NCBI GenBank assembly: GCA_007118805.1
Contig: SKQW01000240.1
Location: 1 to 41,858, forward strand
DNA from: Rhodobiaceae bacterium
GTDB taxonomy: Bacteria > Pseudomonadota > Alphaproteobacteria > Rhizobiales > Tepidamorphaceae
Direction of reading: 5' to 3'
Length of the DNA: 41,858 bases
The position numbers and the translations under genes are program-made. Below are positions 1 through 41,858 of this stretch, one piece after another (positions within the stretch are counted from its first letter, which is position 1; every line of letters starts with the position of its first letter). The notes under the pieces were generated by a model, which saw nothing but the letters and a program-made list of their open reading frames with translations, was not told the DNA's origin and made no database searches.

Positions 1-759
1 GAAGGTGTTCTCGCCGACGACAAGGTGCGCGAGATCGATGCCTGGATGGCCGGGCAGGACTGGCCGGCCGGGCTGCACTACCGGTTCCGCGGCGCCGACG
101 AGGAACAGCAGGAGGCCGCCGACTTCCTCGGCAAGGCCGCCGCCGCGGCGTTGTTCATCATGTTCGTGATCCTGGTCACCCAGTTCAACAGCTTCTACCA
201 GACCTTCCTGACGCTCTCGACGGTGGTCATGTCGGTGTTGGGCGTATTGATCGGGATGATGCTGACCGGCCAGAAATTCTCGATCATCATGACCGGCACC
301 GGCATCGTCGCGCTCGCCGGCATCGTGGTGAACAACTCGATCGTCCTGATGGACACCTACAACCGGCTGCACCGCGACGCCGGGCTGGAGCGGCTCGACG
401 CCGTCCTGCGGGCCGCGGCCCAGCGCATGCGCCCCATCCTGCTGACCACCTCGACGACGATCATGGGCCTGATCCCCATGGCGACCCAAGTGAGCTTCGA
501 CTTCTTCAACCGGACGATCCTGGTCGGCGGCATCACCTCGGAATGGTGGGTGCAGCTTTCCACCGCCGTCATCTCCGGGCTGGCCTTCTCCACCCTGCTC
601 ACGCTGATCGTCATCCCGACCCTGCTCGCCATGCCGGCGGTGTGGGCCGACCGCTGGCGCCGGCTGCGCGCCCGCTGGTCCCGCAAACCGGTAGGCCAGC
701 CCGACGAGACGACCGTCACGGCCGAGCCGCGCCCGGCCCTGCCCCAGGCGGCCGAATAA
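1..759 (+). CDS. RND efflux permease, C-terminal part (5' end outside window)
   Basis: The reading frame is open from the first base, so the gene begins upstream of the window. About 250 residues remain. They hold the last group of membrane helices of an AcrB/MexB-type (HAE-1-like) resistance-nodulation-division permease. Recognisable features are a helix beginning LFIMFVILVTQFNSF, the conserved GIVVNNSIVLMDTYNRL segment that follows the fourth transmembrane core of the second half, and the RPILLTTSTTIMGLIPM segment. These proteins are inner-membrane proton-driven pumps that work with a periplasmic adaptor and an outer-membrane channel. Neither partner is visible here, and the substrate cannot be told. 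The tail after the last helix is polar and Ala/Pro rich. The next gene starts about 130 bases downstream on the same strand and is probably a separate unit. Confidence 0.93.
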   Translation, partial: EGVLADDKVREIDAWMAGQDWPAGLHYRFRGADEEQQEAADFLGKAAAAALFIMFVILVTQFNSFYQTFLTLSTVVMSVLGVLIGMMLTGQKFSIIMTGTGIVALAGIVVNNSIVLMDTYNRLHRDAGLERLDAVLRAAAQRMRPILLTTSTTIMGLIPMATQVSFDFFNRTILVGGITSEWWVQLSTAVISGLAFSTLLTLIVIPTLLAMPAVWADRWRRLRARWSRKPVGQPDETTVTAEPRPALPQAAE

Positions 760-890
760 GACTGGGACCGACAGGGCCCCGCCTCGGGCGTACTGAGGCT
801 TCTGCATATCTCCCATCCGGCAACGGATTTTCGCCGCTGCGGAGTTGCCCCGGCCGGCCCGGCGTCGTAAGGGCGGACAGGAGGTTGCCC

Positions 891-2135
891 ATGCCCGCCC
901 GCACCGGCAATTCGGGCCCGCTGACCGAAAGTGGCCGCATCGAGACGCTGGACGTTTTGCGCGGCTTTGCGCTCTACGGCATCCTCATCATGAACATTAA
1001 GGCCTTCGCCATGGTGTCGACGGCCTATATCAACCCGAAGGTGCAGGGGCCACCGACCGGCGCCGACTTCTGGGTCTGGCTGATCGGCCACGTCCTCGTC
1101 GCGGAAAAGTTCATCACCATCTTCACGCTGCTCTTCGGCGCCGGCGTCATCCTCATGACCAGCCGCGCCGACGCCGCCGGCACGCCGTCTGTGCCCCTCC
1201 ACCTCAAGCGCATGGCGTGGCTCGGCCTGATTGGCCTCGCCCATGCCTATCTGATCTGGTACGGCGACATCCTGTTCGCCTATGCGGTGTGCGGGCTGAT
1301 CGTCGTGTGGGCGCGCAACTGGCCGGTCAAGCGCCTGCTCGGCGTCGCCCTGGTGCTGTTCGCGGTGCCCACCGTGGTCGCCATCGTGATGACGCTCGGC
1401 ATCGCCCAGTTGCCGCCGGAGGGGCTGCGCGAGGTGGAGCGCGAGGCCTGGCGGCCCGACCCCACCCGCATCGCCGCCGAGATCGCCGCCTATCGCGGCG
1501 GCTGGCTGATGCAGATGTCGGCCCGCGTGCCCGAGGCGCTGGGCGGGCACACCTGGGTATTCCCGACCGAGACGCTGTGGCGCACCCTGGCGCTCATGCT
1601 GGCCGGCATGGCTGCCTTCAAGTCGGGGCTGATCACCGGCGACTGGTCCGACCGGGCCTATAAGCGCCTGGCCGCCATCGGCTTCCTGATCGGCCTGCCC
1701 GTCGTCCTGCTCGGCATCTATCTCAACTACGCCTATGGCTGGCAGGTGACCTTCTCACTCTATCTCGGGCGCCTGTTCAACTATTGGGCCAGCCCGCTGG
1801 TCGCCCTGGGCTGGATCAGCCTCGCTATCCTCCTGGTCCGGCACGGGGCGACATGGTTCGCCCGGGTGACCGTGCCGGTCGGCCGCACCGCCTTCTCCAA
1901 CTACCTGCTCCAGTCGATCATCTGCACCTTCATCTTCTATGGCCACGGGCTCGGCCTGTTCGCGCGGCTGGGGCGCACCGAACAGCTCGCCGTGGTGGCC
2001 CTGGTCTGGGTGGTGATGCCGGTGTGGTCCGCCCTGTGGCTGCAGCGCTTCCGCTTCGGCCCGGCGGAGTGGCTGTGGCGCTCGCTGACCTATGGTCGGG
2101 CCCAGCCCTTTCTGCGCGACCGGGCGACGGCCTGA
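891..2135 (+). CDS. DUF418 family (YeiB-like) membrane protein
   Basis: This is a 414-residue polytopic inner-membrane protein. The start is set at the ATG at 891, preceded by AGGAGG; an open frame reaching further upstream looks non-coding. After about 15 residues comes RIETLDVLRGFALYGILIMNI, the hallmark opening of DUF418 proteins. It is followed by about ten hydrophobic helices and a C-terminal DUF418 region with the segment TAFSNYLLQSI and a terminal GPAEWLWRSLTYG motif. The family is widespread, related in architecture to acyltransferase-3-like membrane proteins, and has no firmly assigned reaction. Upstream is an RND pump; downstream is the convergent pssA gene, only 25 bases away. Nothing in the sequence shows its substrate. 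Confidence 0.88.
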   Translation: MPARTGNSGPLTESGRIETLDVLRGFALYGILIMNIKAFAMVSTAYINPKVQGPPTGADFWVWLIGHVLVAEKFITIFTLLFGAGVILMTSRADAAGTPSVPLHLKRMAWLGLIGLAHAYLIWYGDILFAYAVCGLIVVWARNWPVKRLLGVALVLFAVPTVVAIVMTLGIAQLPPEGLREVEREAWRPDPTRIAAEIAAYRGGWLMQMSARVPEALGGHTWVFPTETLWRTLALMLAGMAAFKSGLITGDWSDRAYKRLAAIGFLIGLPVVLLGIYLNYAYGWQVTFSLYLGRLFNYWASPLVALGWISLAILLVRHGATWFARVTVPVGRTAFSNYLLQSIICTFIFYGHGLGLFARLGRTEQLAVVALVWVVMPVWSALWLQRFRFGPAEWLWRSLTYGRAQPFLRDRATA

Positions 2136-2144
2136 CCGCGGCAC

Positions 2145-2161
2145 GCCGGCGCGATGCCGGC
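2145..2161. terminator. Short GC hairpin between convergent genes
   Basis: GCCGGC, a five-base loop GCGAT, then GCCGGC, lying exactly between the DUF418 stop and the pssA stop. There is no T-tract, so it is only a candidate bidirectional terminator. Confidence 0.3.
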
Positions 2162-3033
2162 TACTGCGCCGCGTCCGATTGCGTTTCGCTCGACTCCGAG
2201 TGACCCGGCCCCGCCACCTGGGGATGCGGCACGCCGTAGCGCTTCTTGAGCCTGGCGTGGCTCTTAAAGGCGTAGGGCAGCGCGCCGAGATAGGCGAGCG
2301 AGCCCAGCGCCATGAACAGCCACGGGAAGCTGATGAGCAGCGCCACGGCGATGACCACCGCCACGAAGACCGGGAGAACATATTCGCGAGGGATGCGGTT
2401 GCCGACCGTCTTGCCCGAAAAGCTCGGCAACCGGCTCACCATCAGGAAGGCGATGACAAGCTGGTAGACCAGCACCGCCGGCGCACCCTCGCGGATGAAC
2501 GGGATGCCGAGAAGGTCGAGATAGGCCGGCAGCAGAACCACCAGCGCGCCGGCCGGCGCCGGCACCCCGACGAAGAAGGCCGCCTTCCAGGGCGGGTCCT
2601 TCGGCCCGTCCAGCGCCACATTGAAGCGGGCCAGCCGCAGCGCCACGCACATGCCGTAGACCAGCCCGCCGATCCAGCCAACCGAGCCCAGCTCGTTCAG
2701 GCCCCAGACATAGAGCAGGATCGCCGGCGCGACCCCGAAATTGACGAAATCGGCCAGCGAATCGAGCTCGGCGCCAAAGCGCGAGCTGGATTTCAGCAGC
2801 CGGGCGACGCGGCCATCGATGCCGTCGAGCAGGGCCGCGAAGACGATCGCGGCGATCGCCAGATCGAAACGCGCCTCGATGCTCATCCGGATCGACGTCA
2901 GGCCGGCGCACAGGGCCAGCAGGGTCAGCATATTGGGCGCCAGCATCCGCAGCGGCACGCCGCGGAACGCCCGCCGCCGCCGGCCGCCGGCCGCCGGTTG
3001 CTCCGGATCGAAGGGGGGAAACGGCATCGACAT
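2161..3033 (-). CDS. pssA: CDP-diacylglycerol-serine O-phosphatidyltransferase
   Basis: A 290-residue inner-membrane enzyme that joins CDP-diacylglycerol and L-serine to give phosphatidylserine and CMP, the first committed step to phosphatidylethanolamine. The CDP-alcohol phosphotransferase signature D-G-x2-A-R-x8-G-x3-D-x3-D is complete: D73, G74, A77, R78, G87, D91, D95. Eight or so hydrophobic helices follow the type II PssA pattern, and the N-terminus is polar and Pro/Arg rich. The gene lies 45 bases after psd, whose product decarboxylates the phosphatidylserine made here. The two are therefore consecutive enzymes at the end of an operon that starts with a LysM protein and an ABC exporter. 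The start at 3033 has a weak AGGGT; an in-frame Met two codons later is an alternative. Confidence 0.95.
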   Translation of the reverse strand: MSMPFPPFDPEQPAAGGRRRRAFRGVPLRMLAPNMLTLLALCAGLTSIRMSIEARFDLAIAAIVFAALLDGIDGRVARLLKSSSRFGAELDSLADFVNFGVAPAILLYVWGLNELGSVGWIGGLVYGMCVALRLARFNVALDGPKDPPWKAAFFVGVPAPAGALVVLLPAYLDLLGIPFIREGAPAVLVYQLVIAFLMVSRLPSFSGKTVGNRIPREYVLPVFVAVVIAVALLISFPWLFMALGSLAYLGALPYAFKSHARLKKRYGVPHPQVAGPGHSESSETQSDAAQ

Positions 3034-3078
3034 GCGCGCGACCCTAGCGGCTCGGGCGCGCTTGCACCAGCCGAACCG

Positions 3079-3795
3079 TCATATCACCCGCCAGCGCAGC
3101 GCCGCCGGCCCCACCTTGGCAGTCGCCAGATCGGCGATCACGGTTTCGCCGGCGATCGTCGTCTGACCGGCGGCAACGAGCGCCCTGGCACCCGCGGGAA
3201 GATAGATGTCGACCCGGCTGCCGAAGCGGATCAGCCCCAGGCGGTCGCCGACCGAGACGTCCTCGCCCTCCTCGACGAAGGAGACGATCCGCCGCGCCAC
3301 GAGGCCGGCGATCTGGACGACGCCGATCCTCGTGCCGCCCTCGCTGACGAGCCGGAAGCACTTGCGCTCATTGTGGACGCTGGCCTTGTCGAGCTCGGCG
3401 TTGAAGAAGGCCCCCGGCCGATAGGAGACCGCATCGATCACGCCACCGGCCGGAACCCGGTTCACGTGACAGTTGAAGACATTCATGAACACCGACACCC
3501 GTGGCAGGGGCGCTTCGCCAATCTCCAGTTCGGGGGGCGGAACCGCTTCCTTGACCGATGCCACGATCCCGTCGGCGCTGCTGACGATGAGCCCCGGCCG
3601 CACCGGCACCGTGCGCACCGGGTCACGGAAGAAATAGGTGACCCATAGGGCCAAGAGCACGACAAGCCACGCCAGCGGCGAGCGCAGCACGAAGAGGATC
3701 AGCGCGCCGGCCACGCAGATTCCGATGAAGGGATAGCCTTCACGATGGATCGGCGGCACCGCGTGCCGGATCGACTGGAGCATGCTGCGGATCAA
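3079..3795 (-). CDS. psd: Phosphatidylserine decarboxylase proenzyme (short form)
   Basis: A 238-residue proenzyme that decarboxylates phosphatidylserine to phosphatidylethanolamine in the inner membrane. Two hydrophobic stretches (about 20-38 and 40-56) anchor it. The catalytic core follows, with FRDP (56-59), SADG with D75, and NCHVNR with H110. The autocleavage site is G192-S193 in RFGSRVDIYLP; cleavage there would create the pyruvoyl group on the small alpha chain. This length and the FGSRVDIYLP motif match the short alphaproteobacterial/archaeal-type PSD rather than the longer E. coli form. Its ATG overlaps the stop of the preceding ABC transporter gene (ATGA), which indicates translational coupling, and pssA follows. 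Confidence 0.95.
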   Translation of the reverse strand: MIRSMLQSIRHAVPPIHREGYPFIGICVAGALILFVLRSPLAWLVVLLALWVTYFFRDPVRTVPVRPGLIVSSADGIVASVKEAVPPPELEIGEAPLPRVSVFMNVFNCHVNRVPAGGVIDAVSYRPGAFFNAELDKASVHNERKCFRLVSEGGTRIGVVQIAGLVARRIVSFVEEGEDVSVGDRLGLIRFGSRVDIYLPAGARALVAAGQTTIAGETVIADLATAKVGPAALRWRVI

Positions 3796-5747
3796 TTGCC
3801 GTCCTCCTCCTCCGCCTGGGCAAGGCGTATGAGATCACCCTGGCGGCGATCGAGATAGCCCTCGCTGTCACCTTCCACCGTGCTCCGCAGCCGCTCGGCG
3901 GCCTCCACCGCCTCGCGCTGGCGGTTCCACATGCCGGCATAGACCCCGCCCGCCTCCAGCAGCGACTCGTGATCTCCCCGCTCGACGATCGCGCCGCGGA
4001 CCAGGACCACGATCTCATCGGCACCGACCACCGTCGACAGGCGATGGGCAATCACCAGCGTGGTTCGCCCACGGGCAACGGCGGCGAGGGCCGACTGGAT
4101 TTCCCGCTCGGTGTGGGTGTCGAGCGCCGACGTCGCCTCGTCGAGGATCAGAATCGGCGGTGCCTTCAATATGGTCCGGGCGATGGCGACACGCTGTTTC
4201 TCGCCGCCTGACAGCTTGAGACCGCGTTCGCCCACCTCGGTCTCGTAGCCATTCGGGAGCCCTCGGATGAAGTCGTCGATTTGGGCCAGCCGCGCCGCCT
4301 CCTCAACCTCCGCGGGGCTCGCGTCGGGGCGGCCATAGGCAATGTTGTAGCGGATGGTGTCGTTGAACAGCACCGTGTCCTGCGGGACCATGCCGATGGC
4401 CGCCCGCAGCGAGCGCTGCGTCACGTCACGGAGGTCCTGCCCGTCGATCGTCACGCGCCCCGAGGAGACGTCATAGAATCGGAACAGGATGCGCGAGATG
4501 GTCGATTTGCCGGCCCCGCTCGGGCCGACCACCGCGACCGTGCTTCCGGCCGGCACGTCGAAGGAGATGCCCTTGAGGATCGGGCGGCTGGCATCGTAGG
4601 CGAAGGCGACCTCCTCGAAACGGATCGTGCCCTCGCTCACCTTTAGCGCCGGCGCGCCCGGCCGGTCGCGCACCTCCGGCGTCTCCTCGAGCAGCTCGAA
4701 CATGGTCTCCAAGTCGACCAGCCCCAGCTTGAGCTCCCGATACATGGTCCCGATCATGTTGAGCGGCATGTAAAGCTGGATGAGCAGGGCATTGATCATC
4801 ACGAAGTCGCCCACCGTCGCGGTGCCGGCCATCACCGATCGGGCCGCCATGACCATGGCCACCGTCATGCCCGCGGTGAAGATCACCGCCTGGCCGATAT
4901 TGAGCGCGGCGAGCGAGGTAAAGGTCTTGACCGCCGCCTTCTCGTAGCGCGCCATCGAGCGGTCGAAGCGGTCCGCCTCCATCGCCTCGTTGCCGAAATA
5001 CTTGACCGTCTCGTAATTGAGCAGGCTGTCGATCGCCTTAAAGCTCGCCTCGTTGTCGGACTCGTTCATCTCCCGGCGTATGGCGATCCGGCGATTGCTC
5101 GCCCACACCGTGTAGGCAAGATAGAGCCCGATCATCGCCATCAGTACCGCGACGTAGCGCAAATCGAACTGATAGGCGACGACGGCCGCCACCAGTGCGA
5201 ATTCGAGCATGGTCGGCATGATCGACAGGATCGACAGCCTGACAATCGCCTCGATGCCCTTGGTGCCGCGCTCGATGACCCGGCTCAGCCCGCCGGTGCG
5301 CCGTTCGAGATGAAAGCGCAGCGACAGCGCGTGCATGTGACGGAACGTCTTATAGGCAAGCTGGCGCACGGCATGCTGGCCGACCTTGGCGAACAGCCAG
5401 TCGCGAAGCTGGGTGAAGCCGGCCATCATCACCCGCGCCATGCCATAGGCGATGACCAGCATCACCGGCACCGCGACGAGGGCGAGCCAGGCCGGGACGC
5501 CGGCCGCGAAGGCCTCGCCTTCGGTCAGCGCATCGGTCGCGAACTTGTAAAGGTAGGGAATGAGAACGGTGATGACCTTGGCGAGGACCAGCGCGATCAG
5601 GGCGGCCACGGCGCGCAGCTTCAGGTCAGGCCGGTCCCCGGGCCAGATATAGGGCCACAGGCCCTTCAGCGTCCCGAATACCGTCGCCTCGGCATCGATC
5701 GGCCGGGAGGCGGCGCGCGGGCTGCTGTCGATCTGGGGCACGGACAT
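3792..5747 (-). CDS. Atm1/ABCB7-type ABC exporter, fused permease and ATPase
   Basis: A 651-residue half-transporter with six membrane helices (about 35-320) followed by an ATP-binding domain (about 355-590). The nucleotide-binding motifs are all present: Walker A GPSGAGKST, Q-loop MVPQDTVLF, signature LSGGEKQR, Walker B ILILDEATSALD, and the H-loop IAHRLST. The permease carries IERGTKGIEAI and NYETVKYFGNE, and the ATPase YNIAYGRPDA; these are typical of the Atm1/HMT1 group, which exports glutathione-linked compounds and metal conjugates, rather than of MsbA. The start at 5747 (MSVPQID) is preferred over an upstream GTG at 5783 because neither has a clear ribosome site and the shorter form fits the family better. 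The ATGA overlap with psd places it in the phospholipid operon, although its own substrate is probably not a lipid. The C-terminal tail is charged. Confidence 0.9.
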   Translation of the reverse strand: MSVPQIDSSPRAASRPIDAEATVFGTLKGLWPYIWPGDRPDLKLRAVAALIALVLAKVITVLIPYLYKFATDALTEGEAFAAGVPAWLALVAVPVMLVIAYGMARVMMAGFTQLRDWLFAKVGQHAVRQLAYKTFRHMHALSLRFHLERRTGGLSRVIERGTKGIEAIVRLSILSIMPTMLEFALVAAVVAYQFDLRYVAVLMAMIGLYLAYTVWASNRRIAIRREMNESDNEASFKAIDSLLNYETVKYFGNEAMEADRFDRSMARYEKAAVKTFTSLAALNIGQAVIFTAGMTVAMVMAARSVMAGTATVGDFVMINALLIQLYMPLNMIGTMYRELKLGLVDLETMFELLEETPEVRDRPGAPALKVSEGTIRFEEVAFAYDASRPILKGISFDVPAGSTVAVVGPSGAGKSTISRILFRFYDVSSGRVTIDGQDLRDVTQRSLRAAIGMVPQDTVLFNDTIRYNIAYGRPDASPAEVEEAARLAQIDDFIRGLPNGYETEVGERGLKLSGGEKQRVAIARTILKAPPILILDEATSALDTHTEREIQSALAAVARGRTTLVIAHRLSTVVGADEIVVLVRGAIVERGDHESLLEAGGVYAGMWNRQREAVEAAERLRSTVEGDSEGYLDRRQGDLIRLAQAEEEDGN

Positions 5748-5806
5748 GGTCTGTCTTTTCGGGCCGATATCCGGGCTCAGCACGCCGGCCCGGATCTGCG
5801 CCGCCG

Positions 5807-7711
5807 TCAGTCAGCCGGCTCGTCAGGCAAGGGGATCGTGAACACCTGCCCAGGGAAGATCAGATGCGGATTCTCGATCTGGCTGCGATTGGCCTCGTAG
5901 ATCAGCTCGTACTTGACGCCCTGCCCGTAGATCGCCCGCGCAATCCGCCAGAGATTGTCGCCGCGTTTGATGTTGATGGCTTCCGTCATGACGCCCATCG
6001 ACGCCTCGGGCGTTGCGGCCGGCCGGGAATCGTCGACGATGACGACGGTCATCTCCGGCTGCGGGTCGCGCGCCGTCTCGACCGGATCGGCGGTGCGCGG
6101 CCCCTCCGGCAAGGCTGGCCCGGCGCTAAGCGCCTCCTCCGGCACCTCGTCCGCCGATACCCTCGTGCTTGCCGGCGGGTCGTCCGGCGCCTCGGCGGCT
6201 GGCAGGGGCTGCCCCTCACGCGCCTCGGTGGTTTCGGTGCGCAATACGGGCGCGCCCAGCGCGGCAGAATCGGGGGCGGCCCCCTCTTCGGGCGCGACCG
6301 GCGGTTCACTTGCCGTCATGGTTTCAGGTGCGGCAGCTTCGGCCGGCGCCGCGTCCGACAAAGTGATCTCCATGCGGTCGAAACGCAGGCTCGCGCGCGC
6401 GATCACCTCGCCGTCACCGTCGACGATCTCGGCGCGGGCGACATACCGTCCTGGCGGAAGCTCGACCTCGCCGGCGGCGCGCCAGCCGCCCTGGCCAGCG
6501 GCCTCCACTGTGTCCAACGCCACGTCATTGACGGACACCCGCAGTCCCCTAAAGGGCTCACCCTGTCCTGACAGGATCACGCGATCGTCGCGGGTAACCT
6601 CGATCGACTCGATGCTTACTTGCGGCGCCGATGACTCGGCCGCGCTGTCCTCTTCGTCCTCGGGCGTCAGCGCGGCCACGGCCTGCTCGGCCCCGGCCGG
6701 CGCCGGCGTTTCGCCGGCCTCCGATGTGGTTTCCGCTTCCGGGCGGCGCTCCGTCTCATCCGCGACCGGCGGTCCGCCGGAACGAACCGGCGATGGGGCA
6801 CCGGCATCAGCCGCTGCCACGGTCTCGGCTTCGCCGGCTCCGGTCTCGGGCAACGCCGCCTCGCCGCCGGAATCGATGCCGGACTCTCTCGCTTCATCGC
6901 CTGATGCCTGAGCGACGGCCGCCTCGGGCGCCGCATCCACCTCACCGGGCGACGGCGCGACCTCGGCCGGCACGGCAACGGCTTCCCGCGTCACTTCCGA
7001 TTCCGGTTCGGCGACCGCTGAAGGCGCCGTCCCGGGCAGCGCGGCCAGGGTGTCCGGTTCGTTGCCCTCGACCGGTTCCGCGCCCGCCGTCGCGGGCGCA
7101 CTGTGGCGGCTTGCATTCGGCAGGCCATTTTCGGCCTCGGCAAGTGCCAGCTCCTCGGGCTGCGGAACGACCTGGGAAGGCTCGCCCGGACGGGCAATCG
7201 CGATCACCGGCAGGCCGTCGGCCTCGGGGATGATAACGGTCGCTCGGTCGCCCTCGATAGGGCCGCCCTCGCCATTGGCGCCAGTGGCCCGCAGCACGAT
7301 CTCGTGTTCGCCGACCGGCAGCGGCGAAGCCGGCACCGCGGTCCATTCGCCGTCGCTGTTGCTGACCTCCGCGACGAACTCTTCGCCCGCGATCCACAGC
7401 TCTACGCCGGCCTGCGGCGCGGCCCGGCCGGCCGCCATCATCTCGCCATTGGGTTCCACGCGGATGAGGTCGAAGTTGGGCGCGATGAGCCCGGCCGCTT
7501 CATCGGCCGCCGCCGGCTGGGTCGGTGCGTCGACCACCTCGTCCGCGGCGGCACCTTCCACCGTCGGAATCGATTCGCCGCCAGCTTGCACCTCTTCGAC
7601 AGGCGGTGGCGCCTCACCGATAAGCTGCGGCGCGTAATTGTAAGCCAGCCCGCCCATTCCAACGGCTAGTACAAGGACCGAAAGAACGAGTAGGATCCTG
7701 TTGTTCGACAT
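5807..7711 (-). CDS. Membrane-anchored acidic LysM protein (first paralogue)
   Basis: A 634-residue protein. It has one N-terminal helix (about 5-25), then a first Ig-like module (about 78-162, beginning PNFDLIRVEPNG), a long Ala/Pro/Glu-rich, probably disordered linker (about 165-360), a second Ig-like module (about 365-452, with LPPGRYVARAEIVDGDG), another linker, and a C-terminal LysM domain (about 578-628, IKRGDNLWRIARAIYGQG to FPGQVFTIP). LysM binds peptidoglycan or other N-acetylglucosamine polymers, so the expected arrangement is anchoring in the inner membrane and contact with the cell wall across the periplasm. A paralogue at 12230-14161 shares the anchor, second Ig-like module and LysM but not the first module. 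The Atm1-like gene starts 59 bases downstream, so the two are probably co-transcribed. No enzymatic domain is seen. Confidence 0.88.
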   Translation of the reverse strand: MSNNRILLVLSVLVLAVGMGGLAYNYAPQLIGEAPPPVEEVQAGGESIPTVEGAAADEVVDAPTQPAAADEAAGLIAPNFDLIRVEPNGEMMAAGRAAPQAGVELWIAGEEFVAEVSNSDGEWTAVPASPLPVGEHEIVLRATGANGEGGPIEGDRATVIIPEADGLPVIAIARPGEPSQVVPQPEELALAEAENGLPNASRHSAPATAGAEPVEGNEPDTLAALPGTAPSAVAEPESEVTREAVAVPAEVAPSPGEVDAAPEAAVAQASGDEARESGIDSGGEAALPETGAGEAETVAAADAGAPSPVRSGGPPVADETERRPEAETTSEAGETPAPAGAEQAVAALTPEDEEDSAAESSAPQVSIESIEVTRDDRVILSGQGEPFRGLRVSVNDVALDTVEAAGQGGWRAAGEVELPPGRYVARAEIVDGDGEVIARASLRFDRMEITLSDAAPAEAAAPETMTASEPPVAPEEGAAPDSAALGAPVLRTETTEAREGQPLPAAEAPDDPPASTRVSADEVPEEALSAGPALPEGPRTADPVETARDPQPEMTVVIVDDSRPAATPEASMGVMTEAINIKRGDNLWRIARAIYGQGVKYELIYEANRSQIENPHLIFPGQVFTIPLPDEPAD

Positions 7712-7938
7712 GCGCTATAGCCCGTTCGCGCCTGCGGCCGTCGGCCGGCCGAACCATCGTGTAGGCAGTATGATCAACCGCATCTGCAAGCGCGGCGCTC
7801 AGGAAAATTGCAGCCGCTCAACTCGCTACCTTGACGTACTCACCTATATTGTGCGCAGCAAAAGGACAAGCCCTCCGGACAACCGGCGGGTCGGGGCAAC
7901 GCGCGACACTCCCCTCTCACAGACCACAGTGGAAAGCC
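7712..7938. promoter_or_regulatory. Divergent intergenic region, LysM gene versus LOG gene
   Basis: This 227-base stretch separates two divergent genes and must hold both promoters. It is relatively AT-rich around 7805-7860. A TTGACG at 7831-7836 and a TATATT at 7845-7850 are visible but only 8 bases apart, too close to form one sigma-70 promoter, so I do not assign exact elements. Confidence 0.4.
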
Positions 7939-8541
7939 ATGACCGACATCAAGCGAATCTGCGTCTATTGCGGCTCCGGCGACGGCCGCAACCCGATGTA
8001 CCGCCACTCCGCCGACCGACTCGGGGCGCTCCTGGCCGACGCGGGAATCGGGCTGGTCTATGGCGGTGGCAGCCTCGGTCTGATGGGGACGATCGCAAAA
8101 TCTGTCCTCAAGAACGGCGGTCAAGTGACCGGGATCATTCCCAAATTCCTCACCGAGCGCGAGAAGATGCTGCGCGACGTTCAAGAGCTCATCGTGACCG
8201 ACGACATGCATGAGCGTAAGCGGCTGATGTTCGAGCATTCCGACGCCTTCGTCGCCCTGCCCGGCGGCGTCGGCACGCTCGAGGAGACCGTCGAGATGCT
8301 CACCTGGTCGCAGCTCGGGCGCCACAACAAGCCAATTTTGCTGGTCAATATCAATGGCTTCTGGGATCCGCTTTGCGCCCTGTTCGAGCACATGCTGGAC
8401 CAGGCCTTCATCCGCGAGGGCCTGAGCGTGCGCTACCTGGTCGCAGATACAGTCGAGGAGGTTGTTCCCAGACTGCGCGCGGCGATCGCCAGGCTCCCGG
8501 AAGGGGCGGAAACCGCGAGCGAAACGGTGGAGAAGATGTGA
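7939..8541 (+). CDS. LOG-family (TIGR00730) nucleotide phosphoribohydrolase
   Basis: A 200-residue Rossmann-fold protein. The start at 7939 (MTDIKRICVYCGSG) is chosen because the conserved family N-terminus begins there; the upstream in-frame codons lie in the promoter region. Signatures include YGGGSLGLMG, the MHERKRLMFEHSDAFVALPGGVGTLEE block with the PGGxGTxxE catalytic motif, and the preceding conserved Arg. LOG enzymes release the base from nucleoside 5'-monophosphates; plant and some bacterial members activate cytokinins. In bacteria without cytokinin signalling the role is probably nucleotide turnover. It is cytosolic, has no signal peptide, and is divergently transcribed from the first LysM gene. 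Confidence 0.92.
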   Translation: MTDIKRICVYCGSGDGRNPMYRHSADRLGALLADAGIGLVYGGGSLGLMGTIAKSVLKNGGQVTGIIPKFLTEREKMLRDVQELIVTDDMHERKRLMFEHSDAFVALPGGVGTLEETVEMLTWSQLGRHNKPILLVNINGFWDPLCALFEHMLDQAFIREGLSVRYLVADTVEEVVPRLRAAIARLPEGAETASETVEKM

Positions 8542-8588
8542 GCTGGGCTCACGTCGGACCGCCGCCCCAGGGGCACGATTGGCCCAGC
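8542..8588 (+). terminator. Inverted repeat directly after the LOG stop codon
   Basis: GCTGGGC (8542-8548) pairs with GCCCAGC (8582-8588), with an inner GCCCC/GGGGC pair. It begins at the first base after TGA. No T-run follows, so it is only a weak terminator candidate. Confidence 0.3.
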
Positions 8589-8671
8589 GGTCAACGCCTT
8601 CCGCAACACCGTCGACGCTGCGCCCGAGGCATTCGGGAGGGGGGCCGGCTGCACCAACGAACCACCAAGGG

Positions 8672-8699
8672 TTGCAAATATACCTTACGCAGCGTAATC
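8672..8699 (+). promoter_or_regulatory. Possible promoter overlapping a perfect 13-bp palindrome
   Basis: TTGCAA (8672-8677) and TAATCT (8694-8699) are 16 bases apart, an acceptable sigma-70 layout. The perfect palindrome TTACGCAGCGTAA (8685-8697) overlaps the -10 element, as an operator would. No gene follows on the plus strand, only a hairpin about 45 bases further on. Confidence 0.3.
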
Positions 8700-8741
8700 T
8701 AAGATCGTCGGCTGTCGCCGGCACGTATCAATTTCCGAACT

Positions 8742-8773
8742 GGGGACGTCTGCGATGTTGGTGGGGCGTCCCC
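8742..8773 (+). terminator. Hairpin with a pyrimidine-rich tail
   Basis: GGGGACG (8742-8748) pairs with CGTCCCC (8767-8773) around an 18-base loop and is followed by TCCTTTC. It could terminate a short transcript from the promoter-like site at 8672-8699 or late read-through from the LOG gene. Confidence 0.35.
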
Positions 8774-8830
8774 TCCTTTCCCGACGGTAGCCAGGCAAAC
8801 AGGCGGCCGGTAGAGCGCGCGCCGCTTCGC

Positions 8831-8849
8831 AAAAAACCCCGCTTGCGGA
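8831..8849 (-). terminator. Candidate weak cimA terminator (T6 on the minus strand)
   Basis: On the minus strand, about 75 bases after the cimA stop, a short GC-rich stem (CCG, loop CAAG, CGG) runs straight into a six-T tract. The stem is short, so the call is tentative. Confidence 0.3.
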
Positions 8850-8921
8850 CCGGTCAGACCGACCTGCGCCACCGGTCGCCACCCCGCCCGCCCCTCGGCG
8901 GGCAGAAATCGCCCCTAACGG

Positions 8922-10541
8922 CTACTCCGCCGCCGCCTTCGGTCCTTGCGAGGGCGCCACGCCGTCCCTCAGCAGCTTCCAGGTGATCGAATCGGTCAGC
9001 GCCTGAAACGAGGCGTCGACGATATTGGGCGATACCCCGACGGTCGACCAGCGCCGCCCCCCGGTGTCCCGGCTCTCGATCAGCACCCGGGTGGTTGCGC
9101 CGGTGCCGCCATTCAGGATGCGCACCTTGTAGTCGACCAATTCGAGATCCTCGATATGGCGCTGGTAGCGGCCGAGATCCTTCCTCAGCGCATTGTCGAG
9201 GGCGTTGACTGGCCCGTTGCCCTCGCCCACCGACATCAGCGTCTCGCCATCGACCGTCACCTTGACGGTCGCCTCGGAGATGGTGACGAGATCGCCCACC
9301 GCATTGTGCCGCCGCTCGACCATCACCCGGAAGCTCTCGACCCGGAAATAGACCGGCACCTGCCCGAGGATGCGCCGGGCCAGCAGGTCGAAGGAAGCAT
9401 CGGCCGCCTCATAGGCATAGCCCAGCGCCTCGCGCGCCTTGAGCTCCTCGAGCAGGCGCCCGACGCCGGGGTCGTCGCGCTCGACCGCGATGCCGAGCCG
9501 CTTGAGCTCGGCCAGCACATTGGCACGCCCGGCCTGATCGGAGACCAGCACGCGGCGCCGGTTGCCGACCACTTCGGGCGTTACATGCTCATAGGTCGCG
9601 GGGTCCTTGACGATGGCCGAGGCGTGCAGCCCCGCCTTGGTGGCGAAGGCGGACTCGCCGACATAGGGCGCCTGGCGGTCGGGCGCCCGGTTCAGAAGCT
9701 CGTCGAAGGCCCGGCTGACCGCCGTCAGCTCGGCGAGCTGATCGTCGCTCACCCCGATCTCGAAGCGCTCGGCCAGACCCGCCTTGAGCTTCAGATTGGC
9801 GATCATGGTGACGAGGTCAGCATTGCCGCAGCGCTCGCCGATACCGTTCAGCGTGCCCTGAACCTGGCGCGCGCCGGCGCGGATTGCGGCCAGCGAATTG
9901 GCCACCGCATTGCCGGTATCGTCATGGGCATGAATGCCCAGCCGCTCGCCCGGCAGGTGGCGCGCCACCTCGGCGACGATCGCCTCCACCTCGTCAGGCA
10001 GGGTGCCGCCATTGGTATCGCATAATACGACCCAGCGGGCGCCGGCCTCATGGGCCGCCTTGGCGCAGGCCAGCGCATAGTCCGGATTGGCCTTGTAGCC
10101 GTCGAAGAAGTGCTCGCAATCGAGCATCGCCTCGCGGCCGCGTTCGACGATGGCGGCGACCGACTGGCGGATCGCCGCGAGGTTCTCCTCCGGCGTGATG
10201 CCGAGCGCCAGTCCGACATGGAAATCCCACGTCTTGGCGACCAGGCACACCGCATCGGCCTTGGAATCGAGCACCGCGGCAAGCCCGGGATCGTTGGCCG
10301 CCGAGCGCCCTGCCCGCTTGGTCATGCCGAAGGCAACGAAACTGGCCGCGCGGGTGCGCCGCTCGCCGAAGAAGTCGGTGTCGACCGGGTTCGCCCCCGG
10401 CCAACCGCCCTCGACATAGTCGACGCCGATGCGTTCGAGGAGCGCTACGATGAGCGCCTTGTCCTCCAGCGAGAAGTCGATGCCCGGCGTCTGCGCTCCG
10501 TCCCGCAGCGTGGTATCGAAGAGGTAGATGCGCTCGCCCAT
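8922..10541 (-). CDS. cimA: (R)-citramalate synthase
   Basis: A 539-residue cytosolic enzyme of the isopropylmalate/citramalate synthase family, TIGR00977 type, that condenses pyruvate with acetyl-CoA to citramalate for a threonine-independent route to isoleucine. The start at 10541 (MGERIYLFDTTLRDGAQT) is chosen because the conserved DTTLRDG motif follows immediately; a longer frame would run into the preceding small gene. Other motifs are EGGWPGANP, HAHDDTGNAVANSLAAIRAG (metal-binding HxH and the second signature), and a C-terminal LeuA-like allosteric domain (about 400-525) ending in YKVRILNGGTGATTRV. It is the last gene of a cysS, small peptide, cimA run, with only 7 bases between the peptide stop and this start. 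The C-terminal domain suggests end-product feedback. Confidence 0.93.
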   Translation of the reverse strand: MGERIYLFDTTLRDGAQTPGIDFSLEDKALIVALLERIGVDYVEGGWPGANPVDTDFFGERRTRAASFVAFGMTKRAGRSAANDPGLAAVLDSKADAVCLVAKTWDFHVGLALGITPEENLAAIRQSVAAIVERGREAMLDCEHFFDGYKANPDYALACAKAAHEAGARWVVLCDTNGGTLPDEVEAIVAEVARHLPGERLGIHAHDDTGNAVANSLAAIRAGARQVQGTLNGIGERCGNADLVTMIANLKLKAGLAERFEIGVSDDQLAELTAVSRAFDELLNRAPDRQAPYVGESAFATKAGLHASAIVKDPATYEHVTPEVVGNRRRVLVSDQAGRANVLAELKRLGIAVERDDPGVGRLLEELKAREALGYAYEAADASFDLLARRILGQVPVYFRVESFRVMVERRHNAVGDLVTISEATVKVTVDGETLMSVGEGNGPVNALDNALRKDLGRYQRHIEDLELVDYKVRILNGGTGATTRVLIESRDTGGRRWSTVGVSPNIVDASFQALTDSITWKLLRDGVAPSQGPKAAAE

Positions 10542-10548
10542 GGCGGCC

Positions 10549-10686
10549 TCACAGCAGTCCGACAAGATAGACGGCGAGCAGGAGTGCAAGGATCAGGATG
10601 ATCAGCTTGATGGCGGTATAGCCCTTCCAGTGCCGGGGCGAGGGCGTGTCGTCGTGCCAGCTATGCTTGTCGGGGTCGGTGCTCAC
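10549..10686 (-). CDS. 45-residue single-helix membrane peptide between cysS and cimA
   Basis: A small gene of 46 codons including the stop. The GTG start (10686-10684) overlaps the cysS stop in a GTGA, and the stop lies 7 bases before the cimA ATG, so the three genes are tightly packed and probably translationally coupled. The N-terminal half is polar and charged (begins [16 protein letters not shown]), with two Trp and two His residues. The C-terminal half, from about residue 26, is an uninterrupted hydrophobic helix ([20 protein letters not shown]). This predicts a cytosolic tail and one membrane span, with the positive HWKG segment at the boundary. I recognise no family. Coding status is inferred from spacing, the exact fit to both neighbours, and the sharply bipartite composition. 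Confidence 0.72.
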
Positions 10687-12038
10687 CGGGCGATCTCCCA
10701 GCTTGTGCCCTCGGGGCCGTCCTTGAGGGCGATTCCCATCTCGGCCAGCTCATCGCGAATGCGGTCGGCCTCGGCGAAATCCTTGGATTTGCGCGCCTCG
10801 GCCCGCGCCACGATCTTCTCCTCGATCTGCGCTTCGTCGACCGCGAGTTCTGCCGGCCGCCACGCACGCCAGGCTTGCGGGTCGACCTGCAACAGGCCCA
10901 TGAGCTGAGCCCCGGCCTTCAGGCCGGCCGCGGCCTCGCTGCTCCCATGCGCCGCGGCGCTGCGCAATTCGTGCAACGCGGCGATCGCCTTTGGCGTATT
11001 GAGATCGTCCTCGAGCGCCGCCAGGACGCTGGCGGGCAAACCGCCCGGCTCGACATCTCGGGTCAGGTCCTGCCAATGGTCGAGCGCGCGCCACGCCTCG
11101 CGCATGGCATCCTGGGTCCAGTTCAGCGGCTGACGATACTGCGTCATCAACATGGTCAGGCGGATCACCTCCCCCGGCCACGCCGCCAGGAGGTCAGGGA
11201 CCGTCACGAAATTCCCCAGGCTCTTCGACATCTTCTCGCCTTCCACCTGCAGGAACCCGTTATGCAGCCAGTAGCGCGCCATCACCTCGGTGCCGTGGGC
11301 GCAGCGCGACTGGGCGACCTCGTTCTCGTGATGGGGAAAGACGAGATCGATGCCGCCGCCATGGATATCGAACACCTCGCCCAGAAGCGCCGCCGACATG
11401 GCCGAGCATTCGATATGCCAGCCGGGCCGGCCATGGCCCCACGGGCTGTCCCAGCCCGGCTCGCCTTCCCTGGCCGGCTTCCAAAGCACGAAATCCATCG
11501 GGTCGCGCTTGTAGGGCGCGACCTCGACACGGGCCCCGGCCTGCATGTCCTCGAGCGAGCGCCGGGCCAGCTTGCCGTAATCCGGCATGCTCGGCACATG
11601 GAACAGCACGTGCCCGTCGGCCTCATACGCATTGCCGATGGCGATCAGACGTTCGATCATCGCGATCATATCGCCGATGTGCTCGGTCGCGCGCGGCTCG
11701 CGGGTCGGCGCAAGGCAGCCCAGCGCCTCCACATCCTCATGGAACTGTTTCGTCGTCCGGACCGTCAGCGCGTCGATCGCCACGCCCTCTTCGGCCGCGC
11801 GCGCGATGATCTTGTCGTCGACATCGGTGATGTTACGGGCATAGGTGACGTGATCGGGCCCGTAGAAGTGCCTCAGCAGCCGGAACAACACATCGAAGAC
11901 GATGACCGGCCGCGCATTGCCGATATGGGCGACATCATAGACCGTCGGCCCGCACACATACATCCGCACATTGGCCGGATCGATCGGCTCGAAAGCCTCC
12001 TTGCGCCGGCTCAGCGTGTTGTAAAGTCGCAGGGTCAC
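10683..12038 (-). CDS. cysS: Cysteinyl-tRNA synthetase
   Basis: A 451-residue class I aminoacyl-tRNA synthetase that charges tRNA-Cys. It starts with GTG at 12038, with GGGAGA about 8 bases upstream. The first zinc ligand and HIGH region are visible as [19 protein letters not shown] (C29, HIGN 38-41). Further ligands lie in [10 protein letters not shown] and in [16 protein letters not shown]. The KMSKSLGNF loop is present. The C-terminal DALR-like anticodon region carries the usual D-x-L-N-T-P-K motif. The gene heads the run cysS, small membrane peptide, cimA. About 190 bases separate it from the end of the second LysM gene upstream, enough for its own promoter. A cysE gene for cysteine synthesis lies about 9 kb away but is not linked. 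Confidence 0.96.
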
Positions 12039-12229
12039 GCTGGGACTCTCCCGTTGGGCCGGCCGGGGCGTCCATGCTGTCCTCAGGGTCAGGGAAAGGA
12101 GGAACGGCCGCGGCCAGCGTTCAGCCTAGCCGCAAATAATGATCGCGCAGTTGATCGTCCGCATCCTCGCCATGGCCGGCAAGATGCGTCGCCACGGCCC
12201 GCGCGTCAAGCCGTCCGTTCGCTTCACGC

Positions 12230-14161
12230 CTACTCCGTGTCGTCGAGCACCGGAACGGTGAAGACCTGACCGGGATAGATCAGGTCGGGGTTGCGGATCT
12301 GGTTGCGGTTGAGCGCGTAGATTTCGGTGTATAGCCGCCCCTCGCCGTAGATCGCCCGGGCGATGTGCCAGAGATTGTCGCCACGTTCGATATGGACGGT
12401 GGTCGGCGTCGCCTCGCGGAGCGCCGCCAAGTCGAATTCGGTCTCCGGTATCACCTCTGGCTCCGGCGCCGGTTCGACAATCGGCGGCGCCTCGCTCATC
12501 ACCACCTCCACGCGGTCGAAGCGCATTTCGGTGCTGGCTTCGCGCACGCCTTCCGCATCGACCAGCACGGCCCGCGCCAGATACCGCCCGGGCGGCAGCT
12601 CCCGGCGCGCTGAAACCGCCCAGTGTCCGGCTGCATCGGAGCGGGACTCTGCGAGCATTTCGTCGTTGAGATAGGTGCGCACCGTGGCGTGCGGGCTTGC
12701 CCGCCCGGTGATCTCGACGCGGTCGGGGTCGTCGAACTGAATGGTGTCGATACTCACCAAGGGCGGTTCGGGGATCGGATCGGCCGCTTCCCGCGGCGCC
12801 GGCAGGGCGGCGAGCGCGTCATCCTCAGGATCGACGGCCAGTTCCGATGCGTGCGCCAAAACGAAAGCCGACTTCCATTCCAGAAGGCGCGCCGGGGCGG
12901 GCTCCGCCGCCACGGCGCCGGGCATCGGCGCATGAAGCCTGCCTTCATCCTCAACCACAGCCATCGCAACAGCTACGGGGTCGGACTGTCTGGCCTCCAC
13001 CGCGACCAAAAACCGGTCCTCGTCGGGGTCCGAAGCGTCCTGCACGGCCGGGGTCGGCAGTTCGGCAACGAAGGATGGCTTCCACTGGACCAGGATGGAT
13101 GGTTTCCAGCGCGTCGGGGCGGCCTCGGCCGCCACGGCGCCGGGCATCGGCGCATGAAGCCTGCCCTCGCCGTCCACCGAGGCCGTGGCGGCGGCTGCGG
13201 GTTCAGGCCGTCTGGCCTCGACGGCGACCACAAGCCGGTCCTCGTCGGGGCCCGACGCGTCCTGCACGGCCGGGGTCGGCAGTTCGGCGACGAAGGATGG
13301 CTTCCACGGGACCAGGATGGATGGTTTCCACCGCACCGGGGAACGGCGATCGGCTGCCCGCGCCGCCTGCCTGTCCGGGGCCTCGATCGCCTGCGCGCCG
13401 ACCGTCTCGGCCTGGGCGCGGCTCAAGGTTGTCGGTCGCGGTTCTTCGATGTCGGCGCCGACCCCCCGGATGGTCCGGACGCGGCGCGGCGCGCCGGCTT
13501 CGGCGGTCGAATGGATGGCGCCGAGCGCGAAAGAGGGCTTCCAGGCCAGCGCCCGCGTCGCGGGCAGATCGACCGTCTCGGTCTTGCTGTCCGTGGCGAT
13601 CGCTTCGGGTGAAACGATTGCCGGCATCTGCCGGAGGGGTTCGCCTCGCGTCGCCGCCGGGCGCCCGGTCTGCATGGGCGGAACGAATCCGATTGCTTCG
13701 GCCACGTCACGCCCCGCCTCGGGGCTTGCCCGCGCCAAGAGGCGGGCCGGCTTCCATGCCTTCGCCACCTCCGGATCAGCCTCGTCCGCTGCCGCGCGAC
13801 GCTCAATATCGGCTTCGCCTGTCGGCCCGACAGTCTCCGCCGGCTGCGACGGGCTCGTCGGCAGGTCTTCCGTATCCTCGATCCCCGCTTCGCGACCTTC
13901 CTCCGGCACGCGCAGCGCCGCCCGCCCGTCAGGCGCCTGTGCCGCCGGCACGGCCTCGAACCGGTTCTCGGCAGGAATCACCTCGGCCTGATCAGACGTT
14001 TGCGCATGCGCGGCCGCCGCCTCGACCCTCTCGATAGGCTCGGCCTCCAGTCCGGCGAGAGGATCGCGCTCGAACAGGTCCGTCCCGAAATAAAGGCCGA
14101 GCGCGCCTGCCCCCGCCCCGATCAGCACAGAAAGGATCAACAGGGCGACTTTGCCAGACAT
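12230..14161 (-). CDS. Membrane-anchored LysM protein with W-K-P-S repeats (second paralogue)
   Basis: A 643-residue protein with an N-terminal membrane helix (about 5-25), a long Ala/Pro/Glu-rich middle, one Ig-like module (about 468-556, with LPPGRYLARAVLVDAEG), and a C-terminal LysM domain (about 589-637, IERGDNLWHIARAIYGEG to YPGQVFTVP). The module and LysM closely match the protein at 5807-7711. The first Ig-like module of that paralogue is absent; in its place the linker carries the motif W-K-P-S/A or W-K-S-A at residues 136, 207, 278, 286, 352, 360 and 429, a spacing of about 70-75. Two of the units are near-identical. The start at 14161 is backed by GAGGG. It follows a secreted cysteine-containing protein by 44 bases. 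A role in the periplasm bound to peptidoglycan is inferred from the LysM and anchor; no catalytic domain is seen. Confidence 0.88.
   Translation of the reverse strand: MSGKVALLILSVLIGAGAGALGLYFGTDLFERDPLAGLEAEPIERVEAAAAHAQTSDQAEVIPAENRFEAVPAAQAPDGRAALRVPEEGREAGIEDTEDLPTSPSQPAETVGPTGEADIERRAAADEADPEVAKAWKPARLLARASPEAGRDVAEAIGFVPPMQTGRPAATRGEPLRQMPAIVSPEAIATDSKTETVDLPATRALAWKPSFALGAIHSTAEAGAPRRVRTIRGVGADIEEPRPTTLSRAQAETVGAQAIEAPDRQAARAADRRSPVRWKPSILVPWKPSFVAELPTPAVQDASGPDEDRLVVAVEARRPEPAAAATASVDGEGRLHAPMPGAVAAEAAPTRWKPSILVQWKPSFVAELPTPAVQDASDPDEDRFLVAVEARQSDPVAVAMAVVEDEGRLHAPMPGAVAAEPAPARLLEWKSAFVLAHASELAVDPEDDALAALPAPREAADPIPEPPLVSIDTIQFDDPDRVEITGRASPHATVRTYLNDEMLAESRSDAAGHWAVSARRELPPGRYLARAVLVDAEGVREASTEMRFDRVEVVMSEAPPIVEPAPEPEVIPETEFDLAALREATPTTVHIERGDNLWHIARAIYGEGRLYTEIYALNRNQIRNPDLIYPGQVFTVPVLDDTE
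12908..13337 (-). repeat. 222-bp tandem direct repeat inside the second LysM gene
   Basis: Two copies, about 12908-13115 and 13130-13337, are offset by 222 bases (74 codons). Each encodes the RWKPSILV-x-WKPSFVAELP block, PAVQDAS-x-PDEDR and GRLHAPMPGAVAAE. The paired-Trp block and the HAPMPGAVAAE part are nearly identical between copies, while the middle has diverged. A multiple of three, it keeps the frame. Confidence 0.85.
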
Positions 14162-14205
14162 TTTACCCTCAACAAACGGCCGGCCGACCCGCCCCGGTCA
14201 GGGCC

Positions 14206-14661
14206 TCAGTCGCCTCCGCCAGCCGTGGAGATGAACGGAACGTCGGTCCGGCTCGACGCATCGATCAGGCGGAGGCACTCCTGGGCCTCGAGGCCGGTAT
14301 CGGTCTCGCAGTTCACCACGTCGTTGAGCAGGATGCGGCCAATATCCTCGCAGGATTCTTCCTGAAACAGGAACTGGCGAACCCGCACCGTGCCCGGCGT
14401 CATGTTGCGCGCGGGCAGCAGCCACAGATTCTTGACGATATCGTCCTGATCGAACACGGCGACCTCGACGGCGAGATCGGCGAATGTTGCATCCGTCTCG
14501 TTGTTGAATATGACGGCGCCGCGGCAGCCCCGATCGACATTCTCAAGTTGATTCAATTCGATGGACAGTTTGCCATTCTCGGCCTCGGCCGAACTGGCGG
14601 CACCGAAAACCGCTACAACTCCGGCTACGGCGAGCCAGAGCGGGATACGACGTGACACCAT
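14206..14661 (-). CDS. Secreted four-cysteine protein of unknown function
   Basis: A 151-residue protein with a clear Sec signal peptide (PLWLAVAGVVAVFGAASSAEA, cleavage near residue 27). The mature part begins ENGKLSIELNQLENVDRGCRGAVIFNN and has four cysteines (C46, C104, C118, C129), which suggests two periplasmic disulfides. The pattern ELNxLExVDxxCRxxxxFxN, a segment VAVFDQDD, and RILLNDVVNCE look like a conserved alphaproteobacterial periplasmic family, but I cannot name a function. The start is fixed by a strong AGGGAGGGG. The second LysM gene begins 44 bases downstream, so the two are probably co-transcribed and may work together in the periplasm. Confidence 0.8.
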   Translation of the reverse strand: MVSRRIPLWLAVAGVVAVFGAASSAEAENGKLSIELNQLENVDRGCRGAVIFNNETDATFADLAVEVAVFDQDDIVKNLWLLPARNMTPGTVRVRQFLFQEESCEDIGRILLNDVVNCETDTGLEAQECLRLIDASSRTDVPFISTAGGGD

Positions 14662-14965
14662 GGGCCCCTCCCTTCTTTGTGAGCGCGCTACGCGCGCCGA
14701 TCCGATTCTTCCTTTGGCGATCCTACGCGATACCCCGCCTGCTCCGCATGATGGACGAACTCCGCCGTAGCAGCAAGATGGCGGTGGGCGGAGGGGCAGC
14801 GGGCAGCGCCTCGCCCCACCGTCCGGCCCGTCGGGCCAAGGCGGTTCGGGATCATCTTGAATCGCCTCGATTCCCCGCTCATGCCCGCGCAGGCGGGCAT
14901 CCAGCTAGGGCCGTGCCGCGAAGGCAAAGCGGGCGGTTAAGGGCACGAAGGAAACGCCGCCCGCC
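14662..14965. other. Intergenic region with several palindromes, no gene seen
   Basis: These 304 bases lie between the start of the secreted protein gene and the end of DUF2783, both on the minus strand. They should hold the promoter of the former and the end of the DUF2783 transcript. Short frames here have shadow composition. GGCCCG/CGGGCC (14825-14837) and the hairpins at 14859-14900 are the notable structures. Confidence 0.55.
14859..14900. repeat. REP-like extragenic palindrome
   Basis: Two hairpins sit side by side: GAATCG-CCT-CGATTC (14859-14873) and ATGCCCGC-GCAG-GCGGGCAT (14881-14900), the latter an 8-bp perfect stem followed by CCAGC. The second closely resembles the short dispersed palindromes with a CCCGC-GCNN-GCGGG core that are common between genes in alphaproteobacteria. 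Only one copy is in this window, so repeat status is inferred. Confidence 0.5.
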
Positions 14966-15181
14966 TCATCGCCCATCGCCGCTGCGCGAGCCCGCCTGCC
15001 GGGCCGCCGCGATCGCCTGTGCCAGCACCTCGATGTCGCCGATATGGTTGGCCAGCAACAGGACAAGCCTGGCGTTAAGCACCGCGCTCTCCTGCTGATC
15101 GAGGCCGCGATGCGCGTCGACAAGCGCGTTATAGGCCGCGTCGGGGTCGGCAAAGCGGCTCTCGTTTCTCAGTTCAGCCAT
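14966..15181 (-). CDS. DUF2783 family small protein
   Basis: A 71-residue, probably cytosolic helical protein with the pattern FADPDAAYNALVDAHRGLDQQESAVLNARLVLLLANHIGD, which I recognise as DUF2783. The start at 15181 overlaps the stop of the FAD monooxygenase gene by 8 bases (ATGGCTGA), so translation is coupled. As far as I know the family is found next to FAD monooxygenases of this type, which suggests a partner or stability role. No biochemical function is known to me. It is the last gene of the DoxX-MBL-FAD-DUF2783 cassette. Confidence 0.8.
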   Translation of the reverse strand: MAELRNESRFADPDAAYNALVDAHRGLDQQESAVLNARLVLLLANHIGDIEVLAQAIAAARQAGSRSGDGR

Positions 15182-16784
15182 CGCCCTCTCCTGTCGCGCG
15201 CCGCAGCGCCTTTTCGACGACGCCGCGGTCGAACCCACGCCAGCAGCCGGCGACATAGTGATCCGGGCGAATCAGCCAGCATGCCCCCGGCGTTGCGTCG
15301 TAGCGGCGCGTGAAATGCCCGCCCGGGTCCCTCAATTCCTCGCCAATGGTGATCAGGGTGACGCCATCCGGCGGGTCGGGGCGATCCTCTTCGCCGGCAT
15401 GGATCAGGCTGAACCCGTCCGGCAACAGATCGAGGAGCCACAGGGGCTGTCCGGCGCGATCGCGCAGCGGGGCGTCGAGGACCGGCGCGCCCGGCCGGAC
15501 CGCGCCGGCGAAATCATCGCTGTCGGCGGCGCTCAGCCGGCTCGCATAGGCGCTTGCCGAATGCAGCCGCCCGGAATTGACCATGCGCCGGGCGAAGTCA
15601 TGGGCGTCGGCAAGATCGAGCACCGCGTTGCGCAGATGGCGCGCGCCCTCGCTCTTGGGCACCAGGAAATCGGTCGACCGGGTGGAATGCCGGATATTGT
15701 CGTCGGCCGCCTGTTGCCGCTCGCTTCCATAGCTCTCGATCAGCACCGCCGGCGCCGTTCCATTCAGCACCATGGCGAGCTTCCATCCCAGATTGTGGGC
15801 GTCCTCGATGCCGGAATTGCCGCCCCGCGCGCCAAAGGGGGAGACTTGGTGGGCCGCGTCGCCGACGAACACCACGCGATCATGAACGAAGCGCTCGAGC
15901 CGCCGGCACTGAAAGGTGTAGACCGAAACCCACTCGATCTCGTAGGCCTGCCCCTTCAGCATCCGATCGAGCCGGGCGCGCACCGCATCGGGCTTCGTCT
16001 CGGCCTCGGGATCGGCGTCCCAGCCGATCTGGAAATCGACCCGCCACACATTATCGGGCTGCTTGTGCAGCAGCGTCGATTGGCCGGAATGGAAGGGCGG
16101 CTCGAACCAGAACCGCCGCTCGGCCGGCAGCTCGGCGGCCATGCGGATATCGGTGATGAGGAACTGATCGCGGAAGGTCTCTCCGATGAAGTCGAGGCCC
16201 ATCAGCCGGCGGATCGCGGACCGGGCGCCGTCCGCCGCGATCAGCCAGTCGGCCACGAGCTGGTATGGGCCGTCCGGCGTCTCGATATCGATCGTGGCGC
16301 CGTCCGCCGCCCGTTCCAGGCCGACCACCTGGTTGCGCCAGCGCAGGTCGATATTGCCGAGCGCCTCGGCGCGGTCGACCAGCAGCTTCTCCAAATAGTA
16401 CTGCTGGAGATTGACGAAGGCCGGCATTTTGTGGCCCGGCTCAGGCAAGAGGTCGAACGCGTAGACCTCCCGGTCGCCGAAATAGACCCTGCCGACCTGC
16501 CAGCGCACGCCCATCTCGGCCACCGCCTGGCCGACGCCCAGCGCATCGAGGATCTCCAGGCAGCGCTTGGAATAGCAGATCCCGCGCGAGCCCTCGCCGA
16601 TGCGGTCGGCATCGTCGAGGAGGACCACCGGCACGCCCCGGCGCCCCAGATCGATAGCCGTGGCAAGCCCGACCGGCCCGGCCCCGACCACAATAACCGG
16701 ATGGCGGACCGCTTGCCCGGCATCCTGGTCGGCGCAGCGGCGATAGCCGAAGGTGAACCGGGCGTTGTCTCGGCCTGTCGTCAT
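15174..16784 (-). CDS. FAD-dependent aromatic-type monooxygenase (MhpA/PheA/TfdB-like)
   Basis: A 536-residue flavoprotein monooxygenase, class A. The dinucleotide-binding GAGPVGLATAIDLGRRGVPVVLLD lies near the N-terminus, an Asp-Gly segment IAADGARSAIRR in the middle, and VFVGDAAHQVSPFGARGGNSGIEDAHNLGWKLAMVL contains the GD motif that holds the FAD ribityl chain. A thioredoxin-like C-terminal domain, as in phenol and 3-(3-hydroxyphenyl)propionate hydroxylases, follows. Such enzymes add one oxygen atom to a phenolic or quinone-like substrate with NAD(P)H; the substrate here cannot be read. The start at 16784 is preferred to an upstream in-frame Met because the region before it is Arg/Ala-rich shadow. 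The neighbours are an MBL-fold protein and DoxX upstream and DUF2783 overlapping downstream. Confidence 0.88.
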   Translation of the reverse strand: MTTGRDNARFTFGYRRCADQDAGQAVRHPVIVVGAGPVGLATAIDLGRRGVPVVLLDDADRIGEGSRGICYSKRCLEILDALGVGQAVAEMGVRWQVGRVYFGDREVYAFDLLPEPGHKMPAFVNLQQYYLEKLLVDRAEALGNIDLRWRNQVVGLERAADGATIDIETPDGPYQLVADWLIAADGARSAIRRLMGLDFIGETFRDQFLITDIRMAAELPAERRFWFEPPFHSGQSTLLHKQPDNVWRVDFQIGWDADPEAETKPDAVRARLDRMLKGQAYEIEWVSVYTFQCRRLERFVHDRVVFVGDAAHQVSPFGARGGNSGIEDAHNLGWKLAMVLNGTAPAVLIESYGSERQQAADDNIRHSTRSTDFLVPKSEGARHLRNAVLDLADAHDFARRMVNSGRLHSASAYASRLSAADSDDFAGAVRPGAPVLDAPLRDRAGQPLWLLDLLPDGFSLIHAGEEDRPDPPDGVTLITIGEELRDPGGHFTRRYDATPGACWLIRPDHYVAGCWRGFDRGVVEKALRRATGEGDG

Positions 16785-16944
16785 CCTCGCCTGATCCGGA
16801 TCCTGGCCCGGTCCGGCGCGGGACCAGGCACCGACAGCTTTACCCGATCGGCACGCCCACGCAAAAGCCGCGCATGGCACACGTCTCTTGGCGCGAATCT
16901 GGGCGGTTCGTCCACCGGTTCGTCCCGCACCGGCGGCCCCGCTG

Positions 16945-17895
16945 TCAGCCCTGCAGCGCCGCCCACATCTCGCGGTCGCGCTCGGCCGTCCAGATGCGCG
17001 GATGGTCGATCCCGCGCGCCTCGTCGAAGGCCCTTGCGACGTTAAACGGCAGGCAGTGCTCGAAAATCGCCCAGTCCCCGTAGCGCGGCCGCATCAGTTC
17101 AGCCGTCGCGTCGAACGCCTCCTTGAGGTCGGCCCCGCGCAGCGCCATGCGTTCGACCGTGTCATAGGTATCCCGGAGAAACTGCTCGGTCAGTTCGATG
17201 GCCTCGTTGACCACCTCGGGATCGTCGAGCGCATCCCCGCGGCCGGGAACCAGCGCTTCGGGATCGTAATCGGTGATCTTCATCAGCGTTTCGGGCCAGT
17301 CCTGAAGATGGGCGTCGCCGCAGTAGCAGGCCGAGCGATACTCAACGAGATCACCGGAGAACATGACGCGCGAATCGGGCACCCAGGCGACGATGTCGCC
17401 GGCGGTATGGCCACGGCCGAGATGAATCAGGTCCACCCGGCGGCGCCCCAGCCACACCGTCATCTGCTCCGGAAATGTCAGGGTCGGCCAGGTCAGGCCG
17501 GGAATCGTATCGGCGGCGCGGAAGAGGCGCGGAAAGCGCCCATATTCGGAGTCCCAGTCCTCCTTACCCCGCTCGACGATAAGCGAGCGCGTCTCGTCCG
17601 ATGCCACGATCGCCTCGGCCCCGTAGGCAGCGGCGCCGAGCACACGCACCGCATGATAGTGCGACAGAACCACGTGCCGGATCGGCTTGTCGGTGACCTT
17701 GCGGATGCGGGCAATGACCTCATTGGCCATGGCCGGGGTGGCCTGGGCATCGATCACCATGACCGAGTCGTCGCCGATTATGACGCCGCTATTGGGATCG
17801 CCCTCGGCGGTGAACGCATAAAGCCCATCGCCTATCTCGTCGAACCTGATGGTCTTGTCGTCGGTATCGCCGGTCGAGGCGAAGGAACCCGTCAT
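16945..17895 (-). CDS. MBL-fold metallo-hydrolase with altered second metal site
   Basis: A 316-residue metallo-beta-lactamase-fold protein. The usual HxHxDH motif reads H79-Y-H81-A-V83-R84: the first two His are kept, but the Asp and third His are replaced by Val and Arg. H163 (GRGHTAGD) and D182 (FSGDLVEY) are kept. The late His, normally in a PGHG-type motif, appears as R219 in PGRGD. Thus the three ligands of the first metal are present and most of the second site is gone. I believe the HYHAVRVLG form is shared by relatives in this cassette, so it is probably not a random mutation. The reaction is unknown; a mono-metal hydrolase or a binding role is possible. There is no signal peptide. 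It lies between DoxX and the FAD monooxygenase on the same strand. Confidence 0.87.
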   Translation of the reverse strand: MTGSFASTGDTDDKTIRFDEIGDGLYAFTAEGDPNSGVIIGDDSVMVIDAQATPAMANEVIARIRKVTDKPIRHVVLSHYHAVRVLGAAAYGAEAIVASDETRSLIVERGKEDWDSEYGRFPRLFRAADTIPGLTWPTLTFPEQMTVWLGRRRVDLIHLGRGHTAGDIVAWVPDSRVMFSGDLVEYRSACYCGDAHLQDWPETLMKITDYDPEALVPGRGDALDDPEVVNEAIELTEQFLRDTYDTVERMALRGADLKEAFDATAELMRPRYGDWAIFEHCLPFNVARAFDEARGIDHPRIWTAERDREMWAALQG

Positions 17896-17968
17896 GACGC
17901 TCTTATCCTGGTCTTGGCCCCGTCCCGGGAAGACGATCCCGGGACGGCGGCCGATTGCGATGTCGCGG

Positions 17969-18427
17969 CTATATCTCCCGTCCCAGCACGCGGTCCACCG
18001 AATAGCGGCCGCCGCCCCGGATCAGGAAATAGAAGGCCGCAGCGGCCCACAGCGCCGGATACTCCCAACCGCCACCGGTCCAGAAGAACCCGCTGCTCCA
18101 ATGAAACCACATCGCAACGAGCATGAAAACGAAGACCGCGAACGCCGCGGGCCGCGTCAGGGCGCCAAGCACCAGGGCCAGCCCGCCGCCAATTTCGACG
18201 AGGATAAGCAGCGCAGCCCAGAACCCGCCGGGCACAAACCCGACACTGGCCAGAAACTGCGCGGTCCCCTCGAAGCCGCCGACCTTTTGCAGTCCATGGG
18301 GAATGAGCAAGGCGCCTACGGCAATTCGCAAGACGAGCTCCGAGAGCCCGTCGAGACTGCGGTAAAGGCTGCCCAAGGCGGGCACGAAGAAGCTTTGGCC
18401 TTCCGGCCTGTAGGTCGTTTCTGACAT
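17969..18427 (-). CDS. DoxX family membrane protein
   Basis: A 152-residue inner-membrane protein with four hydrophobic helices and the DoxX pattern LRIAVGALLIPHGLQKVGGF near the first helix, then GGLALVLGALTRPAA. The start at 18427 (MSETTYRPEG) has AAAGGGA upstream; a longer in-frame start lies in the promoter region. DoxX proteins resemble a subunit of thiosulfate:quinone oxidoreductase and are often linked to redox stress or quinone chemistry, but most have no proven activity. This gene leads the cassette with the MBL-fold, FAD monooxygenase and DUF2783 genes, with 73 bases to the MBL gene. A redox function near the quinone pool would fit the context, by inference only. Confidence 0.87.
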   Translation of the reverse strand: MSETTYRPEGQSFFVPALGSLYRSLDGLSELVLRIAVGALLIPHGLQKVGGFEGTAQFLASVGFVPGGFWAALLILVEIGGGLALVLGALTRPAAFAVFVFMLVAMWFHWSSGFFWTGGGWEYPALWAAAAFYFLIRGGGRYSVDRVLGREI

Positions 18428-18711
18428 CGCAAGCAATCCCTTTCGGTTGATCTCCCCACCCAAGGGGTTGCGGAGGTGATTACGACCGGGCGGATACACC
18501 ATCAACAGCGGCTGCCAGCCGAAACTGTTGCCGAATTCTCAACAATCAAAATTGCGGGCGGACATCTGTTGCTCAATGTGCTGAAATTGCGCGATCGCGC
18601 GCATTAGGTTGGTATACATTACCGCTCGTTAACCACGCCTGACTAAAGTGGGCGGCACTGGCCCGTACCGGGGCCAGTCTGTCCGGCTGTCCGACCGTAG
18701 GATGGAACCCA
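18428..18711. promoter_or_regulatory. Divergent promoter region, doxX versus tandem-PilZ gene
   Basis: A 284-base region, AT-rich between about 18520 and 18640, separating two divergent genes. It contains the perfect 12-bp palindrome GCGCGATCGCGC (18589-18600) and, just after it, TATACA (18613-18618), a possible -10 for the PilZ gene with a poorly placed -35. The exact elements are not certain. Confidence 0.4.
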
Positions 18712-19329
18712 GTGCAGCAGCCTAGCCACGCCACCAGCCTGCCACTCAGCGAGGAACAGCGCCGTTTCCAGCGCGTCCGGGTCAACATCCTCGGTCGCTT
18801 CATGCTCCCCAATCGCCAGGAGTATCCCTGTCAGGTCGTCAACATGTCGCCGGGCGGCGCCAAGGTCGTGGCACCCGTATGTGGCGGATTGGGAGAACAG
18901 GTGATCGCCTATCTCGATCATATCGGCCGTATCGAGGGGCGCATCACGCGCCTCTTCGAAGGCGGATTCGCGATGTCGATCAACGCCACCCAGCGCAAGC
19001 GAGACAAGCTGGCCGCACAGCTCACCTGGCTGGCCAATCGGCACGAACTCGACCTGCCCGAAGATCGTCGCCACGATCGAATCGAAGCCGGCAACGCGCG
19101 CTCACAGGTCGTGCTTCCCGATGAGCGCAGCTACCCCTGCCGCATCCATGACATGTCGCTGTCTGGTGCTGCGGTCTCCGCAGAGGTGTGTCCGGCCATC
19201 GGCACGCCCGTGATGCTCGGCCGAACCCGCGGCCGCGTTATCCGCCATCTCGACAACGGCTTCGCCATCGAATTCGCGTCGATCCAGACGATCGATACGC
19301 TGAAGGAGCAGTTCGGCTCCCTGGAGTAG
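18712..19329 (+). CDS. Tandem PilZ-domain c-di-GMP receptor
   Basis: A 205-residue cytosolic protein made of two PilZ domains. Each keeps both c-di-GMP-binding motifs: R17-x3-R21 and N44-M-S46-P-G-G49 in the first, R119-x3-R123 and D147-M-S149-L-S-G152 in the second. The domains are similar to each other (YPCQVVNMSPGGA and YPCRIHDMSLSGA), as after an internal duplication. It starts with GTG at 18712 and has AGGATGG upstream. There is no output domain, so binding must be passed to a partner. It is followed by an exported LapG-type cysteine protease and a membrane-anchored unknown on the same strand. Cytosolic PilZ and periplasmic protease cannot touch directly, so a shared pathway rather than a complex is the reasonable inference. 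Confidence 0.9.
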   Translation: MQQPSHATSLPLSEEQRRFQRVRVNILGRFMLPNRQEYPCQVVNMSPGGAKVVAPVCGGLGEQVIAYLDHIGRIEGRITRLFEGGFAMSINATQRKRDKLAAQLTWLANRHELDLPEDRRHDRIEAGNARSQVVLPDERSYPCRIHDMSLSGAAVSAEVCPAIGTPVMLGRTRGRVIRHLDNGFAIEFASIQTIDTLKEQFGSLE

Positions 19330-19380
19330 CCGCCGCCCTCCAATCCGACTTCCTCGGTTAACACAAGCTAAGCGCGGCGC

Positions 19381-19427
19381 CTCAAATCCACAGCTTCGGA
19401 TTCCCCGGATTTCAATCCGAATTTGAG
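19381..19427 (+). promoter_or_regulatory. Stem-loop ahead of the cysteine-protease gene, with alternative pairing
   Basis: CTCAAA (19381) pairs with TTTGAG (19422-19427) and TTCGGATT (19395-19402) with AATCCGAA (19414-19421), leaving an 8-base bulge and an 11-base loop. The loop holds a second GGATT (19407) that could compete for the same AATCC. It ends 35 bases before the protease ATG, so it may be a leader structure or the end of the PilZ transcript. Confidence 0.4.
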
Positions 19428-19462
19428 ACGATTGCCCTCAATCAAACAAGGGGGCAGTCAAA

Positions 19463-20095
19463 ATGCACAAATCCGCGATCGTTGCATTCGTTGTTCTTGT
19501 TCTTGCCGGATCCTCTACAGTGTCGGCGCAGAACGCCGGGCAAGCACCGTCAAACGCGCGCATGGCCGAACTCGGGACGGCGAAGCCGCCGATCGGTTAC
19601 GTTCAGTTTTGTGAGACGCATCAGGGCCATTGCGGACCCTTCGAGCGCGGATCGGCGCGGGTTCATATGAACGAGCAGATCTGGCAGCAACTCGTGGAGG
19701 TCAATGACCACGTCAATGCCACGGTGACGGCGACGACGGACTGGGAGCTGTTCGGGGTCGAGGAGTGGTGGACCTATCCGGTCGAGGGGCGTGGCGACTG
19801 CGAGGCCTATGTCCTCGAAAAGCGCCGGCTCCTGATGGAGATGGGCTGGCCGGCAAACGCCCTGCTTATTACCGTCGTGCTCGATGAGCGTGGCGACGGT
19901 CACGCCATTCTGACGGTCACCACCTCGGCCGGCGATTTCGTCCTGGACAACCTCAACCCGGATGTCCGGCTCTGGAGCAACACCGGCTATGGCTACCTGA
20001 TGCGCCAGTCCAAGCACGACCCCAACCAGTGGGTCGCGCTCCACCAGAACCGGGCGCCGCAGCAACTGCCGGTGGCGGGCGTCGACAACCGCTGA
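19463..20095 (+). CDS. Exported transglutaminase-like cysteine peptidase (BTLCP, LapG-like)
   Basis: A 210-residue protein with a Sec signal peptide (AIVAFVVLVLAGSSTVSA, cleavage near 22) and a transglutaminase-like cysteine protease fold. The triad is visible as C113 in GRGDCEAYVLEKRRLL, H147 in GDGHAILTVTT and D162 in FVLDNL. D112 and E114 next to the Cys match the calcium-binding residues of LapG. In Pseudomonas, LapG cuts the adhesin LapA in the periplasm when c-di-GMP is low, releasing biofilm cells. Neither a LapA-like adhesin nor a LapD-type receptor is seen in this window, so the substrate is open; many alphaproteobacterial members of the family are uncharacterised. The start at 19463 has AGGGGG. 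The tandem-PilZ gene directly upstream suggests a c-di-GMP link. Confidence 0.9.
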   Translation: MHKSAIVAFVVLVLAGSSTVSAQNAGQAPSNARMAELGTAKPPIGYVQFCETHQGHCGPFERGSARVHMNEQIWQQLVEVNDHVNATVTATTDWELFGVEEWWTYPVEGRGDCEAYVLEKRRLLMEMGWPANALLITVVLDERGDGHAILTVTTSAGDFVLDNLNPDVRLWSNTGYGYLMRQSKHDPNQWVALHQNRAPQQLPVAGVDNR

Positions 20096-20116
20096 GCTCC
20101 TGAAGGCATCAGCACG

Positions 20117-20193
20117 AGCCCGGTCGATCTCCCGATGCCTCCCGACCGGGCTTTAGGGAGCCGGCCCGCGTTCCCCCCAGACGCGCCGGCTCC
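20117..20193 (+). terminator. Two consecutive hairpins after the cysteine-protease gene
   Basis: The first is AGCCCGGTCG (20117-20126) with CGACCGGGCT (20143-20152), a 10-bp perfect stem followed by TTAGGG. The second is GGAGCCGGC (20157-20165) with GCCGGCTCC (20185-20193), followed by CGCTCTT. They lie 21 and 61 bases past the stop and probably end the protease transcript. Confidence 0.6.
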
Positions 20194-20275
20194 CGCTCTT
20201 GCAGTTGCGACCCCCGCCCATCCACTTCCAAAGCAACTGCACGTTAACCAAGATGGTGGCTAGTTAGCGACCATC

Positions 20276-21016
20276 ATGGAGACCACATCGGCCGCCCCGC
20301 CCCTGCACCAATTGACCCGTAGCGCGCGGCTGCGGCCCGGCTACAACCTGCCGGTGATGGGCGTCGTCTTCGGGCTGTCGCTTCTGGCGGCGCTGCTGAT
20401 CACGCGACTGGGTATCGCCGGATTCGAACACTTCGTCCGGGATGCCGGCATGCCGACGGATCCAACCCCCACTGCCGCCATCGTGGGCGATGTGGCTCTC
20501 GCCATCCCGCACAACAAGTTCCGCCGCCCAGACAGTCGGAGCGAGGCGAATGCACCTTTGGACCTCCACCTGCACTGGCCGTCCCTCGAAGGCTTCAGCA
20601 TCGAGCGCGCAGCGCAGTTTCAATCGGCAGCCCCGGACGCACCGACGATCTATGTCACGCTGCAGCCGGCAGGTGGTGCGATGGCGCCAGAGGAACGCTT
20701 CCGTCGCCTTTACCCGCGAGTCCTGACCGACGGGATGAGCCGGTCGGAGCACGGTTTTGTAATAAGAGAGTTTCGCGACGGCCACGGCTATGATGGTGAG
20801 CGCCTGTTCATCGCGCCGGATCCGTCGCGTCCCTTGGTATCCCGGTGCGACCCCGCCGACCACACCGCCAGTCCGACCTGCCTCGTCCAGTTCCGGACGG
20901 CGGAGGGGCTGGACGTCAACTACCGGATCCGCCAATCCCTGCTGGCAGATTGGCGCGCCATTGACGAGGCGGTTCGGCGGCTGGTCGGCGAATGGATCGC
21001 CGCCGCGGACGCGTGA
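20276..21016 (+). CDS. Single-span membrane protein of unknown function
   Basis: A 246-residue protein. A short basic N-terminus (residues 1-25) is followed by one hydrophobic helix (about 28-50, GVVFGLSLLAALLITRLGI) and a roughly 190-residue soluble part that should lie in the periplasm. The soluble part has repeated beta-strand-like segments (LDLHLHWPSLEGF, PTIYVTLQPAGGAMAPEERFRRLYPR, GHGYDGERLFIAPD) and a Cys pair (SRCDPADHTASPTCLVQF) spaced as for a disulfide. I do not recognise a family with known function; the pattern looks conserved rather than random. A separate promoter is likely, because two hairpins end the upstream gene. Start at the ATG at 20276; no strong ribosome site. Confidence 0.72.
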   Translation: METTSAAPPLHQLTRSARLRPGYNLPVMGVVFGLSLLAALLITRLGIAGFEHFVRDAGMPTDPTPTAAIVGDVALAIPHNKFRRPDSRSEANAPLDLHLHWPSLEGFSIERAAQFQSAAPDAPTIYVTLQPAGGAMAPEERFRRLYPRVLTDGMSRSEHGFVIREFRDGHGYDGERLFIAPDPSRPLVSRCDPADHTASPTCLVQFRTAEGLDVNYRIRQSLLADWRAIDEAVRRLVGEWIAAADA

Positions 21017-21032
21017 GCGCAAGTAAGCCCGG

Positions 21033-21053
21033 GACGCCCGGCCGAAAGGCGTC
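21033..21053. terminator. Hairpin between convergent genes
   Basis: GACGCC (21033-21038) pairs with GGCGTC (21048-21053) around a nine-base loop, in the 42-base gap between the unknown membrane protein and DUF3126. No T-tract on either strand. Confidence 0.35.
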
Positions 21054-21058
21054 GGAGA

Positions 21059-21277
21059 TCAGCCTGCCTCGGCCAGATCGAACTCCAGAATGGCCATCTG
21101 GAAATTGTAGTTGCGTTCGCCGTCTTCATCGTCGCGAAAGATCACGCCGATGAATTCCTCGCCGATATAGACCTCCGCGGAATCGTCCTTGCGCGGGCGA
21201 GCGCGCACCTGAATCGAGGGCAACTGAAACGTGCGCTTGAGATAGGCCTCAAGCTGAGCGATCTCTTTCGGTTCCAA
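21059..21277 (-). CDS. DUF3126 family small protein
   Basis: A 72-residue cytosolic protein, beginning MEPKEIAQLEAYLKRTFQ and continuing with AEVYIGEEFIGVIFRDDEDGERNYNFQMAILEFDL. I recognise this as DUF3126, a small family typical of alphaproteobacteria and, as far as I know, commonly encoded directly after cysE, as here with a 48-base gap. The biochemical role is not known to me; a connection to serine acetyltransferase or cysteine supply is inferred only from linkage. Confidence 0.82.
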   Translation of the reverse strand: MEPKEIAQLEAYLKRTFQLPSIQVRARPRKDDSAEVYIGEEFIGVIFRDDEDGERNYNFQMAILEFDLAEAG

Positions 21278-21325
21278 AACGGTCCGATCCTTAATGCTTG
21301 ATTGGCTGTTTGGACGCAGCGACGC

Positions 21326-22162
21326 CTATCCGCCGTCGCCGCGTCCGGCGATGATATGGTCCATTGACCGGGACGGCTCCGGGCAGCCGGCTTGGCCAAC
21401 CACTTTGGCCGGAACGCCCGCCACGGTCGTCTTTTCCGGAACATCCTGCAAGACCACGGAGCCCGACGCCACCCGCGAGCACCGGCCGATCTCGATATTG
21501 CCGAGGATCTTGGCGCCAGCGCCGATCAGCACGCCGCAGCGCACCTTGGGGTGCCGGTCTCCGCCCTCCTTGCCCGTGCCCCCCAGCGTAACCCCGTGCA
21601 GCATCGACACGTCATCCTCGATCACCGCAGTCTCGCCGACCACGATGCCATGGGCATGATCGATCATCAGGCCCCGCCCGATCCGGGCGGCCGGATGGAT
21701 GTCGACACTGAAAACCGACGAGACACGGCTTTGCAGGTAGAGGGCGAAATCACGCCGGCCGGCCTCCCACAGCCAGTGACTGAGCCGATGCGCCTGCACG
21801 GCGTGAAAACCCTTGAAATAGAGCACCGGCTCGATCAGCCGGCTGCAGGCCGGATCGCGATCATAGACGGCGGCGATATCGGCCCGCATTGCCGCGCCGA
21901 TCTCCGGCTCGGCTGCAAGCGCCTCGCGATAGGCCCGAATGATGATGTGGCTGCTCAGCGCCTCGTGATCCAGACGGGACGCCACGCGATGGGCCACGGC
22001 TTCCTCGAGCGATTCATGGCTGAGAACCGACTCGAAGATGAACGAGGCCAGCGCCGGCTCCGAATCGGCGATCAGCGCCGCCTCCTCCGCAATCCGGTCC
22101 CAAACGGGATCGCAGGTTGCCAGCCGGCCCGCCGACTCGCGTGTATGGGTGCCTGTTGCCAT
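21326..22162 (-). CDS. cysE: Serine O-acetyltransferase
   Basis: A 278-residue cytosolic enzyme transferring acetyl from acetyl-CoA to L-serine, giving O-acetylserine for cysteine synthesis. The N-terminal SATase helical domain (about 15-130) ends in YFKGFHAVQAHRLSHWLW. The left-handed beta-helix of hexapeptide repeats follows, with the catalytic region IDHAHGIVVGETAVIEDDVSMLHGVTLGGTGK and VGQAG near the end. The start at 22162 (MATGTHT) has GGGAGGG 5-6 bases upstream and is preferred over an in-frame Met at 22213. DUF3126 follows on the same strand; two alpha/beta hydrolase genes precede, separated by 125 bases, which leaves room for a promoter. Feedback inhibition by cysteine is usual for the family and is not visible from sequence alone. 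Confidence 0.95.
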   Translation of the reverse strand: MATGTHTRESAGRLATCDPVWDRIAEEAALIADSEPALASFIFESVLSHESLEEAVAHRVASRLDHEALSSHIIIRAYREALAAEPEIGAAMRADIAAVYDRDPACSRLIEPVLYFKGFHAVQAHRLSHWLWEAGRRDFALYLQSRVSSVFSVDIHPAARIGRGLMIDHAHGIVVGETAVIEDDVSMLHGVTLGGTGKEGGDRHPKVRCGVLIGAGAKILGNIEIGRCSRVASGSVVLQDVPEKTTVAGVPAKVVGQAGCPEPSRSMDHIIAGRGDGG

Positions 22163-22287
22163 CCTACCCTCCCGTAGGGCCCGTCCATTGCCCAGCGGCG
22201 GTGATACTAACATAAGTCAGTCCTGGCGCCGGAAAAGTGCTTGGGCACCCGTGCGCGCGATGGGGCTAAGCCAAGCTCCGTGCCAAA

Positions 22288-23199
22288 TCAAGCCCCGCGT
22301 CCGGCTCGCGCCGGCTCGCCATCCGTCGCCGATGCGGCCAGAAAATCGAGAACGGCGTCGGCGAACACATCGTTGCGGTCTCCCGCCACCATGTGGCCTG
22401 CCCCGCCCACATCGATCTGGGCCGCATGAGGCACCAGACGCCGGAAATCCTCGGCCTGCGCCTCGCCAACCAGATCGCTCAACTGCCCGCGCACCAGCAA
22501 GGTCGGCACCTTGAGGCGGCGGGCGGCGGCGATGCGCCGCTCCTCGTAAGCGCTCGAATCGGTCGAGATCGGGCGCGGACCATCGAGGAAGCGCGGATCC
22601 CAATGCCAGCGATAGCGCCCGTCCGGATCGCGTCGCAGATTCTTCCGCAGCCCGTCGCTCGAGCGCGGCCGCTTGCGATGGGGAAGATAGGCCGCCACCG
22701 AGGCGGCGGCATCCTCGACGCTGGCGAAGCCATCATGCATCCGGGCCGCCATGAAGCGCTGAATCCGCTCGACGCCGGATCGCTCCATGCGCGGCGTCAC
22801 ATCGACGAGCACAAGGCCGGAGAACAGGTCGCCGCCGGACAGATCCTGCGCCAGCAGCGCCGAAATGCCGCCAAGGGACGCGCCGATCGCGACCGGTGCG
22901 GCGCCGTATCGCCGCGCGACCTCGCGCCCGAGTGCCAAGGTGTCCCCGGCAAAATCGCCGTAGGAATAGTGCCCGGCCGCGCTTCGATCGCTTGCGCCGT
23001 GGCCACGCTGATCGACGGTAAGAACGCGCCAGCCGGCCCCTGCCAGCCGTCGCGCCGCCCCCTCCCAGGAATGGCGAGTCTGGCCTCCGCCATGCAGCAT
23101 GAGGGCGACCCGCGGGCCCTCCCCGTCGCGGAAGTCTCCGGCCAGCACGTTTCCTTCCGCACCGGCAAAGCTTACGCGCCGAGCCCGCGGCATGGTCAT
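22288..23199 (-). CDS. Alpha/beta hydrolase
   Basis: A 303-residue cytosolic protein of the alpha/beta hydrolase fold. The oxyanion region is LMLHGGGQTRHSW, the nucleophile lies in AIGASLGGISA (G-x-S-x-G), the acid is probably in GQLSDLV, and the base His in GGAGHMVAGDRND. A cap-like insertion (about 135-215) rich in Arg contains PHRKRPRS. Specificity cannot be told; esterase, lactonase and haloalkane-type activity are all possible. Its start overlaps the stop of the preceding hydrolase gene by four bases (ATGA), so the two are co-translated. Confidence 0.88.
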   Translation of the reverse strand: MTMPRARRVSFAGAEGNVLAGDFRDGEGPRVALMLHGGGQTRHSWEGAARRLAGAGWRVLTVDQRGHGASDRSAAGHYSYGDFAGDTLALGREVARRYGAAPVAIGASLGGISALLAQDLSGGDLFSGLVLVDVTPRMERSGVERIQRFMAARMHDGFASVEDAAASVAAYLPHRKRPRSSDGLRKNLRRDPDGRYRWHWDPRFLDGPRPISTDSSAYEERRIAAARRLKVPTLLVRGQLSDLVGEAQAEDFRRLVPHAAQIDVGGAGHMVAGDRNDVFADAVLDFLAASATDGEPARAGRGA

Positions 23200-23954
23200 T
23201 CCGTCATCGACAGGAATCGGCGGGCGGCCTCCTTGAAGACCTTGTCACCGACCGACTTCATGTGGTCGCGGCGGGGAATCTCGAGGGCCTCGCCGCCGGG
23301 AATGAGATCGGCGAGGCCCTGCGGCGAGCCTGCAATCTCGTCGGTTTCGCCAACGGCCACCAGCACGGGGGCGCCGATCGTCGCCACCATGTCCCGCGTT
23401 ATCGGCTTGCGCCCGCCCCGCATGCAGGCCGCGAGCGCGCGCAGATCGGCGCCATTCTGGTCGGCGAACATCCGGAAGGCCCGGCCCTGGGCGTCGCTCA
23501 CCTCGTCGATACTCGGCGCCTCGAGCGCGGTGGCAATCGGCTCGGGGTCCCCGACCCCGTCCACCATGCCCAGTCCGAGGCCGCCGAAGACGGCCCGGCG
23601 AACGCGGCCGGGATGGTTGATCGCCAGGAATGCCGCTATGCGGGCGCCCATCGAATAGCCGATGACATCGGCCCTCTCAACAGCCAGATGATCCAGCAGG
23701 CGGCGCACATCCTCGGCCATGAGCTCGGCCCCGTAGGCCTGCGGATCGTGCAGCTTGGCACTCTGGCCATGGCCGCGATTGTCGAGGGCGATGACTCGGC
23801 GTCCGGCCCGCGTGAGTTCTGCGGTCCAGCCGGTGTTCACCCAGTTGACCGTAGCGGTCGAGGCAAAGCCGTGCACCAGCATGACCGGATCCCCCTCGCC
23901 TTCGTCGAGAAAGGCGATGTCCACCCCGTCGGAGTCAAAATGCTCCAGGTCCAT
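23196..23954 (-). CDS. Alpha/beta hydrolase
   Basis: A 252-residue cytosolic alpha/beta hydrolase. Visible motifs are VMLVHGFASTATVNW, the DNRGHGQSAKLHD strand, the nucleophile elbow VIGYSMGARIAAFLA with Ser, the acid in AVGETDEIAG, and the His in IPRRDHMKSV. It has AAGGAGG 6 bases before the ATG, the strongest ribosome site in this stretch. It is only distantly similar to the overlapping gene that follows. Substrate unknown. It is divergent from the CHCC zinc-finger gene, 189 bases away. Confidence 0.88.
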   Translation of the reverse strand: MDLEHFDSDGVDIAFLDEGEGDPVMLVHGFASTATVNWVNTGWTAELTRAGRRVIALDNRGHGQSAKLHDPQAYGAELMAEDVRRLLDHLAVERADVIGYSMGARIAAFLAINHPGRVRRAVFGGLGLGMVDGVGDPEPIATALEAPSIDEVSDAQGRAFRMFADQNGADLRALAACMRGGRKPITRDMVATIGAPVLVAVGETDEIAGSPQGLADLIPGGEALEIPRRDHMKSVGDKVFKEAARRFLSMTE

Positions 23955-24143
23955 ACGTGCCTCCTTGGTAGCGGCTTCTTACCCGCCCGGCGGGCGCGAG
24001 GAAATCCCGAGCGGTGCATGACGGAACTGCGCCGCCAGGTATCGGCTTCCTCTGCCCGCTATTTCCGGGGCACTATGAAGCGTGCCGCAATGGCGCTATG
24101 GTCCGCGCCCAAGCTGCACGGGTTGACGAGGGAAACGATACCG
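23955..24143. promoter_or_regulatory. Divergent intergenic region, hydrolase pair versus zinc-finger gene
   Basis: This must contain promoters for both directions. I see no convincing -35/-10 pair or palindrome. An in-frame upstream ATG near 24087 would extend the zinc-finger protein, so part of this stretch could be coding. Confidence 0.35.
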
Positions 24144-24392
24144 ATGGCGGGCCTAACTGTTCCGCACTTCCACAATACGCCGGGCGTCGAGACGATCCAC
24201 ATCGGCGCCAAGGAGTTCCAGTGCATCGGGGCCAAGCCGCCCTTCGATCATCCCCATGTCTATCTCGACATGGGCGACGAGGACGAGATCATCTGCCCCT
24301 ATTGCTCGACCCATTTCCGGTACGATCCCTCGCTCGGCCCATCGCAGGCGATGCCAGGCGAGTGCACATGGCATTCCGAAGAGGTGGCGTGA
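24144..24392 (+). CDS. CHCC zinc-finger protein (zf-CHCC)
   Basis: An 82-residue protein with the CHCC zinc motif: C27 in FQCIGAKPPFDHPHVYLD, H36 or H38, and C51-P-Y-C54. This matches pfam zf-CHCC, the family of the mitochondrial complex I subunit NDUFS6 (13 kDa-A), which in alphaproteobacteria occurs as a small free protein thought to help respiratory complex I. The start at 24144 (MAGLTV) gives the usual family length, with GAGGGA about ten bases upstream. An FAD monooxygenase gene begins 23 bases after its stop, so they are probably one transcript. No complex I genes are nearby. Confidence 0.88.
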   Translation: MAGLTVPHFHNTPGVETIHIGAKEFQCIGAKPPFDHPHVYLDMGDEDEIICPYCSTHFRYDPSLGPSQAMPGECTWHSEEVA

Positions 24393-24415
24393 CCGCGCGC
24401 CGGGCATAACCCCGC

Positions 24416-25588
24416 ATGGCGCACGCCCGTCACATCGCGATCGCCGGCGGCGGCATTGCTGGGCTGACCGCCGCCCTCGCGCTGGTACGGCGTGGCTTTG
24501 CGGTCACCATCCTCGAACAGGCCGACGCGCTCGAGGAGCTCGGTGCCGGCCTGCAGGTCTCGCCCAATGCCTGGCATGTGCTGGACGGGCTCGGGCTTGC
24601 CGCGCCCTTGACCGCCGCCAGTGCGGCACCGGAGGCGGTCCGCATCCGCTCGGGCCGCGACGGCACGACGCTGACCCGCATGCCGCTGGGCCGCCAGGCG
24701 GAATCGCGGTGGGGGGCACCCTATCGCGTCATCCATCGCGCCGACCTGCAATCCATTCTGGCCGAGGCCGTCACCGAGGCCGGCGCGGAGCTTCGCCTTG
24801 GCAGCCGGATAGCTGAGCTGAGCTGCGCGCCGACCGCTGTCGAGGTTACCCTCGATGACGGGCATCGCATGGGCTTCGATGCGCTGGTCGGCGCCGACGG
24901 GCTGAGATCGCGGGTGCGCGAGCTCATCATCGGCGCGGGTGCGCCCCGGCTGTCGGGCAAGGTGGCCTGGCGCACGACCCTTGCCGCACGCGATCTGGGC
25001 ATTGAGCTGGACCCCGGCGAGACGGGGCTCTGGCTCGGCCGCGACAGCCACCTCGTCCATTACGCGGTGCGCGGCGGCGAGGAGCTCAACATCATCGCCG
25101 TCGTCACCTCGGATTGGCAGGCGCCGGGGTGGAGCGCACCAGGCGAGCCCGCCGAAATCGAAGCCGCCTTCAAGGCCTGGCCGGGGCCGGCACGCGAACT
25201 GGTCGGCGCGCCGCGGAGCTGGCGCCGGTGGGCGCTTGCCGATCGCCCGCCGGATCGGCGCTGGGGCGACGGGCCGGTCACGCTGGTCGGCGATGCGGCC
25301 CACCCCATGCTGCCCTTCCTGGCCCAGGGCGCCGCCATGGGGATCGAGGATGGCTTTGTGTTGGCCGCATGTCTGCGCGGGGCGCCCGGACCAGCGGCTG
25401 GCTTCCGCCGCTACGAATCTCGCCGCATGGCCAGGACCGCGCGGGTCCAGCGCGCCGCCCGCGCCAATGGCGACATCTACCATCTCGGCGGCGTGGCCGC
25501 CCGGGCCCGGGATATGGCCCTGAGACTCCTCGGCGCCGAGCAGCTTATGAGCCGATGGGACTGGCTCTATGGCTGGCGCCCGGACTGA
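24416..25588 (+). CDS. FAD-dependent monooxygenase (salicylate hydroxylase/UbiH-like)
   Basis: A 390-residue class A flavin monooxygenase without the C-terminal thioredoxin-like domain of the enzyme at 15174-16784. Key motifs are AIAGGGIAGLTAALALVRRG near the N-terminus, the Asp-Gly segment LVGADGLRSRVRE, and LVGDAAHPMLPFLAQGAAMGIEDG with the GD motif. The HADLQ-like segment IHRADLQSILAEAV also fits. Proteins of this type hydroxylate aromatic acids or quinone precursors with NAD(P)H; the substrate cannot be read from sequence. Co-transcription with the CHCC zinc-finger gene is likely from the short gap. Confidence 0.88.
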   Translation: MAHARHIAIAGGGIAGLTAALALVRRGFAVTILEQADALEELGAGLQVSPNAWHVLDGLGLAAPLTAASAAPEAVRIRSGRDGTTLTRMPLGRQAESRWGAPYRVIHRADLQSILAEAVTEAGAELRLGSRIAELSCAPTAVEVTLDDGHRMGFDALVGADGLRSRVRELIIGAGAPRLSGKVAWRTTLAARDLGIELDPGETGLWLGRDSHLVHYAVRGGEELNIIAVVTSDWQAPGWSAPGEPAEIEAAFKAWPGPARELVGAPRSWRRWALADRPPDRRWGDGPVTLVGDAAHPMLPFLAQGAAMGIEDGFVLAACLRGAPGPAAGFRRYESRRMARTARVQRAARANGDIYHLGGVAARARDMALRLLGAEQLMSRWDWLYGWRPD

Positions 25589-25656
25589 GAGCTGGACGAC
25601 AGCCTGGAAACCTTCCGCCCTCTCTCGCGTTCAGATGGGAGAGGAACGCAGATCAG

Positions 25657-27153
25657 ATGACGCTGCATAGTTCGGACCCTCCCGGTCATAGTTTGCCGCA
25701 TCCGAATACCTCAACCCTCGCGGGCTTTCTTCGCCGCGGTGAGGTGTTGAGGGGGTTACCTATTGCGGCGCGATACGCGATCGCCGCGGCGATCGTGCTT
25801 GCGTGCTTCGCCATCCGCTACGCCCTCGACGACATCTATCGCGAACCGTATCTCATCTTCCTTATTGGCGTTATCTTGGTCTCGTTTGTCCTTGATCGTG
25901 GATCTGGATTCGTCGCAACGGCGCTCAGCGCCTTGGTGGTCATATACTTCTTCAACGTGCCAAGGGGCAGCTTTGCATTTTTGAGCGTCGGTCAGTTTCT
26001 CGGGCTGAGCCTCTTCGTCGCCGTCGGCCTGCTGGCAGCGACGGCGATCGAGACGCTTCGCTTGGCAGTTGAAGATCTCGCCATAGCAACTCAAGAGCTC
26101 TCGGACAGCCGCCGGCAGCTCGGATCCAGTCTCAGCATTCTGGAAACCGTGCTGGAATGCAGCCCCGATCCGCTCTTCGTCAGGGACACCGACGGCCGTC
26201 TGAAGCGGGTGAACTCGGCCGGGGCCGACCTACTGGGTGCCGACGCCAACGCGATCATTGGCAAGCGCGTCGCCGACTTCCTGCCCCGCAAGCAGGCTCA
26301 GCAGCTGGAAGCTCTAGACCGAAAGGTCCTTGAAACCGAGGAATCGGTGACCTGCGAGCACCAGCTCTCCAGAATCGGGACGGGCGATAACCCCCGCTGG
26401 ATGCAGACCACAAAGGCGCCTTGGTACGGCCCCGACCGCAGCCTGTTGGGAGTCGTTGAGATTACGCGGGACATCCATGAGCACCGACAGGCCCAGGAGG
26501 CCTTGAAGGCGACGAGCGCGCAAAAGGACATCCTCCTTCACGACTTGAACCACCGTGTGAAGAATCATCTTCAGTCCATCATGTCGACGTTTTCAATGAG
26601 TCTGCGCGACATCGAGGACCCGGCGGCGAGAAGCGCAATCCAGGGGGCGCAGTCGCGCCTGTCGGTTCTGGCCCGCGTATATGATCGCCTGCGGCTGAGG
26701 GATGAAGGCGAAGCCGTTGTCAACATAAGAGATTTCGTCAACGGCCTGTGCTCGGATTTGCAACCGGCGCTGATCGGCCTGCAACCGCTGGCACTGAATC
26801 TGCGGGTCGAACCCATCCACCTGGAGCTGGGACGCGCGGTCCCGATCGGTCTCATTGTCAATGAGGCGCTGACCAATTCGGTGAAATACGGCTTCCCCGA
26901 CGAGGCGGCCGGCAACATCACCGTCCTGTTCGAGCGGCGCGGCGACCGGCTCCATCTGGAGATCAGCGACGACGGGGTTGGAATGCCATCCGAGGACCGG
27001 CGGACCGGAATAGGATCGCGCCTGATCCGCGCACTGTGCCAACAGCTCGAAGGCACCGTCGACTGGGACGGGCCGCCGGGCACCTCGGTGATCGTCACCT
27101 TCCCCTTGGCTGGCTCGCGTGCCGACTGCGATCCCCATACGGCAAACGGCTGA
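25657..27153 (+). CDS. Orphan sensor histidine kinase, DUF4118-PAS-HisKA_2-HATPase
   Basis: A 498-residue membrane histidine kinase. Four hydrophobic segments (about 38-130) resemble the DUF4118 membrane module of KdpD. A coiled linker leads to a PAS domain (about 155-275), then a HisKA_2 dimerisation domain with phosphoacceptor H299 in LLHDLNHRVKNHLQS, and an ATPase domain with N402 in IVNEALTNSVKYGF, a G1 box DDGVGMP and G2 RTGIGSRLI. HisKA_2/HWE kinases often drive the general stress response (PhyR-type) or light sensing in alphaproteobacteria. No response regulator is adjacent, so the partner is elsewhere. The start at 25657 has GAGAGGA upstream; the in-frame extension before it lies inside the previous gene. 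The PAS has no obvious flavin-binding Cys motif, so the signal is unknown. Confidence 0.92.
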   Translation: MTLHSSDPPGHSLPHPNTSTLAGFLRRGEVLRGLPIAARYAIAAAIVLACFAIRYALDDIYREPYLIFLIGVILVSFVLDRGSGFVATALSALVVIYFFNVPRGSFAFLSVGQFLGLSLFVAVGLLAATAIETLRLAVEDLAIATQELSDSRRQLGSSLSILETVLECSPDPLFVRDTDGRLKRVNSAGADLLGADANAIIGKRVADFLPRKQAQQLEALDRKVLETEESVTCEHQLSRIGTGDNPRWMQTTKAPWYGPDRSLLGVVEITRDIHEHRQAQEALKATSAQKDILLHDLNHRVKNHLQSIMSTFSMSLRDIEDPAARSAIQGAQSRLSVLARVYDRLRLRDEGEAVVNIRDFVNGLCSDLQPALIGLQPLALNLRVEPIHLELGRAVPIGLIVNEALTNSVKYGFPDEAAGNITVLFERRGDRLHLEISDDGVGMPSEDRRTGIGSRLIRALCQQLEGTVDWDGPPGTSVIVTFPLAGSRADCDPHTANG

Positions 27154-27240
27154 GCCGGGCGGCAGCGGACCGGTTCCCCTGCGGCCATGAACGGGTTATT
27201 CGATAGCCTGAATACACAAAGCCCGAGGACGCGACAGGCA

Positions 27241-28056
27241 ATGAGCAAATCCAGCACCGTGACGATCGGCCCTGCGCCGAAGCTCTGTGTCGAGTTCGCC
27301 GGCGCCGGCGAGTTGCTCGTCTTCATGCATGGGGTTGGCGGCAATCGCACCAACTGGCGCGATCAGCTTCCGGTATTCGGCGCGCATTTCACCGCCGCGG
27401 CCTGGGACGCGCGAGGCTACGGAGACTCCGAGGACTATGACGGTCCCCTCAACTTCAAGGATTTCGCCGACGACCTCGTTCGGGTCCTCGATCATTTCGG
27501 CGCCACGCGCGCCCATATCGCGGGCCTGTCAATGGGCGGCCGGATCGCCATGGATTTCGCCGTGCGCTACCCCGACAGGGTGCGCACCCTGACCCTGGTC
27601 GACACCCATCCGGGCTTTTCGGGGCTCAGCGAGGAGGACAAGAACGAGTTCGTGCGGCTGCGCAAGGAACCGCTGGAGGCCGGCAAGGAGCCGCGCGACA
27701 TCGCCGAGCCCATCGCCCGTACCCTCGTCGGCCCCAATGCCTCAGAGCAGGCCCTCCGGCGCTTGGTCGACAGCATGGCGGCTCTTCACAAACACAGCTA
27801 TATCAAGGCCGTGGAAGCGACTATTCGGACCGAACGTCAGCAAGGCCTAGAGGGCATCGCAGTCCCGACGCATGTGATTGTCGGGGCCGAAGACAGGCTG
27901 ACACCGCCAGAGGTCGCCCGCGACATCGCCGCGACGATACCCAATGCCCGACTGACCATTATCGACGACGCCGGACACCTTCCCAACATCGAGCGCCCCG
28001 AGGCGTTCGACAAGGCCGCCCTGGAATTCCTGCTGGAGCACAAGGCGGTAGATTGA
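27241..28056 (+). CDS. Alpha/beta hydrolase, enol-lactonase-like
   Basis: A 271-residue cytosolic hydrolase resembling 3-oxoadipate enol-lactonase (PcaD) and relatives. Motifs are VFMHGVGGNRTNW (oxyanion), AWDARGYGDSEDY, the nucleophile elbow IAGLSMGGRIAMDFAVRYPDRV, the acid in VGAEDRLTPP, and the His in DDAGHLPNIERPE. The start at 27241 (MSKSSTVTIG) is preferred over an upstream Met at 27187, whose extension is atypical. No other catechol or protocatechuate pathway gene is nearby, so a general esterase or lactonase is as likely as a PcaD role. Confidence 0.86.
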   Translation: MSKSSTVTIGPAPKLCVEFAGAGELLVFMHGVGGNRTNWRDQLPVFGAHFTAAAWDARGYGDSEDYDGPLNFKDFADDLVRVLDHFGATRAHIAGLSMGGRIAMDFAVRYPDRVRTLTLVDTHPGFSGLSEEDKNEFVRLRKEPLEAGKEPRDIAEPIARTLVGPNASEQALRRLVDSMAALHKHSYIKAVEATIRTERQQGLEGIAVPTHVIVGAEDRLTPPEVARDIAATIPNARLTIIDDAGHLPNIERPEAFDKAALEFLLEHKAVD

Positions 28057-28141
28057 CCGCGCGCCGAGCTATCCCGGCCAAGTGGCCTGATTCGCGGTGC
28101 AGGCTGGGCAGATGCCCCCGGGGACGTTAGATTGTTCAGCC

Positions 28142-29581
28142 ATGGGCGCGAGGAATCCACATCCTGGCAGTGTCGGTAAGCGGCTCGCACGCGTTGCGGC
28201 GTGGGGGCTTGTTGCGCTTACCGGGCTGCTTCTCACCATGCTGCCCAACGCCGCGCAGCCCGAGCGCACGGCCGTGGTCATGCACATCGATGGCGCCATC
28301 GGTCCGGCGATCACCGATTACGTCAATCGGGGGCTCGCCCATGCCCAGGAGCGCAACGCCGCCATTGTCGTGATCCGGATGGATACGCCGGGCGGGCTCG
28401 ATACCTCCATGCGCAATATAATCAGGGAAATCCTGGCCTCGCCGATTCCTGTCGCCACCTTCGTCCACCCCAGCGGCGCGCGGGCAGCCAGCGCCGGAAC
28501 CTATATCCTGTATGCCAGCCATATCGCGGCGATGGCGCCGGGAACCAATCTCGGCGCCGCAACGCCGGTGCAGGTCGGCGGTGGCGGCGGCCTGCCTTTC
28601 GGGCAGCAGGAAGAAGATGACAGCAACAACAACGACAACGACGAAAGCAATGACGACAATGGCGAGGAGACCCAGCGCACCGGGCCGCAGAACGCCATGG
28701 AGGCCAAGGTCATAAACGATGCGGTGGCCTATATTCGCGGCCTGGCCGAAATGCGCGAGCGCAATGCCGATTGGGCTGAGCGGGCGGTGCGCGAAGCGGT
28801 CAGCCTGTCATCCTCCGACGCGGCGGATCAGAACGTCGTCGATTTCGTGGCGCGCGACGTCACCGAGGTGCTCGACCTGGCCCATGGCCGCACGGTGACG
28901 GTCACCAATGAGGACGTTACGCTGGATACCGAGAATCTCGCCGTGGAGGCATTCGACCCGGATTGGCGCACCCAGTTCCTGCAGACCATCACCAATCCAA
29001 ACGTCGCGCTGATCCTGATGATGATCGGGATCTACGGGCTGATCTTCGAGTTCATGAATCCCGGCGCCCTGGTACCCGGCACGATCGGCGCCATCTGCCT
29101 CCTGATCGGCCTGTACTCGCTGGCGATCCTGCCGCTGAACTATGCCGGCGCGGCGCTGATGCTTCTGGGCATCGGGCTGATGGTCGCGGAAGCCTTCGCA
29201 CCCTCCTTCGGAATAATGGGCATCGGTGGCGCCATCGCCTTCATACTCGGATCCATGATCCTGATGGACCCGAATGTGCCGGGCTTCCAGCTTGCCTGGC
29301 CGGTCATCGCGACGATCGCGGTTACGACGCTGGCCTTCAGTCTCATTGTAGTGCGCATGGCCTGGACCTCGCATCGACGCGGTGTGGTTAGTGGACGCGA
29401 GCATATGACCGGAGCGCCCGGAAAGGTTCTGGACTGGCGCAGAGGCTCCGGACATGTTTTCGTGCAGGGCGAGCGCTGGCAGGCCGTGTCGAGCGTGCCG
29501 CTGAAAAGGGGACAACCGGTCAAGGTGGTCGGGGTTGACGGACTCACACTGCAGGTGACGCCAGAGGACGACGACAACTAG
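28142..29581 (+). CDS. NfeD-family membrane serine protease (full-length, ClpP-class)
   Basis: A 479-residue protein. It starts with a signal-anchor (about 17-36). A ClpP-like serine protease domain has S117 in [13 protein letters not shown] and K189 in [17 protein letters not shown] as the Ser-Lys dyad. About four membrane helices (about 283-405) and a C-terminal OB-fold NfeD domain (about 425-475, ending [15 protein letters not shown]) follow. Between the dyad residues lies an acidic Asp/Asn/Glu-rich insert (about 155-180). The start is set at the ATG at 28142. The slipin gene follows after 29 bases; NfeD proteases of this class are known to work with their SPFH partner, and in archaea cleave a hydrophobic stomatin tail. 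Both should lie in the inner membrane. Confidence 0.92.
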
Positions 29582-29610
29582 GCCGCATAGAGCTGACGGA
29601 GGGACGTGCA

Positions 29611-30372
29611 ATGCTCGACAATCTGGCCTTATATCTCCCGATCATCGTCATTATCGTCCTGTTCCTCGCAGCGGCGATCAAGATCCTGCGAGAGTATGAG
29701 CGGGGCGTCATCTTCACGCTCGGCCGGTTCACCGGCGTCAAGGGGCCGGGCCTGATCATCCTGATCCCCTACATCCAGCAGATGGTGCGCGTCGACTTGC
29801 GGATGATCGTGCTCGACGTGCCCACCCAGGATGTCATCTCGCGGGACAACGTCTCGGTGCGGGTTAGCGCCGTCATCTATTTCCGAGTGGTCGATCCCGA
29901 GCGCGCCACCATTCAGGTCGAGAACTTCATGCAGGCCACCAGCGAGCTGTCGCAGACCACCCTGCGATCGGTGCTCGGCAAGCACGACCTCGACGAGATG
30001 CTGGCTGAGCGCGACAAGCTCAACAACGACATCCAGGAGATCCTCGACAGCCACACCGACGCCTGGGGCATCAAGGTTGCCAATGTCGAGATCAAGCACG
30101 TCGACATCGACCAGTCGATGATCCGCGCCATCGCCCGCCAGGCCGAGGCCGAGCGCGAACGGCGGGCGAAGATCATCAACGCCGAGGGCGAGCAGCAGGC
30201 CGCTGCAAAGCTTCTCGAAGCCGCCGAGATCCTCGGCCAGAAGCCCGAGGCCATGCAGTTGCGCTATCTAAGCACCCTGGCCTTCATCGGCGGCGAGCAG
30301 AACTCGACCGTTGTCTTCCCCTTCCCGGTCGAGTTCAGCCAGTTGCTCAGGGCCGCGGCCAGCGACAAGTAG
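29611..30372 (+). CDS. Slipin, SPFH/stomatin-like membrane protein
   Basis: A 253-residue protein with an N-terminal membrane helix (about 8-27), the SPFH domain ([52 protein letters not shown]), and a C-terminal coiled coil ([30 protein letters not shown]). It oligomerises in membranes and belongs to the stomatin/slipin group, not flotillin. GGAGGG precedes the ATG. Its gene follows the NfeD protease gene, the standard partner, and it is probably the protease's scaffold or substrate. The recJ gene converges from the other strand 30 bases after the stop, and no clear terminator is seen in that gap. Confidence 0.94.
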
Positions 30373-30402
30373 GTCGGCATATCGCAGGTCGCCGGCAACA
30401 GG

Positions 30403-32235
30403 CTATCGAACCGGCGCCGGCATCGCCACGTCGCGCAGATGGAGGCAGACCTCCTCGCGCCCGTTCCAGCGGTCGATTCGCAGAACGCCGGCGGCGTGGA
30501 GCGCAACGTCGCGGCTGCCCTGCAAGGCGGCGCCGAGCGCGGTATCCCCGGCACGAAAGGCGATTGCCTTCACGCGGCCGCCATCGGCCGTGGAGAAGGC
30601 GCATCGGATATGCCCCTGCTCTGTCACCTTGACGAAGCTGAGACGATGGGCCGGCAGGGCGATGACGGGCTCCGGATTGCCGGCCCCGAACGGCCCGGCC
30701 GCCTCCAGCGCCTTGATGAGGTCGATCCGGGCGCCCGAGGCTGTCAGCGCCCCGTCGATCGTGAGGTGGGAGACCGTCGAGGCGGCGACATCGGGGGCAA
30801 GCCGCGCCTCCATGAACGCGGTCAGCTCATCGAGGCGGGCACGATCGACCGTCAACCCGGCCGCCATGGCGTGGCCACCGCCCTTGCGGAGGATGCCGTC
30901 CCGCACCGCCGCGCGCACCGCCGCGCCGAGATCGACGCCGGCTATCGAGCGGCCGGAGCCGCTGCCGAGCCCGTCGGGACCGAAAGCGATGGCGAATGCC
31001 GGGCGCTGGTAGCGCTCCTTCAGCCGCGCGGCAACAAGGCCGACAATGCCGGGATGCCAGTCGGCCTCGGAATGGGCCACGAGTACGCTCCTTGTCTCGC
31101 CTTCTCCGCGGGCTTCGACGGCGGCCAGCGCCTCCTCCACGGCTCTGGCTTCGATCTCCTGGCGTTCCCGGTTCAGAGAATCGAGCGTCGCGGCCAGGGT
31201 CCCGGCCTGCCGATGGTCGTCGCACAGCAGAAGCTGCACACCGAGCGCGGCGTCCCCGATCCGCCCGCCGGCATTGATGCGGGGGCCCAGCATGAAACCG
31301 AGATGGTAGCAATCGACCGGGCCATTGACCCGCGCGGCATCGGCGAGCGCGGCCAGCCCCACCGCCTGGCGCTGCCGCATGACCTGCAACCCCTTGCGCA
31401 CATAGGCCCGGTTGAGACCGGTAAGCGGCACGACGTCGGCAACCGTGCCAAGCGCGACCAGATCGAGCCACGCCATGAGGTCGGGCTCGGACCGGTTCGG
31501 GCCATACCAGCCGGCCTGCCTCAGGGCGCGGGCGGTGGCCACGACAAGCAGGAAGGCGACCCCGACGGCGGCGAGATGCCCCTGCCCGCTCAGATCGTCC
31601 GCCCGGTTCGGATTGACGACCGCCAAAGCCGGCGGCAGCGCATCCTCCATCTGGTGATGGTCGACGACCAACACCTCGACTCCGAGGCCGGCGGCATGGG
31701 CCAGTGCCTCATGGCTGGCTGAGCCGCAATCGACCGTGATTAGAAGCTGCGCCCCGCCGGCGGCAAGGGCCTCCACGGCTTCCGGATTGGGCCCGTAGCC
31801 CTCCGCCACGCGGTCGGGAATGTGAATATGCGGCGCGATCCCGTGCCATCTGAGGAACCGGGCCAGCAAGGCCGACGATGTCGCACCGTCCACGTCGTAA
31901 TCGCCGAGAATTGCGACCTCTTCGCCGGCCCGGATCGCGGCGGCCAGCCGCGCCGCTGCCGCATCCATGTCGCTCAGCGCCGAGGGGTCGGGCATCAGGG
32001 CCCGTAAGGAGGGGTCGAGATAGGCGGCGACGGCATCGCTCCCTATGCCCCGGCCGGCCACCACCCGGGCCAGGAGGTCGGGAAGGTCATGGCGCTGGGA
32101 GATGGCAAGCGCCTGATTTTGGGCCGCCCGGTCAAGCCGGTCCACCCAGCGACGTCCGGTCACCGACCGGCTCACGTTAAGGAACGCGCGCTCGGCAGGC
32201 GCCGCCAAACCGATACCCTCCGTGGCTGAACTCAC
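30403..32235 (-). CDS. recJ: Single-stranded-DNA exonuclease RecJ
   Basis: A 610-residue cytosolic 5' to 3' exonuclease acting on single-stranded DNA in recombination and mismatch repair. The DHH-family metal motifs are visible: LGDYDVDGATSSALLARFL, ITVDCGS and VVDHHQMEDALP, with LGPRINAGGRIGDA later (DHHA1 entry). The C-terminal OB-like domain contains WNGREEVCLHLRDVAMP. It starts with GTG at 32235 behind GGGAGGGG. It is the last gene of the run lipoprotein, aminotransferase, hom, glpX, recJ, with 69 bases to glpX. The slipin gene converges on its 3' end. Confidence 0.96.
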   Translation of the reverse strand: MSSATEGIGLAAPAERAFLNVSRSVTGRRWVDRLDRAAQNQALAISQRHDLPDLLARVVAGRGIGSDAVAAYLDPSLRALMPDPSALSDMDAAAARLAAAIRAGEEVAILGDYDVDGATSSALLARFLRWHGIAPHIHIPDRVAEGYGPNPEAVEALAAGGAQLLITVDCGSASHEALAHAAGLGVEVLVVDHHQMEDALPPALAVVNPNRADDLSGQGHLAAVGVAFLLVVATARALRQAGWYGPNRSEPDLMAWLDLVALGTVADVVPLTGLNRAYVRKGLQVMRQRQAVGLAALADAARVNGPVDCYHLGFMLGPRINAGGRIGDAALGVQLLLCDDHRQAGTLAATLDSLNRERQEIEARAVEEALAAVEARGEGETRSVLVAHSEADWHPGIVGLVAARLKERYQRPAFAIAFGPDGLGSGSGRSIAGVDLGAAVRAAVRDGILRKGGGHAMAAGLTVDRARLDELTAFMEARLAPDVAASTVSHLTIDGALTASGARIDLIKALEAAGPFGAGNPEPVIALPAHRLSFVKVTEQGHIRCAFSTADGGRVKAIAFRAGDTALGAALQGSRDVALHAAGVLRIDRWNGREEVCLHLRDVAMPAPVR

Positions 32236-32304
32236 GACATCCCCTCCCGCGCGGGTGAGCGGAGGACTGCTCCTATATCAGGCTGACCTCAGTGCCCTTC
32301 GGCA

Positions 32305-33294
32305 CTACTCGAACTTGTCGAGCGCGCTGTGCTTGGCCTTGATCCAGCGCACTGTATGGGTCGATGAGCGCATCACGAGGGTCTCCGTCGTTATCTCGCC
32401 CTTGCCGAACCTGACACCCGAGAGCAGGTTGCCGTCGGTCACCCCGGTCGCGGCGAACACCACGTCCCCGCTGGCCATGTCCTCCATGTCGTATTTGCGG
32501 TCGAAGTCGCTTACCCCCATCGCCGCGGCCCGCTTGCGCTTTTCGTCGGTATCGATGACCAGACGGCCCTGCATCTGGCCGCCGATGCAGCGCAGCGCAG
32601 CCGCCGCCAGCACCCCCTCCGGGGCGCCGCCGATGCCGAGATAGATGTCGATGCCGGTTTCCTCGGGCGTCGTGGTATGGATGATCCCGGCAATATCGCC
32701 GTCGCCGATGAGCCGAATCCCGGCGCCAGCGCTGCGCACCTGCTCGATGATTGTGGCATGGCGCGGCCGGTCGAGAATGCATGCCGTGATCTCGCCCACA
32801 GGGACGCCCTTGGCCTTGGCGAGCGCCTTGAGGTTGTCGGCCGGCGAGGCGTCGAGGTCGACGAGGCCCGGAGGGTAGCCGCCCCCGATGCCGATCTTGT
32901 CCATGTAGATGTCGGGGGCGTTGAGCAGGCTTCCGGCCTCCGCCATGGCGATCACGGCCAGCGAATTCGGCTGGTCCTTGGCGCAGATCGTCGTTCCCTC
33001 GAGTGGATCGAGCGCGATGTCGACCTCCATGCCCTCACCGGTGCCAACCTCCTCGCCGATATACAGCATCGGCGCCTCGTCGCGCTCGCCTTCGCCGATG
33101 CGCACCACACCGCGTATCGGCAGCCGGTTGAGCTCGCGTCGCATGGCGTCAACCGCCGCCTGATCCGCCGCATTTTCGTCCCCGCGCCCGCGAAGCCGGG
33201 CGGCGGCGACAGCGGCGCGCTCGGTAACGCGGACGATCTCCAGCGTCAGGATGCGATCGAGCACCGGCTTGGCCTCGGCTTTGGCTTTGTTCAT
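32305..33294 (-). CDS. glpX: Class II fructose-1,6-bisphosphatase
   Basis: A 329-residue cytosolic enzyme hydrolysing fructose-1,6-bisphosphate to fructose-6-phosphate, a gluconeogenic step. GlpX signatures are NAADQAAVDAMRRELN, GVVRIGEGERDEAPMLYIGE and the metal-binding VDIALDPLEGTT, plus the substrate region IYLGIGGAPEGVLAAAALRCIGGQMQGRL. AGGGAGG lies upstream of the ATG at 33294. It is 11 bases from the hom stop, so it is transcribed with hom. The pairing with homoserine dehydrogenase, aminotransferase and recJ appears to be a conserved alphaproteobacterial order rather than a single pathway. Confidence 0.96.
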   Translation of the reverse strand: MNKAKAEAKPVLDRILTLEIVRVTERAAVAAARLRGRGDENAADQAAVDAMRRELNRLPIRGVVRIGEGERDEAPMLYIGEEVGTGEGMEVDIALDPLEGTTICAKDQPNSLAVIAMAEAGSLLNAPDIYMDKIGIGGGYPPGLVDLDASPADNLKALAKAKGVPVGEITACILDRPRHATIIEQVRSAGAGIRLIGDGDIAGIIHTTTPEETGIDIYLGIGGAPEGVLAAAALRCIGGQMQGRLVIDTDEKRKRAAAMGVSDFDRKYDMEDMASGDVVFAATGVTDGNLLSGVRFGKGEITTETLVMRSSTHTVRWIKAKHSALDKFE

Positions 33295-33305
33295 GCTTCG
33301 CCTCC

Positions 33306-34613
33306 CTATGGTGCCTCGATCCGGATCATCTGTGGCGCGGCCGCGATGTGATTGTCGCTCTCGATGGCCTCCAACGCCTTGCGAATCTGCAACTCGGTCG
33401 TCTCATGGGTGATCAGCACCACCCGGCGCGCCACCGGCGTTTGCGACTGCGCCGCGCGCCCGTCCTTCTGGACGATGCTCTCCAGGGATATTTCCTGCTC
33501 CGCCATGCGCCTGGCAATGGCAGCAAAGGCGCCCGGCCGATCGTAAAGCGACAGGCGAATGTAATAGCCGCCTTCATGGGCGCGCATGCGGGCCCGGCGA
33601 TAGGGGGCAAGATCGGTCGCGGGAATTCCGAAGGGCGGCTGGCGGAAGCCGCGCGCGACATCGACGATATCACTCACCACGGCGGACGCTGTGGCCGAGC
33701 CCCCCGCGCCGGGCCCGACAAGCATCACCTCGCCGATCTCGTCGCCATCGATAGCAACGGCATTAAGCACTCCCTTGACCCCGGCAATCGCCGAGTTCCG
33801 CGGCACCATGGTGGGTGTCACACGCTGTTCGATTCCGGTATCGGTGCGCCGGGCAACGCCCAGCAGCTTGATCCGGTAGCCCAGTTCGGCGGCGGCCTCC
33901 AGATCCTCGGTGGTGATCGACGAGATGCCCTCGAGATGGATGGAATCGACGTCGATGGCGGTCGCGAAGGCCACCGCGCTCAGCAGCGCCAGCTTGTGCG
34001 CGGAATCCTGCCCCCCAATGTCGAAGGTGGGATCGGCCTCGGCATAGCCGAGCTTCTGGGCTTCGGCCAGACAGGCTTCGAAGGAGAGCCCTTCCTCCTC
34101 CATCCGGGTGAGGATGTAATTGCAGGTCCCGTTCAGGATGCCGTAGACGCGCGTGACCCGGTTGCCGGCGGCGGCCTCTCGCAATGTCTTGACGATGGGA
34201 ATGCCGCCGGCAACGGCGGCCTCGAAACCGATCGTCGCCCCGCGATCCTCCGCCAGCCTGGCAAGTTCCACACCATGCGCGGCCAAGAGCGCCTTGTTGG
34301 CGCTCACCACCGGCTTGCCTGCGTCGAGCGCGGCGGCCACCGCGGCGTGCGCCGGGTCGCCCTCCCCGCCGATCAGCTCAACGAACAGATCGATGTCGGG
34401 CGACCTGGCCAGTTCGACCGGATCGTCGTGCCAGGCGACCCCGGTCAGATCGATGCCGCGATCGCGGTCACGCGCGCGCGCCGCCACCGCCTGCACGCGG
34501 ATCGCTTGCCCGGCGCGGGCCGCGACATGCTCGGCTTTCTCCGTCAGCAACTTGTAGACCGCGCATCCGACCGTTCCCAACCCGGCCAGACCCACCCGCA
34601 AAGGCTCCGGCAT
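33306..34613 (-). CDS. hom: Homoserine dehydrogenase
   Basis: A 435-residue cytosolic enzyme reducing aspartate semialdehyde to homoserine, for threonine and methionine. It has the NAD(P)-binding GLAGLGTVGCAVYKLL, the catalytic-domain segment GILNGTCNYILTRMEEEG with ADPTFDIGGQDSAHKLALL, and a C-terminal ACT domain (about 355-430) starting near YIRLSLYDRPGAFAAIARRMAEQ, which usually binds threonine as feedback inhibitor. It is monofunctional, with no aspartokinase part. It lies between the aminotransferase (48-base gap) and glpX (11-base gap). Confidence 0.96.
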   Translation of the reverse strand: MPEPLRVGLAGLGTVGCAVYKLLTEKAEHVAARAGQAIRVQAVAARARDRDRGIDLTGVAWHDDPVELARSPDIDLFVELIGGEGDPAHAAVAAALDAGKPVVSANKALLAAHGVELARLAEDRGATIGFEAAVAGGIPIVKTLREAAAGNRVTRVYGILNGTCNYILTRMEEEGLSFEACLAEAQKLGYAEADPTFDIGGQDSAHKLALLSAVAFATAIDVDSIHLEGISSITTEDLEAAAELGYRIKLLGVARRTDTGIEQRVTPTMVPRNSAIAGVKGVLNAVAIDGDEIGEVMLVGPGAGGSATASAVVSDIVDVARGFRQPPFGIPATDLAPYRRARMRAHEGGYYIRLSLYDRPGAFAAIARRMAEQEISLESIVQKDGRAAQSQTPVARRVVLITHETTELQIRKALEAIESDNHIAAAPQMIRIEAP

Positions 34614-34661
34614 CGCCCCTCGCCACCACTTGTTGTTGCGCCCCGAGCGCGCGGGAGTTCG

Positions 34662-35879
34662 TCAGCCGCGACTCGCCTCAAGGGCGACGACGTTGTGCAT
34701 CGTTTCCTCTGCGCTTGCAAGGAAACGACGGAGATTCCGCGCGGCCTGGCGGATGCGCTGCTCGTTCTCCACAAGCGCGATGCGCACATGGCCTTCGCCG
34801 TCCTCGCCAAAGCCGATTCCCGGCGAGACGGCGAGGTCTGCCTTCTCGACCAAAAGCTTGGAGAATTCGAGCGAGCCGATGTGCCGGAGGTTGTCGGGGA
34901 TCGGCGCCCAGGCGAACATCGTCGCGCTCGGCCGGGGTATCGGCCAGCCCGCCCGGTCAAAGGATTCCACGAGAACATCGCGCCGCCGCCGGTAGGTCTG
35001 GCGAATCTCGTCGACCACCGAATCCGGCCCGTTCAACGCCGCCGTGGCGGCGACCTGTACCGGCGTGAACGCACCGTAGTCGAGATAGGACTTCACGCGG
35101 GCAAGGGCGGCCAGAAGCCGCTCATTACCCACCGCGAACCCGACGCGCCATCCCGGCATGGAATAGGTCTTCGAGACCGATGAGAACTCCACCGCGACGT
35201 CCATGGCTCCCCTGACCTGGAGCACCGAGGGCGGCGGATCGTCGAAATAGATCTCCGCGTAGGCGATGTCGGACAGTACGAACAGCTCGTGCCTGCGCGC
35301 AAAGGCGATAACCTCGGCATAGAAGTCGAGATCGGCCGAATAGCCGGTCGGATTGGCGGGGTAATTGAGCACCACGGCGATGGGCTTGGGCACCGAATGG
35401 GTGATGGCCCGTTCCATGGCGCGCAGGAACTCCTCGTCCGGGCGGGCGGGAAGCTGACGGATCGAACCGCCCGACATGATGACCCCGAACTGATGGATCG
35501 GATAGGTCGGGTTAGGCACCAGGACGACATCGCCGGGCGCCACGATCGCCTGGGCCATATTGGCGAAGCCTTCCTTCGACCCGATCGTGGCGACGACCTG
35601 GGTCTCGGGGTCGAGCCGCACACCGAAACGGCGCTCATAGTAGCTGGCCTGGGCGCGGCGCAGGCCCGGTATTCCCCGCGATGCGGAATAGCGGTGGGTG
35701 CGCGGCCGGCCGACGGTCTCGACCAGCTTGTCGACAATGTGCTGAGGCGTCGCCAGGTCCGGGTTGCCCATGCCGAGATCCACGATGTCGGCCCCGGCGG
35801 CCCGTGCCTTCGCCTTGAAGGCATTGACCTGCTCGAAGACATAGGGCGGCAATCGCTTGATGCGGTGAAACTCGCTCAT
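34662..35879 (-). CDS. PLP-dependent class I/II aminotransferase (LL-DAP aminotransferase/AlaC-like)
   Basis: A 405-residue fold-type I aminotransferase. Motifs are [59 protein letters not shown], and the PLP Lys in [19 protein letters not shown] (near residue 240). Conserved Arg in [10 protein letters not shown] binds the substrate carboxylate. This group is usually labelled LL-diaminopimelate aminotransferase, but many proteobacterial members resemble AlaC and probably use alanine, glutamate or methionine-type substrates; the sequence alone does not decide. Its place directly before homoserine dehydrogenase suggests a role in aspartate-family or related amino-acid metabolism. A lipoprotein gene sits 24 bases upstream. 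Confidence 0.92.
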
Positions 35880-35903
35880 GGGAACGTCCCCTCCCCCGGC
35901 CGG

Positions 35904-36185
35904 TCAGGAGCTGCGGCCAGTGCGCTCGATGGCTTCCTCGGCCTCGCGAATCCGGTTCTCGCGCGCCTCCTCGAGATCCTCTTCGAGCTGGCGCAACTCG
36001 TCGGCCGAGCGCGTGCGCGGCTCCCGGTCCGGTGCCAGATTGATGTTCGGGAAGGCCTCGGCCGGGGCCGAGCGGATGTTGTCCGGCACATCCGCCATGA
36101 GATACGGCACGCGTTGCCCGGCGCAGCCCATGACAATCGAGGCTACAAGCATGAGGGCAATGCAAGTATGTCGGCATCCTGTCAT
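35904..36185 (-). CDS. Small lipoprotein with a charged C-terminal helix
   Basis: A 93-residue protein with a short signal ([14 protein letters not shown]) ending in the lipobox V-M-G-C, so lipidation at that Cys (residue 19) is likely although Met at -2 is unusual. The mature part is acidic and ends in a long charged helix ([20 protein letters not shown] onward) of coiled-coil type. The start at 36185 is chosen because the signal begins there; an in-frame Met at 36257 lies in the divergent promoter region. The aminotransferase gene follows after 24 bases on the same strand, and phaC is divergent. I know no function for it. Confidence 0.75.
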
Positions 36186-36318
36186 ATTGCGGAACGACCC
36201 TTGCGCTGCAAACGACCATCGCGGGAGATCCGCCGGAGGCCCGATTGCAATTGGCACTATGCGGTCACTATGTCAAAACGAGGACCGAAGCGCTACGGGA
36301 CAATGGGCGGTTTCAGCC

Positions 36319-38127
36319 ATGAAGGACACCCCGGACCAGACTGACGGCCCCGCCTTTCGCGTGCGCGACCAGGAGGCCTTTGCGCGCAACATGGCGCGGC
36401 TGGCCGAAGAAGGCGGCAAGGCGCTGGCTGCCATCGTCGAGCCGCGCCAATCGGACGATGCCAGCGCGCTTTATGCCGAGGAGATGAAGCAGGCCGCCGC
36501 GACCCTGAACGAGGTGGCGCAGAAATGGCTGGCCGATCCCCAGCGCGCCATGCTGGCCCAGACGGAATTGTGGCGGGGCTATCTCGAACTGTGGACATCG
36601 GCGCTGCACCGCGCCGCGGGCGAGCAGGCGCCTCCGGTGGCTGCGCCGAAGCCGGGCGATCGGCGTTTCGCTGATGAAGCCTGGCAGGACAACCCGATGT
36701 TCGAGTTCGTCAAGCAGGCCTATCTGTTCACCACGCGCTGGGCCGAGCGCATGGTGGAGGAAGCCGACGACATTGACGAGCATACGCGGCACAAGGCGCG
36801 CTTCTATGTCCGACAGATCGCCAACGCGCTGTCGCCGACCAACTTTGTCCTGACCAATCCGGAATTGCTACGCGAAACGCTCGACAGCAACGGCGAGAAC
36901 CTCGTGCGCGGCATGCAGATGCTGGCCGAGGACATCAAGCTCGGTAAGGGCGAGCTGCGGATCCGGCAGACCGACCCGACCAAGTTCGAGGTCGGCGAGA
37001 ACCTTGCCACCACGCCGGGCAAGGTGGTCTGGCAGAACCCGCTGATGCAGCTCATCCAGTACGAGCCCGCCACGGACGAGGTGTCCAAGCGCCCCCTGCT
37101 CATCGTGCCGCCCTGGATCAACAAGTTCTACGTGCTGGATCTCACGCCCGAGAAATCGATGATCCGGTGGCTGGTCGAGCAGGGCCACACCGTCTTCGTC
37201 ATCTCCTGGGTCAACCCTGACGCGACGCTCGCGCGTAAGTCGTTCGAGGACTACATGCGCGAAGGGATCTTCGAGGCCCTCGGCGCCATCGAGCAGGCGA
37301 CCGGCGAGCGCCAGGTGAACGCCGTCGGCTACTGTGTCGGGGGCACGCTGCTGGCCGTTGCGCTGGCCTACATGGCCGATCAGGGCGACGACCGCATCGC
37401 CAGCGCGACCCTTCTGACCGCCCAGATCGATTTCACCCATGCCGGCGATCTCAAGGTCTTCGTCGACGAAGCGCAGATCCGCGCCGTCGAACAGGACATG
37501 GAGCGCCGAGGGTATCTCGAGGGCCGGCGCATGGCCGCAGCCTTCAATCTGCTGCGCTCGAACGATCTCATCTGGCCTTATGTCGTCAGCAACTATCTGC
37601 GCGGCCGGGCGCCCTTCCCCTTCGACCTGCTTTACTGGAATTCCGATTCGACCCGCATGCCGGCGGCCAACCACTCCTTCTATCTGCGCAACTGCTACCT
37701 GGAGAACCGGCTGTCGCGGGGCGAGATGGAGGTCGGCGGCGTCAAGCTAGACCTTGGGAAGGTGAAAGTCCCGATCTACAATCTGGCAACCCGCGAAGAC
37801 CATATCGCGCCAGCAAAATCGGTTTTCGTCGGGTCGCGCTTGTTCGGCGGGCCGGTGCGCTACGTTGTGGCTGGATCAGGCCACATCGCCGGCGTGGTCA
37901 ATCCGCCGGCCAAGGGCAAGTATCAGTACTGGGCGGGGGCCAAACCAAGCGGCGATTTCGACGTCTGGCTGGCCAAGGCCAAGGAGCGCCCCGGCTCGTG
38001 GTGGCCCGACTGGCAGGCATGGCTGAAAAAGCACGACAAGACACGGGTCCCCGCGCGCCCGGTCGGCGGCGGCAGGCTCCAGCCGATCGAGGATGCGCCG
38101 GGCTCCTATGTGCGGGTGCGCGACTGA
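36319..38127 (+). CDS. phaC: Class I poly(3-hydroxyalkanoate) synthase
   Basis: A 602-residue synthase polymerising short-chain (R)-3-hydroxyacyl-CoA into polyhydroxyalkanoate, active at granules. The lipase-like box is GYCVGGT with nucleophile C339; D494 ([11 protein letters not shown]) and H522 ([12 protein letters not shown]) complete the triad. The N-terminal region (about 1-240) is the class I amino-terminal domain. The length fits class I synthases (C. necator PhaC is 589). The start at 36319 ([10 protein letters not shown]) is in-frame with no better upstream ATG. It is divergent from the lipoprotein/aminotransferase run, with 133 bases for promoters. No phaA, phaB or phasin gene is in the window. 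Confidence 0.96.
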
Positions 38128-38161
38128 TCCGACCGTAGAGCGGGGATTGGCACAGCGTCGA

Positions 38162-38184
38162 GACCGGTCTATGCGGATCCGGTC
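38162..38184 (+). terminator. Hairpin after phaC
   Basis: GACCGG (38162-38167) pairs with CCGGTC (38179-38184) around an 11-base loop, 35 bases past the phaC stop and before the EamA start. No T-run follows, so it is a weak terminator candidate. Confidence 0.3.
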
Positions 38185-38213
38185 CTCCAGTCCGGCCGGG
38201 CCCTTCTGTCGTC

Positions 38214-39059
38214 ATGTCCCTCGCCGTCGTCTCCGCCGTGCTGTTTTCGGCTCTGCTGCATGCGAGCTGGAATGCCGTCGTGCGCTTCAATACCGACCGC
38301 CTCGCGGCGATCACGCTGCTCGCGGCATGTGCAATGCTGTTCGCGGCACCGCTCCTGTTCGTCGTGCCGCCTCCGCCGCCGGCCGCCTGGCCCTGGCTCG
38401 CCGCATCGACGCTGCTGCATGTGGGCTACAATTTGTTCCTTGCCACCGCCTATGCCCATGGCGAGTTGGGAAAGGTCTACCCGATCGCGCGGGGCACCGC
38501 GCCGCTGTTCACGCTTGCCATAAGCCTGATCGTCCTCGGCGAGCCGCTGTCAGCCTCCACCACGCTGGGGATCGTGGTGCTCGGGGCCGGGATCCTCGCG
38601 CTGACGCTCGATCAGGGCCTCAAGGGCCTGCGAGCAGCCAGGCGCGGGGTCGTCCTGGCGCTCGCCACGTCCTTGTTCATTGCCGGCTACACGATCACCG
38701 ACGGCCTGGGGGCGCGGGCCGCCGGTTCGCCACACGGCTTCGTCGTGTGGCTGTTCGTGCTCAACGGCCTGCCCCTACTCGGATATGCCCTGTGGACACG
38801 CGGGCCCGGGGATACGATCCGGATGATCGGCGGAAACTGGCGCGCGGGCCTGTTTGTCGGCCTCCTATCGCTGATCGCCTATTGGATCGTGATCTGGGCA
38901 ATGACGGTGGCGCCGATACCGGTCGTCGCGGCCTTGCGCGAGACGAGCGTGGTCATGGCCGTCGTGATCGGCGCGGTCTTTTTGGGCGAGCGCTTCACGC
39001 TGGCGAGACTGGTATCGGCGATGGTTGTCGTTTTGGGGCTCGTCGTCCTGCGCCTCTAG
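38214..39059 (+). CDS. EamA/DMT-superfamily transporter
   Basis: A 281-residue inner-membrane protein with ten hydrophobic helices in two EamA repeats. The first half has LLHASWNAVVRF and GYNLFLATAYAHGELGKVYPIARGTAPLFTLAISLIVLGEPLS; the second half ends with PIPVVAALRETSVVMAVVIGAVFLGERFTLARLVSAMVVVLGLVVL, the usual closing. The substrate is unknown; relatives export amino acids or metabolites. The gene follows phaC by 86 bases on the same strand. Its last 65 bases overlap, tail to tail, the 3' end of the GGDEF-EAL gene on the other strand. Confidence 0.9.
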   Translation: MSLAVVSAVLFSALLHASWNAVVRFNTDRLAAITLLAACAMLFAAPLLFVVPPPPPAAWPWLAASTLLHVGYNLFLATAYAHGELGKVYPIARGTAPLFTLAISLIVLGEPLSASTTLGIVVLGAGILALTLDQGLKGLRAARRGVVLALATSLFIAGYTITDGLGARAAGSPHGFVVWLFVLNGLPLLGYALWTRGPGDTIRMIGGNWRAGLFVGLLSLIAYWIVIWAMTVAPIPVVAALRETSVVMAVVIGAVFLGERFTLARLVSAMVVVLGLVVLRL

Positions 39060-41817
39060 CGCGCTTTCGGCGCTCCGGCAGCCGGGAAGTTTCCTCGCGT
39101 ATGTCTGCCGGTGCCAAGTCCCCGGAATTGTCAGGCGGCTGACGCAGGCAAGATATCCAGTCTCTCCGAGTCAGCAGCTGGGTAAGCTCCGTTTGGCAGA
39201 CCGGCGGGCTGAAGAAATGGCCCTGCCCCTCCACGCACCCGCGCGTTCGCAGGTGGCTGACCTGTCTTGCGGTCTCGATTCCTTCCGCGGTCGTTGAAAG
39301 GCCGAGCGCCGCGCCAAGGCCCAGCACGGCGCGGACAATGGCATCGGCGCCGGTGGACTCGGGCAGGTCGCCGACAAAGGAGCGATCGATCTTGAGGCGA
39401 TCGAAAGGAAAACTGCGCAGGCTGCTGAGCGACGAATAGCCGGTTCCGAAATCGTCCAGCGCCACCCGTACGCCAAGTGCGCGCAGCTCGTACAGTCGCT
39501 CCAAATGGCCCTCTCTGCTATTCAGCAGAACGGATTCGGTGACCTCCAGCTCCAGGCGCCGCGGATCCAGATCGTTGACGTCCAGGGCATGCCGGACCTT
39601 GTCGGGCAGCGCCGCATCACCCAGTTCGGCGACCGAGATGTTGACAGCCAGCATCACCTCGTCCGGCCAGTCGCGGGCAGCCGCACAGGCCGTACTGAGC
39701 ACCCAATTGCCAATCGGGACGATTAGCCCGGACACTTCGGCGACGGGTACGAAATCGCCGGGCATGATCAGCCCCCGCTCGGGATGGTGCCAGCGCAACA
39801 GGGCTTCCAGGCGAACCAGACGTCCGCTGTTGAGTTCGATAATCGGCTGATAGGCCACCTCGAGTTCGCCGCGCTCGATGGCCGCCTGAAGATCGAGCCG
39901 GAGGAGACGGTGCGACTGCATATCGGCTTCCATATGCGCCTCGAAGATCCGGAAGCTTCCCGATTTCTGCGCCTTCGCGCGGTAAAGCGCCAGGTCCGCG
40001 CGGGTCAGGAGAAGGTCGGCCTGAGTTCCGTGGTCCGGCGCCAACGCGACCCCGATGCTGGCCGCAACGAAGACCTCGCGCCCTGCGATCCTGAACGGCG
40101 CCGTAAGGGCGCTGGCGATACGTCGCGCCACCGCCACCACATCACTCTCTTCAACGGGCCCGGGTTGGATGATCGCGAACTCGTCGCCGCCGAGCCGCGC
40201 CACGGTATCCTCCTGGCGGACGATCGCCCGCAGCCTGCCCGCTACCTGCTGGAGCAAGGCGTCACCGGCAGGATGACCCAGCGAGTCATTGATTGATTTG
40301 AAGCCGTCGAGATCAATCGAATACAGCGCGAGTTCGCCGCGCCTGCGCTTGTCCTGCAGCGCCTTCTCCAACGTCTCCGCGAAGTGCTTGCGGTTGGCAA
40401 GGTCCGTCAACGAATCGTTCTGCGCCAGGCGCGCAAGCTCCTGATGGACGCGCTTGCGCCGCGTGATGTCCCGGAAGAACACCGCAAGGCCTTCCGCGCT
40501 GGGTACGGCATTCACCTCAAAGCACATGTCGTATCCAGGAAGCCATCCCTCGGCCTGGGTAGGCTGTCCGGTCTGAAGGGCCCGGAGATAAGGAGGCTCG
40601 AACACCGCCCGCGCCTGAGGAAACAGCTCCCACAGGGGCTTGCCCAGGGCAAAGTCGCTGTACGCCTCAAATAACTCTCGCGCATGTCGGTTGGCGTAGG
40701 TAACCCGCCACTGCCGATCTAGGACGATTACGCTGTCGGTCATGCTCGACAGGACAAGCGAAAGCCGCTCCTTGCTTTCGACCAGTTGCTGCGCCGAGCG
40801 CTCCGTCTCGCGCTGCAATTTCATCTCCTCCGCCAGAATCCAGTGTTCGCGCAGCCCGAGCACCACGACGAACAGGACCAGCACCGGTATCAGCAGCACA
40901 TGATGCGGCCCGGCATTGGCGATAATGGTAATCCCCAGTCCAATAAGCACTGCGCCCGTCGACAGCGCCGGCACCAGAGCCTCTTGGCGTGTACGTTGGC
41001 GCGCGCTGGATTTCGGTGCGAGACCGCTCGATGTCGGATCCTGGCCCCTATTGAGCAGGGCCCCCCATACGAGGAATCCGAAGGCCGCCGTCCAAGCCAT
41101 GCCGTAAAGCCTTTCCGGCGTGTAGGTTCCAAGGATCAAATCCTGCCCGTAGAGCGGCTTGGTCAACGCCTGCGCGACAACGAACAGGCCGATCAGAACT
41201 GTCTGGAAGCCGATGGGCCTGGTGCCGTACAGCCCCACGCTCACCACGAAGAACACCGCGACGCTTAGCCACAGTGCCGGATAGGCGAAGGCGACGAGTG
41301 ACGACACCGGATCGAGCGCCGCCTCGACCATCAGCGGGAGGTAGTAACCAAGCCCCACCGCGGTGACAGCGCAAAGGGCAAGCGCGAAATTCGCGAACTG
41401 GATTCGGGACGGTTCAGTTCTCTTCAGCGAGAACTGAAACAGACCGCTGATGAAAAACATGGCGCTCACGAGATAGGTGATGTCGGCGACGTTGGGTGCC
41501 GGCACGGTTTCATGCGTCAGCGCGAAGGAGACCCAGATCAGGGTTCCTGTCATCCACAGGAAGCAGCCGATCGCAAAGCGCTGCCAGCCGCGCCGCACGA
41601 AGCCATCGGACCTGGATGCGGCATGGAGGCAGGCAAGAGCCGCTAGAAGCGGCGCGATGATCCAAGCGACATCAACCCACAGCTCGGTCCCAAGGGCGCT
41701 GAAACCGACGATGGCTGGAACGCGATGGAACAGCCCGATGACGGCAAGAAGCGCGGCGAAGACAACGCCGCGCTGCACCGATTCCGGTAGCCCATGTCCA
41801 AGTGCACGAGTCACCAT
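38995..41817 (-). CDS. Membrane PAS-GGDEF-EAL protein (c-di-GMP turnover)
   Basis: A 940-residue protein. It has about nine N-terminal helices (about 15-320), a PAS domain (about 345-455), a GGDEF domain (about 465-625) with RLGGDEF (543-547) intact and the inhibitory I-site R534-Q-E-D537 five residues before it, and an EAL domain (about 640-880) with E671-A-L, NIS, DDFGTGYSSL, KIDRSFV and TAEGIE all kept. Both diguanylate cyclase and phosphodiesterase activities are therefore possible; which dominates cannot be told. It ends in a basic tail (about 890-940) without a known domain. The start at 41817 is uncertain: the frame stays open to the window edge, with only 13 more codons visible and no good ribosome site at proper spacing. 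Its 3' end overlaps the EamA gene by 65 bases. Confidence 0.93.
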   Translation of the reverse strand: MVTRALGHGLPESVQRGVVFAALLAVIGLFHRVPAIVGFSALGTELWVDVAWIIAPLLAALACLHAASRSDGFVRRGWQRFAIGCFLWMTGTLIWVSFALTHETVPAPNVADITYLVSAMFFISGLFQFSLKRTEPSRIQFANFALALCAVTAVGLGYYLPLMVEAALDPVSSLVAFAYPALWLSVAVFFVVSVGLYGTRPIGFQTVLIGLFVVAQALTKPLYGQDLILGTYTPERLYGMAWTAAFGFLVWGALLNRGQDPTSSGLAPKSSARQRTRQEALVPALSTGAVLIGLGITIIANAGPHHVLLIPVLVLFVVVLGLREHWILAEEMKLQRETERSAQQLVESKERLSLVLSSMTDSVIVLDRQWRVTYANRHARELFEAYSDFALGKPLWELFPQARAVFEPPYLRALQTGQPTQAEGWLPGYDMCFEVNAVPSAEGLAVFFRDITRRKRVHQELARLAQNDSLTDLANRKHFAETLEKALQDKRRRGELALYSIDLDGFKSINDSLGHPAGDALLQQVAGRLRAIVRQEDTVARLGGDEFAIIQPGPVEESDVVAVARRIASALTAPFRIAGREVFVAASIGVALAPDHGTQADLLLTRADLALYRAKAQKSGSFRIFEAHMEADMQSHRLLRLDLQAAIERGELEVAYQPIIELNSGRLVRLEALLRWHHPERGLIMPGDFVPVAEVSGLIVPIGNWVLSTACAAARDWPDEVMLAVNISVAELGDAALPDKVRHALDVNDLDPRRLELEVTESVLLNSREGHLERLYELRALGVRVALDDFGTGYSSLSSLRSFPFDRLKIDRSFVGDLPESTGADAIVRAVLGLGAALGLSTTAEGIETARQVSHLRTRGCVEGQGHFFSPPVCQTELTQLLTRRDWISCLRQPPDNSGDLAPADIREETSRLPERRKRARGAGRRAPKRQPSPIPVSPA

Positions 41818-41858
41818 CTCCCCGGCGGCGCCTTTTGGCTCGCTCCGGTGAACTCGAC

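Follow-up and report, generated by a model that had tools for sequence, protein, structure and literature searches.

An array of W-K motifs, restricted to one genome among those searched, in the disordered linker of a putative LysM envelope tether

Introduction

A LysM protein encoded by a Rhodobiaceae bacterium carries the pair tryptophan-lysine (W-K) seven times, at intervals, along the linker that leads to its C-terminal domains. Are these pairs an array of contact sites, or passengers in a linker that has grown by duplication? The window that we analysed is the whole 41,858-nucleotide stretch of contig SKQW01000240.1. A preliminary description of it gave the open reading frame, its strand and all seven W-K positions, which proved exact, and called the product a LysM protein, an assignment borne out by a match to PF01476. 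It read the motifs as repeated binding sites for a periplasmic partner. Disordered linkers that carry arrays of motifs are familiar from cytosolic and eukaryotic proteins; to our knowledge, few have been described from bacterial envelopes.

Results

The W-K gene (P0001) occupies positions 12230 to 14161 of the minus strand, stop codon included, and encodes a protein of 643 residues arranged as membrane helix, disordered linker, Ig-like domain and LysM domain; all features of the gene given below are on the same strand. The AlphaFold2 model, built from a 42-row alignment (mean pLDDT 55.4, pTM 0.37), has a helix at residues 3-29, disorder to about residue 443, a confident beta-sandwich at residues 470-550 and LysM-like elements at residues 587-636. 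The predicted helix (14075-14155) would be a signal anchor that holds the protein in the membrane. The acidic linker covers approximately residues 37-443 (about 410 residues; 12833-14053) and mostly has pLDDT below 50, the exception being a weak helical stretch within residues 119-156. For the sandwich (12512-12754), pLDDT is mostly at or above 95 from residue 481, and Foldseek returned Ig/FnIII-type modules (7dm0 at E 1.4e-4; 3pe9 at TMt 0.68-0.74). The LysM domain, residues 591-637 (12251-12391), is the sole Pfam match of the protein (PF01476, E 1.2e-6, 28.8 bits against a cut-off of 20.9) and also matches Kbp (7pvc, E 2.7e-7). No model in Pfam or NCBIfam matches the linker. With an inner-membrane anchor at one end and, at the other, a LysM domain that probably binds peptidoglycan, this domain order suggests a tether across the periplasm. 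A frame artefact was rejected: GC by codon position keeps a single, uniform pattern along the gene, so no frameshift is suspected.

A gene for an apparently exported protein of 151 residues lies 44 bp upstream (14206-14661, also on the minus strand) and is possibly co-transcribed with the W-K gene. This protein has no Pfam or NCBIfam match, and homologues of it are present in 20 of the 40 other genomes searched. No LysM homologue lies beside the 151-residue homologues in the six relatives examined, so this protein is not an obvious partner.

W-K is found at residues 136, 207, 278, 286, 352, 360 and 429, and proline follows in six of the seven motifs. Residues 30-460 contain 7 tryptophans and 9 lysines; every tryptophan is followed by lysine, and seven of the nine lysines are preceded by tryptophan. 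When we shuffled this stretch at constant composition, seven W-K pairs were reached in 0 of 200,000 shuffles, with a maximum of four. With the second copy of the tandem duplication removed, all five tryptophans left are in W-K, and 0 of 300,000 shuffles reached five (maximum three). The motifs form five clusters spaced 71, 71, 74 and 77 residues apart. By a test devised post hoc, this spacing is more even than random placement (p about 2e-4), as it is with the duplication collapsed (p 4e-3, or 6e-4 when the doublet's second tryptophan is used). The W-K pattern is real and goes beyond chance; its consensus in the linker is W-K-(P/S)-(S/A)-(F/I/R), at intervals of about 72 residues.

A 222-bp direct repeat joins residues 278-351 (copy 1, 13109-13330, with W278 and W286) to residues 352-425 (copy 2, 12887-13108, with W352 and W360). 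The two copies are 87% identical, in agreement with the earlier claim that only two units are near-identical, and theirs is the one tandem duplication that is certain, no other being demonstrable. Each bears two motifs as the doublet WKPSILV(P/Q)WKPSFVAELP. The copies disagree at 29 bases out of 222 and are therefore not a single stretch assembled twice, by which an assembly error was rejected. A DNA-level mobile element was rejected as well: beyond short matches, the 455-bp repeat region does not recur elsewhere in the genome. Over the whole unit, Ka between the copies is 0.105 and Ks 0.262. The first 20 residues, which hold both motifs, have 2 changes in 60 bases (1 silent, 1 replacement), and the other 54 residues have 27 in 162 (12 silent, 15 replacement). 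Since silent changes are also scarce in the motif part, gene conversion is possible and could mimic constraint.

Next to copy 2 is a decayed third unit, approximately residues 426-460 (12782-12886), with W429 in WKSAF. Its similarity to the repeat, 3' of the motif, is weak (p 0.02-0.04); the aligned sequences are RLLEWKSAFVLAHAS and SILVQWKPSFVAELP. The other two, units 1 and 2, have only the motif in common with the rest: motif 1, W136, begins WKPARLLARA (first bases at 13746-13756) and motif 2, W207, begins WKPSF (13529-13543), and neither unit has convincing flank similarity to any other, with a few upstream flank pairs reaching p 0.015-0.05 among 38 tests. The preliminary description took the outer units to be old. 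The weak homology around W429 agrees with this. The units of W136 and W207, whose flanks lack convincing similarity, might be old ones that kept only the motif or places where the motif was gained independently, and their sequences would fit either. In an alignment with relatives, units 1 and 2 showed no remnant of the missing N-terminal Ig domain.

The W-K protein is an extra, diverged paralogue of a widespread alphaproteobacterial group with a membrane helix, Ig-like domains and LysM (the TM-Ig-LysM group). A standard member, of the form TM-Ig-linker-Ig-LysM, is encoded in the same window (P0002, 634 residues, 5807-7711, minus strand); it has no W-K and is the syntenic orthologue. We compared ten loci, one being the window itself and some ending at contig ends. 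The usual order in relatives of the same family or order is cysS, cimA, a conserved stretch, the LysM gene and an ABC exporter, with small variations. In the window the place between cimA and the MsbA-like ABC exporter (3792-5783) is held by P0002, not by the W-K gene, which lies upstream of cysS, on the opposite side from the standard LysM gene. Among the relatives examined in which this flank is covered, none has a counterpart of the W-K gene beside cysS. The conserved pairing of P0002 with the MsbA-like exporter suggests a shared envelope role. Between cimA and the standard LysM gene, at 7840-8724 of the window, a minus-strand reading is 40-50% identical in relatives; it has no Pfam match, and plus-strand ORFs are also present. 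The genome has a third paralogue of 345 residues (G000:C244, L047 6022-7056), with two Ig-like domains and a very short linker, and by eye a transposase-like frame seems present at the end of its contig. In a tree of 36 sequences the W-K protein groups with this third paralogue with support of 88/88, which is not strong; rows from Breoghania and Chthonobacter fall among genomes of the order to which the window belongs, which points to Hyphomicrobiales/Rhizobiales as that order.

We then asked how far the array extends among relatives. Matches to the W-K protein, LysM-only matches included, were found in 31 of the 40 other genomes searched and in at least 464 of 596 candidate genome-contig stretches, with titles naming alphaproteobacteria or just proteobacteria. 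These searches supplied 109 loci with an open frame at the best match, 29 from the 40 genomes (some of them short, other LysM proteins) and 80 from genome contigs. A single W-K is present in 14 of the 109 proteins, or 11 of the 102 with at least 300 residues. The preliminary description had counted absence of the repeats from orthologues against its own reading, and at family level they are absent: 0 of the 109 LysM-matching proteins have two or more W-K, and the syntenic orthologues lack the repeat. The level is set by sample depth, which is 8 genomes for the family and 1, the source genome itself, for the genus. The W-K linker has no counterpart in an alignment with six relatives and paralogues.

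Searches with the repeat region gave the same picture. It matched 2 of 397 genomes of the order, the source and one marginal case (G115; E 8e-4, 29%), and 3 of 385 in a sample of the class, the source and two marginal matches in frames with stops (E 6e-4 and 9e-4); the two samples partly overlap and hold 396 and 384 genomes when the source is excluded. No relative with the repeat was found among the genome contigs searched with P0001 or in viral contigs. A triple W-K-P/S/L/F pattern was met in 7 of 397 order genomes, namely the source and six with one match each, and in three with a reversed control; we take the six as chance. Within the source genome, two of five exact DNA matches to WKPSF or WKPTF lie outside the W-K gene, and by eye one of these falls in a frame that is probably spurious, the other within a protein resembling an enzyme. 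No second protein with the motif came from a 29-residue doublet query, which matched itself, its copy and one sequence at chance level (E 1.2). Among the genomes searched, the repeat is restricted to the source genome and is a lineage-specific novelty of putative function.

Discussion

What might the W-K motifs do? We favor, at a probability of roughly 0.4, a lineage-specific multivalent array of motifs ("stickers") on a tether from the inner membrane to peptidoglycan. The protein is an extra copy of a common alphaproteobacterial protein; it lacks the N-terminal Ig domain and bears the W-K motif in its linker, where at least one 222-bp tandem duplication carrying the doublet has added to the array. 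The LysM domain would hold the far end of the tether in the wall while the linker motifs make repeated weak contacts and bind avidly to an envelope partner or surface, whether protein, membrane or wall. In favor of this reading are the W-K enrichment, with or without the duplication, and the few changes in the motif part of the two recent copies; the motif proline has also been kept with three synonymous codons (CCG, CCC and CCA) despite flanks of units 1 and 2 that have no detectable similarity, and the motifs account for 11 of the linker's 15 aromatic residues. Counted against it are the absence of the array from the 109 homologues and, effectively, from the order (396 other genomes) and the class sample (384), the possible gene conversion in the motif part, the lack of a second protein with the motif in the genome, and motifs without unusual hydrophobicity. 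We infer selection on the W-K motif. That the array binds something, a periplasmic partner included, is conjecture; no result of the analysis points to a partner, and none was found in the genome.

The motif-array interpretation of the preliminary description thus stands in part. A non-random array does lie in a disordered, acidic, envelope-anchored linker that has no Pfam or NCBIfam model, and the amino acids of the motif are constant where synonymous codons have changed; its absence in relatives speaks against the interpretation. A more specific form, in which W-K-P-S-F is a periplasmic short linear motif not named before, its young and recently expanding array offers several docking sites to one partner and multivalency is evolving within one lineage, strikes us as rather unlikely.

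The best-surviving alternative, credible if somewhat doubtful, is that tandem duplication extended the linker so that it spans the periplasm, and that W-K is a passenger with no role of its own. The duplication is genuine and is accompanied by a decayed third unit, a single lineage carries the extra paralogue, and linker lengths vary widely across a group that lacks the array, all of which such growth would explain. Neutral decay, however, would not leave units 1 and 2 with the motif alone between flanks without homology, and the W-K enrichment persists once the duplication is collapsed.

The chemistry of the motifs bears on a second alternative. They had been described as hydrophobic islands, which the numbers do not bear out: on the Kyte-Doolittle scale the motifs average between -0.45 and +0.26, inside the spread of the linker (mean -0.32, sd 0.64). 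"Aromatic islands" is a better name for motifs that are aromatic and range from neutral to basic, yet are not hydrophobic by this scale. Their tryptophan and lysine, together with aromatic residues, might lie at the periplasmic face of the membrane or on the wall, with no protein partner. The charge of the motifs, net 0 to +3 against -28 for the linker, would suit such surfaces, as would the predicted helix at motif 1 (residues 130-145). Strong hydrophobicity is missing, however, the third place is proline, and the other motifs have no predicted helix; we consider this explanation improbable. Least probable of all is that cation-pi stickers make the linkers of different molecules associate with one another in envelope clusters: aromatic and lysine motifs at regular spacing, with acidic disordered spacers between them, recall the sticker-spacer layout known from other systems, but seven motifs are few.

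The multivalent array on a tether is the preferred reading. As matters stand, it concerns a feature of a single genome with a putative function. If the motif has a partner, the protein would be a compact case of duplication-born multivalency in an envelope tether.

How does the W-K protein compare with known systems? Members of the TM-Ig-LysM group, including P0002 and the proteins at loci L002-L005, share an N-terminal helix, an Ala/Pro/Glu-rich linker, an Ig-like domain and a C-terminal LysM. The W-K protein is 29-34% identical to them overall and 38-45% at best matches, and it has the Ig-like domain directly before LysM, predicted at residues 470-550 and aligning with relatives. It differs in having no N-terminal Ig-like domain (FDIVRVEPSGE...) in the alignment, with nothing folded predicted before residue 470, in its W-K array, and in its location outside the conserved cysS-cimA-LysM-ABC position. 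A search of titles and abstracts returned no paper on the W-K motif or on this group, for which we found no functional study or characterized member. In the parts consulted, PMC5539429 and PMC12403147 deal with LysM proteins other than these, and PMC7613929 holds no description of the FtsN linker. Kbp/YgaU (PDB 7pvc, NF008399) matches only the LysM part of the W-K protein (E 2.7e-7 and 1.1e-13, respectively); the NF008399 equivalog score of 51.8 bits is below the curated cut-off of 134.

FtsN-like tethers combine a membrane anchor and a wall-binding SPOR domain with a disordered linker, in which a short aromatic segment acts on the divisome. The W-K protein may be likened to them in layout alone, that is, in its predicted anchor, its disordered linker with an aromatic motif and its wall-binding end. 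A Pfam scan found LysM alone and no SPOR domain. With LysM in place of SPOR, an Ig-like domain and seven motifs rather than one, the W-K protein would be an analogue of these tethers, not a member of their family.
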